Assembly (NCBI GenBank): GCA_903871875.1
Contig: CAIQIR010000079.1
Span: 62,001 to 126,000 of the forward strand
Direction of reading: 5' to 3'
DNA from: an uncultured Schlesneria sp.
GTDB lineage: Bacteria; Planctomycetota; Planctomycetia; Planctomycetales; Planctomycetaceae
Length of the DNA: 64,000 nt
The notes beneath the pieces are model-generated. The model did no database searches, was not told the origin of the DNA, and worked only from the letters and a program-made list of their open reading frames with translations. The position numbers and the translations under genes were made by a program. This document shows, one piece after another, positions 1 to 64,000 of the stretch (its first letter is position 1; each line of letters begins with the position of its first letter).

Positions 1-1
1 G

Positions 2-1090
2 TTACAGGCGCTCTGTTTTGTGCCGCTGATTCTCGCCGCGTTGGCGGGTACCATCTCGCAGCCGGCCGTACTGATGGTCGCGTCGTTGTACTGGGCGACC
101 AGTCTCGGAACAGGCCCCGCCTGGAATACCTGGCAGGGGACGATTATTCCTCGACATATTCGCGCGAAGTTCTTCGCACGTCGGGCCAAACTCTGCCAAA
201 TCACGACGTTGATCGGCTTTCTGATTGGCGGTTTCGCGCTGAAGGTGGGACAAGCAACTGGAAACGACGTTCCTGTTTTTGCCGCTTTGTTCGCCACGGC
301 GTTGGTTTGCCGTGTCATTTCGACCACGTGCCTGGCGCTACAGAGCGAACCGTATCCGATCCCGCCGGAAATGAAGTTTTTGTCGCTGGGTGAGCAATGG
401 CACCGCTTTTCCCGAGGCTCTTCTGGACGCTTGTTGGTCTTTGCCGTGGTCATGCAGGTCGGGGTGTTCATCGCAGGGCCGTTTTTCGTGCCTTACATGC
501 TGAAAGAGCTGAAATTTCAATACCATCACTATGCCGTGCTGATCGGGATGTCGTACTTCGCTAAGTTCGTGACGCTGCCCTGGTGGGGACGTTTGGCCCA
601 CATTACGGGTGCCCATCGGCTGTTGTGGATCGGGGCTGTCGGACTTGTGCCGCTGGCCGCCGGCTGGACGATCAGCGACAACTACTACTGGCTGCTGGTG
701 CTGCAACTGATTGCCGGGGCGGCCTGGGCGGCCTATGAACTGGCTCTGGTGTTGCTGTTTTTCGAGACCATTCCGGAATCGGAACGGACCAGTCTGTTGA
801 CGTTGTACAACGTTGCCAACAGTCTGGCGCTGGCGGTCGGCTCGTTGATCGGTGCCGCGATTCTGAATGGTCTGGGCGTGTCGGCGAACTCCTATCTGTG
901 GGTCTTCGGTGCTTCGACGGCGGGGCGTTTTGTGACGTTGTTGTTGCTACGCCGAATCCCGACAACGTCCGTCGAATCGGCCGATGTGCCAATTCGACCA
1001 CAGAGTGTCCGGTCCTCCGGGGAATCATTTGATGCGCCGGTGTTGACGGGAATTATCGATCTGAATCCCGAAGCCAAGAACGCGAAGTAG
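2..1090 (+). CDS. MFS transporter, 5' end outside window
   Basis: The frame is open from the first bases of the window, so the N-terminus is missing; a GTG at position 20 could be read as a start but lies inside a hydrophobic segment. About 360 residues are visible with roughly ten hydrophobic stretches separated by short charged loops, as expected for a major facilitator superfamily permease. The tail after the last membrane segment is polar and ends at a TAG. The likely role is transport of a small solute across the cytoplasmic membrane; the substrate cannot be told. It is the only gene of its transcription unit visible here. Family call is from hydropathy pattern and general resemblance, not from a diagnostic motif. 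Confidence 0.7.
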   Translation, partial: LQALCFVPLILAALAGTISQPAVLMVASLYWATSLGTGPAWNTWQGTIIPRHIRAKFFARRAKLCQITTLIGFLIGGFALKVGQATGNDVPVFAALFATALVCRVISTTCLALQSEPYPIPPEMKFLSLGEQWHRFSRGSSGRLLVFAVVMQVGVFIAGPFFVPYMLKELKFQYHHYAVLIGMSYFAKFVTLPWWGRLAHITGAHRLLWIGAVGLVPLAAGWTISDNYYWLLVLQLIAGAAWAAYELALVLLFFETIPESERTSLLTLYNVANSLALAVGSLIGAAILNGLGVSANSYLWVFGASTAGRFVTLLLLRRIPTTSVESADVPIRPQSVRSSGESFDAPVLTGIIDLNPEAKNAK

Positions 1091-1501
1091 TCGCTTTCCT
1101 GGTTCGCTTTGGTGTGCCGGTCGTTTTTGGTTGCCCACACTTTGCGCCGAAGGCTGTGAAGCGTGTCGACATTCCCATGCGAGGCGGACGATTGCGCACT
1201 TTGTCGCTACTGATCAGGGGTCACCTTGTGGCGGCTGGTCTTCGCGTAGAGTTCGCTATTTTCAGGCCCGATTCGGCTGATCCTGCCGCTTTCCATTAAT
1301 TATTCCGCTCCGCCGATCGGACAGTTTTCCTGGTTTACCCAGATCCTGTCCGACCGATTCCGGCCGTTCAAGTTGCCTATCGAGTTCCGTCGATAGCGAC
1401 GAAAGATGTCTCTGTCCGATGGAGGCGGTGTGGTTTATTGCCGCCGATGAGGTTCTCAAATCGGGAAGGCATTGCTCGTCATGGACGAACGGAGTTCCGT
1501 C
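1091..1501. other. Intergenic region, nothing recognised
   Basis: About 410 bases between the MFS gene and the next plus-strand gene. No coding frame with credible composition, no hairpin with a T-tract and no RNA gene was recognised. The promoter of the downstream gene presumably lies here. Confidence 0.5.
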
Positions 1502-3214
1502 ATGGACGGCCGATTCAAGGGTTGCAGGGTGATCGCCCAAATTCTGGCGGTGATCGCCGGGGTGGCGCTGGCGCAGACCCCGGTTGATGCGGCGATGTTG
1601 CCGAAGCCCACGCATACCAACAAAACCCGGTTTCGGATTCCTTTCAAATTTGATTCGACCGCCTTGCAGCGAATGAACGCTCGCGAGATTCAATTGCATG
1701 TGTCGCGGGACCATGGGGCGACATGGGAATTGGCTCAAACCCTGACCCCGGATGGCGGGAAATTCGAATTTCAGGCCGCTGGTGATGGTGAATACTGGTT
1801 CTCGGTCAAGACGTTGGACGGACGGGATCAGCTGCATCCCCCCCGTGGTTCGTACGAGACTGGGCTGATTGTCGTCGTTGACACCACCGAACCGGTGCTG
1901 AATATTCTGCTGGAACAAAGCGTGGCTGGACAGCTGCAGCTGAACTGGCGGGCTTCCGACACGAACCTCGATATCGACACGCTGCGGATCGAGTGTCAAA
2001 CCTCGGGGTCCAAGGATTGGGATTCGATTCCGCTGGTCCCCCGGAAGACTGGCGAACATTCCTGGACCGTTAACCAATCGGGCGTCGTAAGCATTCGTGG
2101 GACCGTCGCGGACACCGCCGGCAATGTCGGTCACTCCCAGACACAGCTCAGCGTCAATGCGGCCGCCGGTGCACCCAACGACAAGACGCGACCGACCCGC
2201 CGCGGTCCGATCGCCGAGGATGACCTCAATTCGACCAGGCAAGAATTGCAGTCGGCCTCTTTGCCGCAAGAACACGCCACGGTGGAACCCGACGATCACG
2301 GGCCGATCATCACTCCACGCGGAAGGCCGCCCCAATACCAGCGGCCCGTGCAGCGAATGGCATCGACCAGCCGGTCCGAGATCCCTGAGGAACGCCCGGT
2401 AACGACAGCTCCCGAGCCGTTTCAGTTTTCGAACGCATCCCTGGAATCCCGACGAGAGATTCCGAATCCGCCGAATCCCGTTTTGACACAAAATCAATCT
2501 CAGCCGTTTGTCCAGGCGCCGCCTTACGAGCCGCAACCACAACCTCAGCCCCAACCGCGCCGCCTCAGTTCACGACAGCGCGTCGTGGCCACTCGTCACT
2601 TCCAGATCGGTTACAAGCTGGATGACATTGGCCCTTCGGGCGTCGGCGGAGTGGAGTTGTTCATTACCGAAGACAATGGCCGCAAGTGGTGGAAATACGG
2701 CGACGATCCTGATCAGAAAAGTCCGTTCGATGTGGAAGTGCCTCGTGACGGCGTTTATGGCTTTGCCATTCGCGTTCGAAGCGGCGCGGGATTGTCGAAC
2801 GATCCACCGGTTCCTGGCGAGTCGCCCGCGATCGTGATCGCCGTCGACCAGACGGCTCCGCTGGTCGAAATGTTGCCGATCCAACAGGGTCAGGGCAATG
2901 CCATCAATCGCCTGTTGATCCGCTGGAAAGTCGTGGAAGAACATCCTGCGGAAAAGCCGGTTTCGCTGTATTACGCCGCCAATCCGAACGGTCCTTGGGA
3001 GCCGATCAGCGGCTGGAAAGACGATCTGAATGGATCGTTCGAATGGACTGTCGGCGCTGGTGTTCCTTCCGAGTTCTACGTCCGAGTGATGGTTCGCGAC
3101 GTGGCGGGGAATGTCGGTAAGGCCGAGACGCAGCTACCGATCGTGGTCGACCTGCAGCGGCCTACCGCTCGCATTGTCGACGTCGAAGTCGTCCCGGGAT
3201 CCGTTCCGCAGTAG
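1502..3214 (+). CDS. Secreted protein with duplicated Ig-like module pairs
   Basis: A 570-residue exported protein of unknown function. I choose the ATG at 1502 because GGAG lies eight bases upstream and it gives a clean signal peptide (basic MDGRFKGCR, then a hydrophobic run ending near VDAA); TTG 1472 and ATG 1481 are in-frame alternatives. Two parts resemble each other. In each, a module carrying a pattern like 'sRDhGaTW / tEDNGrKWW' is followed by a module with DTT/DQT-A-P-V at its start and D-x-AGNVG at its end. This is the pattern of repeated beta-sandwich (Ig/FN3-like) domains. The linker (about residues 230-370) is Pro/Gln-rich with a PQPQPQ run, probably disordered. The gene stands alone and is followed by a strong hairpin. 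A structural or binding role at the cell surface is an inference. Confidence 0.8.
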   Translation: MDGRFKGCRVIAQILAVIAGVALAQTPVDAAMLPKPTHTNKTRFRIPFKFDSTALQRMNAREIQLHVSRDHGATWELAQTLTPDGGKFEFQAAGDGEYWFSVKTLDGRDQLHPPRGSYETGLIVVVDTTEPVLNILLEQSVAGQLQLNWRASDTNLDIDTLRIECQTSGSKDWDSIPLVPRKTGEHSWTVNQSGVVSIRGTVADTAGNVGHSQTQLSVNAAAGAPNDKTRPTRRGPIAEDDLNSTRQELQSASLPQEHATVEPDDHGPIITPRGRPPQYQRPVQRMASTSRSEIPEERPVTTAPEPFQFSNASLESRREIPNPPNPVLTQNQSQPFVQAPPYEPQPQPQPQPRRLSSRQRVVATRHFQIGYKLDDIGPSGVGGVELFITEDNGRKWWKYGDDPDQKSPFDVEVPRDGVYGFAIRVRSGAGLSNDPPVPGESPAIVIAVDQTAPLVEMLPIQQGQGNAINRLLIRWKVVEEHPAEKPVSLYYAANPNGPWEPISGWKDDLNGSFEWTVGAGVPSEFYVRVMVRDVAGNVGKAETQLPIVVDLQRPTARIVDVEVVPGSVPQ

Positions 3215-3360
3215 CGTTGACCGGCACTGGCGGAATCTCGTGCGGGATCGGCGCCGACTTGCACCGACGTCTTTCGCTCCGTTCAGCAACATCCGACGGG
3301 TTTAATCGTCTTCCGTTCGAATCATCAATCATCGCACAATTGATGATATCAACGCGCGGA

Positions 3361-3395
3361 AAAAATGGCATCACGTCCAGCGTGATGCCATTTTT
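3361..3395. terminator. Bidirectional rho-independent terminator
   Basis: A perfect 15-bp inverted repeat (3361-3375 with 3381-3395) around a 5-base loop. The stem core is GGCATCACG and the arms end in A5 and T5, so either strand gives a GC-rich hairpin followed by a T-run. It lies between two convergent genes and can end transcription from both sides. Confidence 0.88.
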
Positions 3396-3530
3396 GATTC
3401 ATCGCACACGATTAATGTATCGATGCCAGTAATTAACGGAATGTAACCTGTTAATTATCACTGTTATATAATTCAATACGATTGACGAACACCATTGATG
3501 AGATTCGAGGGATATAAATACTCATCGGGT

Positions 3531-4085
3531 TCATCGGTAGAAGATGGTGGCGTAGTAGCCGTTGGCGCCACGAGCGACACCAATTTCGATGGGCGTCAAT
3601 TGGCCCCAGTAACAGGAATTGCGGATTGCCTGATCGGCTGTTGCACCGAACCCGTTGCCTTCGTAGCTGCCGCCACCGAAGCCGCCACCGATATGCTGGA
3701 CACTGCACATTCGTGCGCTTTGTTCGGCCTTCCATTGAGCACTGCCTACGGCAGCAACCTTGGGGGTTGTCGTCGCGGGCGCAGCGGTGGTGGTAGCGGC
3801 GGGCGCTGCTGCAGGAGCGTTTGCTGGGGCTGCGGCGGTTGCCGGAGTCGCGGTCGTGGGGGCAGTGGTGGTCTCGGTGGCGCTCGCTTGAACAACGCCG
3901 GTCGTTGGTGCGACTGAGTTCGTCTGAATGATGGTGTTGGTCGGAGCGGTTGTTGTCATGGGGACGGCAGTGTTGTAGTACTGCGTGTAAGCCGGCTGGT
4001 ACATGGCACGTCGGCCACGAGCTTCGGCCGTTGAACCACACACAACGACCACCAATGCGACGATCACCATTTGCATTCTAACCAT
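3531..4085 (-). CDS. Secreted Ala/Thr/Pro-rich protein
   Basis: A 184-residue exported protein of unknown function. The start at 4085 has AAAGGA six bases upstream and opens a signal peptide (MVRMQMVIVALVVVV, cleavage near AEA-RG). Residues about 45-110 are almost entirely Ala, Thr and Pro, a probable disordered or stalk-like linker. The C-terminal 70 residues are better ordered in composition: two Cys, a Gly-rich stretch (GGGFGGGSYEGNGFG) and an aromatic end. The C-terminus looks like a small globular domain tethered by the linker. It is a single gene with its own probable promoter and is closed by the bidirectional hairpin at 3361-3395. No family recognised. Confidence 0.75.
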   Translation of the reverse strand: MVRMQMVIVALVVVVCGSTAEARGRRAMYQPAYTQYYNTAVPMTTTAPTNTIIQTNSVAPTTGVVQASATETTTAPTTATPATAAAPANAPAAAPAATTTAAPATTTPKVAAVGSAQWKAEQSARMCSVQHIGGGFGGGSYEGNGFGATADQAIRNSCYWGQLTPIEIGVARGANGYYATIFYR

Positions 4086-4113
4086 TGTCAATCCTTTTCA
4101 AACAACATGGGTC

Positions 4114-4166
4114 GGCTCTTCGAGCGAGAGCCCTGACTACTCTAGTCAACTCTTCCTGTTAGTCAA
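4114..4166 (-). promoter_or_regulatory. Probable promoter and leader hairpin of the Ala/Thr/Pro-rich gene
   Basis: Read on the minus strand there is TTGACT (4161-4166), a 16-base spacer and TAGAGT (4139-4144), a fair sigma70-like pair. Downstream of it the leader carries a 6-bp hairpin (GGCTCT / AGAGCC at 4114-4132). The -35 region and the six bases after it, TTGACTAACAGG, occur identically upstream of rfbA. The match is approximate at the -10. Confidence 0.4.
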
Positions 4167-4796
4167 TCATTTGAAGAGTCCACTAGACACACAACATTAT
4201 TGAATCGTAATAATCCGTCGTTCTGTTATCACAGTAGTGGTAACAACATCGATCGTTTTAACGTGTTTGCAAAATCCTCCGCAGCCGGGCAACGCCGACC
4301 TTCAGGCGACAACGCCCCAGCGACCGACCGACGTATTGCCAGCCGACCGTGAAGTCGTGTTCCAAAAAACTGCGATGTCGGATTGAATCAGATCAGACGC
4401 GTCACCCGCGCTCATCTCTCTGGGCCGAACACAGCCGGAGATGACGGTTGGCGAACGAGCAAAAATTACTCGATCACGCTACCGAAGGACCGATTCAAAT
4501 TGGCCGAACATCTCACAGAATCCATTTTCAATCCGCAGTCAAGAAATTGGTTTGGAGACCAAGATCAAAAGGCTCGATGCCTCAAGGACAGCCGGCTCGC
4601 ATCCTGCGTTAAGCCCACTGCACCATGGCTACCCCTGTTGGGCAACCAAAACCAGTGGTTAGTCTTAGCGGCGGCCGCCATGAAGTTCAAGTCTACGGGT
4701 GAAACTGGGCGGGCCTGGAAAAATGTTTCGACTGGTGCCCGTGGAAGGTCTCCGGTGGTCACCGGCGAAAAATGGGCGACAGAACCGTCAAAATGA

Positions 4797-4833
4797 CAGC
4801 GGGCGAGTGGTCATGAAGACCATTCGCCCGCTG
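4797..4833. terminator. Hairpin terminator downstream of the 94-residue secreted protein gene
   Basis: A 16-bp stem with one G-U pair (4797-4812 with 4818-4833) and a 5-base loop; the stem core is CAGCGGGCGA. On the minus strand it lies 70 bases after the stop of the small secreted protein and is followed by a short T-containing stretch (TCATTTTGAC), so it probably ends that transcript, though the T-tract is weak. Confidence 0.65.
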
Positions 4834-4902
4834 TATCGAGATTCCGCAACATATTTCTATTAAATCATTTGCGTGGCTGTTTGGCCCGCTGAGCGATGTC
4901 CG

Positions 4903-5187
4903 TTAAAAGACGTCGAGGACGAAATGATGGCCGCTATGGTAAGGCTTCTTTTCGGGATAAAAGTTGTACCAGCCCTTGTTGTAAACCGGGATTTGTCGGC
5001 TTTGGGGATACCGGTTGTACAAGCTGTTGTGCTGCTGAGGGGCTTGAAAGTTGTGGGGGTAGTAGACGTACGGGTAATGGTTGAAGCGGCCCCAATCGGA
5101 GGGCTGGCCTTCACCGGCTGCACGGGCAACACCTCCAACAGCCGCGAACGCCGCCAGCATCAACAGAACCAGAATCGCTCGTCGCAT
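4903..5187 (-). CDS. Small secreted Tyr/Pro-rich protein
   Basis: A 94-residue exported protein. The start at 5187 is set by a strong ribosome binding site (AAGGAGGAG, seven bases before the ATG); a longer frame to 5268 exists but lacks one. The signal peptide is MRRAILVLLMLAAFAAVGGVARA. The mature chain is short and rich in Tyr, Pro, His and Asn, with the segment YPYVYYPHNF and the ending HHFVLDVF. I recall similar short proteins in planctomycete genomes, sometimes labelled calmodulin-binding without evidence; treat the function as unknown. It is a single gene with a hairpin terminator downstream. Confidence 0.75.
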   Translation of the reverse strand: MRRAILVLLMLAAFAAVGGVARAAGEGQPSDWGRFNHYPYVYYPHNFQAPQQHNSLYNRYPQSRQIPVYNKGWYNFYPEKKPYHSGHHFVLDVF

Positions 5188-5552
5188 GACTTCTCCTCCT
5201 TGAACTGACGGTGTCGGATTCGGGGCAGAACCCGTTTTTCTCGAATGGGACATCGTCACGCAGAACACCGCAGTTCGCGCACGAAGATTCGCTCAGGTTC
5301 ATCATCGGCAGAAAGATTGCCGTTACGACAGAAAAAATCCGCAGAATCTTCCTATTCGCTACCATCGGTAGGAAGACGCAGGTCGGGGAGAGCTTCGGTA
5401 ACAATTGGTGGGTTTCAAGGTGCTGTATAGTAATATGTTACGGCAATTGTCATGCGGTGACGAGCGGTCGGGTTGGGCGCGCAGAGACAGCGACAGAGGA
5501 GCATTGCGGTGTCCAGAGGCACCAGAATTGGGAACCAGATCCCCTGCTTTGG
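5188..5552. other. Intergenic region between rfbA and the small secreted gene
   Basis: About 365 bases with no accepted gene. It contains the candidate promoter at 5424-5453. Open frames here lack ribosome binding sites and recognisable products. Confidence 0.45.
5424..5453 (-). promoter_or_regulatory. Possible promoter for the small Tyr/Pro-rich gene
   Basis: On the minus strand ATGACA (5448-5453) and TATACA (5424-5429) are separated by 18 bases. Both boxes are imperfect, and the implied leader is about 230 nt, so this is only a candidate. Confidence 0.3.
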
Positions 5553-6452
5553 TCAGGATCGACCGGCCGGTCCACGGACGTCGCGGCGAAGCAATTCCAG
5601 CAAATACTGTCCGTATCCGTTTTTCGCGAGCGGAGCCGCCAATCGCTCGATTTGTGCGTCGTCGATGTACCCCAAGCCATAGGCGATTTCTTCGGGGCAA
5701 GAGATCTTTAGCCCCTGTCGTTCCTGAACCACCTGCACGAAGTTGGCCGCCGCCAGCAACGAATCGTGGCTGCCTGTATCGAGCCAGGCATAGCCTCGCC
5801 CCATCAACTCGACGGTCAATTGCCCCCGCTCGAGGTAAGCGCGATTCACGTCAGTAATCTCTAACTCGCCGCGAGCCGAAGGACGAACTTGCTTTGCGAT
5901 GGAGACCACGTCGTTATCGTAGAAATACAGTCCCGTGACTGCATAGTTCGATTTCGGCTGTTTGGGCTTTTCTTCCAGGTCGACTGCTCGTCCGTCGGAA
6001 TCAAAGCTGACCACGCCATACTGCTGGGGGTCGCGAACGTAGTAGCCGAACACGGTGGCCCCCGCAGTGCGCTTCACGGCGTTTTCCAATAATTGTGCTA
6101 AACCGTGTCCAAAATAGATGTTATCGCCAAGCACCAGGCTTGCAGGTGAGTTGCCGATGAATGATTCGCCAATCAAAAACGCCTGGGCCAGGCCTTCCGG
6201 TTTGGGCTGCGCGGCATAACTGATGGACAGGCCCCATTGGGATCCATCACCCAGCAGTTGATGGAACGCCGCCTGATCGCGAGGCGTGGTGATCACCAGG
6301 ATGTCACGGATTCCGGCGAGCATCAACGTCGACAGCGGATAGTAAACCATTGGCTTGTCATAGATCGGCATCAGTTGTTTGCTGACGACGGTCGTTAGGG
6401 GATGCAGCCGTGTTCCGGATCCGCCGGCGAGAATAATTCCTTTGTGATTCAT
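5553..6452 (-). CDS. rfbA: Glucose-1-phosphate thymidylyltransferase
   Basis: RfbA/RmlA catalyses dTTP + glucose 1-phosphate to dTDP-glucose + PPi, the first step towards dTDP-L-rhamnose and other dTDP-sugars of surface polysaccharides; it is cytoplasmic. The 299-residue length is normal. The nucleotide-binding signature GGSGTRL is at residues 10-16, followed by [12 protein letters not shown] (24-35), and the metal-binding [10 protein letters not shown] lies near residue 110. These make this one of the most certain calls in the window. rfbB, rfbC and rfbD are not adjacent, so the pathway is dispersed. A good sigma70-like promoter sits just upstream. Confidence 0.96.
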
Positions 6453-6501
6453 TGCTCGAGACTTTGGCTAGAGTGAATTTCAGGTTGCGTTAAATGACAT
6501 A

Positions 6502-6530
6502 TTTATCAATGGCTTGCGCCTGTTAGTCAA
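6502..6530 (-). promoter_or_regulatory. Probable rfbA promoter
   Basis: On the minus strand TTGACT (6525-6530), a 17-base spacer, then GATAAA (6502-6507). It lies about 50 bases upstream of the rfbA start codon. The 12 bases TTGACTAACAGG are identical to those in the probable promoter near 4155-4166. Confidence 0.5.
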
Positions 6531-6839
6531 ATCCGTACTGACGAATGTATCTTGGCGGTGCCAAGACGCCAATCGCACTTTTTCTGGCCCCCACCAACTG
6601 TCCAAACGCCGCCGGGAGGGAAATTATCGGGAATTCGCCGTGCTTGATGGTTGTGAGTAGAAAAGTCCTTCCGACGGAGGGAAAAGGCCTGAGAGCAGCG
6701 CTGTTTTCTTGCTGTGCGCCGATTTGTGTCGCTTACTGCGACGAACTTCAGGGGCATACGTCGTTTGAGACGCGGCCGTTGAACGACCCGGGGCTGGCCT
6801 GAAAAAAAGGGAGCCGAATAATATGGTACGATAGCTGTT

Positions 6840-6881
6840 CGATTTCTCGACGCAGGATTAACGATTTCTCGGCGCAGGATT
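6840..6881. repeat. 20-bp direct repeat upstream of mch
   Basis: CGATTTCTCGRCGCAGGATT occurs at 6840-6859 and again at 6862-6881 with one difference, a 22-base period equal to two helical turns. It lies about 140-180 bases before the mch start, a reasonable place for paired regulator sites, but no regulator is known. Confidence 0.6.
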
Positions 6882-7021
6882 CAGTGGAGCGATTGTTGTC
6901 GGCACGACATCCAGTTACGCTTCCCGACTCAGAAATTTCCCCTGGACAGGGGTACGGGTGAATCACAGACGTCTGTCCTGCCGTGATCGCCGGACCCTCA
7001 AAATTGAATGATGGCCGCTGA

Positions 7022-7975
7022 ATGAACCTCCAACTGAATGAACTCGCCTCGCAATTAATCGAAGACATCAACGAAAGTCCCGAAGATTACCGCATTGCGC
7101 GTCACGACGTCGAAAACAACGGGCTATTGCTTGATTTCGGCGTGGTGACCGAAGGCGGGATCGAGGCGGGAATCGCGCTCGCTGCGATCTGCATGGCAGG
7201 CCTGGCCGACGTTTCGTTGACGCCGGGTATGATCGGTGACATTGGCTGGCCGCAGATTGCCGTGGAAACGGATGCTCCCGTGGCTGCCTGCCTGTTCAGC
7301 CAGTACGCCGGTTGGCGGATCAATGTCGGCAAATTTTTTGCGATGGGTTCGGGGCCGATGCGAGCCGTGGCTGCCAAGGAGCCGCTCTTCGACAAATTAT
7401 GGTATCGGGAAGACGCCGAGCAGGTCGTTGGTGTACTAGAGACCAGTAAGCTTCCTGACGCCGATGTCTTCGAACATATCGCTCAGGCGACCGACGTCGA
7501 GCCGGAAGATGTGGTGTTGTGCGTCGCCCCGACTTCGAGCATGGCGGGAAATCTGCAGGTCGTGGCACGATCGGTCGAAACCGCGATGCACAAGTTGCAT
7601 GAATTGGGCTTTGACGTCAATCGCGTTCGCAGCGCTTATGGAACTGCTCCCCTGCCGCCCGTGGCGAAAAACGATCTGGAAGGAATTGGTCGAACGAACG
7701 ATGCCATTCTGTACGGTGCGCGCGTGACGTTGTGGGTCATGGGTGACGATGAATCGATTGCCGAAATCGCCCAACGTGTCCCGTCGATGTCGTCGGCTTC
7801 ATACGGTCGTCCGTTTCTCGAGATTTTCGAAGCGGCGGGCAAAGACTTCTATAAGATCGACCCTCTGCTGTTCAGTCCCGCCCAGGTGGTCTTTCAGAAC
7901 ATTGACACCGGCCGGGTTCATATCGCCGGCAAGGTCAATGAAGCGGTCTTGAAAACGTCGTTTGGAATCAACTGA
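7022..7975 (+). CDS. mch: Methenyltetrahydromethanopterin cyclohydrolase
   Basis: Mch interconverts 5,10-methenyl- and 5-formyl-tetrahydromethanopterin (EC 3.5.4.27), a cytoplasmic step in C1 transfer of methanogens, methylotrophs and planctomycetes. The 317 residues match the usual family length. Family-like segments include NNGLLLDFGV, GIEAGIALAAICMAGLADV, the middle region IAGWRI..GSGPMRA, and FEAAGKDFYKIDPLLFSPAQV near the C-terminus. The start is the ATG at 7022; the upstream Shine-Dalgarno is poor but no better start exists. It is followed, 150 bases later and on the same strand, by an ATP-grasp ligase that may serve the same cofactor. Other genes of the pathway (fae, fhc, mtd) are not in this window. 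Confidence 0.94.
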   Translation: MNLQLNELASQLIEDINESPEDYRIARHDVENNGLLLDFGVVTEGGIEAGIALAAICMAGLADVSLTPGMIGDIGWPQIAVETDAPVAACLFSQYAGWRINVGKFFAMGSGPMRAVAAKEPLFDKLWYREDAEQVVGVLETSKLPDADVFEHIAQATDVEPEDVVLCVAPTSSMAGNLQVVARSVETAMHKLHELGFDVNRVRSAYGTAPLPPVAKNDLEGIGRTNDAILYGARVTLWVMGDDESIAEIAQRVPSMSSASYGRPFLEIFEAAGKDFYKIDPLLFSPAQVVFQNIDTGRVHIAGKVNEAVLKTSFGIN

Positions 7976-8127
7976 TCAGGTCCGTCGACTCGAAGCAGGT
8001 CCCCAAGAGACGGCGAATCGCCCGTGGAATAATGCCGTTAAGAAACTCACGGGCCGCTCATGCAGTTCGTCCAGATGCCATCACGGAGTTCTCGGTTCTT
8101 CGTTGACATGATTTGGGAGCTGTGGCG

Positions 8128-9012
8128 TTGAACATCGGAATCCTGGCCAGCGAAGGAAGTTGGTATTTCCGCGATCTCGAACGGGCGGCGATTTCGCGTG
8201 GATACGCGTGCACTCGGCTCGATTTTGAGCGGTTGGTGGCGAACGTCACGACGACGACGGCAACAATTCGATCGACTTCCGATGTCGAAACGACGTCCTC
8301 TTCGCGATTTGATTTGATTCTGGTCCGTACGATGCCGCCGGGCTCGCTGGAACAAGTTGTCTATCGCATGGATCTGCTGTCGCGCTGGGAGACCAGCGGC
8401 GTGCGTGTCGTGAATTCGCCGAAGTCATTGGAATGCGCCGTCGACAAATATCTGACGACGGCCCGGTTGCAGGCGGCCGGGTTACCGGTACCGGAAACGA
8501 TTGTTTGTGAACACGAAGGTGATGCACTGACAGCGTTCGCACAATTGGGCGGCGATGTCGTCGTGAAGCCGCTATTTGGTTCTGAGGGGCGCGGCATTGT
8601 TCGCGTTACCGATCTGGATCTCGCTCATCGTACGTTTCGAACGTTAATGAGACTGCATGCGGTGCTTTACTTGCAGCGGTTCGTCGATCATGGTGGCTTT
8701 GATGTCCGCATTCTTGTGCTGGATGGTCGGGTGCTGGGTGGAATGCGTCGTTGTTCGCCAGACGATTTTCGGACGAACGTCTCTCGCGCCGCGATCGCAG
8801 AACCGCATCAGCCAACAGGGGCAGAAATCGATCTCGCCTTGCGGGCTGCCGCGACAACCAACGCATTTATTGCGGGAGTCGATTTGCTATACGATCGCGC
8901 AGGCCATTGTTACGTGATCGAAGTCAACGCGGTTCCGGGGTGGCAGGCGTTCGGCCGCGTGAACGGAATCGATGTGGCGGCAAGCCTGCTCGATCGCCTC
9001 GCCGTCCGCTGA
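8128..9012 (+). CDS. RimK-type ATP-grasp ligase, possible H4MPT-pathway protein
   Basis: A 294-residue member of the ATP-grasp superfamily, which uses ATP to join a carboxylate to an amine, often glutamate. I choose the TTG at 8128 because GGGAG lies eight bases upstream; frames from TTG 8113 or GTG 8122 are possible. Visible features are the N-terminal pre-grasp fold beginning NIGILASEGSW, the central VVVKPLFGSEGRGI loop that binds ATP, the RFVDHGGFDVRILVL strand and the metal-binding VIEVNAVPGWQAF near the C-terminus. Similar genes sit next to mch in other C1-metabolising bacteria as I recall, and RimK-like MptN enzymes add glutamate to methanopterin. A role in cofactor maturation is therefore likely but inferred from the neighbour. 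Confidence 0.85.
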   Translation: MNIGILASEGSWYFRDLERAAISRGYACTRLDFERLVANVTTTTATIRSTSDVETTSSSRFDLILVRTMPPGSLEQVVYRMDLLSRWETSGVRVVNSPKSLECAVDKYLTTARLQAAGLPVPETIVCEHEGDALTAFAQLGGDVVVKPLFGSEGRGIVRVTDLDLAHRTFRTLMRLHAVLYLQRFVDHGGFDVRILVLDGRVLGGMRRCSPDDFRTNVSRAAIAEPHQPTGAEIDLALRAAATTNAFIAGVDLLYDRAGHCYVIEVNAVPGWQAFGRVNGIDVAASLLDRLAVR

Positions 9013-9222
9013 AATCTGGCGATGACGACCGACGATGGGGATTTTCGGGCGTGATTGGGCCATTGATCGCGGCCATTTCTCGACGGGAGATCCGGCGAAC
9101 TCCACCGCAAAATGACGATTCTCAGATCGTGATTCTTCTGCAATCGCCATCCGTGACGTACCATAGACGTTGTTGCCAAGCCGCGAGTTCGGCCGTGTCC
9201 GTTCAACTCAACAGGAATCGTG

Positions 9223-10158
9223 ATGAATCCGCAACGAATTCGCATGATCACGGTGGGCTTGCTGACGGCCGGTTTAATGTTTGGACTGTCCGGGTTGGCG
9301 TCGGGTCTATTGATCTCGACCGAAACGACCGTCACCGAATTGGCGCCCGGCGTCTTCTTTCGCAAAACCCAGTGGGAGCCGCAGTTCATCGGGTGCAATC
9401 AGGGTTGGGTTGTGTTCGACGATTTTGTACTGGTCATTGAGGCCAGCTTTCCCAATCAGGCCGAAGAATTGATTAAGGAAATTCGCAAGACGACGGACAA
9501 GCCGATTAAGTATGTCTTCGATACGCACTGGCACGGCGATCACGCCGACGGCAATCCCATCTTCATCGCCGATGGGGCCAGCGCGATCGCTTCGGAGTCG
9601 AGTCGCGACCAATTTCTTAACAAGGGAGTGGCTTCATTTGAGAAGATGAAGCAGGAAAAGCCACACGAGTATGGTCAACTCAAGTATGGAATTCCGTCGG
9701 TTTACTTCCCCAAGAAGATGGTCCTCGAAGATGCGAAGCAACGGGTTGAGTTGATTCATCTTGGGCATGGACACACGGCGGGCGATGCGATTGCGTGGTT
9801 GCCCAAGCACGGTATTTTGTTCACGGGCGACAGCTGCGTGAATGGAGCGTTCAATTACACTGGTGAAAGCAAGACCGCCAGTTGGCTCGCTGTGTTGACC
9901 GAGATGGCAAACATGCCGATCAAAATCGTGTGCCCCGGGCATGGTGATCGGGGGGATGCGAAGTTGATCGAAACCCAACGGCGGTATTTTGTGGAACTGC
10001 GTCAGACTGTTCAAGACGCGATCAACGTGGGTCAATCGCTGGAAGAGATCAAACGGACCATTGATCTTCCCTGGTTTCAGCAATGGACGGGCGTGTCCGT
10101 TCGTGAGCGTGCCGAGAACATCGAGCACGTGTATAAAGAATTAACCGAAAAAACGTGA
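9223..10158 (+). CDS. Secreted metallo-beta-lactamase-fold hydrolase
   Basis: A 311-residue MBL-fold metal-dependent hydrolase with an N-terminal signal peptide (MNPQRIRMITVGLLTAGLMFGLSGLASG), so it probably acts outside the cytoplasmic membrane. The ATG at 9223 has AGGA six bases upstream; a GTG immediately before is an alternative. The dinuclear zinc site is complete: THWHGDHADG near residue 106, the second His in HLGHGHTAGD, FTGDSC and CPGHGD. Substrate is unknown; relatives include quinoprotein-associated hydrolases, glyoxalase II-like enzymes and lactonases. The stop codon overlaps an in-frame ATG of the next gene (TGATG), suggesting an operon with the phosphatase. Confidence 0.88.
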   Translation: MNPQRIRMITVGLLTAGLMFGLSGLASGLLISTETTVTELAPGVFFRKTQWEPQFIGCNQGWVVFDDFVLVIEASFPNQAEELIKEIRKTTDKPIKYVFDTHWHGDHADGNPIFIADGASAIASESSRDQFLNKGVASFEKMKQEKPHEYGQLKYGIPSVYFPKKMVLEDAKQRVELIHLGHGHTAGDAIAWLPKHGILFTGDSCVNGAFNYTGESKTASWLAVLTEMANMPIKIVCPGHGDRGDAKLIETQRRYFVELRQTVQDAINVGQSLEEIKRTIDLPWFQQWTGVSVRERAENIEHVYKELTEKT

Positions 10159-10250
10159 TGAGGTCGCTTGGGGGGCATGCTCTCACAAGCAATCGCAGCC
10201 CCAGCGACGTCATGGCCATTAGCTGTCAGGAATGGGGACAGGAGATCGAC

Positions 10251-11255
10251 ATGGCTCATGAAGTCGTGGAACCAGCGGATTCGCCTCATGAGATGACCTG
10301 CATGGAAATTTGGGGTGGTAATCGAGCGACGCGGCGTACCGTCCGGCTGCCGGGGTTGGACGCATGGGTTTATAGCAGTCCCTATCAGCAGGCCGACAGC
10401 GGAGGCGACGTGTATTACGTGTCGAACTGCGCGACCGGTCGGATCACTCGACTGTTACTCGCGGACGTCAGTGGTCACGGTTCGACGGTGTCGGAGACAG
10501 CCAATCATTTGCGGCTGTTGATGCGCCGATATGTGAACCACATTCAGCAACTGAAGTTTGTTTCGTCGATGAACGACGCGTTTTCGAATCTCAATCATAC
10601 CGGCGGTTTTGCGACCGCGGTGGTGGCCACTTTTCTGGCACCGAATCGGCAATTAACGTTCAGCAATGCGGGGCATCCCTGCCCCTTGGTTTATACGGTT
10701 CGCGATCAACGTTGGCGGTTGCTGGAGACTCATTCGAACGACGAAAGCCGACCACGCGGACCGAGGGACTTGCCGCTGGGCATCTTCGAAAATGGATCAT
10801 ACGCCGAACTGGAACTGACGCTCGACGTGGGCGATCTGGTTCTGTTCTACACCGACGCGTTCATTGAATCGCGCGGACAGGACGGCGAGATGCTGGGGTC
10901 CGGTCCGTTCCTGAAGCTCGTCGCCGACTTGGAACTCGAGCAACCCGAGACACTGCTGGACCGGATCGTCACCAAGGTGTCCTCGCTTTCACCGGACAAT
11001 CTTACGGAAGACGACGTGACGATGTTGTTGTTTCGGGTGACGGGCGAGGCGGCCCAAGTGCCGCTCAAGAATCGAATTCTGGCGCCGTTCCGTTTGTTGA
11101 AGGGAATGGCCCTGTCGCTGCTGAACGGTGGCCGCGGGATGCCCCTGCCGGAATTCAGTCGCGAAAACCTGGGGCTATCAGTGTTTGCATCGCACCGCCC
11201 CCCTGCGGACGACGAACATGGGGCCGGTCATCACTCGTTGCCCAAGAAGGGCTAA
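10251..11255 (+). CDS. SpoIIE/RsbU-type serine phosphatase
   Basis: A PP2C-type Ser/Thr phosphatase of the SpoIIE/RsbU group, which usually dephosphorylates anti-sigma-factor antagonists. I choose the ATG at 10251 because AGGAG lies six bases upstream; an earlier in-frame ATG at 10158 overlaps the previous stop and would add 31 residues. Metal-binding motifs are GGDVYYV near residue 48, LLADVSGHG near 70 and LFYTDAFIES near 200, with EDDVTMLLFRV close to the end of the domain. The C-terminal 70 residues are outside the domain and look disordered. No sensor domain is present, and no anti-sigma or STAS partner lies nearby, so the target is unknown. Confidence 0.88.
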   Translation: MAHEVVEPADSPHEMTCMEIWGGNRATRRTVRLPGLDAWVYSSPYQQADSGGDVYYVSNCATGRITRLLLADVSGHGSTVSETANHLRLLMRRYVNHIQQLKFVSSMNDAFSNLNHTGGFATAVVATFLAPNRQLTFSNAGHPCPLVYTVRDQRWRLLETHSNDESRPRGPRDLPLGIFENGSYAELELTLDVGDLVLFYTDAFIESRGQDGEMLGSGPFLKLVADLELEQPETLLDRIVTKVSSLSPDNLTEDDVTMLLFRVTGEAAQVPLKNRILAPFRLLKGMALSLLNGGRGMPLPEFSRENLGLSVFASHRPPADDEHGAGHHSLPKKG

Positions 11256-11302
11256 TGCGTTTTCCGATTCAACGGCGAAGGGCCACTGATTGATCGCTTT
11301 GG

Positions 11303-11363
11303 ATCAAGTCGTGAACTTGATTTCGAGACCTAAAAGGAGCAGCACTGCATCAGAGACGCAGTG
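11303..11363. terminator. Weak hairpins between convergent genes
   Basis: Two short inverted repeats, ATCAAGT/ACTTGAT (11303-11321) and CACTGC/GCAGTG (11344-11363), lie between the phosphatase gene and hemL. Neither has a good T-tract, so termination here is only suggested by the convergent layout. Confidence 0.3.
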
Positions 11364-11417
11364 GCACCTAGAGGCAGGGGCGCGATCAAGAACAGAAATT
11401 GAAGTGGTGAAAACTCG

Positions 11418-12713
11418 CTAGTTCTTCAGGCCGGCCAATGCGGCCTCGGCCGCTTGAAGCGTGGCCTGGATCTCTTCACTGGTGTGTGCGGCGGATACGA
11501 AATTGGCTTCAAACTGGCTGCAGGCAAGATACACACCGCGCTCCAACATCGCATGAAAATACCGAGCGAACGCTTTGGTGTCGCTCTTCATGGCCACGGC
11601 CAGATTGGTGACTTTTTCGGGGTTGAAGAAGAACGTGAACATGCTGCCCACTTGAGGCACGGTGTGCGAGATTCCGGCCTTTGTCGCCAAATCGGACAGT
11701 CCACGAACCAAAGTCTGTGTCAGCGACTCAAGTCGTGGATAGGGGTTGGATTCTTTCAAGGTGGTCAAGGTGGCGATGCCGCTGGCCATGGCCACGGGAT
11801 TGCCGGAAAGAGTCCCGGCCTGATAAACCGGACCGACGGGCGAGACGACGTTCATCACGTCCGCTCGACCGCCATAAGCTCCGACCGGTAGGCCGCCGCC
11901 AATGATCTTTCCCAGCGTGGTCAGATCTGGCCGGATGCCGAACAGAGACTGGGCGCCCCCGTAGGCCACACGGAATCCGGTCATCACTTCGTCGAAGATC
12001 AGCAGTGCGGAGTATCGTTGACACTGTGTTTGCAACGCCTGCAGGAATTCTGCCGTAGGCACCACGACGCCCATGTTGCCGACGACCGGTTCCAGAATCA
12101 CGGCGGCGATTTCCGAGCCGCGTTTGGCGAAGGCCTGTTCGAGTTGTTGAGGATCGTTGTAATCCAATACCAGTGTGTCGGCCGTGCATCCGGGGGGAAC
12201 ACCGGGACTTGACGGTGTTCCCAGCGTTAATGCGCCGCTGCCTGCTTTGACCAGCAGACTGTCGACATGTCCGTGATAACAGCCGGCGAACTTGATCAGG
12301 ACATTACGTCCGGTGAATCCTCGCGCCACACGAATGGCGCTCATCGTCGCCTCGGTCCCGGAACTGACCATGCGCACTCGTTCGATCGACGGCACCGCGT
12401 CAATGACCAATTCGGCGAGTTGCGTTTCCAATTCGCAGGGGGCGCCAAAACTAGTACCTTTGGCGAGTGCCCCCAGGATTGCATCAATGACCGCGGGATG
12501 CCGATGTCCCAGAATGTGGGGGCCCCACGAACCGATGTAGTCGATGTAGCGATTGCCATCGATGTCGAACAGGTACGCACCGTTGGCACGATCCATCACA
12601 ACGGGCGAGCCACCGACGGCGCCGAAAGCGCGCGCGGGGCTGTTGACACCGCCGGGAATCGACTTTTGTGCTCGCGTGAAATGATTCTGGCTCTGCTGTT
12701 GCGTGAAGGTCAT
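11418..12713 (-). CDS. hemL: Glutamate-1-semialdehyde 2,1-aminomutase
   Basis: HemL converts glutamate-1-semialdehyde to 5-aminolevulinate with PLP, the second step of the C5 route to haem. I place the start at 12713 (MTFTQQQ) because it gives 431 residues and a head close to other HemL proteins ([12 protein letters not shown]); the frame stays open to 12779. Signatures are [35 protein letters not shown] and the PLP lysine at about residue 269 in [17 protein letters not shown], followed by GTLSGNP. All are typical. It stands alone on the minus strand, convergent with the phosphatase gene. A second, divergent class-III aminotransferase of the same type lies at 53708. Confidence 0.97.
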
Positions 12714-12834
12714 GGGTGCACTGCCATATCCAGGTGATGACATCCAGAGATGCCACGATCTCGCCGACAAAATCGGCACGGGCGGGGTGACGAACCGTCA
12801 CTCCGTATGTCGCCAAGCGAGAGGACGCTGACGA

Positions 12835-13449
12835 TTACTTTTTTGCACCTTGCATGCGGATCATGTCGAGCTTCGATAGCGGCTTTCCATCCGGCCCTGT
12901 GGTCGGGAGCGGCTTGGGAGCAGCTGCTGGAACTGCAGCCGCTTGTTCGACCGGGGCCGCAGGTTCTGCGACCGGCGCCGGAGCGGGGGCTGCTGCAGCC
13001 ACTTCCGTTGTACCTGCAGCGGCGGCCTTGGCGGCCTGTTGCTTTCGAATCATGTCCAGCGGCGAAGGCTTAGCGCCGGCAGGCGAGGCAGCAGCGGGGG
13101 CACCCCCTGCTTTGGCCGCTTGTTGGGCGCGAATCGCATCCAGAGGGCTTTTTCCCGCGGGAGCGGCCGGCTTTGCGGCCGGCTTGGATTCGGCGGGGGC
13201 AGCCTTGGCAGCGGGGGCGGCAACTTTCTTTACCGGCGCATCGACCACTTTCAGATAATCGGGGTCGATGTCATACCAACCGATATCAACCGGCCCATCG
13301 AATTCGACCAAAGCGCGACAATTCATGTTGACGGTTCGCACCTTACCGGTCCAATTTGAAAACCGGCGAAGTTCGGGAACATCGGCGTCCACCACCACAA
13401 ATTTGTCGGTCAGTAATTCTTTGAGTTTTTCCGCGCGTTCAATCGACAT
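12835..13449 (-). CDS. Small-domain protein with Ala/Pro tail carrying three LDxIRxQ motifs
   Basis: A 204-residue cytoplasmic protein of unknown function; no signal peptide. Residues 1-70 look like a small beta-rich domain (WTGKVRTVNMNCRALVEFDG, then WYDIDPDYLKVV), perhaps SH3-like. The rest is Ala/Pro/Lys-rich and probably disordered, except for three spaced copies of one motif: PLDAIRAQQAAKAGG, PLDMIRKQQAAKAAA and KLDMIRMQGAKK, the last at the C-terminus. Repeated short amphipathic motifs in a flexible tail suggest a multivalent binding scaffold, but the partner is not visible. The start codon has a poor ribosome binding site. It is a single gene between hemL and an intergenic stretch. Confidence 0.78.
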   Translation of the reverse strand: MSIERAEKLKELLTDKFVVVDADVPELRRFSNWTGKVRTVNMNCRALVEFDGPVDIGWYDIDPDYLKVVDAPVKKVAAPAAKAAPAESKPAAKPAAPAGKSPLDAIRAQQAAKAGGAPAAASPAGAKPSPLDMIRKQQAAKAAAAGTTEVAAAAPAPAPVAEPAAPVEQAAAVPAAAPKPLPTTGPDGKPLSKLDMIRMQGAKK

Positions 13450-14173
13450 CTGAGTATCGCTCCGCAGTCGGTCTCGATTCTGTCTCGGCGCGATCCAATG
13501 ACACCGAGACTCTGCTGGATTCTGTGAGAATGGCTCGTCGAAATCAAGCGGGAACGGTTAACGATGCGAAGTGGGCGGTTGCAGGTACTCGATTGAGACG
13601 ACTTTGGACGTGGAACTTGTCCATGAAATCAACGCGATCCAGGTTTGATTTGGGGGGGGACACAAGCCGCCGAACTGTTTGTCGGGGCACGTTCAACCGA
13701 ATGACACCGCCCCGGGACTGGCACAACCAGATCGATCAGGTGTGAAGCAAAAAGTTCAATTGGTGGCAGCAGATTCTCCAGCGTGTAGTATGCTTGTTAA
13801 GGATTCGAAAGGTGATTGCCGGGTGATTTTCTGGCACCAGATAAACGGTCCAAGACGACCGGTTTGTGGAATTGGCACGATCGTCGTAATTGAACCGTCT
13901 TGTTTGATTGTCATGAACTGCCAATTCCCAGACGTCGTCGCCCGCACCGTGCGTATTTACCGAGACGAGACGCAAGTCAAGGATCGGTCGAGCCGAAACG
14001 ACAATGACGCTTTCCATCGGCTGTGCTCGTGATTTGTCGCTATCAGACTTAATTCAGGCGATTGTGAGAAACTCCACAATCGTCAAAGGCCGCATTCTTG
14101 GCCCAAGCGAAGAATCGCATACGTCGTCTCGGAGTCTGGGCTGAGGGAAGAATGTCGTCGAGGAATGTGCTGC
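13450..14173. other. Long intergenic region, no gene accepted
   Basis: About 720 bases upstream of both the LDxIRxQ protein (minus) and the FHA protein (plus). Small open frames on both strands (for example 13524-13745 plus, 13736-14017 minus) lack ribosome binding sites and recognisable products. Promoters of both flanking genes should be here; I saw no clear consensus pair. Confidence 0.45.
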
Positions 14174-16861
14174 ATGATGACCTCAATCGCGACTTCGAAG
14201 AACCGCCAGCGCAGCTCCGTGCGATCCAGAAGCCTTTTGGTGATGGAGCCGCCTCGGCATTCTCATCTTCCGCTGGTGTTTCTCGACTTCGGCAAGCATT
14301 TGATTGGCACGAGCGACACTTGCACGATCCGCATTGCCGCCGAGGGCGTGCAGCCGCGTCATGCCATGATTCTGGTCGGCGAACAAAAGGTGTTGCTGAA
14401 GGCACTGGATTCCAAGACTTGGGTCAACGACGGCGTTGTCTTGGAAACGACCTTGAGACCCGGTGATCGGATCAGCATTGGTCCCATCACTTTTGCTGTC
14501 CGTTTCGCCACCGCCGACGAGTTGAGCGACCATTACTCGGAACAAGCCGAGAATGATTTGGCGGCTGCAGTTGTGGTCGCGCCGACGCCCGAACCGCAGC
14601 CGACTGAAAGGCGTGCACCCGAACGGCATGTTCCTGCGCCTCGCGAGGTCGCATTGCCAGCCGCGGCGTTGGTCCCCGAATTGAAGGATCCGGATGAGAC
14701 TGCCCTGCAGGATGTTCAACGTCAGATCCAGGCATTGACCGCGGAAACGGCGATCCGCCAGGAAGTTCCACCGTCTGCCGTCAGCTGGCAAGAGAAACAA
14801 CAATTCGCTGCCCGCGAAGGCCAACAAAAGATTCTCGCCGGTGAATTGACTCGTCATTCGCAACGACAGCGCGAGCGGGAGGTTCATCTCGCCAAACGCG
14901 AAGCCGAATTGGAACAGAAGCAATCGCAACTGGCGATCGAGAATGAGCGGCTGGTGACGACGGCCCAGGCCACTCGCCGCGAATTGGTGGAAGAACACGC
15001 CCGGCAAAAGGCGCTCTGGCAAGAATGGGACGCCGCCTATCGTCGCACGGCAGACGATCTGAAGGCTCAGCTGGAGACAATCGAACAACGCCGGGCCAGC
15101 ATACAAATTGAAAATGATCGCCTGGTTGCCGATCGAGCCGAAGTGCAACGATTGCAGTCCGAGTACGAAGGCGAACGCCGCGTTGCTGCGGCCGAACGCG
15201 TTCAAGCTGCAGCCGAACTTGGCGAACTTCATGCGCAACGAGCGGCGTTCGAGACCGAACGCCGGCAGCTTCTCGCGGACATTCAGGAGCGCGAAGCCCA
15301 AGTTGCCAATGAACGTCGCGCCCTGGCGGTGGCTCAGGATGAACTTCTGGCGGCCCGCCAGGAGATCACACACGATCAAACGCGGTTCGCCACCGAACGA
15401 TCAGAAGAGTCGATGCGTCTCGAACAGCAAGTTCGCGAACAGACAGTGGCTCAAATGCGCCTGAACGAAGAAGCGTCCGAACTGCAAACGCTGCGGCTTG
15501 AGTTGGAATCCACTCGACGTTCGCTCGAAGAACAACACGCTGAATTCGAACGACATGTCGAATTCGATCACGACAATGAGCAGTCCGATATTTCTGACGC
15601 CGAGATCGATGAGCTTCGCTGCCAGTTAACTGACGCTCAAAACGAACTGCTGCTTGGCCGGCGTGTTCAGCACGAACTGCAGTCGCAGATTGAGAATTTC
15701 GAACGCGAGACTCGTCGCAAGACCGAGGAATTCGAAACCTGGCAGCGGACTCTGGAAACACAACAAGCACAGCTTGAAGTGGTGCGTGAGAAGCTGCAAT
15801 TGGATCGAGAAGCGATCTCTGCCGCGAAGGCACAGGTGACGCCCGTCGTCGTTTCTCCTCAGAACGATTTGCCGTCTGAAGGTGGTTCGAAAACAAGTTA
15901 TTCTCCCCCGATCACGGTGGAAGAATTGCTGGGGATTTCGACGGCCGAGCAACCTACTGACGATTTTGCGAGGCTGACCGAATCGGGTTTATTTGATGGT
16001 CTGAGGCCCGAAACCGATTCGTTGTCGTCCGCGTTTTTCGCTTCGTCCACGACCGAGTTGCCACCCACGGGGACGGGGAATTACGAGTTTGGAGCGTCCA
16101 CGGCTGCCGATGAGCTGGATTCTGGTTTTTCGAACCATCATCGCGATCCCGGTGGATTCGTGCCGGCGCCGGTGATCGGCCTGGATCGCGGCCCCCACTC
16201 GTCGCCGGTTTCGACTGTCGTGGCTGCGTCACGCGGTGGCGCGTTATCCAACGAGGCCGAGACCGATGTTGTTTTCGAGCAAGAAACGGCAGCGGTAACG
16301 GTACCGATGCCGGAAGAAGTCGTGACAAAATCGTCATTGCCTTCAGTGGATGCGACGCTGGTGGATATCAATCGACGTTTTGGCTTCTTGACGACGCCGT
16401 CGACCGCTTCGCCGGATGGCATACTGCCTGAGACGGAAACGCCCAATGAAGTGGGAACGTCCGCACACGAATCTTCAGGTCTCTCAGAGGCCACCCCTGC
16501 AAATGGGCCGCTTCCAGGGAAACCAGTGGGAGGCTTGTCGCTGCCGGACTTGCGTGCTCAACTCGCTCAGATGTTCGACTTGCCTGAAGAGACGCAATTC
16601 GAATGTGGATCGACATTCGACAGTGCTGTGACCGAGGAGTTGCAACAGTCAGAATTGCCGCCGGAAGCGGTGTCGACTGAAGAAAGCGATCAAGGTCTGG
16701 CCCAGCAATCGTCATCCGAAGTCTCGTCAAATGTGATGTCGTCATTCGATTCGTCTGAGGCCGGCGGATCGGATGTCGGTGATGAGTTTTCGCTGTCGGC
16801 GGCGGACTCGCCTTTAGCGGTCGAGACCTCGGAAGTTGTATGCGATCGAGGAACCGGTTGA
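14174..16861 (+). CDS. FHA-domain coiled-coil protein, frame-broken at its 3' end
   Basis: An 895-residue protein as read, with AGGA nine bases before the ATG at 14174. The N-terminus holds a forkhead-associated (phosphothreonine-binding) domain: LPLVFLDFGKHLIGTSDTCTIRI, then VQPRHAMIL and LLKALDSKTWVNDGVVL, ending near residue 115. Residues about 200-570 are a long Gln/Glu/Arg/Leu-rich coiled coil with heptad-like spacing. The remainder is acidic Ser/Thr/Glu-rich and likely disordered. The frame ends abruptly with CDRGTG, while the +1 frame continues with the same acidic style and then two membrane segments (16836-17597). The intact protein was probably about 1140 residues and membrane-anchored at the C-terminus. 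Role unknown; FHA proteins in planctomycetes often accompany Ser/Thr kinases. Confidence 0.8.
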   Translation: MMTSIATSKNRQRSSVRSRSLLVMEPPRHSHLPLVFLDFGKHLIGTSDTCTIRIAAEGVQPRHAMILVGEQKVLLKALDSKTWVNDGVVLETTLRPGDRISIGPITFAVRFATADELSDHYSEQAENDLAAAVVVAPTPEPQPTERRAPERHVPAPREVALPAAALVPELKDPDETALQDVQRQIQALTAETAIRQEVPPSAVSWQEKQQFAAREGQQKILAGELTRHSQRQREREVHLAKREAELEQKQSQLAIENERLVTTAQATRRELVEEHARQKALWQEWDAAYRRTADDLKAQLETIEQRRASIQIENDRLVADRAEVQRLQSEYEGERRVAAAERVQAAAELGELHAQRAAFETERRQLLADIQEREAQVANERRALAVAQDELLAARQEITHDQTRFATERSEESMRLEQQVREQTVAQMRLNEEASELQTLRLELESTRRSLEEQHAEFERHVEFDHDNEQSDISDAEIDELRCQLTDAQNELLLGRRVQHELQSQIENFERETRRKTEEFETWQRTLETQQAQLEVVREKLQLDREAISAAKAQVTPVVVSPQNDLPSEGGSKTSYSPPITVEELLGISTAEQPTDDFARLTESGLFDGLRPETDSLSSAFFASSTTELPPTGTGNYEFGASTAADELDSGFSNHHRDPGGFVPAPVIGLDRGPHSSPVSTVVAASRGGALSNEAETDVVFEQETAAVTVPMPEEVVTKSSLPSVDATLVDINRRFGFLTTPSTASPDGILPETETPNEVGTSAHESSGLSEATPANGPLPGKPVGGLSLPDLRAQLAQMFDLPEETQFECGSTFDSAVTEELQQSELPPEAVSTEESDQGLAQQSSSEVSSNVMSSFDSSEAGGSDVGDEFSLSAADSPLAVETSEVVCDRGTG

Positions 16862-17597
16862 AGAAGAAACGGCGTGGACCCGTCGATTGCGCGAGCTGTC
16901 CCAATTGGTTGCGGTGGATCCTGTCCCCCTGTCCGTGCCGCCGATCAAATCCGAGAACGAAGTAGCGGAAGAGGAGGCGACGGAATCCGAATCGCTGTCG
17001 GAACTAGAACCGGTCGAATCGAATTCGATGGAAGCGGAGAGCGAGGACGATGAATTCTCGGTCGAAGCGCAACTCGCTCGTTTGTTAGGGCGACTGCGAC
17101 GAGTTTCGTCGGATCGGGCCAATGCCGCGGCAGAGGCAAGTCATGATCGGAATTCGGTCACGAGCGAGGATTCATCGCCTGAGCTGACCATTCCCGAGAG
17201 CCATTCTTCGGATCGGTCTCACTTGAAAGCAGAGCCGACGCACAAGCAAAACAAGAATGCCGTTCGCGACGAAGTGCAGTCGTTCCGTGAGGTGGCACAG
17301 ATGTCGGCTCGCACGGCATTGGCCAAACATTCCTGGAAGAATTTGAGAAGCAAATTCTACTTTACGCTGGGCCTGACGATGGTTTCTGGCGCGGCGGCGT
17401 CATGGTATATGGGTGCCTATATCAATGGCACGGAAACCGATATTTGGAAGGGTGCAACGTGTGCCTTGACCACGGCTTTCTGTACTCAACAATTGATTTG
17501 GTCATCGAGTAAATTGAATCAGGTCCGCCGCAAAAATGGAACGCGACCTGCCGCCAACAGCCGACCGGCGGCATCGTCAGACGAACCGACTCCCTAG
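16836..17597 (+). CDS. C-terminal membrane part of the frame-broken FHA protein
   Basis: This frame overlaps the end of the FHA/coiled-coil frame by 26 bases, is shifted by +1, and is open from 16818. It begins with the weak start TTG (no spaced ribosome binding site). It continues the acidic Ser/Glu-rich composition, then has a helical segment (ARTALAKHSWKNLRS) and two hydrophobic stretches around residues 178-198 and 208-225. A single extra G near 16838 would explain the break, since removing it restores a smooth V-Y-A-I-E-E junction. I read this as the natural C-terminus of the upstream protein, separated by a mutation, a sequencing error or a recoding site. Confidence 0.7.
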   Translation: MYAIEEPVEEETAWTRRLRELSQLVAVDPVPLSVPPIKSENEVAEEEATESESLSELEPVESNSMEAESEDDEFSVEAQLARLLGRLRRVSSDRANAAAEASHDRNSVTSEDSSPELTIPESHSSDRSHLKAEPTHKQNKNAVRDEVQSFREVAQMSARTALAKHSWKNLRSKFYFTLGLTMVSGAAASWYMGAYINGTETDIWKGATCALTTAFCTQQLIWSSSKLNQVRRKNGTRPAANSRPAASSDEPTP

Positions 17598-17659
17598 CCG
17601 AGTTGCGAGAAAGTCCGCGGAGACTGGCGACAGGAAATCATCGCGAAAACGGCAGGCAA

Positions 17660-17701
17660 AACGAAAACACCCGGCAGAAAATCATGCCGGGTGTTTTCGT
17701 T
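17660..17701. terminator. Strong bidirectional hairpin terminator
   Basis: A perfect 17-bp inverted repeat (17660-17676 with 17685-17701) around an 8-base loop, with GC-rich core CACCCGGCA and A/T-rich ends (AACGAAAA / TTTTCGTT). It sits between the convergent FHA and aldolase genes and can serve both. Confidence 0.88.
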
Positions 17702-17724
17702 ATCAGCGTTGTCGACGATCGCGG

Positions 17725-18519
17725 TTAATACCGGGCCAGATCCCCCGCGGATTTCAGCTTCAATCCTTCGACCATACTCTGGGCTTCGGTGACCATGAAT
17801 CTTAGTTCGCTGCCCAAGGCCAGGAATTGCCATCCTTCGGCGATTCGTTTCTCGACCGCCTCGATCGTTTGCAGGTGAATGCCGACTGGCGTGCCGCATT
17901 TCTTTCCAATGGCGAGAATCTTCTGCAGCATCGCTTCGAACTCTTCGGGCGAGGGGTCTTTCCCGTCCGGCCCACGCATCTGGAACGTCAGATCGTGTGG
18001 TCCGACAAAAATCGCGTCGACGCCGGGTAAGCTGTAGATCGCTTCGGCGTTGCGCACACCTTCGGGTGATTCAGTCTGCAAGACGACCAGGACTTCGTCA
18101 TTGGCGTACTTGTAATAGTCGCCTGCGGTCGCGTTGAAATTCATCGCGTGCATACCACCTCCGACCGAACGATTGCCGGTCGGGGGATACTTGGCCGCGG
18201 CGATCGCGATCTTCGCTTCTTCGACGGTATTAACCATCGGAACGACGATCCCGTGTGCTCCAGCGTCCAGCACACGCTTGATGTAGTCGTGGTCGCCGCG
18301 TGGAACTCGAGCAAGACAAATACATCCCGCGTCCGCCACCGCGCCAAACAATTGTCCGGCACTATCCCAGCCAATCGGCGAATGCTCCAGATCCACCGTC
18401 AGCCAGGGGAAACCAACGCGTGCCATCAGACGCGCTGCAAAAACATTCCCCAGAGACAACCAGGTTCCGACTTGAGGTAACCCTGCTTTCAACGCCGCTT
18501 TGACCGGATTCTTCCGCAT
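17725..18519 (-). CDS. HpcH/HpaI-family class II aldolase
   Basis: A 264-residue member of the HpcH/HpaI aldolase family (2-keto-3-deoxy-glucarate or 4-hydroxy-2-oxo-acid aldolases), which cleave 2-keto-hydroxy acids to pyruvate plus an aldehyde using a divalent metal. Segments typical of the fold are GTWLSLGNV at the N-terminus, [10 protein letters not shown] near residue 40, the barrel strand [20 protein letters not shown] with the metal-binding Glu, and [10 protein letters not shown] with the metal-binding Asp. Length is normal and the protein is cytoplasmic. GGGA precedes the ATG. Exact substrate cannot be told; no sugar-acid pathway gene is adjacent. Confidence 0.9.
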
Positions 18520-18621
18520 GACAATTCCCGCTAGTGATTCTGACCAGTTTCGACAACCGCCTACCGAGTGTCCCCGCGAAGAGCGCAGGACGCAAGCGAT
18601 GCCACTCCTGCCCGGTCGAGT

Positions 18622-20517
18622 TTAGGCCGCTCGCTGCGAGAAGGCTTTGGGCAATGGAATTGAACGAACGCCCGTCGTCTTGACGTCTTCTTCGTTCGCA
18701 AAGTCCCCGTTGATGTATTCGGCCACGACGGATTGGATTGCGTCGCGGGCTTCCTGCAGGCTGCCGTGTGACGCACGTTCCAGCATCAGGATGTGGTGTT
18801 TGACGGTACGCGGTTGAATCGGTTCTGGTTCGGCGCAGAAGATTTTGTCGTGAACTTTCTTGGCCGTCTTCTCGTTGCCGTAGAACAGTTCCTCGTACAT
18901 TTTTTCGCCCGGTCGTAAGCCTGAGAACACGATGTCGATATCTTCGGGAAATCGAAGGCCCGACAGCGCGATCATATCCTTGGCCAGATCCATGATTTTC
19001 ACCGGTTCGCCCATGTCGAGGATCAGCACCTGACCCGATTCTCCCACTGCCCCGGCCTGCAGCACGAGTTGAACAGCCTCGGGGATGGTCATAAAGAACC
19101 GCGTCATCTCGGGGTGAGTGACCGTGATAGGGCCGCCCTCCAAAATTTGACGTCGGAATGTCGGGACCACGCTGCCGGCCGAGTTCAACACATTGCCAAA
19201 TCGCACGGTGATGAATTGGGTTTTTGATTTTGTGGCGATCGCTTGCAGATATTTCTCACCGATCAGTTTTGACGACCCCATGATGCTGGTCGGGCGAACG
19301 GCTTTGTCGGTGGAAATCATCACGAACCGATCGACGCCGAAACGATCTGCCAGATCGACGACTGATTTCGTTCCCAGCACGTTGTTGCGAATCGCGACCT
19401 GGACGTTATGTTCCATCAGCGGTACATGTTTGTACGCCGCCGCGTGGAAGACCAGATCAGGCAGGTACTCGCCGAACACGCGTCCCAGTGTTACCTGATC
19501 ATTGATGTCAGAAACAATGTAAACCAGTTCGACGTCCGTAATATCGCGAGCAACCAGTTCTTGCTCGATCTGAAACATGCCGAATTCGGACTGGTCGACG
19601 AAAATCAGGACTTTGGGTTTGAGGTTGACGATTTGGCGGCAACATTCGGATCCAATACTTCCGGCCGCACCGGTGACCAGCACGGTCTTTTCCGTGATGT
19701 ATTCCGAAATGCTCGCCATATCGAGACTGGTGGGTTCGCGGTGCAGCAAGTCCGAAATGGTGACGTCACGAATGGTCAGTTTGACGCGGCCGGCCACGAT
19801 TTCATTCACGTCGGGAATGACACGGGGAGTCAGCCCATGGCCTTGGCAATCCTCGCACAATTCGCGAACCTTCTTGCCAGGAATGCCGCTGGGAATCAAC
19901 AAATGACTCGCCTTAAATCGGCGAGCAATCTGTGAGATTCCTCGAGTTGACGTGACGGCCGGGACCCCACCAATCAACGATTTGGCCGAATGACCCGACA
20001 AATCCATCAGGGCGACCACTTTGTATTCCGATTTGACCGATTGCAATGCGCGCAGGATGGCAATCGATTTGGGATCGGCGCCGTAGACAATCGCTCGCAG
20101 TTTTCGTGGTTGCGAACGACGATACTGTGAACTCTCCACGCCACAGCGAATGGCGGCGCGCAAGAGACAGGTCGCAAGAATGGTCAGCATCCAGTCGATG
20201 GCGATCACGGAACGCGGCAGGCTATGTTCCAACATGCCTGACAAGTGTGCGGCAGCCATGATCAGTGAGCTGAGCGTCGCGGTCGCGGCGATTGCCCCGA
20301 TGTCGTTCAGCGTCGTGTAGCGATGACGACGCTGCCAATCCCGAAACGTTGTAAAGACCGTGATCTTTATCAGTAACAGCAAAGGAAGCGACTCGACCAA
20401 TCGGTTGCTGACATCGGCGTCGATTTCCAGATCGTAGCGAAGCAGGAAGGCGACCGTCAGCGATATCGAATACAGGACGAGATATACAAGCGACGAGAGG
20501 ACGAATCGATACTTCAT
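18622..20517 (-). CDS. Membrane-bound NDP-sugar 4,6-dehydratase/epimerase
   Basis: A 631-residue polysaccharide-biosynthesis protein of the WbpM/PglF/CapD group, which convert UDP-GlcNAc to 4-keto-6-deoxy sugars at the membrane. The N-terminal 120 residues contain about four hydrophobic segments. A CoA-binding-like Rossmann domain follows (about 140-260, with AIVYGADPKS), then an extended SDR domain starting with the NAD-binding VLVTGAAGSIGSE near residue 278. The active-site region ISTDKAVRPTSIMGSSK is near 412 and LRPGEKMYEELF near 560. Length and order are normal for the membrane form. Together with rfbA it points to surface polysaccharide or protein glycosylation. Single gene here; the sugar product is not certain. 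Confidence 0.92.
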   Translation of the reverse strand: MKYRFVLSSLVYLVLYSISLTVAFLLRYDLEIDADVSNRLVESLPLLLLIKITVFTTFRDWQRRHRYTTLNDIGAIAATATLSSLIMAAAHLSGMLEHSLPRSVIAIDWMLTILATCLLRAAIRCGVESSQYRRSQPRKLRAIVYGADPKSIAILRALQSVKSEYKVVALMDLSGHSAKSLIGGVPAVTSTRGISQIARRFKASHLLIPSGIPGKKVRELCEDCQGHGLTPRVIPDVNEIVAGRVKLTIRDVTISDLLHREPTSLDMASISEYITEKTVLVTGAAGSIGSECCRQIVNLKPKVLIFVDQSEFGMFQIEQELVARDITDVELVYIVSDINDQVTLGRVFGEYLPDLVFHAAAYKHVPLMEHNVQVAIRNNVLGTKSVVDLADRFGVDRFVMISTDKAVRPTSIMGSSKLIGEKYLQAIATKSKTQFITVRFGNVLNSAGSVVPTFRRQILEGGPITVTHPEMTRFFMTIPEAVQLVLQAGAVGESGQVLILDMGEPVKIMDLAKDMIALSGLRFPEDIDIVFSGLRPGEKMYEELFYGNEKTAKKVHDKIFCAEPEPIQPRTVKHHILMLERASHGSLQEARDAIQSVVAEYINGDFANEEDVKTTGVRSIPLPKAFSQRAA

Positions 20518-20879
20518 CTAACGTTCTCTTGGAATCGAGATGGGGACGCTGCACCAATGACACGACTGGCCCAGGGAAAAACGGAAACCAGACGCGGTCT
20601 TGGAACCACGCCGATGCGATTAAATTGACGGGAGTTGGGAGATGAGGGACCGTCTTTATGCGATCTGGGAAATCGTGTCCAGACAGGTTTTCGAATCGCG
20701 GCTGACAAGTTGGAGAGATTTCAAGCGAAGTTCCACAGACGATTCGTCATCTTTGGTTTTGACAACGTGCGTGATGGTGACGTCGCGACGTCTCGCCCAA
20801 CGTAAGTCTTTGGGTTGTGGGTAAACTGGCCTGACACTCGGGTCAGCGGCGCAGTGCGACTCGCTGCCGTTCGGAAGAG
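20518..20879. other. Intergenic region, nothing recognised
   Basis: About 360 bases between two minus-strand genes. No credible coding frame and no strong hairpin; it should contain the promoter of the NDP-sugar dehydratase gene. Confidence 0.45.
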
Positions 20880-22007
20880 CTACCGCACAAATCGACGGGT
20901 TGGTGACGCATTTTGCGGGGGACCGACGATCCCTGGTTGGCTGCCCCGGTTGCCGTCGCGCGACACGATGTATTTCAGGCGGTCTGCCAGTCGATATCCG
21001 GCCAAGGTGATCCGCCGAACGGCCAGAGCATGGGCTTGATCCAACGCTTGTTGGGATAGCACCGGAACATCCGACGCTGCCAGTTCATGCGATTCGACGC
21101 GCGATGAGAGCGCGAAATGAAGATGGCCATTCTGATAGACGATCTCTTTGGCGGCCTGGTAACTTTCTTCGGCGAATTCCCAAGCTTGCCTGTGGCTGGC
21201 GAACTCGGGCAGACGTGCCGAGGCCAATCGCGGGTCGCGGGAAAACATCTCCGCCAGTTCTACCACTTTATTAAAGTGGGCATGGGTACCCAACAGGTCG
21301 TCCCAAAAAGCGTGCAGATTTCGCGGTGCCGACGTGTGGTTGATGCGAATGGCCAGCTTGTTTCCGCCTTCGTCCCCATGCTGCAACAGCGGGATTCGAT
21401 CGTCGACCAGTGTCGCGACATGTAGTGGCTGGTGGATGTCGCCAATCAGATGAATTAGCCAACAGATTCGCACGGCACGAATTTCCGCCGGGCTCAGTTC
21501 GACTTCCGGTTCCGATTGTTCTTGTTCGGTCCCGCGCACGATCAGATAAGAATGATCCAACTGGTCGATGATGTCAGTACGATCGGCAGGATGGGATGGC
21601 AACGGGTGATGGGGTAGCGGATGGTCAGGAAGGCGCGTCTCTTGCTGACCTGCTCGATATTCGAAATTCGCATAGTGCCAGGTGGCATGGTGAAAACGGT
21701 AGATCGAATGCGAATTGACTGGTTCTCGTGTGGCTCCGCGCGGCGGACGGACATGATCGGGCCAGGTGGCCGCTCGGACAAAAATCCACTCTGCTTCGGA
21801 AGCATTCGCAGGGCGATCCTTAAGCAGGATTTCGCTCAGGTGCGGATGATGTCCCAGGATCGCGACAACGGCAGCACGCTCACCATCAGTCAGCCGTTCG
21901 TAAGCGATCCGGGCCACGGTCATGTGCCCCAGGTCGTTCCAAGCCCAAAGTGGACGGCTGGTCAGGGCGAAGACGCATAGCGACACCAAGACCAGAACTC
22001 GTCGCAT
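20880..22007 (-). CDS. Secreted S1/P1-type zinc nuclease
   Basis: A 375-residue member of the S1/P1 nuclease family, which degrades single-stranded DNA and RNA with three zinc ions. I start at 22007 because AAAGGA lies upstream and the signal peptide (MRRVLVLVSLCVFALTS) follows; the frame is open further upstream but that part has no coding character. Cleavage after PLWA leaves an N-terminal Trp (WNDLGHMTVA), as required because the free Trp1 amine is a zinc ligand in this family. Other ligands are visible in TWPDHVR, ATWHYANFEY, LIHLIGDIHQPLH and NLHAFWDDLL. The enzyme is probably exported to scavenge nucleotides. It lies just downstream of polA on the same strand, with a 225-base gap. Confidence 0.92.
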   Translation of the reverse strand: MRRVLVLVSLCVFALTSRPLWAWNDLGHMTVARIAYERLTDGERAAVVAILGHHPHLSEILLKDRPANASEAEWIFVRAATWPDHVRPPRGATREPVNSHSIYRFHHATWHYANFEYRAGQQETRLPDHPLPHHPLPSHPADRTDIIDQLDHSYLIVRGTEQEQSEPEVELSPAEIRAVRICWLIHLIGDIHQPLHVATLVDDRIPLLQHGDEGGNKLAIRINHTSAPRNLHAFWDDLLGTHAHFNKVVELAEMFSRDPRLASARLPEFASHRQAWEFAEESYQAAKEIVYQNGHLHFALSSRVESHELAASDVPVLSQQALDQAHALAVRRITLAGYRLADRLKYIVSRDGNRGSQPGIVGPPQNASPTRRFVR

Positions 22008-22232
22008 GGCCGAATCCTTTCGCCGCGTGAGTTTTGTCAAAATCATCCCGTTGAATTGGAAATGGGAACGCGAGTGAATTGCCGAGCTGGAAGCGGACAC
22101 AAAGTCTCGACGACCACACACTGCCCAGACGAACGCCCGTGCGAAGGAATGTTGAGATGTGCCGTCGTACGCGCGAAGCAGATCAATTTGTTGCAATTTC
22201 GGCAAGAGGAGATTTGGTGACGATTTTGCGAC

Positions 22233-25103
22233 TCACACGGACTCGACTTCCAACCAATTTTCTCCCACTGCCGTGTCGACGACCAGCGGAACATCCAGCG
22301 ACATCGCATGTTCCATTTCGTAGCGGACCAGATCGACCAGCGAAGCGACATTGTCCGCTGGGACTTCGAATACCAACTCGTCATGGATTTGCAGCAGCAT
22401 TCGAGCCGGATGATTTTCTCGCTTCAATCGATTTTGGACCTGAATCATCGCCCGCTTCATCAAATCGGCGGCCGAGCCCTGAATCACCGCGTTGACGGCG
22501 GTTCGTTCGGGCATGTTAAGATTGGGACCACGTTGAGCGCGAATTCCTTCAATCCCACGACGACGACCCAAAATCGTGGTCGCGAATCCCGTCGCCAGGC
22601 AGGTCGCCAAGGTGTCGTCAATGAATCGGCTGACTTGGGCATACTTCGTGAAATAGTCCTCAATGAACTTGGCGGCTGTCTCTTTCTCGATGCCCAGCGC
22701 GGCGGCCAATCCATACGGGCTTTGGCCGTAGATCACACCGAAATTCACTGCTTTGGCCACACGGCGTTGATCGGAACTGACATCGGTCAGCTCGATTCCA
22801 AACACTTCTGCCGCGACGGCCGTGTGAATATCGACGCCTTGTGCGAAGGCCTGTTTGAGTGCAACGTCTCCGCTGAAATGGGCCAGAACCCGTAGTTCAA
22901 TTTGCGAATAATCGGCACAGACCAGCTTCCAACCGACCTCGCCCGGAACAAAGGCTTTTCGGATCTGGCGACCTTCGGGGGTGCGAATCGGAATGTTCTG
23001 CAGGTTCGGATCGCTGCAACTCAGTCGCCCGGTGGCGGCGACCACCTGATTGAACGAACAATGAATCCGCCCGGTGTCGGGATGAATCAGTTTGGGGAGC
23101 GAGTCGAGGTAGGTTCCCTTCAGTTTGGACAAATGTCGATGCTCGGTGATCTTGGCCGGCAACGGGTGGATCAACGCCAATTCTTCCAGAACCTCTTGGT
23201 CCGTGCTGGGGCCTGTCTGGGTACGACGGCGGACCGGAAGCATTTGCTCTTCAAACAAGACTTTGCGAAGTTGAATCGGCGAATCGATGTTGAACTCGTG
23301 ACCAGCCAGTTGATAGATCTCGCGAATCGTTTCGTCTAGCCGCGCAGTGAGCGCGGTGCTCTGTTGCTTGAGTTCCTCGCCATCGACACGAATTCCGGTT
23401 TGTTCCATTTCGGCCAGGATCGGAATCAACGGCCGCTCAAGCTGCCAGTAGAGATCGAACAGATTTTCTTTGCGAAGCTGTTCTTCGATCAGATCGGCGA
23501 TCCGCAGGGATAGATCGGCATCTTCGCTCGCATATTCTGCGACCTTGTCAACCGGGATATCGATCATGCATTTCTGATTTTTTCCGGTGCCGATCAGGTC
23601 CGAAATCGGGATCGACTTCACGCCCAGATATTTGGTGATCAAGACATCCAGACTGTGTGATCGGGCTCCCGCGTCGAGCAGGTAGTCGCCGACCATCGGG
23701 TCAAGCCCCAATCGATCCGGAGCAATTCGCAGGTTCGCCCGGCTGAGGACCGTCAGGTCGTACTTGATGTTCTGATTGATGATTTCGACGGTGGGACTTT
23801 CGAAGATCGGACGCAGTGCTTCAACGACCTCGTGGGGATCCAGAAGTTGGCTGCCGGCCGGTCCGCGTACGGGGATGTAATATCCCAGGCCGGCCGACCA
23901 GCTGAAGGCCCAGCCGACAATTTCCGCTCGCATCGAATCGACATTGGTTGTCTCCAGATCGACACAAAAACGCCGTTGTGATTGCAGCGCCAGCACAAAA
24001 TCTTGCAGCTTTTCCGGCGTATCGATCGTTTCCCACGAACGAATCACTGAAGGCAGTGCGTCGCCGATCGAGGAATCGTCGGGGACTGCTTGGCTGTCCG
24101 TGGATGCTTCCACGAGTGGATCGTTCAGTTCGTTGGGTGAATCGACAGGTGATGGTTCGTCATCAAACAGCGAGCGTTGGCCCTTGGTCGCGGGCTTGGC
24201 CTTCTTGACGGGGGCTTTTTTCTCGGGGACGAGGGCCGGCGCTGATGGCGAGAACTGTTGCACATCTTCGACCAGACGGCGGAAGCCGAACTTACGAAAC
24301 AATTCTTGCAAGACCGGCACGTTTGGCTGGCGGCGTCTGCAGGTTTCCCAATCGAATTCGATTGGAAGTTGCTGGTTCAACCGCACGAGATCGCGACTCA
24401 TGTAAGCTTGATCGACATACGTTTTCAGGTTTTGACGCAGCTTTTCTCCGGGGGCTTTGTCGGAGTTCGCCAGGACGTTTTCCAGCGTTTCATACACCTG
24501 CAACATGGCCGCCGCTTTCTTGGGGCCGATCAGTGGGACTCCCGGCACATTGTCGACGGAATCTCCGACCAGGGACTGAAAGTCGACGACTTGATCGGGG
24601 CGAATGCCCCAATCCAACAGCAGACCGGCCTCGTCCAGATAAGTGTTCTTTCTCAAGTTATAGATCTGGACTTGGGGGCCTAATAGTTGTCTGGCATCTT
24701 TATCGCTGGTCACGATCCGCACTGTGTGTCCGCGTTCGACCGCCTGCCGGGTCAAAGTGGCAATGACGTCGTCAGCCTCCCACCCGGCATGCTCGATCAA
24801 GGGGATGTCGAATGTCTGAATCACTTCCTTCAGCAACGCGATCTGAGGGCGCAGGTCTTCGGGCATTTCGGCGCGATTGGCTTTATAGGCGGAGTAAATC
24901 GCGTCGCGAATGCCAGGACCAGGTGATTCCATTGCGCAGATCAGCCATGTCGGTCTATGATCTTTCAATAAGGCGATCAGATCACGGCTGAAACCGAACA
25001 CGGCATTGGTCGGCAAACCCGCCGGGCTTGTCATGGGCGGAATACCATGAAACACCTGAAACATCAGCGAAAAAGTATCAATCAGATAGACCGTGTCAGC
25101 CAT
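22233..25103 (-). CDS. polA: DNA polymerase I
   Basis: A 956-residue family A DNA polymerase for repair and Okazaki-fragment processing. The N-terminal 290 residues form the 5' nuclease (DTFSLMFQVFHG, ADDVIATL, SDKDARQLL, SLVGDSVDNVPGVPLIGPKKA). A low-complexity linker (about 300-350) follows. The 3'-5' proofreading domain is intact, with DLETTN near 380, NQNIKYDL and YASEDADL. The polymerase core has DYSQIELRVLAHFSGD (motif A, near 727), KAVNFGVIYGQS (motif B) and QIHDELVFEVP (motif C, near 906). Length is slightly above the E. coli enzyme. It begins with MADTVYLIDTF, a normal start, and is followed on the same strand by the S1/P1 nuclease. Confidence 0.98.
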   Translation of the reverse strand: MADTVYLIDTFSLMFQVFHGIPPMTSPAGLPTNAVFGFSRDLIALLKDHRPTWLICAMESPGPGIRDAIYSAYKANRAEMPEDLRPQIALLKEVIQTFDIPLIEHAGWEADDVIATLTRQAVERGHTVRIVTSDKDARQLLGPQVQIYNLRKNTYLDEAGLLLDWGIRPDQVVDFQSLVGDSVDNVPGVPLIGPKKAAAMLQVYETLENVLANSDKAPGEKLRQNLKTYVDQAYMSRDLVRLNQQLPIEFDWETCRRRQPNVPVLQELFRKFGFRRLVEDVQQFSPSAPALVPEKKAPVKKAKPATKGQRSLFDDEPSPVDSPNELNDPLVEASTDSQAVPDDSSIGDALPSVIRSWETIDTPEKLQDFVLALQSQRRFCVDLETTNVDSMRAEIVGWAFSWSAGLGYYIPVRGPAGSQLLDPHEVVEALRPIFESPTVEIINQNIKYDLTVLSRANLRIAPDRLGLDPMVGDYLLDAGARSHSLDVLITKYLGVKSIPISDLIGTGKNQKCMIDIPVDKVAEYASEDADLSLRIADLIEEQLRKENLFDLYWQLERPLIPILAEMEQTGIRVDGEELKQQSTALTARLDETIREIYQLAGHEFNIDSPIQLRKVLFEEQMLPVRRRTQTGPSTDQEVLEELALIHPLPAKITEHRHLSKLKGTYLDSLPKLIHPDTGRIHCSFNQVVAATGRLSCSDPNLQNIPIRTPEGRQIRKAFVPGEVGWKLVCADYSQIELRVLAHFSGDVALKQAFAQGVDIHTAVAAEVFGIELTDVSSDQRRVAKAVNFGVIYGQSPYGLAAALGIEKETAAKFIEDYFTKYAQVSRFIDDTLATCLATGFATTILGRRRGIEGIRAQRGPNLNMPERTAVNAVIQGSAADLMKRAMIQVQNRLKRENHPARMLLQIHDELVFEVPADNVASLVDLVRYEMEHAMSLDVPLVVDTAVGENWLEVESV

Positions 25104-25661
25104 AACCGTCCATTTCCCCGGGGCGCGTCGAACTTCGTTTGTGGATCAGCGCGAAGTTTATCGAATCGAGATCAACCATGCGCCGTCATGGCGAGATTGT
25201 CTCGGTCGAAGTCTGATAGAGAGCAGGCCCGAGCCGCCGGTCGGCGACGCGGAAGATCTCGGAAAGAGCGGATGATAGCTCCCGAGACTTTCATTCTACT
25301 AGTTGCCACTGCACGTACCGAAGACGGTGTTGTGGCGGCCTCCAGTAAGTCCCGTTCCGATCGTCGGCTGGGCTTCTGGCTGTCCAAAATGGCTGATTCG
25401 TTTACCCTGTGGGATTTGCGACAGTGCATGCTGATTGAGCCACTGACGATTGGTATTGTCACCCGAGTGCGAATCATAGTCACAATGTTTCAACGATTCT
25501 TTGACGGTCACCGTGACCATGAGTTCAGAGAATCGCCAGTCATCTCTTCAGCGGGCTCTATCAAGCACGCCAACTCGGTGAGCGTGCCAGGGCTGACGAC
25601 GAGATGGACGAACAGTACTATCTAGTGGAGTCTCGATTTTGAATCTTCGGAGAATTTGACG
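25104..25661. other. Divergent intergenic region upstream of polA and the five-haem protein
   Basis: About 560 bases between divergent genes, with no accepted coding frame. It contains a 13-bp palindrome at 25506-25518. Promoters for both flanks should be here but none was clear to me. Confidence 0.45.
25506..25518. promoter_or_regulatory. Short palindrome, possible operator
   Basis: GGTCACCGTGACC is symmetric about its central base and lies about 150 bases before the start of the five-haem protein. It has the form of a dimeric regulator site but chance is a fair alternative. Confidence 0.25.
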
Positions 25662-28600
25662 ATGACGAAGCGCCTCTTCATGGCGATGCTGTGCCTCAGC
25701 TCATTTCTGAGTCAAGCAGTCTGCCCAACGGTAGCCGCCGAGCCGAATGGCAATGAGCTGTTCGCAAAAAAGAATCTCGTTGCGTGGTGTATCGTTCCCT
25801 TCGATTCCAAAAAACGGGGACCGGAAGAACGCGCGGCGATGCTCGAGAAATTGGGGTTTTCGAAATTTGCCTATGACTATCGCAGCGAACATATTCCCAC
25901 GTTCGATGCGGAAATTGAGGCGCTGAAACGGCACCATATCGAACTGACGGCCTGGTGGTTTCCGACGTCACTGAATGATGAAGCCAAATCGACACTGGCA
26001 GTGTTCGCACGTCACAAAGTCACGCCACAGTTGTGGGTCACGGGTGGAGGTGAAGCGACGAAGTCGCCGCAAGAACAACAACAGCGGGTCCGTGATGAAG
26101 CGGCTCGAATTCGCCCGATCGCTGAAGAAGCCGCGAAGATCGGCTGCCGAGTCGCTCTCTACAACCACGGGGGCTGGTTCGGTGAGCCTGAAAATCAAAT
26201 TGCCATCATTCAAGAACTTAATCTGCCGAATGTCGGAATCGTCTATAACCTGCACCACGGACATGATCATCTCGACCGATTACCGGCTTTGCTGCAACAG
26301 ATGAAGCCGTACCTGTATACGCTCAATCTGAATGGCATGGTCAAAGGTGGGGACCGCCTAGGTCAGAAGATTTTGCAATTGGGTGAGGGTGACCTCGATC
26401 TCGAATTGCTGAAAGTGGTGCGAAACAGCGGGTACTCGGGCCCAATTGGCATTTTGGGGCATACCGCTGACGATGCCGAAGAACGGCTACATGACAACCT
26501 GGATGGACTCAATTGGCTGTTGCCGCAACTGGAGGGAAAACCAGCGGGGCCTAAACCGAAAATGCGGACACCTGTCCCGGTCGCTCAAATCAAAGCCGCT
26601 GCTGCAGTACCAGATGCGAACATTCCGCGATTGACCGAAGGAAAATTTGGTAAGGCGCTGGAGGGGCGAGCGGGCGGAGTCTACGTCGCCGGGCGGGACG
26701 AATTCCGTCAGTTCCCGTTAACGGTGGAATGCTGGACTAAGCTCACTGACAAATCGCCTTACAACATTCTGGTCGCACATGAATTGAAGTCGTCGGGAAC
26801 TCATTGGGAGCTGTTCACGATGGCCGGTTCGGGGAATTTTACGGTTTACGTGCCCGGCTTCACACCTGATCACTGTCACTCGAATTCGATGATCTGCGAC
26901 GGAAAATGGCACCATGTGGCGATGGTCCTGGAGATCGATCGAATCCGCTTGTTTGTCGATGGGCAACAGGTGGCGAATCAAGCTCATCATCGCACCGAAA
27001 TGAAGCCGGTGTCTGGAGGTCTGGCGCTGGCCAGTCTGGTCGATCAGCCGTTCGGTTGTACCGGTCTCTTGGATGAAGTTCGTATTTCACGTGGCGTTCG
27101 TTCGTTCGCCGCGTTTTCGGAACGTGCGTTTGTGGTCGACGAATCGACGCTGAGTCTTTGGCGTCTGGACGAGTTGTTTGGGCAGAAGCAATTCGACGAT
27201 GCTACGAGAAACAGCCCGGCGGTTGTGGGAAGTGCGTCGGCGGCGACGACCAACAATTCCGTGCGTGCCAAGTTGGAAGGGCATTGGGGAGAAGACGCCT
27301 TGGGTTTCCGCTGGACGGAAGAGGATTCCCGCGATGACCGATTTGGTCAGATGGACACCGGCCCTTTCTTCAGCGGCTCCATCACAGGAGCTGGCGGTAC
27401 TGTCTACAAAGGGATTGTCGTACGGCTGGGTGCCAACCGGACCGCCTCGATCTGTTATGACAGCGAGCTGATGCGAGCCTCGGCCGGGTGGACCGGGTTT
27501 GTCAGATTTGATGCGGCTCGCTTCGGCATCATTGTGCCCCCCCGCATCGAAGGAGACGTGACGTTTTCGACACCATTATTAGGAGGATGGACTCGCACCG
27601 ATCAATTCTCGAATTTCCGCGAAAGCAGCCGGTATGGCAGATTGCCCAAGACGGAGGCTCATTACGAAGGCCTCTATCGAAACGGAAAACGGGTGGTGAT
27701 GAAATTCACTGTGGGGGGACAAGCAGTAGACACGAAGGCGAATAACGTCGTCGCAGCCCGCACAGAAATCCTGGAATCGCCCTGGCTGGAAGAAGCAGAT
27801 GGTGTGGCTGCTCTAAGCCGCACGCTGTTGATTGGGGCGTCAACGACTCCACTTTCAATGCTGATTGCCGAGGAAGCCTCGCGCGTGCGCTTGATCGCGC
27901 CCGCAGGATCGGCCTCGTTAAGTTCTGGGCCGGAGAAAAGCCATGTGCTTTTGGTGTCTCCTCATTCCGAGCCTGTCGCCGTCAAGCTGTTGATTGCCGC
28001 GCCTGCAATTGATGCCGCGAGCTTTGAGAAACTGGTTGCAGCGTCTCCGCCGGTTGAAGATCTGGTGGCGCTGTCGAAGCCAGGGCCGACCCTTTGGGGT
28101 GAGCCGTTGGTCACGACGGGTGAAGTTTCGAACATTCGCGCACCGTTCGTGATCGATACGGTCACTCTGCCGTTCGAAAATCCGTTTCGAGCATTAATGT
28201 TTTGCGGAGGACATGACTTCCTTCCAGACGGACGAGCCTTTGTCTGCACGCTGCACGGAGATGTGTGGCTGGTGGACGGAATTGACCAGACGCTGAAACG
28301 AATCACCTGGCGTAGATTTGCGACGGGCTTATTCCAGCCGTTGGGTGTGAAGTTAATGCCCCGAAAAAACGGTGGCGAATCGCCTGCTGAAGCGATGGAC
28401 CTATACGTGGTCGGCCGCGATCAGATCACGCGATTGCACGATTCCAACGGCGATGGCGAGGCCGACTTCTACGAGAATTTTAACAACGATGCTTACGTCT
28501 CGCTGGCAGGCCACGAGTACGTGACCAGCCTGGAATCCGACCGCGCGGGGAATTTGTACTACATCAAGGGAAATTGCGATTCAGCGATTCCACACGATGG

Positions 28601-31580
28601 AAGTTTGCTGCGTGTCTCGGCCGATGGGACGACGCTCGACGTCTTCGCAACCGGCTTTCGAAACTCAAACGGCATTGGTATTGGCCCCAACGACGAGATC
28701 ACGGTCGCCCCGCAAGAGGGAGAATGGACACCCGCTTCGGGTGTCTTTGCGGTTCGTCAGGGTGGCTTCTATGGAGCGATGATGTCGCATCACCGCTCGC
28801 CCGTGCCCACCGATTTTGAACGACCTTTCTGCTGGTTTCCGCGGTTGGCGGATAATAGTTGCGGCGGTCAGGTGTGGGTTCCGCCCGGCCAGTGGGGTCC
28901 GCTGGCGAATCAGCTGTTGCACCTGTCCTATGGACAATGTGAACTGCGTGTGATGCTGCGAGAACCTTTGGCCGGCGGTAGTTGGTCTGCGGCCGCGGTG
29001 AATCCATCGGACGATTCGATTGCTTTGCGCCGGTCACCTTTGGTGACGATGAATGGTGGATCGACCGAATTGCCGATGACCTTCGCATCGGGCATTCATC
29101 GCGGTCGATTCAACAAGAAAGATGGACACCTTTATCTGACCGGACTCAAAGGATGGGTGACCAGTGCGGTCAACGATGGTTGTTTTCAGCGTGTCCGTTA
29201 CACGGGCCTGCCCGTGGATCTGCTCGTCGGCATGAAAACCTATCGCAACGGCATCGCTCTGACATTCTCGCGGCCGTTGAAGCGTGACGAGGCGACGGAG
29301 ATTGATAATTACCAGCTGGAGGAATGGAACTATCATTGGTCCGCCACTTACGGCTCGCCTGATCTGAGGCCGTCGGCTCCAGGGCAAGTCGGCCGCGATC
29401 CGATCGATCCCAAGTCGGTGACGTTGCTGGACGACAACCGAACCGTCTTCATCGAAATCCCTGACCTGAAGCCTGTCGACCAGGTTGGAGTCAGCTATTC
29501 ATTGCACGCGGCTGACGGAGCGGCCATCGAAAACACGGCCTATCTCACGTTGAATGGTATTCCGAACGAGGTGATCCCCGAAGAGAAAATCCATCGATCC
29601 GCGGCCGATCGAGAACGGGCCGAGTTGCTGGCCCGATTGTTACCGGGTGTACGACTGACCTCTCCGCTGCTGCCGGCGCCGCTTTACCGGCGAATGATGG
29701 CCTGGACCGACTTGGAATCACGTGGCTCGAATCCCTCGGGGCAAGCGGTCGTGGCAGAAGGCTATCTGAAGGTGCCGACCTCTGGCGAGTATCATTTCAG
29801 TGCGGTGTCGGACAGCCCGGCACAACTCGAGATCGACGGATCGATTCACCCGTTGACCGAGCGCGATGTCGTCCTGCGATTGCGGAAAGGGATGACAAAG
29901 ATTCGCATCAGTCAGACGGCGACTTCACCACAATCGCGGTTTCGATTGATGTGGGAATCTGACCGCTTCCCCTGCGAGGCGGTTCCCGCGACCTCGTTAT
30001 TTCACGAAACGATCGTTGACAGACAGTATATCAGTCACGAAACGTTCGTCGCAGGACGGTCTCTGTTTGCCAAGCACAAGTGTTCGCAATGCCATCAGTC
30101 CGATGACAACTCGCCCAACATCGGCCAATCCTTGGCAACAGTCGAGCAACTGCGACAGGCACCGCGGTTGGACGAAATTGGTTCGCGTGTGAATCTCGAT
30201 TGGCTGGCGAAATGGTTGCGCAATCCTACTCATGTTCGATCCGATGCCACGATGCCTCGTCTGGTTGACACGTTGAACGACGCGGCATTGAGCGATCTCG
30301 TCGCGTATCTGGGTTCTTTGCGAGATGCCGCAGAAAAACCTCACGAATCGTTGGCTGTGCAAGCTGATGTGGCCGACGGTCGTCTTGAAAAGGGGGAGGT
30401 CCTCTTTGAGCGATTGGGTTGCATTGCCTGCCACACGCTCGCCACGATCGATCCCAATCCCGAATGGAATCGCGTGTCGCTGCAGTTTGTCAAAAGCAAA
30501 TTTCGATCTGGTCAATTGGAACGATTTCTGTTGGCGCCCCAGCAACATCATGTGGGCAGCTACATGCCGGATTTTCATTTGACCGAGGATGAATCGCGAG
30601 CACTTGTGGCCTACATCGAACGAGATTCCAAGGGCACGCCCGAAGCTTTGGCGACGGTGCCGGCTGGCGATCCCACGCGAGGGAAACAGTTGTTTTCGCA
30701 GCAACGTTGTGATCGTTGTCATCAGGTGTCGTCGACCGACAAGTTGGCCTCGGCCGATGTGCGTTCCGCGTTCGCCGGGAAAGTCACACAGGGGTGTCTG
30801 GCGGATCGTGAAACCACCGCGAGGAATGTTCCTGGCTTCTCCTTGAGCGACAGCGAACGCGATTCACTCAGACAGTTTTTGACGACGGTTGCCAAACAGC
30901 CGGCATCGCAGCATGGATCGAATCACGTCGCGCTGCCCCGTGTGTTATCGACTCTGCGCTGCACAGCGTGCCACGCACGTGATGCCTCGTCATCGGCTTG
31001 GCCGGAAATTGTGGCCGAAGAGGGTTCTGGAAAAATGTCTGAAACGGTGCCTCAGCTGACATGGGTTGGTGAGAAATTGCAGGGACCCTGGATTGCGAAA
31101 CTGCTGAAAGGGGAATTGACGAAGAAGTCCAGGCCATGGCTAACCGCTCGAATGCCGAGTTTTCCAGCCTATGCCGAACTGGTTTCGCATGCGCTGGCGG
31201 CCGAGCATGGTGTCGCCTTTGATCAGTCATTGCCAGAAAAACTTGATCCCCATCAGATCGAGTTGGGTCAACGACTGACGCAGCGCGACGGTGGTCTCGA
31301 TTGTCGGCAGTGTCACGGTGTCGGCAAGGAACTTCCACGAGGTGATGCGGCAACGCAAATCGCACTCGGGATCAATTTCGCGCTGACGCGAAATCGATTG
31401 CGGCCTGAGTTCGCGCAGCGGCAATTGCTCGATCCTCCGCGATACGATGCGGCGTCGAGAATGCCTCGTTTTGCACCTGACTTGCGAACGACAGCAGTGA
31501 AACAGATCGAAGGGGGAGACGCTCGTAAACAGTTCGAAGCGATCAAGCAATATCTTTGGTCGATCAAGAGTGATGACTGA
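25662..31580 (+). CDS. Giant secreted fusion: TIM barrel, LamG, propeller and five-haem cytochrome c
   Basis: A 1972-residue exported protein. The ATG at 25662 has GGAG nine bases upstream and opens a signal peptide ending near TVAA. Domains in order: a sugar-phosphate isomerase/epimerase-like barrel (about 25-300, with VALYNHGGWFGEPENQ and GIVYNLHHGHDH); a LamG/concanavalin-like lectin domain (about 310-520, KWHHVAMVLEIDRIRLFVDG); a planctomycete domain starting HWGEDALGFRWTEEDSRDDRFGQ (about 540-680, probably DUF6797); a PQQ/sugar-dehydrogenase-like propeller (about 830-1250); a PA14-like carbohydrate module (about 1320-1450); then cytochrome c units with CxxCH near residues 1472, 1586, 1682, 1766 and 1879. 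The combination suggests periplasmic polysaccharide or sugar oxidation with electron transfer, inferred from domains only. Single gene, convergent with the next. Confidence 0.9.
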   Translation: MTKRLFMAMLCLSSFLSQAVCPTVAAEPNGNELFAKKNLVAWCIVPFDSKKRGPEERAAMLEKLGFSKFAYDYRSEHIPTFDAEIEALKRHHIELTAWWFPTSLNDEAKSTLAVFARHKVTPQLWVTGGGEATKSPQEQQQRVRDEAARIRPIAEEAAKIGCRVALYNHGGWFGEPENQIAIIQELNLPNVGIVYNLHHGHDHLDRLPALLQQMKPYLYTLNLNGMVKGGDRLGQKILQLGEGDLDLELLKVVRNSGYSGPIGILGHTADDAEERLHDNLDGLNWLLPQLEGKPAGPKPKMRTPVPVAQIKAAAAVPDANIPRLTEGKFGKALEGRAGGVYVAGRDEFRQFPLTVECWTKLTDKSPYNILVAHELKSSGTHWELFTMAGSGNFTVYVPGFTPDHCHSNSMICDGKWHHVAMVLEIDRIRLFVDGQQVANQAHHRTEMKPVSGGLALASLVDQPFGCTGLLDEVRISRGVRSFAAFSERAFVVDESTLSLWRLDELFGQKQFDDATRNSPAVVGSASAATTNNSVRAKLEGHWGEDALGFRWTEEDSRDDRFGQMDTGPFFSGSITGAGGTVYKGIVVRLGANRTASICYDSELMRASAGWTGFVRFDAARFGIIVPPRIEGDVTFSTPLLGGWTRTDQFSNFRESSRYGRLPKTEAHYEGLYRNGKRVVMKFTVGGQAVDTKANNVVAARTEILESPWLEEADGVAALSRTLLIGASTTPLSMLIAEEASRVRLIAPAGSASLSSGPEKSHVLLVSPHSEPVAVKLLIAAPAIDAASFEKLVAASPPVEDLVALSKPGPTLWGEPLVTTGEVSNIRAPFVIDTVTLPFENPFRALMFCGGHDFLPDGRAFVCTLHGDVWLVDGIDQTLKRITWRRFATGLFQPLGVKLMPRKNGGESPAEAMDLYVVGRDQITRLHDSNGDGEADFYENFNNDAYVSLAGHEYVTSLESDRAGNLYYIKGNCDSAIPHDGSLLRVSADGTTLDVFATGFRNSNGIGIGPNDEITVAPQEGEWTPASGVFAVRQGGFYGAMMSHHRSPVPTDFERPFCWFPRLADNSCGGQVWVPPGQWGPLANQLLHLSYGQCELRVMLREPLAGGSWSAAAVNPSDDSIALRRSPLVTMNGGSTELPMTFASGIHRGRFNKKDGHLYLTGLKGWVTSAVNDGCFQRVRYTGLPVDLLVGMKTYRNGIALTFSRPLKRDEATEIDNYQLEEWNYHWSATYGSPDLRPSAPGQVGRDPIDPKSVTLLDDNRTVFIEIPDLKPVDQVGVSYSLHAADGAAIENTAYLTLNGIPNEVIPEEKIHRSAADRERAELLARLLPGVRLTSPLLPAPLYRRMMAWTDLESRGSNPSGQAVVAEGYLKVPTSGEYHFSAVSDSPAQLEIDGSIHPLTERDVVLRLRKGMTKIRISQTATSPQSRFRLMWESDRFPCEAVPATSLFHETIVDRQYISHETFVAGRSLFAKHKCSQCHQSDDNSPNIGQSLATVEQLRQAPRLDEIGSRVNLDWLAKWLRNPTHVRSDATMPRLVDTLNDAALSDLVAYLGSLRDAAEKPHESLAVQADVADGRLEKGEVLFERLGCIACHTLATIDPNPEWNRVSLQFVKSKFRSGQLERFLLAPQQHHVGSYMPDFHLTEDESRALVAYIERDSKGTPEALATVPAGDPTRGKQLFSQQRCDRCHQVSSTDKLASADVRSAFAGKVTQGCLADRETTARNVPGFSLSDSERDSLRQFLTTVAKQPASQHGSNHVALPRVLSTLRCTACHARDASSSAWPEIVAEEGSGKMSETVPQLTWVGEKLQGPWIAKLLKGELTKKSRPWLTARMPSFPAYAELVSHALAAEHGVAFDQSLPEKLDPHQIELGQRLTQRDGGLDCRQCHGVGKELPRGDAATQIALGINFALTRNRLRPEFAQRQLLDPPRYDAASRMPRFAPDLRTTAVKQIEGGDARKQFEAIKQYLWSIKSDD

Positions 31581-31624
31581 ATCGAACAAGATACAAATCC
31601 GAATCACGGCTGTCGCGGTTTCAT

Positions 31625-34600
31625 TCATTCAGATGCGGCAGTGGGAATGCGGATCAATTCATGCAGTTCACGTTGAGGATTCCGCCAGGATTCGCCCACG
31701 AATGACCACCATTTGCCATTGGCCGAGAACAGTGGGCCAAGCTGGAACTGCTCGCGGCCTTTGACCTCGACCATCGATTGATCGAGTTCCCGTCCCGATT
31801 GTGCGTCGAGCCAAATCAAAAGGGGTTTGGATTTATTGTCCGTCGATTCCGCTCGTTTCGCGAGCAGCACGGTTTGTTCGTCAGTTTGAAATACTTCCAA
31901 CCGTGATGGAAGCGGATAACGCCAGAGCAGTTTGCCAGTCGTCGCATCGACAGCCTCGAGACCGCGCGTGGTGTCTGCGATGACGTTGGAACCGGTTATG
32001 CCGGCCAGACCGCGGAGATGAGTGATGGGGCGTTCCCAGATTGTGCGTCCCGTTTCAAGATTGAGGCATTGAAGTTCCCGAACTCCTGGCATCGTGACGA
32101 TGACACGGTCATCCTTGATCGCCGGTCGTGAAACGCGAAAATCTTCGGCGAGTTCGTCGACCGGTGATCTCAGCAGGATGTGGCGTCTCAACCATCGAAT
32201 CTGGCCTTGCCAATCAAAACAGGCCGTTGTACCGCCGACCGTGCAGACCGCGAAGCGATCGTTGACGACCAGTTGTCCCGAGTACTGATGGTCAGGGAAT
32301 TCGCGTAAGCGAAACAAGGGATGCGTGGCGGTGACCGTTCCGTTTTTGGGGTCGAACCAGGCGGCCTCGACTTGTACCTGGTCGTCGTCTCGCTTGCTGA
32401 CTAACAGTGCGAACAGTTGTCCGTTCCAGAACGTAGGATCCGTCAATACGCTGTCAGGTGACTGACGGCGCCAAACCAGATGGCCGTGATTGGTGTTCAA
32501 GGCGGCCAGTTCGACGCCGGCTTTCGTCAGGCGCCGGACGAACAGTCGATCACCGGAAAGCAGTGGTCGCATGGGAGTGAATGGCAACGCGTAGGCGTTG
32601 CCCTGTTCGTTGCCCAGGCCGTGTGTCCAGAGCTGCTGTCCCGTGATAGTTGAATACGCCGTCACCTGAAAACGGTTGCTGGCATAGGCCTGGCGGCCAT
32701 CGGTGGCGACTGTCAATTGCCGACCGAAGGGATCTCCGAACCGGTATTCCCATCGGCCTGGATTGTTGCCGAGGTCACCGCTGAAAGCCGCTCGATGTTC
32801 CAGTGTGAAGGCACCTTGGGGCACTGACGAGACGCTTGGGTGGCCGGTTTCTTTTCCTGCATCGACAGTCGTAATGCGGGTGTTCAGAGTGCTAATCAGC
32901 GATCGAAAATCCGTCGCGGAAATTGACTGGCCGTTGAATTCGACTGGTCGTGCGGACGAGAAAAATGGACTGTCGATCGATGAGGTGTATGGCAAACGGC
33001 CGCCGAGAGCGCGGGCCAGCATTAACCGCGGTTCGAGTGCTTCCCGCTGTTGATCGCTGGCTTCGACGAGCGCGTCGCAAAAATGTTGCTCGGCGGTTCC
33101 GAATTGTCCCACGGATAGATTCAGATCACCCAGCCACGCATGAGCTTCGCGTGCTGCATCGGTTCCCATGAATTGCAAAGTTGCCGCTTGCAAAGCCGGG
33201 ATGTTGCGGCGATTGATGGCGGCGCGGACCCGGATAAGGCCGTAAGGGGCAAACTTCTGCGCCATCGTGGCTGCGAATCCGGCAGAGGATTTGCGGGCGA
33301 TCGCGAGGGCCGTGGGCAGCGAGACAAACAAATCACGGTCGTCGATTTCGGGAAGCAATCCCTGTACATCACCGGGATCAATCGACATCGCGATGCGACA
33401 GGCGTCCTCGTCGTTGCCGTCTGCTAAAGCGGCTTGCAACTCGGCTCGCAAGTTGTAAGCGGCCTTATTGAAGATCGGGATGAATGGATGTCGCAAGCGG
33501 GCCGGCATGACTGCGGCCGTTCCATCATCGAGCTGAGGAACGGTTTCCGCGACCAACGATTGAGCCCAGCGCGCGTGACGATCGAGTTGCTCGGCGGATT
33601 CTGAAAGCGGGGCATCGGGATTTGCGGGCTGAATCCAATACGAAACCGATTGCGCTAACGACCAGACAGTAGGCCAGTCATGGCGATAAATGGCTTGAAT
33701 GATCGCGTGTGAATGCAATCGCTCACACACTGAGGGCATTCGATGTTTGGTTTCGATCGGCGTGCGAAGCCAGGCAGAGCGGAGCTTTGGCAATCCGATT
33801 GGATCATCCGATTCCGCAAGTTGCCAGCCCAATTCTTCGTACCATCCTTCCGTCAGTTTGGCCGTCGTTTCGTCCAAGGGTGCACACAATAAGCCGGCCT
33901 GCTGGAGCAATTCGCACTTCTGTTCGAATGATCGGGTGGACTTGATTCCGATCGTCACCAGGCGATGAAGAAGTGTTGCTGCGAATTCCTTGGGAGGATC
34001 TTGTGAGAGAGCGACCACGACGTTGGCGGCGAGCCAGCGGGATTCGTCAACTGCTGCCGGTCGCACTTCGTTGATGCGGCGAATCCAGGTTGTCGGATCT
34101 TGCAGTTGATCGGCCGTGAATGGTGTGACGGATTGACGTAGTGCAGGATCCACGAGATCTGTGATTGCCCTCAGTTCCCGCACTTGAATGTGACGGATAC
34201 GGATCGTTCTGGCGTGAGGGCCGGGCAGGCTGAAGAGGCCGAGGGAACCCACCGTACCCTGAACGTCGCGATTGGCGGCCTCGCGTGCAACGTCTTCCGT
34301 GAGATCGCCCCAATGGCGTCCATCACCACTCGCCAGCACATGGACCACCCCAAGGCCGGATACCAGTTTCAGCCAAACCGAAGTCGCCAACACGAGCGGT
34401 ACTGATTCATTCGAAGCGGGTAGTGAATCGGTGCGAAGTTCGTCAGGATGCAGCAGTCCAAACGTGATTTCTTGTGTCGAGACATCGCGAAAAAATCCGA
34501 GTCGTTGCAACGGACGACCGGCATGATCGCCGAGAAAAAAACCGGTTCCAGGATCGGCGGATTCGACGCAGATGATTGTCTCGAACATGCCGGAAGTGGG

Positions 34601-35776
34601 CAACGCTGATTCCCGTTCCTGCGACCCTGTCCAAGGCAGGCTGATGGTTTCCATCGTTTCAGATGATTCGGCGGCCATAGAGATTGAGCCATCGGCGTTG
34701 GAAGTCAAACGGGCATGGCCTGCGGTCGGGATCATCCACGGCAATGTGGCAGCGGGGCCAGAAATTAGCGACGGCTGTGAATTGTCGGCCCGATGATGAA
34801 GCGGGGCACCGCGATACATGGAGATACCGCGCAGTCGAAATTGTCCCTCGATCACGACTTCCGTGGGCGAACCCGATTGGGGGACCGACATCAGGATCAC
34901 GTCCCCGCGAGCCAATATGAGTTCATTGTCCTGTTGTCGAATATCCAGTGTGCCGGGTGTCGACCTGACGTAGGCGCCGTTGTCTGTGGTGAGCAATCCT
35001 CCGCGAACGGGTTTTGCGGTCGAATCGGGTCGAGTCATCTCGAACGCCGTCCAACGGGGTGTCTGGCGAGCGGTGTCATAGTGGAACGCCGTTCCGGTCA
35101 GGCCATTCCAAAAATACAACGTCAGATCAGTCACATCGAATGGCGTCAGGCGAAGCACGGCGTCGGTCGGCCAGGGCGCACGCAGTCTGGCGAGGCCATG
35201 AAACCTCGCCACGCGACGAGTCGGTTTGCCGATTAACTCTGTTGACCATTCACACGGCTGCCCTGCCACTGGTTCCAACCATCGCCGAGCTTCGACATCG
35301 GTCAATTCGTCGTGGCCTGCCGATTTGAAATCGGCCGTTAGTCTGGGACTATCTCTCGTCCAGGGAGCGACGCCAGCTGCCAAGGACTTCGTCCACGGCT
35401 CGTCCGTGGGCGTTGTGATCAGCGCCGGATTGGAGGGCAACTCGGTTGTCGTCACCGGCGAAGGCTGTGGCTTCTCGTTCGCCGGCGTATCACTGGCGGT
35501 TGAGTCTGCAAGAGGCATCGTCGGCTCGTGAATCTCAACGGCCGCCGTGGCGCTTTCCAGTGACTCGACGGCGCGTTGTTGAGATGGCCGTTCGTGCTTG
35601 AGATCCTGCGATGGCCGTCCACATCCGCTGAGGGATCCGATTACTACGCCGATCAACAGGACGATGTTGAGGCCTGCGACGCGCGACCGACGATGTGGGG
35701 AGCAAGGCTCTCCACATCGTCGGTCTGAGCAGTCGGATTGATCGACAGGCCTTTTGGCGTCACTTCTTCGAGCCAT
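31625..35776 (-). CDS. Large lipoprotein with PQQ-like beta-propeller
   Basis: A 1383-residue exported lipoprotein. The start at 35776 overlaps the end of the upstream M16 gene by 17 bases; there is no strong ribosome binding site, so coupling is likely (the frame stays open to 35863). After a basic head the hydrophobic run LNIVLLIGVVIGSLSGC ends in a lipobox cysteine. The middle 800 residues contain beta-rich segments of a planctomycete-specific type (perhaps DUF1583) and an alpha-helical, repeat-like stretch. The C-terminal 400 residues form a PQQ-like propeller with repeated W-x-x motifs (GQQLWTHGL, GHLVWRR, GRTIWERPI, GKLLWRYPL), as in BamB-like proteins. No function can be assigned. It is cotranscribed with the M16 peptidase and convergent with the five-haem gene. 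Confidence 0.85.
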   Translation of the reverse strand: MARRSDAKRPVDQSDCSDRRCGEPCSPHRRSRVAGLNIVLLIGVVIGSLSGCGRPSQDLKHERPSQQRAVESLESATAAVEIHEPTMPLADSTASDTPANEKPQPSPVTTTELPSNPALITTPTDEPWTKSLAAGVAPWTRDSPRLTADFKSAGHDELTDVEARRWLEPVAGQPCEWSTELIGKPTRRVARFHGLARLRAPWPTDAVLRLTPFDVTDLTLYFWNGLTGTAFHYDTARQTPRWTAFEMTRPDSTAKPVRGGLLTTDNGAYVRSTPGTLDIRQQDNELILARGDVILMSVPQSGSPTEVVIEGQFRLRGISMYRGAPLHHRADNSQPSLISGPAATLPWMIPTAGHARLTSNADGSISMAAESSETMETISLPWTGSQERESALPTSGMFETIICVESADPGTGFFLGDHAGRPLQRLGFFRDVSTQEITFGLLHPDELRTDSLPASNESVPLVLATSVWLKLVSGLGVVHVLASGDGRHWGDLTEDVAREAANRDVQGTVGSLGLFSLPGPHARTIRIRHIQVRELRAITDLVDPALRQSVTPFTADQLQDPTTWIRRINEVRPAAVDESRWLAANVVVALSQDPPKEFAATLLHRLVTIGIKSTRSFEQKCELLQQAGLLCAPLDETTAKLTEGWYEELGWQLAESDDPIGLPKLRSAWLRTPIETKHRMPSVCERLHSHAIIQAIYRHDWPTVWSLAQSVSYWIQPANPDAPLSESAEQLDRHARWAQSLVAETVPQLDDGTAAVMPARLRHPFIPIFNKAAYNLRAELQAALADGNDEDACRIAMSIDPGDVQGLLPEIDDRDLFVSLPTALAIARKSSAGFAATMAQKFAPYGLIRVRAAINRRNIPALQAATLQFMGTDAAREAHAWLGDLNLSVGQFGTAEQHFCDALVEASDQQREALEPRLMLARALGGRLPYTSSIDSPFFSSARPVEFNGQSISATDFRSLISTLNTRITTVDAGKETGHPSVSSVPQGAFTLEHRAAFSGDLGNNPGRWEYRFGDPFGRQLTVATDGRQAYASNRFQVTAYSTITGQQLWTHGLGNEQGNAYALPFTPMRPLLSGDRLFVRRLTKAGVELAALNTNHGHLVWRRQSPDSVLTDPTFWNGQLFALLVSKRDDDQVQVEAAWFDPKNGTVTATHPLFRLREFPDHQYSGQLVVNDRFAVCTVGGTTACFDWQGQIRWLRRHILLRSPVDELAEDFRVSRPAIKDDRVIVTMPGVRELQCLNLETGRTIWERPITHLRGLAGITGSNVIADTTRGLEAVDATTGKLLWRYPLPSRLEVFQTDEQTVLLAKRAESTDNKSKPLLIWLDAQSGRELDQSMVEVKGREQFQLGPLFSANGKWWSFVGESWRNPQRELHELIRIPTAASE

Positions 35777-38519
35777 TCTCGGCCGCTTTCTTCGCGGCCG
35801 CCCAGTCACCCGCGACGACAGTGAGGATCTTTTTGGGATCGATATACTTCCGGAACGTGTCACGAATTTTTTCCGTTGTCAGATCAGTGATCCGTCGTTC
35901 CATCTTCGTATAGAAATCCATCGTGCGATCGGCGACCAGTGTCGATTCAAGAATTTGGGCGAGTTTCGAATCTTCGGTGCGTGCGACTTCCTGGCCCTGA
36001 AGAAATCCTTGACGGGCATCGTCTAGTTCTTTCTGAGTGACGCCACTGGCCAGGAACCGTTCGAGTTCTTCGCTGATTCCCTCTACGATCCGTTGGAGAT
36101 TGGTCGGATTGTAGATGGCATACATCGTTAAGGTCGCACGGGTATCCAGTGAGCTGGCCGACAACGACGAACCGACGCCATACGAAAGTCCTTCTTTCTG
36201 ACGGATTCGATCGCCAAGACGCGACGAGAGTGCGCCGGCCCCGAAGATATAGTTGCCGATGACCAAGGCGGGATAGTCAGGATCATCATCTCGCATTGGC
36301 ATGACACCGCCGGCAAAGTAGAACGCATTTGCTTTGTCGGGCGTGGAAATCTGAACCAGATCCGCCTTCACATCGACAATTTCGCTACGAGGAATTCGTT
36401 CGTAGGGCTGCTTGGCTTTCCAGCCTTTCAGCATGCTGGTCAAGGCTTCTATCGTCGGTTCTTCATCAAAGTCGCCGACGACCACCAGTTGACCGGCCTG
36501 AGCCCCGATAAAATCGGTATACAGTCTTTTGACGGCCGCGACGTCGACTTCGTCAGTCAGACGAATCTCTTCTTCGGTCGTGGGGTAATAGCGAACGTCG
36601 CCGATCGGATAGGGGTTGAGGACACGACGTACGGCTTTGAGGGCCAACTGCTGCGGGTCATTCAGGCCCTGCTCGAGGCCCGCACGATGGCCTTGCTTGA
36701 GGATGTCGAGTTCGGTTCCGGGGAAAATCGGCTCGCGTACGATTTGCCGCAGAATGTCGATCACGGCGACCAGCTTGTCGCGCTTCGTCTGGATCTCGAA
36801 CGTCGCTTCGCCGGCAGAACTGGCAGTACCGATCGAGGCGTGATTCTTATCGAGCAAATCCTGCAATTGCTGCCGCGTCAATTGCTTCGTGCCCTTCATC
36901 ATCATGGATGGCAGGAACGAAGCGACTTTTGACTGTCCAAACAACGATTTCTCGTCGCCGTAGCACAGGTTCAGCCGCAGCACGACCGTGTTTCCTCGTG
37001 TTTTCTTCGACAACAACGCGACCTTGATCCCCTCGATCATCTGCCGCGTGGTGCGTGTTTCGATCTTGGTCGGATTCACATCGAATGCTTCGCCGACCGA
37101 GGTGTCGCTTCGACCCTGATATTCGCCGATGGACTCTGTCAGATCGGGAGTCGCGGGAATTGGGGTGCGTTGCGCTTCTTTGGTGGGATAGTAAATGCCG
37201 ACGGTGCGGTTATTCGGTTGCAAGTAGGTCCGTGCGACGCGATTCACTTCTTTGGCCGTGACCTGCTCCAACCGATCGCGGTAAATGAAATAGAGCCTCC
37301 AGTCGCCCTGTGCGGCCCACTCGCTGAGGTCGATGGCCGATTGCTGTGAATCCGAGGCCTGCTGCTCGCGCTGCTTCAGCAAACGCTGTTTGGCTCGATC
37401 GACTTCTTCGTCTTTGACTCCCTGGTCAATCACGGACTGCAACGTGTCGAGCAGACCGTCGAGGACCGCTTCGGGCGAGTTACCAGTGGCCACTTCGGCC
37501 ATGAATCGCAACACGCCGGGGTCGTGCAGCGCGTAAGCGGCACCGGAAACGCTGGCCGCTTTTTTCTGTTCGACCAAGGCCTTGTAGAGCCGGCCCGACG
37601 GAGTCATGGTCAGAACCGATTCCAGCACGTCGATGGCGGGAAAATCGGGATGTCCCCCCGAAGGAATGTGGTACAGCGCCCCGACGACGCTGACTTCGCC
37701 GACGCGGCGTAGCGTCACCGTTCGTTCGCCATCCTGAGCCGGTTCTTCGGTATACGTTTGGGGCAAGGCTCGTTCAGGTTTAGGGATGGTTCCAAAATAG
37801 GTGCCGACGAATTTCAAGGCCGTCGCCTCTTCGAATCGTCCCGCGATCACCAGCATCGCATTATCGGGCTGGTAGTATTTTTTGTAGAACGCGCGCAGAC
37901 TTTCGACGGGTACTCGTTCGATGTCGGCGCGATTGCCGATGGTCGATTGACCGTAATTGTGCCAGTTGAACGCGGCACTCATGATGCGTTGGCCGAGAAT
38001 CGAATGCGGGTTGTTTTCGCCACGTTCGAATTCATTGCGAACAACGGTCATCTCTGATGCCAGGTCTTCGCCTTTGACATAACTGTTGAGCATGCGATCG
38101 GCTTCGAGCCGAATCGCGAATTCCAGATTGTCGTCATTGGCGGGCAATGTCTCGTAATAGTTTGTGCGGTCAAGCCAGGTTGTGCCATTGAATTGAGCAC
38201 CGCGGGCCTGCAAGGCTTTGGGCACGGAAGGATGGTCGGGTGTGCCCTTAAACAGCATATGCTCCAGCAGATGGGCCATCCCCGCTTCACCGTAGCCTTC
38301 GTGCCGCGATCCGACGAACACGGTCATGTTGACGGTGACCGTCGGTTTCGACGGATCGGGAAAGAGCAACACTTTTAATCCGTTTTCCAGCCGATACTCA
38401 CTGATGCCTTCGATAGTGGTGATCTTCATAACTTTGGGCGCTTCTGCTCCGTGAAGTGTGAAACAACAGAATGCTGACGATAGGGTCAATATTCCTGCGA
38501 CAAGACACTTTAAGATCAA
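35760..38519 (-). CDS. M16-family zinc peptidase, two-repeat form
   Basis: A 919-residue pitrilysin/insulinase-family (M16) metallopeptidase. I choose the TTG at 38519, eight bases after AGGAGGAG; the frame is open to a GTG at 38546. A signal peptide (ILKCLVAGILTLSSAFCCFTLHGAEA) exports it. The inverted zinc motif HLLEH is at residues 83-87 with a downstream Glu in the usual ENNPHS region. The C-terminal half is a second M16 unit without the motif (TRQMIEGIKVALLSKKTRGN onwards), as in single-chain M16 enzymes that close around short peptides. It probably clears signal peptides or other oligopeptides outside the inner membrane. Its 3' end overlaps the PQQ-propeller lipoprotein. Confidence 0.93.
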   Translation of the reverse strand: MILKCLVAGILTLSSAFCCFTLHGAEAPKVMKITTIEGISEYRLENGLKVLLFPDPSKPTVTVNMTVFVGSRHEGYGEAGMAHLLEHMLFKGTPDHPSVPKALQARGAQFNGTTWLDRTNYYETLPANDDNLEFAIRLEADRMLNSYVKGEDLASEMTVVRNEFERGENNPHSILGQRIMSAAFNWHNYGQSTIGNRADIERVPVESLRAFYKKYYQPDNAMLVIAGRFEEATALKFVGTYFGTIPKPERALPQTYTEEPAQDGERTVTLRRVGEVSVVGALYHIPSGGHPDFPAIDVLESVLTMTPSGRLYKALVEQKKAASVSGAAYALHDPGVLRFMAEVATGNSPEAVLDGLLDTLQSVIDQGVKDEEVDRAKQRLLKQREQQASDSQQSAIDLSEWAAQGDWRLYFIYRDRLEQVTAKEVNRVARTYLQPNNRTVGIYYPTKEAQRTPIPATPDLTESIGEYQGRSDTSVGEAFDVNPTKIETRTTRQMIEGIKVALLSKKTRGNTVVLRLNLCYGDEKSLFGQSKVASFLPSMMMKGTKQLTRQQLQDLLDKNHASIGTASSAGEATFEIQTKRDKLVAVIDILRQIVREPIFPGTELDILKQGHRAGLEQGLNDPQQLALKAVRRVLNPYPIGDVRYYPTTEEEIRLTDEVDVAAVKRLYTDFIGAQAGQLVVVGDFDEEPTIEALTSMLKGWKAKQPYERIPRSEIVDVKADLVQISTPDKANAFYFAGGVMPMRDDDPDYPALVIGNYIFGAGALSSRLGDRIRQKEGLSYGVGSSLSASSLDTRATLTMYAIYNPTNLQRIVEGISEELERFLASGVTQKELDDARQGFLQGQEVARTEDSKLAQILESTLVADRTMDFYTKMERRITDLTTEKIRDTFRKYIDPKKILTVVAGDWAAAKKAAENGSKK

Positions 38520-38898
38520 GACGTTCTCCTCCTGGAACTGTTTCACAAATGCGAGATCATCAATGGAGCTCCGAGCCCGTTGTGTCGGGATTTCTCTCCG
38601 TGGACTCCACCATACGAATTTTGACCATACGAATTCTGTTCAAGGCGTGGCACGAAAAGCTGCGATGAAGCCCACTTTTCCGCCGATCAACCCGTTGCGA
38701 CCGCCCTGCCAGTCCATCCCTTTTGGAAAACAAGGCCGGATCCACAGACCACTCCCGATCGATTGATCACAGGCGGCCAGCACTGGCGAATGGTAGCAAC
38801 CTGTCGAACCTAAGGGAACCTGTTTCAACCGATCCGTTTCTATCTCAGTGTCTAGTCATTCGCCAATTCTATTGACTCACTGCGGACCCACATGCGCG
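38520..38898. other. Intergenic region with a short direct repeat
   Basis: About 380 bases between two minus-strand genes. It contains ACCATACGAATT twice (38609-38620 and 38624-38635, a 15-base period). No gene or terminator was recognised; the M16 promoter should lie here. Confidence 0.45.
38609..38635. repeat. Twelve-base direct repeat upstream of the M16 gene
   Basis: ACCATACGAATT is repeated perfectly with three bases between the copies, about 100 bases before the M16 start. It may be a tandem regulator site or a short slippage duplication. Confidence 0.5.
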
Positions 38899-40701
38899 TT
38901 ACAGAGATTTCAGGTAATCAATCAGTGCCGAAAGCTCGTTGTCATCGAGTGATTCGCCGGCGGTCTCCTGGGGGCGATGATATTTGGTCAGAACCTGTTC
39001 GAGACTTTTGGCTTTGCCCGTGTGGAGAAAGCGTCGACGAGTGGAAACGCCCTTCAGCGTGGGGGGATTGTATTGTTTGTTGCGATCTTTGGGATCTTCA
39101 ACCGCTCCATCGAAGATTTCGGGTGTGGTGAATTCGGAGCCGGAATGACATTTGGCGCACCCTGCCTTTCGTTCAAACAAGAGGCGTCCTTGAGTCAGGG
39201 CGGGTGACACCGTGTTTGATCGAGGATTCTCGGGATGCTGCAGAGTGGTCAGATAAGCGGTCAGCGATTCCACGTCGTCCTGCGAAATGGGCTGTTCGGT
39301 ATTCATGCTTTCTTGCAACGATCGTCGCATGGCGTCTTTCAGGTCGGTCTGCCATCCATGCCACGTCCAAGGGCCCGTATCTGCGACTCCGCGTAACGAG
39401 GGAATCAATTTCGGAGTTCCGTAGCTTTGATCATTGCGAGTGTCAAATACTTGTCCCGACGTATGTCCTTCGGTGTGGCAGGTGTGACAACTGAACCAGG
39501 AATGCAGCGAGCGATCTGCGTCGTAAAATACGATTTCTCCGCGGCGAACATCGCTGGGTTCCGCCGGAGATCCCAACGCGATTGTGTTGGCTACGCGATT
39601 GGCTTCAATGTCGACGATCTGCAATGTGTCGGATAGATAGTTCGCCACGAGCACGCGGCTGCGATCGATGAATTGCACGTCGACGGGTCGCCCACCGAGC
39701 TTGATCCGTCGAAAGCGAGAGGGATCTTTTCGCAACGCCTCGGGCAGGAAATCGCCTGGATCGCCCGACGGCCAGGGAATCGTCGCATAGTCGATGACCA
39801 GCAGCTCGTGAGTTCCCCCGCAGGTGACGACCAGCGTTTTTCCGTCAGGACTGAAGGCCACCGAGTTCGCGTCACCCACGGCTTTACCACGAATATCCAG
39901 TCCCAGTTGTTTTTGATCGCCGGGTTCGCCGTCAGGAAGTGGCAGCTTCGATAGCCGATTGTCAATTACCCAACCGATGTCGATCATGCCTGCGGTCACC
40001 GAAAAGGCCCGATTTACCGCACTGGGCAAGATGACCAATTGCGAGTCGCCGGTGATGGCAGGACGGCCGGGATTAAAGCCACCGTCAAAAATCTTACGAG
40101 CGCTGACAGGTTTTAATGATTCGGCGTCGTGTACGAAAACCTCGCAGGGCACGGCGCAGCAAGTCACCAGCCAGCGACCGTCGGAAGAAACCGCGAGCGT
40201 CCGCGGAATTCCTCCCACCGGCAACCGATCCACGATCGCGGTCTTCGCCGCATCGTCACTTGATAGCAGTTTTGCGAGGTCCAATACGGCGACCACATCG
40301 TCCCCACCCAGCGCAATGAACGCCCGACGACGGTCGTTCGAAATGGCAATTCCTCCCGGTTCGTCGCCCACATTCGTCTTTCGAATCAGTGTCAGCTGAT
40401 CTCCCTCGCGCTTGACGACGGCGACCGAGTCCTCCTGCGACAGACAGACTAAAGCGGTCGTTTCGTCCAGCCAGATCAGTTCCCTGGGGCCGCGTCCGAT
40501 GGCGAGTTCACAAAGCACTTTCATCGTCGACAGATCAACCAGACTGACCGATCCGGCGGTGGCATTGGCGGTCAGGCAAACCGATTGATCTGCGGAAACA
40601 GCCACTGCGAACGGACTTCGATGTGGTTCATCGGCGGGCAGACGAGCACAGATTCCCAGCGTATACGCTAAAACGAGGAGCCCGAGACACTTTCGTTTCA
40701 C
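38899..40701 (-). CDS. Secreted propeller protein with two-haem cytochrome c domain
   Basis: A 600-residue exported protein. The GTG start at 40701 has GGGAG seven bases upstream and overlaps the stop of a small upstream frame by four bases (GTGA). A signal peptide (KRKCLGLLVLAYTLGICARLPA) is followed by a YVTN/NHL-like beta-propeller (about 30-370), with repeated blades such as SPFAVAVSADQSVCL and NSVAFSPDGKTLVVTC. The C-terminal 200 residues resemble a two-haem cytochrome c, with CHTCH and CAKCH motifs and the later segment RNKQYNPPTLKGVSTRRRFLHTGKA, as in MauG/cytochrome-c-peroxidase-like domains. It is probably a periplasmic electron-transfer or peroxidase-like protein; substrate unknown. 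It follows a well-formed promoter about 400 bases upstream. Confidence 0.9.
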   Translation of the reverse strand: MKRKCLGLLVLAYTLGICARLPADEPHRSPFAVAVSADQSVCLTANATAGSVSLVDLSTMKVLCELAIGRGPRELIWLDETTALVCLSQEDSVAVVKREGDQLTLIRKTNVGDEPGGIAISNDRRRAFIALGGDDVVAVLDLAKLLSSDDAAKTAIVDRLPVGGIPRTLAVSSDGRWLVTCCAVPCEVFVHDAESLKPVSARKIFDGGFNPGRPAITGDSQLVILPSAVNRAFSVTAGMIDIGWVIDNRLSKLPLPDGEPGDQKQLGLDIRGKAVGDANSVAFSPDGKTLVVTCGGTHELLVIDYATIPWPSGDPGDFLPEALRKDPSRFRRIKLGGRPVDVQFIDRSRVLVANYLSDTLQIVDIEANRVANTIALGSPAEPSDVRRGEIVFYDADRSLHSWFSCHTCHTEGHTSGQVFDTRNDQSYGTPKLIPSLRGVADTGPWTWHGWQTDLKDAMRRSLQESMNTEQPISQDDVESLTAYLTTLQHPENPRSNTVSPALTQGRLLFERKAGCAKCHSGSEFTTPEIFDGAVEDPKDRNKQYNPPTLKGVSTRRRFLHTGKAKSLEQVLTKYHRPQETAGESLDDNELSALIDYLKSL

Positions 40702-40829
40702 ACCGAATCTCCCTTGGATTTCGGAACCTGACTTCCCAACGTGATAGGACAGGTGCCGACGTTTTGCAACTCAAATGTCGTTGCTAACGAATCGTCGCTG
40801 CTTTGGCGCGGTCCGATCAACCAACCCAT
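40698..40829 (-). CDS. Candidate 43-residue upstream frame overlapping the cytochrome start
   Basis: A small frame, MGWLIGPRQSS... to ...PKSKGDSV, whose TGA overlaps the GTG of the propeller-cytochrome gene in a GTGA arrangement. The segment FELQNVGTCPITLG has a beta-strand look reminiscent of DUF1573-type domains. There is no good ribosome binding site, and the frame is also open upstream to 40940. It may be a coupled leader peptide, a gene remnant or chance; the overlap is the main argument for it. Confidence 0.3.
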   Translation of the reverse strand: MGWLIGPRQSSDDSLATTFELQNVGTCPITLGSQVPKSKGDSV

Positions 40830-40836
40830 TCTGCGA

Positions 40837-41010
40837 TCAACGCCACTCAGGAAAATTGTTGGCCAACATGGCCAAGTTGGCAAACATCCCTGTTTCGTAG
40901 GACTTGAGCTGCATTTGATGTTGGCCAGATTGGCCAACATCCTTGTTTTGTAGAGTCTGTTGAGAACATTCCATTTTTCCAGATCGCAATTGGGTCGTGT
41001 TGCAAGGCAT
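40837..41010 (-). CDS. Candidate 57-residue leader frame
   Basis: An ATG frame running MPCNTTQLRSGK... to ...ANNFPEWR, located between the strong promoter at 41100-41128 and the candidate 43-residue frame, eight bases before the latter's ATG. It crosses the TTGGCC repeats, which force its sequence partly. The ribosome binding site is weak (AGAGA). No family recognised; listed because it occupies an otherwise unexplained leader. Confidence 0.22.
   Translation of the reverse strand: MPCNTTQLRSGKMECSQQTLQNKDVGQSGQHQMQLKSYETGMFANLAMLANNFPEWR
40869..40953. repeat. Imperfect 32-bp direct repeat rich in TGGCCA
   Basis: Two 32-base copies (40869-40900 and 40922-40953; 27 of 32 identical, period 53) share the pattern TGGCCA-NN-TTGGC-N-AACATCC-N-TGTTT-N-GTAG. 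TTGGCCAACAT also occurs just before the first copy, so several palindromic TGGCCA units crowd into about 90 bases. They lie in the leader of the propeller-cytochrome gene. Confidence 0.75.
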
Positions 41011-41099
41011 TTTTTCTCTGTCTGAATTGTTTTTTAAAAAACGATCAATCTCTTGCCGAGGGCATTCTTTGTTCCCCTCGTTTCATTGCAGCTCATAAT

Positions 41100-41128
41100 A
41101 TAATATGTCGTTAACACAAATGTGTCAA
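41100..41128 (-). promoter_or_regulatory. Near-consensus sigma70 promoter
   Basis: On the minus strand a perfect TTGACA (41123-41128), a 17-base spacer and TATTAT (41100-41105) point towards the propeller-cytochrome gene. Transcription should begin near 41093, leaving a leader of about 390 bases. This is the best promoter match in the window. Confidence 0.7.
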
Positions 41129-41577
41129 TATTATTCTGTCGCAAAAATATTGATGGGGGGGAAATAGGTCGCAGGTCGTTGAAAGGTGTGGATTGGCGGC
41201 CCCGTCGATTGACGTAAAGTCATGCTGGACGATTCGTTGGCCATCATGCGAATGGAGTTCGCTGATGGGGTATTTGGCAGAGCGTTTCTTTTCGCCGGTG
41301 ATGTCGTTTCAGGAGATTTCGTTCCGTGAACGCAATCAGGGACGACGTGCGAAATCGTGGCGGACTTCGGCGTCATCGCGGCTGAAGTGATCTGGCGAGA
41401 ACGACTTCGGTCAGGACGGATCGAGAAAGCCGGGGGCATTTGTCAACCCAAATAGGCAGGCAGTGTCGACGGCAGTGTGCGGCGTGGAAATGGAGTTGGT
41501 CAGTCGGCCTACGTTCGCGACAGATTTGCCGACCACTTTGTCGCGCCCCCTGTCGTTCGACTACACTATGACCACGA

Positions 41578-43362
41578 GTGGTGGGATGCCAATACGTTAA
41601 GAAAGTACTCTCTGTGGGGCCATTTCAGATCGTTAGCGCCGCATTGGTCGGCTTCTTCGGGTTTGCCGCGATCTATCATTTGATCTTGTGGTGGTCGTCT
41701 CGACGAGAAATTCTGTTGGCTGTTTTTGCTGGCGACTGTGCCGTGCGAGCAGTTATCACCGGTGCGCTCTTGGCAATTGCCACGGTCACGACCACGGCCG
41801 AGGCGGAACAGGCGCTGCGAATCCGCGTATTGTTTGCCATTCTGGTGTTAGTAACGTGGGTCTGGAGCCTCTCCCTGATCTCGGGAAATCTGGGCCGTCC
41901 GTTCGCCTGGACGATTACGTTCCTGTCCCTGATCTTGTTTTTTCTGCATGTGTTCGTGATTCCGTTCCAGCCCATTGTGACGTCCGTCATCCCTTATGTC
42001 TTGCCCTGGGGCGAGACGATCTCGAATTTGCGATTAGGGCGTGTGAGCTTGTGGATCCGTCCGGTTTACGTCTTTGCGATTGCGATCGAACTATTTGGTT
42101 TGTATTGCGGCTGCCGCTGTTGGATGCGAGATCGCTTGACCGGTTCGTTGGTCCTGGTGGCGACAGCGGCGATGTTGGCGCTGCATGGCATGCAGATCTT
42201 AAGAATCATTGGCATCCTGGAACTACCGTTCTTGGGGATGATTGGTCACATGATTTGGGCCTGTATGATCGGTGTCGTCATTGGCCGTCAGCATTTTCAG
42301 ACGCAGCAGCAGTTAGCGATCAGCGAACAGCGTTTTCGCGGCATCTTTGACCAGACCTTCCAATTGATCTGGTTAATTGGAACGGACGGAACGGTGATTC
42401 AGGCGAATCAGACCGCTCTCGAAGTGCTGGCCGGGCGTGGGAAAACGGTGATCGGTCAACCGTTCTGGACCACCTCCTGGTGGTCGCACTCGCCGGATGT
42501 TCGAGATCGGTTGAGGCAGGCAATCAAAGATGCCGCCGAGGGGCGGATCGTGCGGCTGGAAGTGACTTATCTCCGGTCCGATGGCAAGTTGGCTCATCTG
42601 GATTTCTCACTCAAACCGGTCAGGAACGAACATGGTGAAATTACGCTATTAATCCCTGAAGGGCGTGACATCACCGATCGCATGCAGGCTGAAGAGTTGC
42701 TTTGGGACAGCCGACAGCGCTTGGAAGTACTTTCGCGGCAATTGATCTCGACCCAGGAAACCGAACGTCGCCATCTTGCCCGTGAATTGCACGACGAAAT
42801 TGGTCAGGTCTTGACCGCCATCAAAATGAATCTGCGTCGTGCCCAGCGCGAGGTCGATAGTGGCACGCGACCTGACTGGGAAGACAACGTCGAAATGGTC
42901 GAACGGGCGATCATCCAGGTACGAAACCTGTCGCTCAGCCTGCGGCCTCCGCAACTCGATGAACTGGGACTTGTGGCGGCGCTGCACTGGCTGGTCAAAC
43001 ATCAAGCTCGCTTAGGTGGATTTGAAGATCATCTGGACGTCGACTTGGGCGACGTTCGTATCCCTGTCGAACTGGAAACTGTCTGTTTCCGCATCGCGCA
43101 GGAAGCCTTGACCAATGCCATTCGCCACGGCATGCCCCGCAGCGTCCGCGTGAAATTGCAGGCGAGCAGTCACGAGTTGTCTCTGTCGATTCAAGACGAC
43201 GGGATTGGCTTTGATGTCAGCGACAGCCGTCGTCGCGCCATGGATGGTGATAATTTTGGGTTGATCAGTATGCAGGAGCGAAGCAGCCTGGTCGGCGGCC
43301 AAGTCCAGATCGAGTCGACGCCCGGTCGAGGTACTCGAGTGCATGTTAGTTTTCCGCTGTAA
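41578..43362 (+). CDS. Membrane sensor histidine kinase, NarL-type, orphan
   Basis: A 594-residue sensor kinase. The N-terminal 235 residues contain about seven or eight hydrophobic segments. A PAS domain follows (about 245-370, QRFRGIFDQTFQLIWLIGTDG, ending IPEGRDITDRM). The dimerisation and phosphoacceptor region is of the HisKA_3 type, RRHLARELHDEIGQVLTAIK, with the acceptor at about His405. The ATPase domain has FRIAQEALTNAIRHG, DDGIGFD and GLISMQERSSLVGG. Such kinases usually phosphorylate a LuxR/NarL-type response regulator, but none is encoded next to it. The start is uncertain: GTG 41578 is used, GTG 41614 is an alternative, and neither has a strong ribosome binding site. Confidence 0.92.
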   Translation: MVGCQYVKKVLSVGPFQIVSAALVGFFGFAAIYHLILWWSSRREILLAVFAGDCAVRAVITGALLAIATVTTTAEAEQALRIRVLFAILVLVTWVWSLSLISGNLGRPFAWTITFLSLILFFLHVFVIPFQPIVTSVIPYVLPWGETISNLRLGRVSLWIRPVYVFAIAIELFGLYCGCRCWMRDRLTGSLVLVATAAMLALHGMQILRIIGILELPFLGMIGHMIWACMIGVVIGRQHFQTQQQLAISEQRFRGIFDQTFQLIWLIGTDGTVIQANQTALEVLAGRGKTVIGQPFWTTSWWSHSPDVRDRLRQAIKDAAEGRIVRLEVTYLRSDGKLAHLDFSLKPVRNEHGEITLLIPEGRDITDRMQAEELLWDSRQRLEVLSRQLISTQETERRHLARELHDEIGQVLTAIKMNLRRAQREVDSGTRPDWEDNVEMVERAIIQVRNLSLSLRPPQLDELGLVAALHWLVKHQARLGGFEDHLDVDLGDVRIPVELETVCFRIAQEALTNAIRHGMPRSVRVKLQASSHELSLSIQDDGIGFDVSDSRRRAMDGDNFGLISMQERSSLVGGQVQIESTPGRGTRVHVSFPL

Positions 43363-43543
43363 ATCGCCTGGCTGGCAATGGTGGCGGATTTCCAATGGAG
43401 ATTCTGCTGGACGGGTGATCGACGCCCGTGTGTAAGAGATCTGGTGAGATCGTTCGCGGCTCAATATCATGTCGTTATGTCTTTAGTGCGAGCGGCATTT
43501 CGTACCGACGCGCCCGCAGAGATGATTGCGAAAGAGCTGAACG

Positions 43544-45232
43544 ATGCGTGCCGTATTTTCCTTGAGCCTATTGGTCGTCGTTGTCACGGCGATTTCAGTG
43601 TGCGCGGAAGACGACCCTGCCGAAGCCAAAGCGATGGCGAAGATTGAACTACTGGGCGGTCGAGTGACAAGAGACGCGACCCGACCCGAAGGGCCGGTGA
43701 TTGACGTTGATTTTCAGGGTAGCAATCGGTTTCGCGATAGTTTCCTGCCGCTGCTGAAGGTGTTTCCCCGTTTGACGTCGCTCAATTTGGAAAAAACTCG
43801 GATTACCGATGCAGGCCTCAAAGAACTGGCCAACCTCACCGCGCTGACGACACTCAATCTCAGCGAGACGAAGGTAACGGACATCGGATTGAAGGAACTG
43901 AAGGATCTTCACCAGCTAAAGACGCTCAGCCTGAGTTGGAACAAGATCACGGACGCCGGAGTGCAGGAATTGGGCGAATTGAAAAACCTGGTCGTACTGG
44001 ATCTCGAAAGTACCCGGATCACTGATCTCGGATTGGAACAGGTCGGAAAACTCAGCCAGCTTAATAGCTTGAGTCTCCGTTTTACCAATGTGTCTGATGT
44101 CGGCCTGCGGCAAATCAAGGAGCTGAAACACCTGACCACGCTACGGCTGACCCGAACCGCAATGACTGATGCCGGCCTGAAAGATGTGGGAGAACTGAGG
44201 ACTCTGAGATCGCTGGAACTCGATGAAACGAAGGTGACGAATCAAGGATTAAAAGAGCTGAGGGATCTTCAAAACCTGACCGAGATCAATCTCAATTCCA
44301 CCTCGATTAGTGATCTGGGCCTGATGGAGATCGGGCGTTTTCCGAATCTGACAATTCTGGCACTCAATCGAACGCAAATCACAGACACTTCGTTACGACA
44401 AATCGGTCAACTTGAACGGCTGACTTCGCTACGGCTCTACCGCACTCAGATCACCGACATCGGTTTAAGGAAGATCAAGGGCCTCAAGAATCTGACGTCA
44501 CTGATCCTTGGCGAGTCCAATATCACGGATGACGGATTGAAAGAAATCGGGCAGCTGACGAATCTGACCGAACTGATACTGAATCGCGTTCCCATCACGG
44601 ACGCGGGATTGAAAGAAATCGGCAAACTCAAGAATTTGCGGTTGCTTTCACTGATGATGACGAAAATCTCGAAGGATGGTTTAAAGGAATTGGGTGAACT
44701 TCAAAATTTGACGTCGCTGAATGTGGGGTCAACACCGCTCACGGATGACGACTTGCCGGTGTTAGCCGAACTGACCAACCTGCAATCGCTGAGTCTGGCC
44801 GGCACAAAAATCACGGACGTCGGCTTAAGAGAATTGGCGGGGCTTGAACACCTGACCTCGCTGAATCTTTCGAGTACTCAGGTTGTCGATCCAGGTTTGG
44901 TGCAACTGCGAAACCTTAAGCAGCTGAAGTCACTGTATGCACGAAATACGAAGATCACGGATTCGGGTTTAAAGATAATCTCGGAACTCCAAAACCTGAA
45001 ATCACTCGATTTAAGTGATACGGGGATGACGGATGTTGGGCTAAAAGATTTGGGTGAACTGAGACAGCTGACCACGCTGTATCTGGCCGGGAATCAGATC
45101 ACCGATCACGGTCTATCAGAACTGCACAAACTAAAAAACCTGACCATGGTCAATCTGAACAATTGCCGGGTCACCGACGCGGGTGCGAAGGATCTTCAAG
45201 AATCAATGCCGAATCTCGAGATCTATCACTGA
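43544..45232 (+). CDS. Secreted leucine-rich-repeat protein
   Basis: A 562-residue exported protein. The signal peptide is MRAVFSLSLLVVVVTAISVCA. From about residue 80 to the end there are twenty consecutive 24-residue leucine-rich repeats of the pattern L-x-x-L-x-L-x-x-T-x-I-T-D-x-G-L-K-E-L/I-x-x-L-x-x, with almost no insertions or gaps. The invariant ITD-x-GL core resembles the cysteine-containing/GALA-type bacterial LRRs. The protein should form a long curved solenoid for protein binding; ligand unknown. No anchor or catalytic domain is present. The coding DNA has a 72-base periodicity. It lies 180 bases after the histidine kinase, possibly cotranscribed. Confidence 0.9.
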   Translation: MRAVFSLSLLVVVVTAISVCAEDDPAEAKAMAKIELLGGRVTRDATRPEGPVIDVDFQGSNRFRDSFLPLLKVFPRLTSLNLEKTRITDAGLKELANLTALTTLNLSETKVTDIGLKELKDLHQLKTLSLSWNKITDAGVQELGELKNLVVLDLESTRITDLGLEQVGKLSQLNSLSLRFTNVSDVGLRQIKELKHLTTLRLTRTAMTDAGLKDVGELRTLRSLELDETKVTNQGLKELRDLQNLTEINLNSTSISDLGLMEIGRFPNLTILALNRTQITDTSLRQIGQLERLTSLRLYRTQITDIGLRKIKGLKNLTSLILGESNITDDGLKEIGQLTNLTELILNRVPITDAGLKEIGKLKNLRLLSLMMTKISKDGLKELGELQNLTSLNVGSTPLTDDDLPVLAELTNLQSLSLAGTKITDVGLRELAGLEHLTSLNLSSTQVVDPGLVQLRNLKQLKSLYARNTKITDSGLKIISELQNLKSLDLSDTGMTDVGLKDLGELRQLTTLYLAGNQITDHGLSELHKLKNLTMVNLNNCRVTDAGAKDLQESMPNLEIYH

Positions 45233-45652
45233 CCGTAGTCCTCCGCCTAGCCAGAATGACCTTGTTGAGCGACCTGGTGATGGTGGGGATAAATTGGATT
45301 CTAAAAGGTTGACGAGTGCTTTGTCATGGATTCATTGGGGGCGCCGTTTCATCGAAGTCTTCGAAGACACAGTGCTTTGCGTTTGGGATATTGGAGAGGA
45401 AGAGTACTGCTTGATCGCCTTGAATCGAGTCGTGGCACGGCCGCTGTTGAGTTTGACAATGCAACAACGCTTCGTGTCGAGTGATCTGTGTCAGGACGTA
45501 ATTGGTAGGTCATTCGGAAATTTCCGGACTCGTCTGCGGGAACGAAGCGAGTTTTGATCGCTTGAGGTTGACTGGACGAGACCGGCGGTGGCATGCTTTT
45601 GTCGTGCTCTCTGAAGTTCGATGAAGGGCTTGATCCCGGCCGTGAGAATAAG
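45233..45652. other. Intergenic region, nothing recognised
   Basis: About 420 bases between the LRR gene and the acetyltransferase. A 124-codon frame (45183-45557) overlaps the LRR end and has no ribosome binding site, so I do not accept it. No clear terminator. Confidence 0.45.
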
Positions 45653-46219
45653 ATGTCGGACACGCAGTACTTCAAGCGTTACCGTATGGAACTTTTACTG
45701 GAGGTGATTCCAGATCCCGGTATCGTTTTGCCCGCCGGATATTTCTGGACGGAATGGAATGAGGCCGACGTGGAACGTCATGCCTTAACGAAGTTTCGCA
45801 GCTTCCGCGATGAACTGGATGCGGAAGTGTTTCCGTGCCTGGGCGATTACTACGGCTGCCTGAGGCTGATGAATGAGATCAGTCAGCAAGAGACGTTTCT
45901 TGGTCCGGCGACCTGGTTGATCAGTTGGTCTGATGGCAGCGGCCCGGCTCAGGATTGCGGCACGATTCAAGGCATGGCGGTGACCGACCAATTAGGTTCG
46001 ATTCAAAATATTGGGATCGTGCCCGAGCATCGTGGGTTGGGTCTGGGGCGAGCTTTGATCCTGAAATCGCTCGAAGGCTTTCGACTCGCCCGCTTAAAAC
46101 GAGTGGTGCTGGAAGTGACGGCGCACAACGTCGCCGCGGTCGAACTGTATCGCAGTCTGGGTTTCCGCATCATGCGGACGATGTATCGCGTGGCACCGGT
46201 CGAAGAATCGCTGAGTTGA
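45653..46219 (+). CDS. GNAT-family N-acetyltransferase
   Basis: A 188-residue acetyltransferase starting at the ATG at 45653 (MSDTQYFKRY); the frame is open to 45593 but neither start has a strong ribosome binding site. The acetyl-CoA binding motif A is clear: IGIVPEHRGLGLGRALILKSLEGF, with the R/Q-x-x-G-x-G/A pyrophosphate loop, followed by motif B in VTAHNVAAVELYRSLGFR. The substrate is unknown; ribosomal-protein and small-molecule acetyltransferases share these motifs. Cytoplasmic. A small GC hairpin follows the stop. Confidence 0.85.
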   Translation: MSDTQYFKRYRMELLLEVIPDPGIVLPAGYFWTEWNEADVERHALTKFRSFRDELDAEVFPCLGDYYGCLRLMNEISQQETFLGPATWLISWSDGSGPAQDCGTIQGMAVTDQLGSIQNIGIVPEHRGLGLGRALILKSLEGFRLARLKRVVLEVTAHNVAAVELYRSLGFRIMRTMYRVAPVEESLS

Positions 46220-46228
46220 GGTCTGCTG

Positions 46229-46252
46229 CCCGCGATGGCGGGAATTGGTTTT
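46229..46252 (+). terminator. Possible terminator after the acetyltransferase gene
   Basis: A 5-bp stem CCCGC-GATG-GCGGG (46229-46242) followed by AATTGGTTTT, ten bases after the stop codon. The stem is short but GC-only. It lies between convergent genes. Confidence 0.45.
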
Positions 46253-46281
46253 CAGGCCCACAGCCTGAGGCGCGATCTGGC

Positions 46282-46680
46282 TTACCAAGTCACCAGACGG
46301 CCGTCGATTTTCTTCAGCATCACATTCGTACCCCATTCCAATTTGGGCACGAATTTTCCGAATTCCGATGTCAGCTTGAGCCGCCCCGATTGTTTGCGGT
46401 CGAGAGTGATATTTCCAAGTGCTTCGTCGCTGACGTAGACGACCAGGACTGTTCCCGGTTTGAGCGGGACATTCTTGACCTCGATCGTCAATTCTTCGTG
46501 ATCTTTGGTGTTGGATTCGTCTCGAATTTCCTCGTAGCGGGCGGATCCTGAAGCGGCAAAATGGCCGCGACAACCCAGCAGGGGCAGTCGAGTTGTTCTC
46601 TTATAAGCCAAGGCCGGGGACGAGAGTGTTTGGACGAAGATCAGAAATCCGAGCAAACGAATTAACCAACTATGCCGCAT
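46282..46680 (-). CDS. Small secreted protein of unknown function
   Basis: A 132-residue exported protein. The ATG at 46680 has AAAGGGA about seven bases upstream; a TTG just before it is also open. The signal peptide is MRHSWLIRLLGFLIFVQTLSSPALA. The mature part has a Lys/Arg-rich start and then beta-strand-like segments (ELTIEVKNVPLKPGTVLVVYV, RLKLTSEFGKFVPKL), with two motifs ending NVMLKKIDGRLVTW. It may be a small beta-sandwich. It lies after the thioredoxin-like lipoprotein gene on the same strand (155-base gap) and may share its transcript. No family recognised. Confidence 0.72.
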   Translation of the reverse strand: MRHSWLIRLLGFLIFVQTLSSPALAYKRTTRLPLLGCRGHFAASGSARYEEIRDESNTKDHEELTIEVKNVPLKPGTVLVVYVSDEALGNITLDRKQSGRLKLTSEFGKFVPKLEWGTNVMLKKIDGRLVTW

Positions 46681-46835
46681 CAAAAGTCCCTTTGGAGATA
46701 TTCGCGGTGGATCAAAGACCTTGTCGCCATCACACGGATTTGCAACGAACTTGATTCTGACAGGTCGGGCCGGCGACTTGCTTGATCCTTCGCTTCATCG
46801 GATCAGAAGTGATTTCGCCGGCGACCAGCCAAACG

Positions 46836-49055
46836 TCATTCAGGAAGAGCCGGTGCTGGGGGTGTCGATTCGACGGTTTCTGTCGTCGGGGGGGCAATGG
46901 CCGGTGCCGCTGCTGCCGTGGCGGGTGGCGAGGTTGCGGGAACCGCGGAAGCAGAGGCCGCGGCCGCCTCGAATCCGGTATCACCCGTGATGGGGATGAT
47001 CGCCGATTGCAGGACTAATTTGCCTTGTTGGCTCTTGTTATCTGGCGTGCCATTCTGCACCCAGGCAACCAAGGACAACGGGCCACGAATCGGTGGTTTC
47101 ATATCCGGCAGGAATTCGAGCCGGCGACCTGCCTCGTAACTATGGATGTAGTCAGTCAGGTGTTGTTGCAGATCGGACACGGGCATGGTCATCGAATACT
47201 TCAGCTCACCCTTTTTCGGCAGAATCCCCTTAGCGCCACCCGGCATTTCACGCACGACGAATTCGTGATCGCGAATGCCGTTCGAGGCCAAAGGCAGATA
47301 GGTGTGAACCTGGTTTTCGACAATGGCCATTCGCAACCGGCACGACGGCAGCACCTCTTCCGGAATGCCCGTGACTTCGGCATTGATCGACAATTGTCGG
47401 TCGGTCACGACCGCCGAAAGTTGGATCGCGATATCGGTTTTTTCCGGCAGACGTGCATCGATCACCTTGCGTAGGACTCCATATCCGGTGGTGGCGACTG
47501 GGATGGCACCGGCATAGAATCGATTGAGGATTAATTGGCCGTCCAGGGCGACGGTGGGCGCCCCGGTGATTTCGTAAAATGCCGCTCGTTCTTCCGAATC
47601 ACGATTGGTGAGACCGTCTGGTCCCGGAATATGCTGGTGATAGCTGAGGACGATGACTTTGTTTTGCGGATAGGACTTACTGATCGCGTCCAGGGCGAGA
47701 TTTGCTGCTACACAAGGTGGGCACTGCATCCCGGTGAAGAACTCTAGCAGTACGGTCTTGTTTCCCAAATCGGTCGTCGGAACCTCCGGCGCAGTTTGTT
47801 GCATCTCGGCTAGCAAGGCAGCGATTTTTTGGTGATAGACTTCGGTCAAATGCGGTTCGTAGCCCTCCTCGTTCCCGTGCTTCTGGATCCACAACTTTTT
47901 GAGCAATTCGGAGGGTTTTGGCGTATCAGGTGGCTGGCCAGCACGCATTTGCAGGACGTTGATTTCGAGCATGGGTAACGCGACGATATCGGACAGATAA
48001 TCGATCGCTTGATCGACTTGTCCCGTGCGCTCGGCCTGTGCGGCGAGCGACGACAGGATTTCGGCATCATAAGGGTGTTTTTTCAGCAACTCCGCCATTT
48101 CCAATGCGGCATTGGCCCGGACCTCGTCGGTCGATGTCGGGCTGTTGATCTCTTGTACACGGATGGCGGTGTTGGCCGCCTCACGCAAGCCGGTGAGCAT
48201 CTCCTTTTGCGTGGTCTGATCAAAGCCGCCGAGCTTTTCGGCAGCGTCCAAATGGGCTAGTGCTAATTGGGGAAACTGCCGGCCGTTGATCAAGCTGACG
48301 GCAATCACGAGTTCAATATGGGCTTCCCAGCGGGGGCCCCAGATTTTGGCCGATGACTCAAAATCACCAATGATTTCCTGGACCTTGGCCTCGTCGAATT
48401 TCGCCTGAGCATGCGCTGACATCAGCATGCCGTACATGTCTTGCGCCAAAGGACTGGTACGATACTCACGAATTGTGCTCAAGAAATCGTCGGGATTGAA
48501 ATCCTTGGATTTCATTTTCGCATCGAAGACATCGGCGCCGGGTGGCATACCGGTCGGAGTGAATTTTTCGAGGGTTTGTTCGTCGGTCGGCAGCAATCGC
48601 GCCAGCAACGAATCCGAAGGGCTCGCGCCGATCGTGCCGCGAATGAATCCCTGCTGCAGCGTGCCGACAAAGTCAAACTTCATCTGGCTGTTCTTAATGG
48701 TGAATTGAACGGCGTCACCATTCACTTCGGTTTCGACAATTTCGGGCTTCTCGTCCTTGTCATGGCGGGTATCCACAAAGGTGGCCACGATTTTGTCGTC
48801 TGCCCCGCGGGAGAAGTTGATCAACCAGCGGTAGGTGTCGGATCGCTGATTCGTCATGACAATTACCCAGTTACCGATCACGTCTTTGACGTCCAGTTTG
48901 ACGGGCAATCCGCTTTTGGCTCTCTTGGCCCCGGTCACCGCGACATCACCATCTTCGCTGGAAGAAGACGTTGAGGCTGCCGGCTTCGAGTTACAGCCGA
49001 TCGCCAACAGGCAAACGAGACACAGCAAGCGAGCCCAGGAGTTCACTGAGTACAT
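46836..49055 (-). CDS. Lipoprotein with CPPC thioredoxin-like domain
   Basis: A 739-residue exported lipoprotein. The ATG at 49055 has AGGA upstream; the signal sequence LLCLVCLLAIGC ends in a lipobox cysteine. Residues about 55-160 form a beta-rich domain (NWVIVMTNQRSDTYRWLINFS). A helical, TPR-like region spans about 190-400 with alternating Ala/Leu helices. A thioredoxin-like domain begins near residue 430 with KTVLLEFFTGMQCPPCVAANLAL; the active site is CPPC (about 443-446), an unusual dipeptide, and TGAPTVALDG is the cis-proline loop. The last 80 residues are Ala/Pro-rich. It is likely a membrane-tethered disulphide reductase or redox sensor; partner unknown. Confidence 0.87.
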   Translation of the reverse strand: MYSVNSWARLLCLVCLLAIGCNSKPAASTSSSSEDGDVAVTGAKRAKSGLPVKLDVKDVIGNWVIVMTNQRSDTYRWLINFSRGADDKIVATFVDTRHDKDEKPEIVETEVNGDAVQFTIKNSQMKFDFVGTLQQGFIRGTIGASPSDSLLARLLPTDEQTLEKFTPTGMPPGADVFDAKMKSKDFNPDDFLSTIREYRTSPLAQDMYGMLMSAHAQAKFDEAKVQEIIGDFESSAKIWGPRWEAHIELVIAVSLINGRQFPQLALAHLDAAEKLGGFDQTTQKEMLTGLREAANTAIRVQEINSPTSTDEVRANAALEMAELLKKHPYDAEILSSLAAQAERTGQVDQAIDYLSDIVALPMLEINVLQMRAGQPPDTPKPSELLKKLWIQKHGNEEGYEPHLTEVYHQKIAALLAEMQQTAPEVPTTDLGNKTVLLEFFTGMQCPPCVAANLALDAISKSYPQNKVIVLSYHQHIPGPDGLTNRDSEERAAFYEITGAPTVALDGQLILNRFYAGAIPVATTGYGVLRKVIDARLPEKTDIAIQLSAVVTDRQLSINAEVTGIPEEVLPSCRLRMAIVENQVHTYLPLASNGIRDHEFVVREMPGGAKGILPKKGELKYSMTMPVSDLQQHLTDYIHSYEAGRRLEFLPDMKPPIRGPLSLVAWVQNGTPDNKSQQGKLVLQSAIIPITGDTGFEAAAASASAVPATSPPATAAAAPAIAPPTTETVESTPPAPALPE

Positions 49056-49198
49056 TTCCGACAAATCCTGAATGAAAATGACGCGAAGGAAGAATTTCCG
49101 GCAGCAGAGCGCAGAAAGCCCGCCTGTGCCGGAACCCTCAAGATACCCAGCCTGACGAGGAAAACCCAGCGCGAAAGGGTTTTATCGAACTTGCGACG

Positions 49199-49666
49199 TC
49201 ACTTCTTCGCCGCGGGCTTTTCGATGACACCCCACATATGGCCACCCACTTCGCCGTGTTGCCAGGTGCCGGCGTAACGATCACCGTGGAACATGACCCG
49301 CGCTGTAAAGGTTCCCAAGCCGGGAATTGTCAAATCGGTCAGCGACATCACCGGTGTGTCGTCGGCCCAATAGACCTTCAATGCTACGGGGATGTCGACT
49401 TCATTGTCTCCGACTTTCATTTTGGAGGTGATCACCCAGTCGTCACCCTGAACCTTCTTAGCCGAGACGAGTTGGTATCGATCGGGTTTATTGAGATCTG
49501 CCTTTTGCCCGTCGATGCTGAAGGAACCGGTCATCGTGGCTCCGGTCAATTTCGCGGCGAACGCCTGCTCGAGCGACTCGCGGTTCCCTTTTTTATCACC
49601 ATCGATTGCCCACAGCGAAGTCGCCACGATCGTTACAGCGATCAATCCAGCGAATGCGGTTCTCAT
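49199..49666 (-). CDS. Small secreted beta-rich protein
   Basis: A 155-residue exported protein. AGGA lies eight bases before the ATG at 49666, and MRTAFAGLIAVTIVATSLWA is a signal peptide. The mature chain is beta-strand-like, with paired Trp/Tyr segments such as DDWVITSKMKVGDNEVDIPVALKVYW, MFHGDRYAGTWQHG and GGHMWGVIEK, and suggests a small lipocalin-like or beta-barrel fold. No Cys. I recall similar short proteins in planctomycetes but know no function. It sits between metW and the CPPC lipoprotein on the same strand. Confidence 0.75.
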   Translation of the reverse strand: MRTAFAGLIAVTIVATSLWAIDGDKKGNRESLEQAFAAKLTGATMTGSFSIDGQKADLNKPDRYQLVSAKKVQGDDWVITSKMKVGDNEVDIPVALKVYWADDTPVMSLTDLTIPGLGTFTARVMFHGDRYAGTWQHGEVGGHMWGVIEKPAAKK

Positions 49667-49708
49667 TTTGGCATCCTTTCAAAAGACAAAGACCGGTCTT
49701 TTTCCGTC

Positions 49709-50326
49709 TCAAACATGTTCCAGCACGTACAGCGCGTTGTCGGCGCGAACGTTGGCCGCCCAGGCACCTCGCGCGGCGCGACCGCGGACGATCGGAATTT
49801 CGCAGACGATCTTGAACTGCATGCGTTCGCAAAGTTCGCGGAAATCGACCATCGAAAGGAAATGCAGGTTCGGCGTATTGTACCAGTCGTAAGGTAACGA
49901 TCCGGTGATGGGGGCCCGGCCGTGCAGCAGGATCTGCAAGCGAATCCACCAGTGTCCGTAGTTGGGCACCAGGATCACCGCGCGGTGGGCAATTCGCAGC
50001 ATTTCACCGAGCAGCTCTTGAGGATGCCGCACCTGCTGCAACGTCTGGCTGAGGACGGCGAAGTCGAACGATCGCTCGGGAATTTCCTTCAAACCCCGAT
50101 CCAGGTCTGACTGAATCACCGGCATCCCTTTCGAGATCGCCTCGATCACTTCGCGATGATCCAGTTCGACCCCCTGCACCGAACATTCGAGTTCATCCCG
50201 CAATCGGCACAGCAGTCGACCGTCGCCACAACCCAGATCGATGACGCGACTACGGCGGCCGATCTGGTCCATGATCAGGCGATCGGTCAAGGCGGCGGTG
50301 GGATCCAGAACACTGTATCGACGCAT
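49709..50326 (-). CDS. metW: Methionine biosynthesis protein MetW
   Basis: MetW is a class I SAM-methyltransferase-like partner of MetX needed for homoserine acetylation in several bacteria. I start at the ATG at 50326 (MRRYSVLDPTAALTD), with AAGG ten bases upstream, giving 205 residues; the frame is open to 50356. The SAM-binding motif I VIDLGCGDGRLLC is near residue 31, motif II QGVELDHREV follows, and SFDFAVLSQTLQQV and PNLHFLSMVDFRELCE are family-typical. It begins 15 bases after the metX stop on the same strand, the usual metXW arrangement. Confidence 0.93.
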   Translation of the reverse strand: MRRYSVLDPTAALTDRLIMDQIGRRSRVIDLGCGDGRLLCRLRDELECSVQGVELDHREVIEAISKGMPVIQSDLDRGLKEIPERSFDFAVLSQTLQQVRHPQELLGEMLRIAHRAVILVPNYGHWWIRLQILLHGRAPITGSLPYDWYNTPNLHFLSMVDFRELCERMQFKIVCEIPIVRGRAARGAWAANVRADNALYVLEHV

Positions 50327-50340
50327 GGAAAAACGGCCTT

Positions 50341-51546
50341 CTACGATTGACGGCAACGTCGGTAAGTCTCGCGCAGCAGCGGTGTCACGAGTTCTTCCAA
50401 CTGTTTGATCTCGAGCAGGAACGAGTCATGGCCGAAAACGCTGTCCAATTCCAGATAAGTCACATGCCGGTGGGTTTGCAGGAGAGCGCTGACGAGTTCG
50501 CGGCTTTGGCTGCAGGGAAACAACCAGTCGGTGTGATACGAGGTAATCAGGAACCGCGCGTCGGTGCGGCCCAAGGCCTCCTGCAGTGAACCATATCGCT
50601 GGGCCAGATCGAAATAGTCCATGGCTCGCGTCAGATACAGGTAGCTGTTGGCATCAAATCGCTCGATAAACCGCTTTCCCTGATAATGCAGATAGCTCTC
50701 GATCTTGAATTCGGTCTCGCTTTGCAGGTCGTAGGCCAGGTGATCGCCATGTTGCAGATCGCGACCAAACTTCCGTTCGATCGAGGCTTCCGAAAGGTAG
50801 GTGATGTGGGCTACCATGCGGGCCAGTGCCAGTCCTGCACGGGGGCCGACATCGCCATATTTGGAGGGATCGGAACCGTAATAGTCCCCATTTTGAAATT
50901 GAGGATCGGTCGTGATCGCCCGGCGGCCGACGGCATTGAAGGCGATTCCCTGTGCCGACAGCTTGGCGGCCGAAGCCAGACAGATTGCCGCCCCGGTGAT
51001 ATCGGGATAACGAGCTACCCAGTCCAGCACCTGCATGCCACCCAGGCTGCCGCCGATGACGGCCAGCAACTTGTCGATTCCCAGGCTGCGCACCAGCGCC
51101 GTATGAACTTCGACGATGTCACCGACGGTGATGAAGGGGAATCGCAGGCCGTGCGGTTGTCCCGTGGCGGGATCGGGGCAACTCGGTCCCGTCGTTCCCT
51201 GACAGCCGCCCAAAACATTCGCACAAATCACAAAATATTTCGTGGTGTCGAGAGCCTTGCCAGGTCCCACCAGACCATCCCACCAGCCGGATTTGCGGCT
51301 GTCGATCGAATGTTTGCCCGCGACGTGGGCGTCGCCGGTCAGGGCGTGGCAGACAAAAATGGCGTTGTCTTTTTCGGGATTCAGTTCGCCATACGCTTCA
51401 TAGGCGACATTAATTGGCCCCAGTCGGCCGCCGCTTTCCAGGACCAGCACGGACGGCGGTTCGAACAGCTGGGCGAGTTTGGTCTGCACGATTCCGACAG
51501 ACTTGTCGTCTACTGACCGATCAGTCGGAGCAATCTGGGAAGCCAT
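50341..51546 (-). CDS. metX: Homoserine O-acetyltransferase
   Basis: MetX transfers an acetyl (in some species succinyl) group from CoA to L-homoserine, the first committed step of methionine synthesis by direct sulphhydrylation. I start at the ATG at 51546 (MASQIAPTDRS), giving 401 residues; the frame is open to 51984 but that part lacks coding character. The alpha/beta-hydrolase core has HALTGDAHV, CANVLGGCQGTTGPS, the nucleophile elbow GGSLGGM with Ser near residue 163, and DSVFGHDSFLLE near the C-terminus with the catalytic His. All are typical. metW follows immediately. The acyl donor cannot be told from sequence alone. Confidence 0.95.
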   Translation of the reverse strand: MASQIAPTDRSVDDKSVGIVQTKLAQLFEPPSVLVLESGGRLGPINVAYEAYGELNPEKDNAIFVCHALTGDAHVAGKHSIDSRKSGWWDGLVGPGKALDTTKYFVICANVLGGCQGTTGPSCPDPATGQPHGLRFPFITVGDIVEVHTALVRSLGIDKLLAVIGGSLGGMQVLDWVARYPDITGAAICLASAAKLSAQGIAFNAVGRRAITTDPQFQNGDYYGSDPSKYGDVGPRAGLALARMVAHITYLSEASIERKFGRDLQHGDHLAYDLQSETEFKIESYLHYQGKRFIERFDANSYLYLTRAMDYFDLAQRYGSLQEALGRTDARFLITSYHTDWLFPCSQSRELVSALLQTHRHVTYLELDSVFGHDSFLLEIKQLEELVTPLLRETYRRCRQS

Positions 51547-52083
51547 ATCGGCGGCGCAATCCTGAAAACAACGAGCCACGCATTGCCGACCGCGACAACG
51601 GCCAACATGCAAGTCCGCGATTATAGAGATGAACGACAAGGGATTCGAGTACACAGGGCGAATGCGGCTGACCGGGTGGACGATTATTGGAGCATGGCCG
51701 ATGCACCGGTTCCGGAATCCGACCGGTAAAATGTGATTTAATGCCCGGAAAACAGCTAGCCCGATGCGGCAGCGAGAATGCCAGTGTCGGTGTGATTCCA
51801 GGGCCGGTGTTTCCGGCTTATTCGGATCTTTCGTTAAATCTGGCGGGGGATACGGCTCAAATTCATTAAAGACCGTACGACCGTCATTCAACTTTTCCGT
51901 CCGGCGGGACCATTCTCGACTTGTCGAACTAGGGTGCCCGATACAGCGTACAACCCGCTGATCGACGCTGAGTCGAGTTTTCAAATCAGATGACCGCTGT
52001 CGAAATGGATTCTTCTGACGCTCGTTTGAACCACGGCCATTGACACAGGTGTCAGGCCGAAATCATTGAGATGGGAACCACGG
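51547..52083. other. Divergent intergenic region upstream of metX
   Basis: About 535 bases between metX and a plus-strand Cys-rich gene. No accepted gene. I looked for a SAM-type riboswitch upstream of metX and found no arrangement I could support by eye. Confidence 0.4.
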
Positions 52084-52494
52084 ATGATGAAATATTTCCT
52101 CATGACACTGTTACTGGGCTTGGGGATTGTCCTTCCTTGCCAGGCGGGGCTGTTTGCTCGTCCCTGTGCCCACTGTGGATGCTGTCAGCTGAAAAAAGTC
52201 TGTCGGATGGTTCCCGATGTGAAAAAAGTGACGGTGGTCGAATACGTCGTGGAAGAAAACGATTTTTGTTTGTTCGGCAAGAGCAGTGTCGAAGAAGTGA
52301 TGGTCTCCGACGAATGTTCGCCCACCGGCCAGCGATGTGAAACCGTCCAAGTTCCCCGTTGCGGTCGCGTCGTCTTTCAAAAGAAATTGAAAAAGAAGAC
52401 GAAGACCGTCGACAAGGCGGGGTTCAAATGTCTGGTCGAAACCGTCTGCACCCAATGCGGTGGGGTTTGCGACAGCGGGAATTGTGTACAATAG
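52084..52494 (+). CDS. Small secreted Cys-rich protein
   Basis: A 136-residue exported protein. GGGA lies about seven bases before the ATG at 52084, and MMKYFLMTLLLGLGIVLPCQA is a signal peptide. The mature chain of about 115 residues has 14 cysteines, including CAHCGCC near its start and CTQCGGVCDSGNC at its end, plus a basic run KKLKKKTKT. Such spacing suits a disulphide-knotted or metal-binding extracellular protein. No known family recognised. It is a single gene, 65 bases before the DHDPS-like gene on the same strand. Confidence 0.78.
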   Translation: MMKYFLMTLLLGLGIVLPCQAGLFARPCAHCGCCQLKKVCRMVPDVKKVTVVEYVVEENDFCLFGKSSVEEVMVSDECSPTGQRCETVQVPRCGRVVFQKKLKKKTKTVDKAGFKCLVETVCTQCGGVCDSGNCVQ

Positions 52495-52558
52495 CCCAAC
52501 GATTCCTCTCGTGAAGGACACGGTGTCATTCGTCGGATTCGGGACGTGAGGCTTTTGC

Positions 52559-53476
52559 ATGACCAATTCTCTTCGTGGCGTCTTGCCCATCGCACATACG
52601 CCGTTTCTCGATGATGACACGATTGATTTTGAGAGCTTGCGCCAGCAGATCGATTGGGCGTTCGCAATGGGCGCCGACGGGTATGCCACGGGCATGGTTT
52701 CCGAGTTATTGCGGCTGACGTTCGAGGAACGTGTGGCATTAACGGAAACGCTGGCGTCGCTGGTCCAGGATCGCGGTGTGTTCATCGCGGGTGTCGGGGC
52801 CGAATCGACGAAGCAGGCGATTCAATATGCTCAGATTGCTGAACGGGCGGGCGCTGATGCTGTGATGGCCATTCCGCCCATGTCATCGCGACCTCCTGCT
52901 GGAGCGGTGCGAGACTATTTTGCAGCATTGGCCGACAGCATCGCTTTGCCCGTGATTGTGCAGGATGCCTCGGGCTATGTCGGCCAATCGATTCCGCTGA
53001 ATGTCTCGGTGGATCTGCTTGATCGCTATGGTCGCGAGAAGATTTTGTTCAAACCCGAAGCGACACCGATTGGACCGAATCTGTCGGCGCTGCGCGACGC
53101 GACCGGCGGTGAGGCGCAGATCTTCGATGGTTCGGGCGGTGTCTGTCTGGTTGATTGCTACCGTCGGGGCATCGTGGGCACGATGCCGGGGATGGAATTC
53201 CTTCCCGGCGTGATCGAATTGTGGAAGGCGCTGCAGCGCAACGATAACGATGCCATCTATCGCCTGTATTTTCCGCTGTGTGCCCTGGTCAGTCTGCAAC
53301 TGCAAGCGGGGCTGGACGGCTTTCTGGCCATCGAAAAATACATTCTGTGGGAACGCGGCCTATTTATGACCGATCGACGGCGTCAGCCGAACTCCTGGAG
53401 CCTTGACGGAGAAACGCGGGTCGAACTCGATCGACTGATGGAACGACTTGACGCGGCGGTCGATTCTGTTAATTAG
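52559..53476 (+). CDS. DHDPS-family class I aldolase lacking the usual active-site Tyr
   Basis: A 305-residue member of the dihydrodipicolinate-synthase/N-acetylneuraminate-lyase superfamily, which forms a Schiff base between Lys and a 2-keto acid. The ATG at 52559 follows GAGG. The Schiff-base lysine is at about residue 165 in ILFKPEATP, and the early TPF and GADGYATGMVSE segments are typical. Where DapA has the proton-relay tyrosine (YNVP), this protein has IVQDASG near residue 134. It is therefore unlikely to be the lysine-pathway enzyme and more likely acts on a sugar acid. It is followed 230 bases later by a class-III aminotransferase; together with the amidohydrolase they look like a catabolic set. 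Confidence 0.85.
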   Translation: MTNSLRGVLPIAHTPFLDDDTIDFESLRQQIDWAFAMGADGYATGMVSELLRLTFEERVALTETLASLVQDRGVFIAGVGAESTKQAIQYAQIAERAGADAVMAIPPMSSRPPAGAVRDYFAALADSIALPVIVQDASGYVGQSIPLNVSVDLLDRYGREKILFKPEATPIGPNLSALRDATGGEAQIFDGSGGVCLVDCYRRGIVGTMPGMEFLPGVIELWKALQRNDNDAIYRLYFPLCALVSLQLQAGLDGFLAIEKYILWERGLFMTDRRRQPNSWSLDGETRVELDRLMERLDAAVDSVN

Positions 53477-53707
53477 CGGTTTGGTGATGGGAGTTGGATC
53501 GCCATCCGTCATGGCCGTGCGTTTGTGTGACGACGTGCCCTGCTCCTCCGCTGGCCGCGTCAAACGGAGGGGATTCCATGACGAAAAATCTCGCCTTCGA
53601 CTATGATTCCATCGTCGAAGGAATGCCGACGAGCTGGATGACAGGGCGAATGCCTGTCACTGGTCTTGATCGGAGAATGGGACGTGATCTTGTCAGGGAT
53701 TGATGCG

Positions 53708-55069
53708 ATGTCGGTGACCGTTTCGCGAGTGAATGCGGCGTATCAAGAAAAATTTCCGGAATCGTGCCGGCTGTTTGAAAGAGGGCGTGCCGTTTTTCCC
53801 AGCGGCGTGACGCACGACAGCCGTTATCTCGAACCGTTTCCGATTTACGTCAAAGAGGCCCTGGGGTCGCGCAAGACGACGGTCGAAGGTCACTCGATCA
53901 TCGACTATTGGGTCGGGCATGGTGCGTTGCTGCTCGGGCATGGACATCCGGCGGTGGTCGATGCCGTGCAAAAGCAAATGGCCCGTGGAACTCATTATTC
54001 CGCCTGCCATGAACTGGAAATTGCCTGGGCCGAGTTGGTCCGCAAATTGATTCCGTCGGCGGAGCGGATCCGGTTCACGAATAGTGGTACCGAAGCGACT
54101 TTGATGGCACTACGAATCGCCCGGCTGGTCACCGGTCGGACCAAAGTGGCCAAATTCGTGGGTCATTTTCATGGTTGGCATGATCTGCTGGTACCCGCGG
54201 CCTACCTGCCCTACACCACTGATGACTGGTCGATGCCCGGCATCACATCGGGAGTGTTGGACGATCTTGTGGTGATTCCTCCGAATGATCTGGGGGCGGT
54301 GGAACAGGTCTTCCAGCAGCAACAACCTGCCTGCTGTATTTTGGAACCGACCGGGGGACATTGGGGCCTGGTTCCAATCCAGGGAGAATTCTTGCGAGGC
54401 CTGCGAGACCTGTGTTCGAAATATGGCGTCCTGCTTGTCTTTGACGAGGTCATTACCGGATTTCGCGTGAATCCGGGAGGGGCTCAGGCTCATTATGCCG
54501 TGACGCCTGATTTGACCACGCTGGCCAAGATTCTGGCGGGAGGATTGCCTGGGGGAGCACTTTGCGGCCGCGTGGATTTGCTCGATGCTTTGGCGTTTGG
54601 CAATCGTTACGGGCAGAAAATGAAACATCCAGGAACCTTTAACGGGAACCCATTGTCCGCGGCTGCCGGATGTGCGGCGCTCAATGTTCTGGCCGATGGC
54701 GAGGCCTCACATCGCGTGAACGCTTCGGCCCGACAACTCCGTCAGCAATTGAACGAGCTGTTCGTCAAGAAGGCCGTGCCGTGGGTCGCCTACGGCGAGT
54801 TTTCAATGATTCATCTTCATCCGAATTATCACGGCCCTATGCTGCTGGGCGACGACGTCATTCCACTCGACGGAGACTATCGGCAATTGGACGTCGAGCA
54901 TCCCGGATCGCTCAAGCATGCCTTCCGCGCAGCACTGCTGACGCAAGGGGTCGACTGGTTCGGCTGGAGCGGAATGACATCGATCATGCATACCGATCAA
55001 GATCTGGCCCAGACGGTGCAAGCCTTCGATCGAGCGATCGATGTCCTGCGCGCCGACGGATCCTGCTGA
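53708..55069 (+). CDS. GSA-type class III aminotransferase
   Basis: A 453-residue PLP-dependent class III aminotransferase, closest in style to glutamate-1-semialdehyde aminomutase. AGGGA lies eight bases before the ATG at 53708. Signatures are SGTEATLMALRIARLVTG, HGWHD, LLVFDEVITGFRV and the PLP lysine at about residue 274 in TTLAKILAGGLPGG, followed by GTFNGNP. A canonical hemL exists at 11418-12713, so this paralogue probably acts on another amine or amino sugar. Its stop codon is two bases from the stop of the convergent amidohydrolase gene. Confidence 0.9.
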   Translation: MSVTVSRVNAAYQEKFPESCRLFERGRAVFPSGVTHDSRYLEPFPIYVKEALGSRKTTVEGHSIIDYWVGHGALLLGHGHPAVVDAVQKQMARGTHYSACHELEIAWAELVRKLIPSAERIRFTNSGTEATLMALRIARLVTGRTKVAKFVGHFHGWHDLLVPAAYLPYTTDDWSMPGITSGVLDDLVVIPPNDLGAVEQVFQQQQPACCILEPTGGHWGLVPIQGEFLRGLRDLCSKYGVLLVFDEVITGFRVNPGGAQAHYAVTPDLTTLAKILAGGLPGGALCGRVDLLDALAFGNRYGQKMKHPGTFNGNPLSAAAGCAALNVLADGEASHRVNASARQLRQQLNELFVKKAVPWVAYGEFSMIHLHPNYHGPMLLGDDVIPLDGDYRQLDVEHPGSLKHAFRAALLTQGVDWFGWSGMTSIMHTDQDLAQTVQAFDRAIDVLRADGSC

Positions 55070-55071
55070 CG

Positions 55072-56046
55072 TCAAATGCCGTAGAACTTCGCGGCATTAT
55101 CGTGGAAAAGTTTTTTCTGAAACACGATGGGCCGATCTTTGACGATCTGTTTCAACGCATTCACCCACTGGGTGAACGATGCGCGTAAGGTGCATACGGG
55201 CCAGTCTCCGGCGAACATGACCCGATCTTCGCCAAACGTATCCAGCGTGAAATTGATGTTTGGCGCCAGATCGTCGGGCTTCCAGTCTTTATTGGCGGTG
55301 ACCACGATTCCCGAGACTTTGCACATGACATTTGGTTTATCGGCCAGTTCACGCATCCCCTGTTTCCACTTGGCTCGCAAGGCGTCATCAGTCGACGTGA
55401 CGCTCATGTTGCCGCAGTGGTCCAGGATGAATCGTGTTTTGGGGCATTGAGCGACTAGTTTCGCTGCGTCGACCACTTCGCCGGGGCGCACACACAGATC
55501 GAAGCTCTTACCCAACTCGCCGAGCAACTGAATGCTCTTCACAAAAGCGGGTTCCAGGCAATATCCGGCGGGATTCGATTCTCCGTGCAGAACTTGACGC
55601 ACGCCCTTGATGTATTTGTTATCGGCCAGCTTGCGGATATAGGGTTCAAATCCAGGCGTTCCCGGTCGCCCTGAAATCACCGCCGCCCGCATCGGATTTT
55701 CATTTCGTTGACAGAGATCTGTCACATAGGCCGCTTCTTCGACTTGCTGTTCAGGTACGACATCCACTTCCATGTAGACCGTTTTGACGACATTCAGCCC
55801 CTTCGTCGCTTCGAGATAATCGGACATGACGAAACTCCGTTGCAGGGGCTTCGTCTCTTCGTCTTTGTGCCAGGCAAGTTTGAACTTGGTCAGATCCCAA
55901 AGATGTTGATGGGTGTCGATGATTGCCAGTTGTTCGGTCACGGTTTGATCCTGAGCAGATGCCATCGAGTCGAGTGCGAAGGAGCCGGCGGTTACCCCCG
56001 CGGCCACCGTTGTCAAAAAGTCGCGGCGGGAAACAGTGTCGGTCAT
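55072..56046 (-). CDS. TAT-exported amidohydrolase (COG3618-like)
   Basis: A 324-residue TIM-barrel metal hydrolase of the amidohydrolase-2 group, which includes lactonases and decarboxylases. A twin-arginine signal (SRRDFLTTVAAGVTAGSFA) suggests export after folding. The metal-binding head is IDTHQHLWD near residue 44; further family segments are GVRQVLHGES, FILDHCGNMS and VMFAGDWPVC near the C-terminus. GGAAG precedes the ATG at 56046. The substrate is unknown; sugar lactones are common for this group. It is convergent with the aminotransferase gene and may belong functionally to the neighbouring aldolase and Gfo/Idh genes. Confidence 0.9.
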   Translation of the reverse strand: MTDTVSRRDFLTTVAAGVTAGSFALDSMASAQDQTVTEQLAIIDTHQHLWDLTKFKLAWHKDEETKPLQRSFVMSDYLEATKGLNVVKTVYMEVDVVPEQQVEEAAYVTDLCQRNENPMRAAVISGRPGTPGFEPYIRKLADNKYIKGVRQVLHGESNPAGYCLEPAFVKSIQLLGELGKSFDLCVRPGEVVDAAKLVAQCPKTRFILDHCGNMSVTSTDDALRAKWKQGMRELADKPNVMCKVSGIVVTANKDWKPDDLAPNINFTLDTFGEDRVMFAGDWPVCTLRASFTQWVNALKQIVKDRPIVFQKKLFHDNAAKFYGI

Positions 56047-56094
56047 GAAAGACTTCCAGAGAAAAAATGGAGATCGGGCGTCGCCCCAGTGCGA

Positions 56095-56718
56095 TCAGTG
56101 ATAGAAGCACACCAGGTCTGATTTTTCTCGCTGACAGGTTTCCAGCCATTCGCGGATTTGTTCCAGCGCGGTCCGAATCTTAGCGGCGTCATCGTGGTTG
56201 ACCGCGGCGAAAAGTTCATCGGTCATCAATGCCAGAATTTCGGGAATCTCGGATCGTTTCACATAACCGATATAGGGATAGTCGTCGAATTCCGGGATTT
56301 CGACAGGCGAACCGCGTTCGAACAGGTGGCCGAAAATCGAAAAGACTTCGGGGGAAATACCCGCGTCCGACAGCGCGTCGTCGACCGTTTCGGCCCAGGT
56401 TAATTGAATCCCTGTCCAGTGATCGTTGGGCAGGAAGTCACCGTAAAACGAGCAGATCATTTCGACGGCATAGCCGTATTTTGACCCTTCATAATCCCAC
56501 AGCTCTTCGACCATGATCAGATGGCGTAAGGCATCGTCGAGCGGTAGTTCGGGGTCGAATTCGTCGTCGAGGTTGGCCTCTTCGACCGCTTCGCGGTCTT
56601 CCAGCAGTTCGTCTTCGAACTCTTCCCGCAGTTCGAGCAAGCGCGATTTACTCCGCGATCCGACGACCTTCAGAATCTGAGGCAAGCTCACCGCGTAGGG
56701 CGTGATGCCGTAACTCAT
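56095..56718 (-). CDS. Acidic cytoplasmic protein of unknown function
   Basis: A 207-residue protein. AAAGGA precedes the ATG at 56718; the frame is open to 56886 but overlaps the Gfo/Idh gene, so the shorter start is preferred. It begins MSYGITPYAVSLPQILKVVGS, is strongly acidic in residues 25-55 (FEDELLEDREAVEEANLDDEFDP split by few basics), and has aromatic, helical segments such as EELWDYEGSKYGYAVEMIC. It resembles a conserved uncharacterised family that I recall as DUF7691-like, also found in actinobacteria. No catalytic motif is visible. It starts ten bases after the Gfo/Idh stop, so the two are probably cotranscribed. Confidence 0.78.
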   Translation of the reverse strand: MSYGITPYAVSLPQILKVVGSRSKSRLLELREEFEDELLEDREAVEEANLDDEFDPELPLDDALRHLIMVEELWDYEGSKYGYAVEMICSFYGDFLPNDHWTGIQLTWAETVDDALSDAGISPEVFSIFGHLFERGSPVEIPEFDDYPYIGYVKRSEIPEILALMTDELFAAVNHDDAAKIRTALEQIREWLETCQREKSDLVCFYH

Positions 56719-56728
56719 GTCGGTCCTT

Positions 56729-57787
56729 TCATCGCAAGGGCAGGTCGATCGGCAAACCACTGGCCGCGCTACGAGCGACAGCTTCCGTGAATTCCATGTA
56801 ACGAACTCCGCTGGGGAAGTCCGTGTAGACAACGGGTTCTTCGCCACGGATGGCGCCGATGAATTCGGCTTCGACTCGCCAGCCACCGACTTTGTCCGGG
56901 GGAATTACCAGCTCGCGAATTTGGGCATCACCAACGCGGCCGATGTAAACACGCTCTTGTGTTCCAAATGTGACCTTGACCGTGCCCGAGCTGCCATACA
57001 AATGGATTTGTTTGCCTGGTCCATGCAGATCGATACCACTGAAGTGGTAAATGCCGCGAGCGCCATCGGCCATTTTGGTCAGGACCTGGACGCTGTCGGG
57101 AACGGTGACCGGACGATTGCCGTGGCCGTGCGGATTGGCTCGGACGGGTTCGAAGGTCTGGGTCTGAGCGAAAACGCGTGTGGGCTGGGGAACCCACCGC
57201 AGTGCCGTTTCGTGAAGGATTCCTAAAGTCAGCACGTTCAGGCCGCTGATGTCGGCATCCTGCCGCCAATGCAGCAGCTTGGAATAGTCGTGAAACTGAT
57301 CATCGGCCCCTAATACGACCAGTTCTCGCAATTCACCGATGAACCGGTCGTGTTGCAGTTGTTTCAATTCCGCATCGGCCACCAAGCCAAACGGGCTGGG
57401 GACCAGCATCGCGATTTGTTTGGGGTGGGCCTCGGCTGCGGCGAGCATCAATCTGGCTTCGGCGAGATCGCGCGCCATGCGGGCCTCGCACAGTACGTGT
57501 TTGCCCGCGGCCAAGGCGGTGCAGGTCACTTCGCAATGCAGATTCGGCCAGGTTCCAATGACCACCGCATCGATCGACGGATCGGTCACCAGGGCTTGCC
57601 AGTTGGGAAACTGCTTCGGAATGCCCAATTCCGCAGCCACTCGTGCCGTCGACTCGGGGGTCCGATTGACCAAGCCGACCAACTGAACGCCCGGAATGGC
57701 TCGCAATCCGGGAATGTGTCGACGTCGCGTGTTATCACCCGCACCGACAATTCCGACACGAATGGAAGAAGAGCTGCTGGCCGCCAT
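56729..57787 (-). CDS. Gfo/Idh/MocA-family protein with altered EKP motif
   Basis: A 352-residue member of the Gfo/Idh/MocA family of NAD(P)-dependent sugar oxidoreductases. The N-terminal Rossmann motif VGIVGAGDNTRRRHIPGL starts at residue 11. The conserved EKP motif, whose lysine is catalytic in most members, reads EARMA at residues 101-105 (VLCEARMARDLAEA), so the lysine is missing. The C-terminal GFO-type substrate domain looks normal (HYSKLLHWRQDADISG). A binding or non-redox role, or a changed chemistry, is possible. The downstream acidic protein gene follows by ten bases. There is no signal peptide, so it is cytoplasmic. Confidence 0.9.
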   Translation of the reverse strand: MAASSSSSIRVGIVGAGDNTRRRHIPGLRAIPGVQLVGLVNRTPESTARVAAELGIPKQFPNWQALVTDPSIDAVVIGTWPNLHCEVTCTALAAGKHVLCEARMARDLAEARLMLAAAEAHPKQIAMLVPSPFGLVADAELKQLQHDRFIGELRELVVLGADDQFHDYSKLLHWRQDADISGLNVLTLGILHETALRWVPQPTRVFAQTQTFEPVRANPHGHGNRPVTVPDSVQVLTKMADGARGIYHFSGIDLHGPGKQIHLYGSSGTVKVTFGTQERVYIGRVGDAQIRELVIPPDKVGGWRVEAEFIGAIRGEEPVVYTDFPSGVRYMEFTEAVARSAASGLPIDLPLR

Positions 57788-58133
57788 GCGCTATATTGCC
57801 TCAAGAAATGCGAGTCTTAATCTCAACCGCACCACAAATCGATCTACAAATTCTCTTTACGCGAACAGCCGTGCAAGCGACCCCGGCTTCCGCAAAAGCT
57901 GGTACGCCGCCATCTACACCCGGAACGAGTATAGTTGCGCATGGTGATTTAGCGAAAGAAGGGTGAGCATTCTAGCGGCGAACGTTTCCCGACGCCACGC
58001 GTCGGGAAAAGGCCGAAACTTTCGGAATGACTGGGCACACTTCCCGAAAACGGTTGTTCATGATAAACTGCTTGGCTCGATCAATCCGGCGGCCGCCGGA
58101 GTAATCTTATTGACTTCCCACGAAGGGCACACG
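57788..58133. other. Intergenic region between divergent genes
   Basis: About 345 bases between the Gfo/Idh gene (minus) and the basic-peptide gene (plus). No other gene recognised; promoters of both should be here. Confidence 0.45.
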
Positions 58134-58226
58134 ATGAAACGACCAAAGTTGACCACCAAGCAGAAGCGAGATCGTCGCCTGAAGATCAAGCGACGACGAA
58201 TTCGCAAGCAGAAAAATGGCATGTGA
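58134..58226 (+). CDS. 30-residue highly basic peptide
   Basis: A tiny gene starting MKRPKLTTKQKRDRRLK and ending in KNGM. It has AAGGG six bases before the ATG and a textbook terminator 37 bases after the stop, so its transcript is a complete unit of about 150-250 bases. Seventeen of the 30 residues are Lys or Arg, with no acidic residue except one Asp. The size and composition recall small ribosomal proteins such as actinobacterial bS22 or AURKAIP1/COX24-like peptides, but I see no clear match. An RNA-binding role is likely by charge; identity unknown. Confidence 0.72.
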   Translation: MKRPKLTTKQKRDRRLKIKRRRIRKQKNGM

Positions 58227-58262
58227 TCGCGGTGGCGATTACTTGGTGCATACCGTTCAATC

Positions 58263-58300
58263 AGCCTGTCGTGGCCTCGTCCGACGGGCTGTTTGTTTTT
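58263..58300 (+). terminator. Rho-independent terminator after the basic peptide gene
   Basis: A 9-bp stem with one G-U pair (AGCCTGTCG 58263-58271 with CGACGGGCT 58282-58290) followed directly by GTTTGTTTTT. This is a clean plus-strand terminator and also marks the boundary with the minus-strand DUF11 gene. Confidence 0.88.
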
Positions 58301-58317
58301 GGGGCTGCCGGCGAGTC

Positions 58318-59694
58318 TCAGCGGACGCGAACCTTAAACGTCACCACGCCGCCGGTCTTGCCTTTGAGTGGTTCGTCGATTTCCCAGATCAGGATCTGAC
58401 TTCCCTCACCGTTGTCTTGCAGGACGAGTCGTCCCGCCCGATCAGAGGTCGCGCTGTCGTCGATGTACTCCAGTCGAGGAGTTAAGTTGTCGACGACGCG
58501 GATGTGATGGACTTCGCGTCCACCCAGGTTGTCGTAACGAATCGTGAATTCGATTTCGTCACCCGAAACGGCTGTCTTCTTGTTCGCCAGTTTGACGATC
58601 CGCAGATTTTCCGCTTCTTCTCGTTCTTCGATGCAGGTGATGGCGGCAATTGACTGTTCGAAATGGCCTTCGAGGGCCATGTCGGTTTTCGAGGACACGA
58701 CCGGATACTGTTGCCGCGTCCAGGCAGAGGCGGCCTGAATACCGAGATTCAATCGAGCCGTGTCGGTGTCTTCCAGCCGTCCCGATCGAACGAACGTCAT
58801 CGCTTGATAAATATTCAGCAGCTTGTCGTGGGCCGACGGGCTGCGCAGTTGTGTGACAGTGTCTTGGCCGGCATCCGTTTGCAGGCCGCTGGCTCGGGAG
58901 CGGACAGCGATGCCTCCGGTCATCTCGCGTTTCACTTCGTTCGACGCCTTCAAACGCGTATGCACACCTTTCGTCGACGCCAGATGTCCGATCCCGGCAA
59001 CTTCGTTCATGCTGAATTCTTCGTGCGGTCGAGTGACCGTCCGAACCGACGAGAACCGTGGTGCATAAATGCAAACCTGGTTCGAGGGTTTCATTTTTTC
59101 GTGGCCGGCGCGATCCGTGTATTCGAGCACGGTATCTTCCGTGTCGAGGCTGCGTCGTGAGAATGCGTCGTAATGCACGGGCAGATCTCGGTCGCCGCCG
59201 TCGCACAGATATTCATCCGCATATTTCTCGGTCGAAGGCATGTTGCAGACGTCGCAGGCCATCATTCCGGGTGCCAACGGATTCGGTCCTGCTGCGGGAA
59301 ACCGTGGCTCGGGCGGACAGCTTTCGATGCTGTTTTGAATGGCCGACACGGGTTGAGTTGTGGGCGAACCGATCGCCGGATAGGCACTGCCATAGGTGGC
59401 CGATTCGTCCGAATAGGCGATCTGCTGAATGGCTGAATCACGACGAACGGGTGCAGCGGCGGAGGGTTGCACGGCGTTCAGTTGTTGGATGTCGGATGCG
59501 CGATTTTTGCGGTCAGTCTTCGAAGGAGAATTCTCGCTGACGGCTTCTTTGTAAATCGCCTGGATCGGGCCTTGTTCGGCCGAATTGGAACGAGCGGTTT
59601 GAGGTACGGTGGCACAGGCGGAGCAGGCCAATGCCAGACCGACAGAGCCGCAGCCGAGCAGCTTTCGTCCGAATTGGTGAGATAACGTCATCAT
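58318..59694 (-). CDS. DUF11-containing envelope lipoprotein
   Basis: A 458-residue exported protein. I start at the first of two ATGs at 59694, after GGCGGC; the frame is open to 59772. The signal sequence KLLGCGSVGLALACSACATV has cysteines at the expected lipobox place. Residues about 30-330 are Ser/Ala/Pro-rich and then mixed, with CPPEPRFPAAGP, a CDVCNMP pair and an acidic YADEYLCDGGDRD stretch. The C-terminal 110 residues form one DUF11-type beta domain (DEIEFTIRYDNLGGREVHHIRVVDNLTPRLEY, ending VVTFKVRV), as repeated in chlamydial OmcB-like wall proteins. It is probably an outer-envelope structural protein. It is last in a row of three minus-strand envelope genes. Confidence 0.85.
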   Translation of the reverse strand: MMTLSHQFGRKLLGCGSVGLALACSACATVPQTARSNSAEQGPIQAIYKEAVSENSPSKTDRKNRASDIQQLNAVQPSAAAPVRRDSAIQQIAYSDESATYGSAYPAIGSPTTQPVSAIQNSIESCPPEPRFPAAGPNPLAPGMMACDVCNMPSTEKYADEYLCDGGDRDLPVHYDAFSRRSLDTEDTVLEYTDRAGHEKMKPSNQVCIYAPRFSSVRTVTRPHEEFSMNEVAGIGHLASTKGVHTRLKASNEVKREMTGGIAVRSRASGLQTDAGQDTVTQLRSPSAHDKLLNIYQAMTFVRSGRLEDTDTARLNLGIQAASAWTRQQYPVVSSKTDMALEGHFEQSIAAITCIEEREEAENLRIVKLANKKTAVSGDEIEFTIRYDNLGGREVHHIRVVDNLTPRLEYIDDSATSDRAGRLVLQDNGEGSQILIWEIDEPLKGKTGGVVTFKVRVR

Positions 59695-59802
59695 GTCGCC
59701 GCCTTCATCGATCGCTGATTTCAGAAATCGGGAGCCCTGCGGCACCCGATGGATCTGGGTTAATTTCGACAACCGTTCATCCGTGTGATCCGTAATTCCA
59801 AT

Positions 59803-60609
59803 TTATCTTTGCGCGACTCGTCGCATGGTTTTCGGGCCCAGGCTGACAACTCCGGCTTGATTCGATTCGATATTGTCAGTGCTGGCTCGACGCGTGTGAG
59901 CGGCCGTGCCAACGGATTTCTGAGTAATTCGGATTGGTCCGCCTGGTCCGAAAAACGCGGGTTCGGGGCGAACCGGATCGGGTGTGCGTCCGCCCATTCG
60001 TACGATGGCGACAGGGCGACCCAGCTGGTCGGCTTCTGCGATCACATTGTGCGAAGGCTCGATCGTCTTGATTCGTTCTTTCGCATCCAGAATTGTCACT
60101 GGCACTCGGTTTGGCTGTTCCAGATAGACGACTTTGGTGACTAGTCGTCCATTGGCCGCCCATTCCAGTTCTTCCAGAGTCAGTTCAAACTCGATGGGGT
60201 AATCGTCCGCTTTCCCGGCGGGCGGGTGCAGGCGATCGATCAACTCGATCGAAGGGAAGAAATCGACTCCCGGAAATTCGGGCAGATTGCTGACTCGCAA
60301 GCGATACATGCGTCCCACGAGCAGGCTGGCTTGTGCCGGTGCCGGAAGATCGTAGGCTCGATCGGGTGATCCCTCGAAGAACGTCACCACACCCGTAGCC
60401 GGCAACGAGACTCGCACGGGCTGGAAGTAGTCGGGGGTGGTTCGACCGAGTTTTGTGGCCCATTCGGCGGCCGTGCCGGGTGGAGTCATCTGATTCAAAG
60501 GGAACTGACGTCCGTCCACTGACGGGTATTGTTGAGCCGCGACATAACGCGACGGCAGCGTGAGAGCCGTGATCAGAGAAAGCCAAAGGATCAACGAGAC
60601 CCGGGTCAC
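59803..60609 (-). CDS. Secreted protein related to its neighbour
   Basis: A 268-residue exported protein. The GTG at 60609 follows AAAAGG, and MTRVSLILWLSLITALTLPSRYVAA is a signal peptide. Its core (about residues 90-210) is similar to that of the next upstream gene: both have M/Y-R-L-R/K-x-S-x-x-P, a proline-rich turn, an EMS/ELTLEELE segment, then LVTKVVYL / FVTKVIYL and a closing AEADQ/QEADKRG...VAIVRMGG / IMAVMRVGN. The domain is probably beta-rich and may bind carbohydrate or other envelope proteins. No function is known. Middle gene of the three-gene envelope group. Confidence 0.8.
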   Translation of the reverse strand: MTRVSLILWLSLITALTLPSRYVAAQQYPSVDGRQFPLNQMTPPGTAAEWATKLGRTTPDYFQPVRVSLPATGVVTFFEGSPDRAYDLPAPAQASLLVGRMYRLRVSNLPEFPGVDFFPSIELIDRLHPPAGKADDYPIEFELTLEELEWAANGRLVTKVVYLEQPNRVPVTILDAKERIKTIEPSHNVIAEADQLGRPVAIVRMGGRTPDPVRPEPAFFGPGGPIRITQKSVGTAAHTRRASTDNIESNQAGVVSLGPKTMRRVAQR

Positions 60610-60694
60610 GATGGAATGCCTTTTGGAAGAGGTCCAGAAAAGTCGTTGTCGAGAGAAATCGAAGAAATGTGCGGCGGCTAGACAGAGGGAAGGA

Positions 60695-60730
60695 ACTCAG
60701 CCCGTATGCAACGAAGCATCCGGGCTGAGT
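60695..60730. terminator. Hairpin between the two related envelope genes
   Basis: ACTCAGCCCG (60695-60704) pairs with CGGGCTGAGT (60721-60730), extended inside by ATGC/GCAT after one mismatch, loop AACGAA. It begins 22 bases past the stop of the upstream minus-strand gene. The following T-tract is broken (TCCTTCCC), so it may be an attenuator or processing site rather than a full terminator. Confidence 0.55.
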
Positions 60731-60751
60731 GATAAGCAGGTTTGACCGACC

Positions 60752-62002
60752 TTATTGTCCCTGCCCAGGTGGACAATATTGTCCTTGGCCTTGCGGCGTA
60801 TTCCAGGCGGGGTTCGACAGTTCGCCCGGTTGATAAACCGGATGCTTTTCGGAGTACTGGATGTATCGCACTGGTTCCGGCAGGCTCAGGCCAGGCTGAT
60901 GATCAACATCGATCAGCATATGGTCGACCGGTTTTGGCAAGTCCATTCTCGTGCGATTACGGACCGTGTGAGACTTGAGTCCTGCGGGGCCACCGAGCGG
61001 CAGGTGCGGAGGACCGGCCAGCCCGATTGGCGTGCCGGTGATCGGCATTCCCCAGGCTTCCATGTTTCCACCAGCGATGGGCACTCCGGGAGCTCCACTG
61101 CCTGCCATCATCATGGCGTTCGGAATACCGGGGCCACCACCGTTACCGGCGGGACCGATGGGCATCGGTGGGACGAGATCACCGCGGTCTCCGTCAACTT
61201 GATACGCGACCTGATCGACGTCACCACCCTGGCCCCAGGCGAGCGGTTTTCCGCCGGGTTGGCCGGGCATTTCACGGTCCATGTTGCCGACACGCATGAC
61301 GGCCATAATTGTTCCGCGTTTGTCGGCTTCCTGAATCGGATCAACACCGGGGTCGAGTCGCGTTGAAACAAGCGTCTCGACGTTGGCGATGGCCAATTCC
61401 TGGAAGGCCGCATCCGGCAGGTAGATCACCTTCGTGACGAAGTTGTTGCTTTCGATCTGATCCAGATCTTCTTGCGACATTTCCATCGGCACGGCGTTGT
61501 GCGACAGATAGGCATCGGTGTTGGGGTGGCTGGGGTACACTTGCAAGGTTGGGTAGAGCACCACACCTTCGCGTCCCGGAATGCCGCTCAGCTTCAGCCG
61601 GTACGTGGCTCCTTGCATGAAGTTGTACCGAGCAGGAGCCACCAGTTGGTTTTCTGCATAACCGTTGGGGATTTCCCAACCGATGTGCATTCCATCCGGT
61701 CCCTTGAACGTAATTTGCGTGTTCGTCGGTGCAAAGGTACGTGGCATACCGCCAGCGCCCGGCCCACCGCCGTTCATCATTGCCAACACACCAGGTCCTG
61801 GTCCGTCGACCATCGGACCGGGCCGCATCATCATGGCGGGAGGAGGAGCATGATACTCTCCCTTGTTTCCGCCATAGTGGCTTAGCCCACCCAGATTCGG
61901 ACCACCGAGACCTGAACTTTGTTGGGGTGTTTGATGACCATCCATGGCGCAGCCGACGCACACTACGACGACCGTGCCCAATGCGAGAAAGTACAGCTTC
62001 AT
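60752..62002 (-). CDS. Gly/Pro/Met-rich envelope lipoprotein with the shared domain
   Basis: A 416-residue exported lipoprotein. AGGGG precedes the ATG at 62002, and [18 protein letters not shown] ends in a lipobox cysteine. Residues about 20-105 and 245-340 are Gly, Pro and Met-rich ([24 protein letters not shown]), probably disordered. The middle (about 110-235) carries the domain shared with the next gene ([51 protein letters not shown]). The C-terminus is Pro/Gln-rich ([16 protein letters not shown]). The protein is first of the three-gene envelope group; function unknown. Confidence 0.82.
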
Positions 62003-62278
62003 TGCGACCCCTCTCGGAACAGGTTGCGATACAGAATCGACATCGCCCGAATCAGCATTTGACTGCTGGTTCATTTGCCACATCGTCTACTCGTCCGTCC
62101 TGTCGAATCCCTTCTGACTTGCCTTGTGACACGTTTTCCCGTCGACCTGTGCATCCGTTTCCAGTTACAATCTTCCGCGGTACAATTGGGGTTCTCGCGA
62201 ACTCCCCCCCGCGACAGTTCTGTAACTGAAGTCATCGTGGCACCTTGGTCTGCTCTTCTCTTTTCGGAAGGAACTGCG

Positions 62279-63223
62279 TTGCATCTTTGGCAAATCCGGC
62301 ATATTCCGAATCTTCGACAAACTTTGCTTAAATTCACGTTTGTTACGGCTGCCTGCGTGGCGGCGGCCATAACGCTATTGCCAACAACACGTTTCGTTGC
62401 GGGGCAAACTGCAGAGGCCACAAAAGAGCCGGCAATTGGCGGCACAAAGGCCGCGCAGGCGTCGGAATTCTTTGAGAAGGTTCGGCAGGAACTACCGAAG
62501 CATCAATCCATTAAGGCGGAATTGACCCAGTTGGTGTCGATTGGTGACCAGCAGTTCAAAATCGGCGGAGAGTATCTCTCGTCTGGGGCAAAATTGCTGC
62601 TCAACTATTCGATGACCCCAGATCAAGGGGCCAAATGCGAGATGGTGGAAGTCTGCGACGGTAAAGAGCTGTGGACACTGTTATCGCTGCCTGATTCGAA
62701 ACGGGTCACGCATCGTAACGTTCAACAGATTCTGGCCGCGGCAGTCGTCGCGAACAAAAACAAAGTTCCGGAAGCCACCGTGAATCTGGAACTGGGAATG
62801 GGAGGCCTCGTCGCCCTGCTCGCTTCGCTCGAACGCACGATGGTTTTTGAGGGGATGAAAGAAGAAGGGTCTGGCGGGCATTCTCGAATGATCATTCAAG
62901 GCCGCTGGAAGCCTGAGTTTGCCCAGAGGTTTCCCAAAGATAAGGGCGATGCGTTGCCCGCGTATATTCCCGATCTGGTACGAATCTTTGTTAATACACA
63001 GACACTTTTTCCGGAGAAGATTCTGTACGTCAAGAAACAGCCGCAGAAAAAGCAGTTTCGAGCGCTCGTGAGTCTTGAATTTCGCAATGTCGAATTCGAT
63101 CTTCCCGTCGACGAAAAAGCATTTGTGTTTGTGATTCCTGAAGGAACCGTTCCTGAGGATGTGACAAAGTTCTATCTCGATCGATTGGCTGTTCCCGAAT
63201 CGCAGCCGCCAGCGGCGAACTAG
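62279..63223 (+). CDS. LolA-like exported protein
   Basis: A 314-residue exported protein with the style of outer-membrane lipoprotein-sorting (LolA-like) domains. I choose the TTG at 62279 because AAGGA lies six bases upstream; the frame is open to 62075 but that part is not convincing. The N-terminus has a long hydrophobic signal (LLKFTFVTAACVAAAITLL). Family-like beta features are KAELTQLVSIGDQQFKIGGEYL, EVCDGKELWTLL, YVKKQPQKKQFRALVSLEF and VEFDLPVDEKAFVFVIPEG. In LolA such folds carry lipids or lipoproteins through the periplasm; here the cargo is unknown. It lies 50 bases before hemH on the same strand. Confidence 0.78.
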   Translation: MHLWQIRHIPNLRQTLLKFTFVTAACVAAAITLLPTTRFVAGQTAEATKEPAIGGTKAAQASEFFEKVRQELPKHQSIKAELTQLVSIGDQQFKIGGEYLSSGAKLLLNYSMTPDQGAKCEMVEVCDGKELWTLLSLPDSKRVTHRNVQQILAAAVVANKNKVPEATVNLELGMGGLVALLASLERTMVFEGMKEEGSGGHSRMIIQGRWKPEFAQRFPKDKGDALPAYIPDLVRIFVNTQTLFPEKILYVKKQPQKKQFRALVSLEFRNVEFDLPVDEKAFVFVIPEGTVPEDVTKFYLDRLAVPESQPPAAN

Positions 63224-63275
63224 TTTCTTCTGATGTGTTACCGGCCGGTCCGTCGTTTGATCTCAGGAATTCTTT

Positions 63276-64000
63276 GTGCCTGTCGCTGACAATCTCCGCT
63301 ATGATGCCGTGTTGATCGTTTCATTCGGAGGGCCTGAAAAGCGAGAGGACGTGATTCCGTTTCTGGAAAATGTCTTGCGTGGCAAGCCGGTTCCCCGATC
63401 ACGCCTGCTCGAGGTGGCCGAACACTATTACCATTTTGATGGTATCAGCCCGATCAATGATCAAGTTCGCGAGTTGATCGCGGCACTGCGAGGTGAACTC
63501 GATCGATCGCAGATTTCGCTGCCGATCTATTGGGGCAATCGCAACTGGAATCCCATGTTGGCAGACACGCTGCGCCAAATGGAACGCGATGGAATTCGCC
63601 GTGCATTGGCTTTCATGACGTCGGCCTTCAGTTCTTATTCCGGCTGCCGACAATATCGCGAGAATGTCGATCAGGCCCGGCAGGAAGTGGGCGCGGGTGC
63701 TCCGCAAATCGATAAGCTAAGGATGTTTTACAACCATCCCGGTTTTATCGCGGCGAATGTGGACCGAATTCGCGCGGCTTTCGAACAGCTTTCGCCGGAG
63801 GCCCGGCCGGCCGCGCGGATCGCCTTTACGGCTCATAGCATTCCGCTGTCGATGTCGACAAATTGCCGCTATGTTCAGCAACTGGAGGAATGTTGTCGAC
63901 TGGTCGCAGAGACGCTGCAAATCTCCGCCGATCGCTGGCAATTGGTTTATCAGAGTCGAAGTGGTCGTCCAGGCGATCCCTGGTTGGAACCCGACATTAG
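63276..64000 (+). CDS. hemH: Ferrochelatase, 3' end outside window
   Basis: HemH/CpfC inserts Fe2+ into a porphyrin, the last or next-to-last step of haem synthesis. The GTG at 63276 has AGGA seven bases upstream. Visible residues (about 241) include LIVSFGGPEKREDVIPFLENVLRG at the N-terminus, FDGISPINDQ, YWGNRNWNP, MTSAFSSYSGC and FTAHSIPLSM with the metal-binding His near residue 190, then LVYQSRSGRPGDPWLEPD. The frame runs off the window without a stop. With hemL (11418-12713), this is the second haem gene in a region full of c-type cytochromes; the two are not adjacent. Confidence 0.95.
   Translation, partial: MPVADNLRYDAVLIVSFGGPEKREDVIPFLENVLRGKPVPRSRLLEVAEHYYHFDGISPINDQVRELIAALRGELDRSQISLPIYWGNRNWNPMLADTLRQMERDGIRRALAFMTSAFSSYSGCRQYRENVDQARQEVGAGAPQIDKLRMFYNHPGFIAANVDRIRAAFEQLSPEARPAARIAFTAHSIPLSMSTNCRYVQQLEECCRLVAETLQISADRWQLVYQSRSGRPGDPWLEPDI

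Follow-up and report, generated by a model that had tools for sequence, protein, structure and literature searches.

A planctomycete gene for an FHA-like, coiled-coil protein, very probably split from its membrane anchor by a net +1 frame change

Two consecutive open reading frames in a planctomycete genome are very probably one gene, broken by a net +1 change whose source is a recent mutation or else a mistake in the consensus sequence. A new mechanism is unlikely; the break is most probably of an ordinary kind, in a gene family that is uncharacterised. The two frames lie in a stretch of 64,000 nucleotides, here called the window, that corresponds to bases 62001–126000 of a 279 kb contig; the source assembly is a draft of 7.6 Mb in 178 contigs. 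The genome that carries the window copy (G000) was compared with genomes of the same genus, family and class. The relevant features, in order of position, are:

14160–14164, plus strand: Shine-Dalgarno-like GAGGA, 9 nt 5' of ATG 14174, identified from the sequence
14174–16861, plus strand: ORF1, encoding an FHA-like domain, a long coiled coil and an acidic linker, with a premature end at TGA 16859–16861
14300–14482, plus strand: FHA-like domain, identified by a Pfam match
16816–16859, plus strand: interval holding the net +1 frame change, delimited by the switch in codon usage and by single-base removal
16818–17597, plus strand: second half of the gene in the +1 frame, with the AWTRRLRELSQL block, an acidic linker, a conserved Ser-Ala-Arg helix and two weak membrane segments
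16848–16861, plus strand: GAGGA-ACCGGT-TGA, a Shine-Dalgarno-like pentamer 6 nt before the stop and the only local feature favouring recoding
17662–17699, no strand assigned: strong inverted repeat that separates the FHA gene from the convergent aldolase gene and is likely to act as a two-way terminator, identified by a minus-strand self-match and the sequence

Although the mechanical start of ORF1 is ATG 14165, ATG 14174 is the more likely start because of the GAGGA that lies 9 nt upstream of it. The N-terminus of ORF1 aligns with that of the orthologue in G007. At its other end, ORF1 closes on the residues ...VVCDRGTG*, and the +1 frame is open from 16818, both as described in an earlier note on this DNA. 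A score for codon usage, trained on this contig, follows the ORF1 frame until ~16815 and the +1 frame from ~16865, and it reveals no non-coding gap between the two. The only start near the break for the second ORF is TTG 16836, the poor start of the earlier note, which has no Shine-Dalgarno match; the first in-frame ATG, at 17028, likewise has no such match.

That the two frames encode one protein, broken by a one-base frame change, had been proposed from the window alone, and fused orthologues now support this strongly. The split is not a matter of chance, because a single frame of 1307 codons in G007 (locus L028) covers both halves; in the alignment, the first half reaches residue 1053 and the second half begins at residue 1056 of that frame. 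Other members of the genus (G010, G011, G012 and G013) also have both halves fused in one frame, as do most of the same-family loci examined, and the gene in G004 is split by contig ends only. The AWTRRLRELSQL block, which directly follows the ORF1 stop in the +1 frame, recurs unchanged in G007 and almost unchanged in G004. Indeed, the alignment with the orthologues passes straight over the break, and the split noted earlier is confirmed. Matches to the second half were found in 23 of the 59 relatives searched, nearly all of them within frames that range from several hundred to 2000 codons in length. Separate genes for the membrane part, which the earlier note had set against its own proposal, occur only in distant relatives from other families and as one shorter paralogue in G011, but not in place of the orthologous gene in the genus members examined. 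The paralogue (L045, G011:C129) is a 527-codon frame with the C-terminal domain and no FHA-like domain detected. G000, G007 and G004 are syntenic, the gene adjoining the same convergent aldolase gene in each; the aldolase is 94% identical to the window copy in G007 and 84% in G004. Apart from this aldolase, which accompanies the gene in G007 and G004, and a different neighbourhood common to G008, G010, G011 and G012, no conserved neighbourhood that hints at function was found.

Where does the frame change? The frames rejoin without a stop if any one base in 16816–16859 is removed; losing two bases elsewhere in that stretch is formally equivalent. An extra G near 16838 had been suggested. The one-base frame change holds, but any position in 16816–16859 fits, and the V-Y-A-I-E-E junction that was put forward with it is a possible rejoining but one among many. 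Relatives are too variable at the junction to pick among the possible rejoined sequences.

The net +1 change may be real, or it may belong to the consensus alone. There is about an even chance of a real and recent frameshift, with the FHA/coiled-coil part produced unanchored and the gene heading for loss. This fits the patchy presence of the gene within the genus and the further in-frame stops in relatives. It also fits a scan for breaks across the contig and 251 kb of other contigs (~530 kb of the assembly), which returned few candidates and no general indel problem, although the scan was crude and breaks beside a chance start codon would be missed. The other candidate breaks on the contig were taken on inspection for unrelated frames or ordinary junctions between genes, and none of the candidates inspected in the scan resembled the present break. 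Against a real mutation, the written base is unverified, and the downstream half is undecayed, so a mutation must be very recent. After the break, 19 residue changes are unique to G000 and 24 to G007, indicating no decay, and divergence is highest at third codon positions; therefore, the event is either very recent or not real. The likelihood of a consensus error, with the gene intact in the organism and an extra base (or two missing bases) arising from sequencing or assembly, falls a little short of even. Both of these weightings are matters of judgement. The draft state of the assembly, with its 178 contigs, is consistent with an error, as are the in-frame fusion in close orthologues and a downstream half that shows no sign of relaxed constraint. 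However, the break site has no homopolymer longer than 3, and comparable breaks are very few in ~530 kb of the same assembly, which together speak mildly against errors being a general problem. Sequencing or assembly error and real mutation, two of the three explanations in the earlier note, are still viable, whereas the third, recoding, is unlikely.

In a programmed +1 ribosomal frameshift, ribosomes would stall at UGA 16859 and some of them would shift, such that both unanchored and anchored proteins would be made. This is very improbable here. A fuller version, in which the base is real, a +1 shift at GAGGA-ACCGGT-UGA yields free and membrane-anchored forms of a scaffold, and the recoding site has arisen in this one lineage, has a similarly slight chance of being correct. 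The programmed +1 frameshift of prfB has a Shine-Dalgarno-like element 6 nt upstream of UGA, as does the window junction. Indeed, the prfB gene of this genome (L173 near 1495–1509, G000:C19) carries the classical +1 site GGGGGTCTCTTTGAC, GGGGG-TCT-CTT-TGA-C, and the GAGGA at the junction has the same spacing. The downstream frame is also well kept. However, unlike prfB, the junction has neither CUU-UGA-C nor any other known slippery codon; it reads GGT TGA A, meaning that the P-site GGT must re-pair on GTT, which is no good +1 partner, and that the base following the stop is A, not C. Nor is the frame change conserved: relatives read one frame, and none changes frame at this position. The RNA downstream of the junction shows no excess of structure over shuffled sequences (z 0.87), and Shine-Dalgarno-like pentamers precede the stop in 3 of the 123 TGA-ended ORFs on the contig, a background of ~2%. 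It is also highly unlikely that the two ORFs are separate genes, each normally started. Other families of the class do have stand-alone genes for the C-terminal domain that lack an FHA-like domain, but only TTG 16836 is available near the break, without a Shine-Dalgarno match, the coding signal is continuous over the break, and the fused state prevails within the genus.

What would a net +1 disruption of a single gene mean for its product? The intact product would be ~1150 residues long and would comprise the FHA-like domain, the long coiled coil, the acidic linker, the C-terminal helix and a two-helix membrane anchor. Judging from these parts, the intact protein is probably a membrane-tethered scaffold, with a cytoplasmic FHA-like head, a long coiled coil and a C-terminal membrane hairpin. 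A net +1 base change in 16816–16859 would cut the reading frame. As the sequence is written, the ribosome would stop at 16861, and truncation would presumably release the FHA/coiled-coil part without an anchor; the anchor half would be left without a good start. The gene looks dispensable because 7 of the 15 genus genomes have no match to the C-terminal domain. In-frame stops in relatives were also counted as a sign of dispensability (TGA in G008, TAG in G151, and TAA beside a gap in G075).

The FHA-like domain was identified by a Pfam FHA match to residues 46–106 of the protein (P0001; E=4.5e-8). The score for the FHA domain (PF00498) is 33.9 bits, above the gathering cut-off of 20.7, whereas that for Yop-YscD_cpl (PF16697) is 27.7 bits, below the curated cut-off of 33.2; hence, Yop-YscD_cpl membership is not claimed. 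A phmmer search of the PDB with the single FHA segment gave no match, and a 14-member profile of the segment matched FHA domains there, with a best E of 3e-11; the domains matched include those of FhaA (TB39.8), Ki-67 and GarA. In FHA domains, the Asn of the phosphothreonine site is the Asn of the Asn-Gly loop. The window domain differs from FhaA (TB39.8), Ki-67, GarA and the PDB FHA domains in having Thr in place of the canonical phosphothreonine-site Arg (14309–14311), Gln in place of the canonical Ser (14351–14353), and an Asn-Gly loop that is two residues shorter. The phosphothreonine-binding residues of FHA domains are Arg, Ser and Asn (PMC10470591). Judged by its residues, therefore, the domain does not support the phosphothreonine-binding label that the earlier note had given it. 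For annotation, the label should be dropped and both ORFs merged into a single disrupted gene. The phosphothreonine residues are poorly conserved in the YscD/PrgH-type cytoplasmic FHA-like domains as well (PMC3635987), and the weak Yop-YscD_cpl match in the window protein is a second point of likeness to that type. Unlike the YscD/PrgH type, the window gene encodes a long coiled coil and a C-terminal anchor; no secretion-system context was seen around it.

The C-terminal domain is widespread. Of 170 family genomes, 126 have it, with only rare exceptions in long frames; short frames are few. Among the short ones checked, those in G025, G036, G101, G102, G160, G077 and G148 are cut off by contig ends, and those in G151 and G075 have in-frame stops. 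A class-wide profile search with the domain found matches in 133 of the 297 genomes sampled, and some families of the class other than this one also carry it in short genes where no FHA-like domain was detected (L176, L177, L178 and L182). The two membrane segments described previously are clearer in relatives, where the Kyte-Doolittle mean reaches 2.7, but weak in the window copy, where the best 19-residue mean is 1.07. A Pfam search with the C-terminal domain gave no convincing family, NCBIfam yielded no useful name, and a literature search found no study of a planctomycete family that combines FHA, coiled-coil and two-membrane-helix parts. The C-terminal domain, a helix plus two membrane segments, thus represents an undescribed planctomycete family that is found class-wide and has no convincing Pfam match. 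The window gene has the same order of parts as the uncharacterised planctomycete FHA/coiled-coil/two-membrane-helix proteins, such as that of G007 (L028), and it has the AWTRRLRELSQL and SAR(S/T)ALA motifs in common with them. The window gene differs from these planctomycete relatives, which read one frame, in being split by the net +1 frame change.

Individual relatives carry interruptions of their own. The copy in G008 (L030) is a second disrupted copy, with its in-frame TGA on the reverse strand at 904–906, between the FHA-like domain and the coiled coil. In G151 (L132), the in-frame TAG lies within the coiled coil, at 4154–4156. In G075 (L129), the TAA lies next to a run of N, together with changes of frame.
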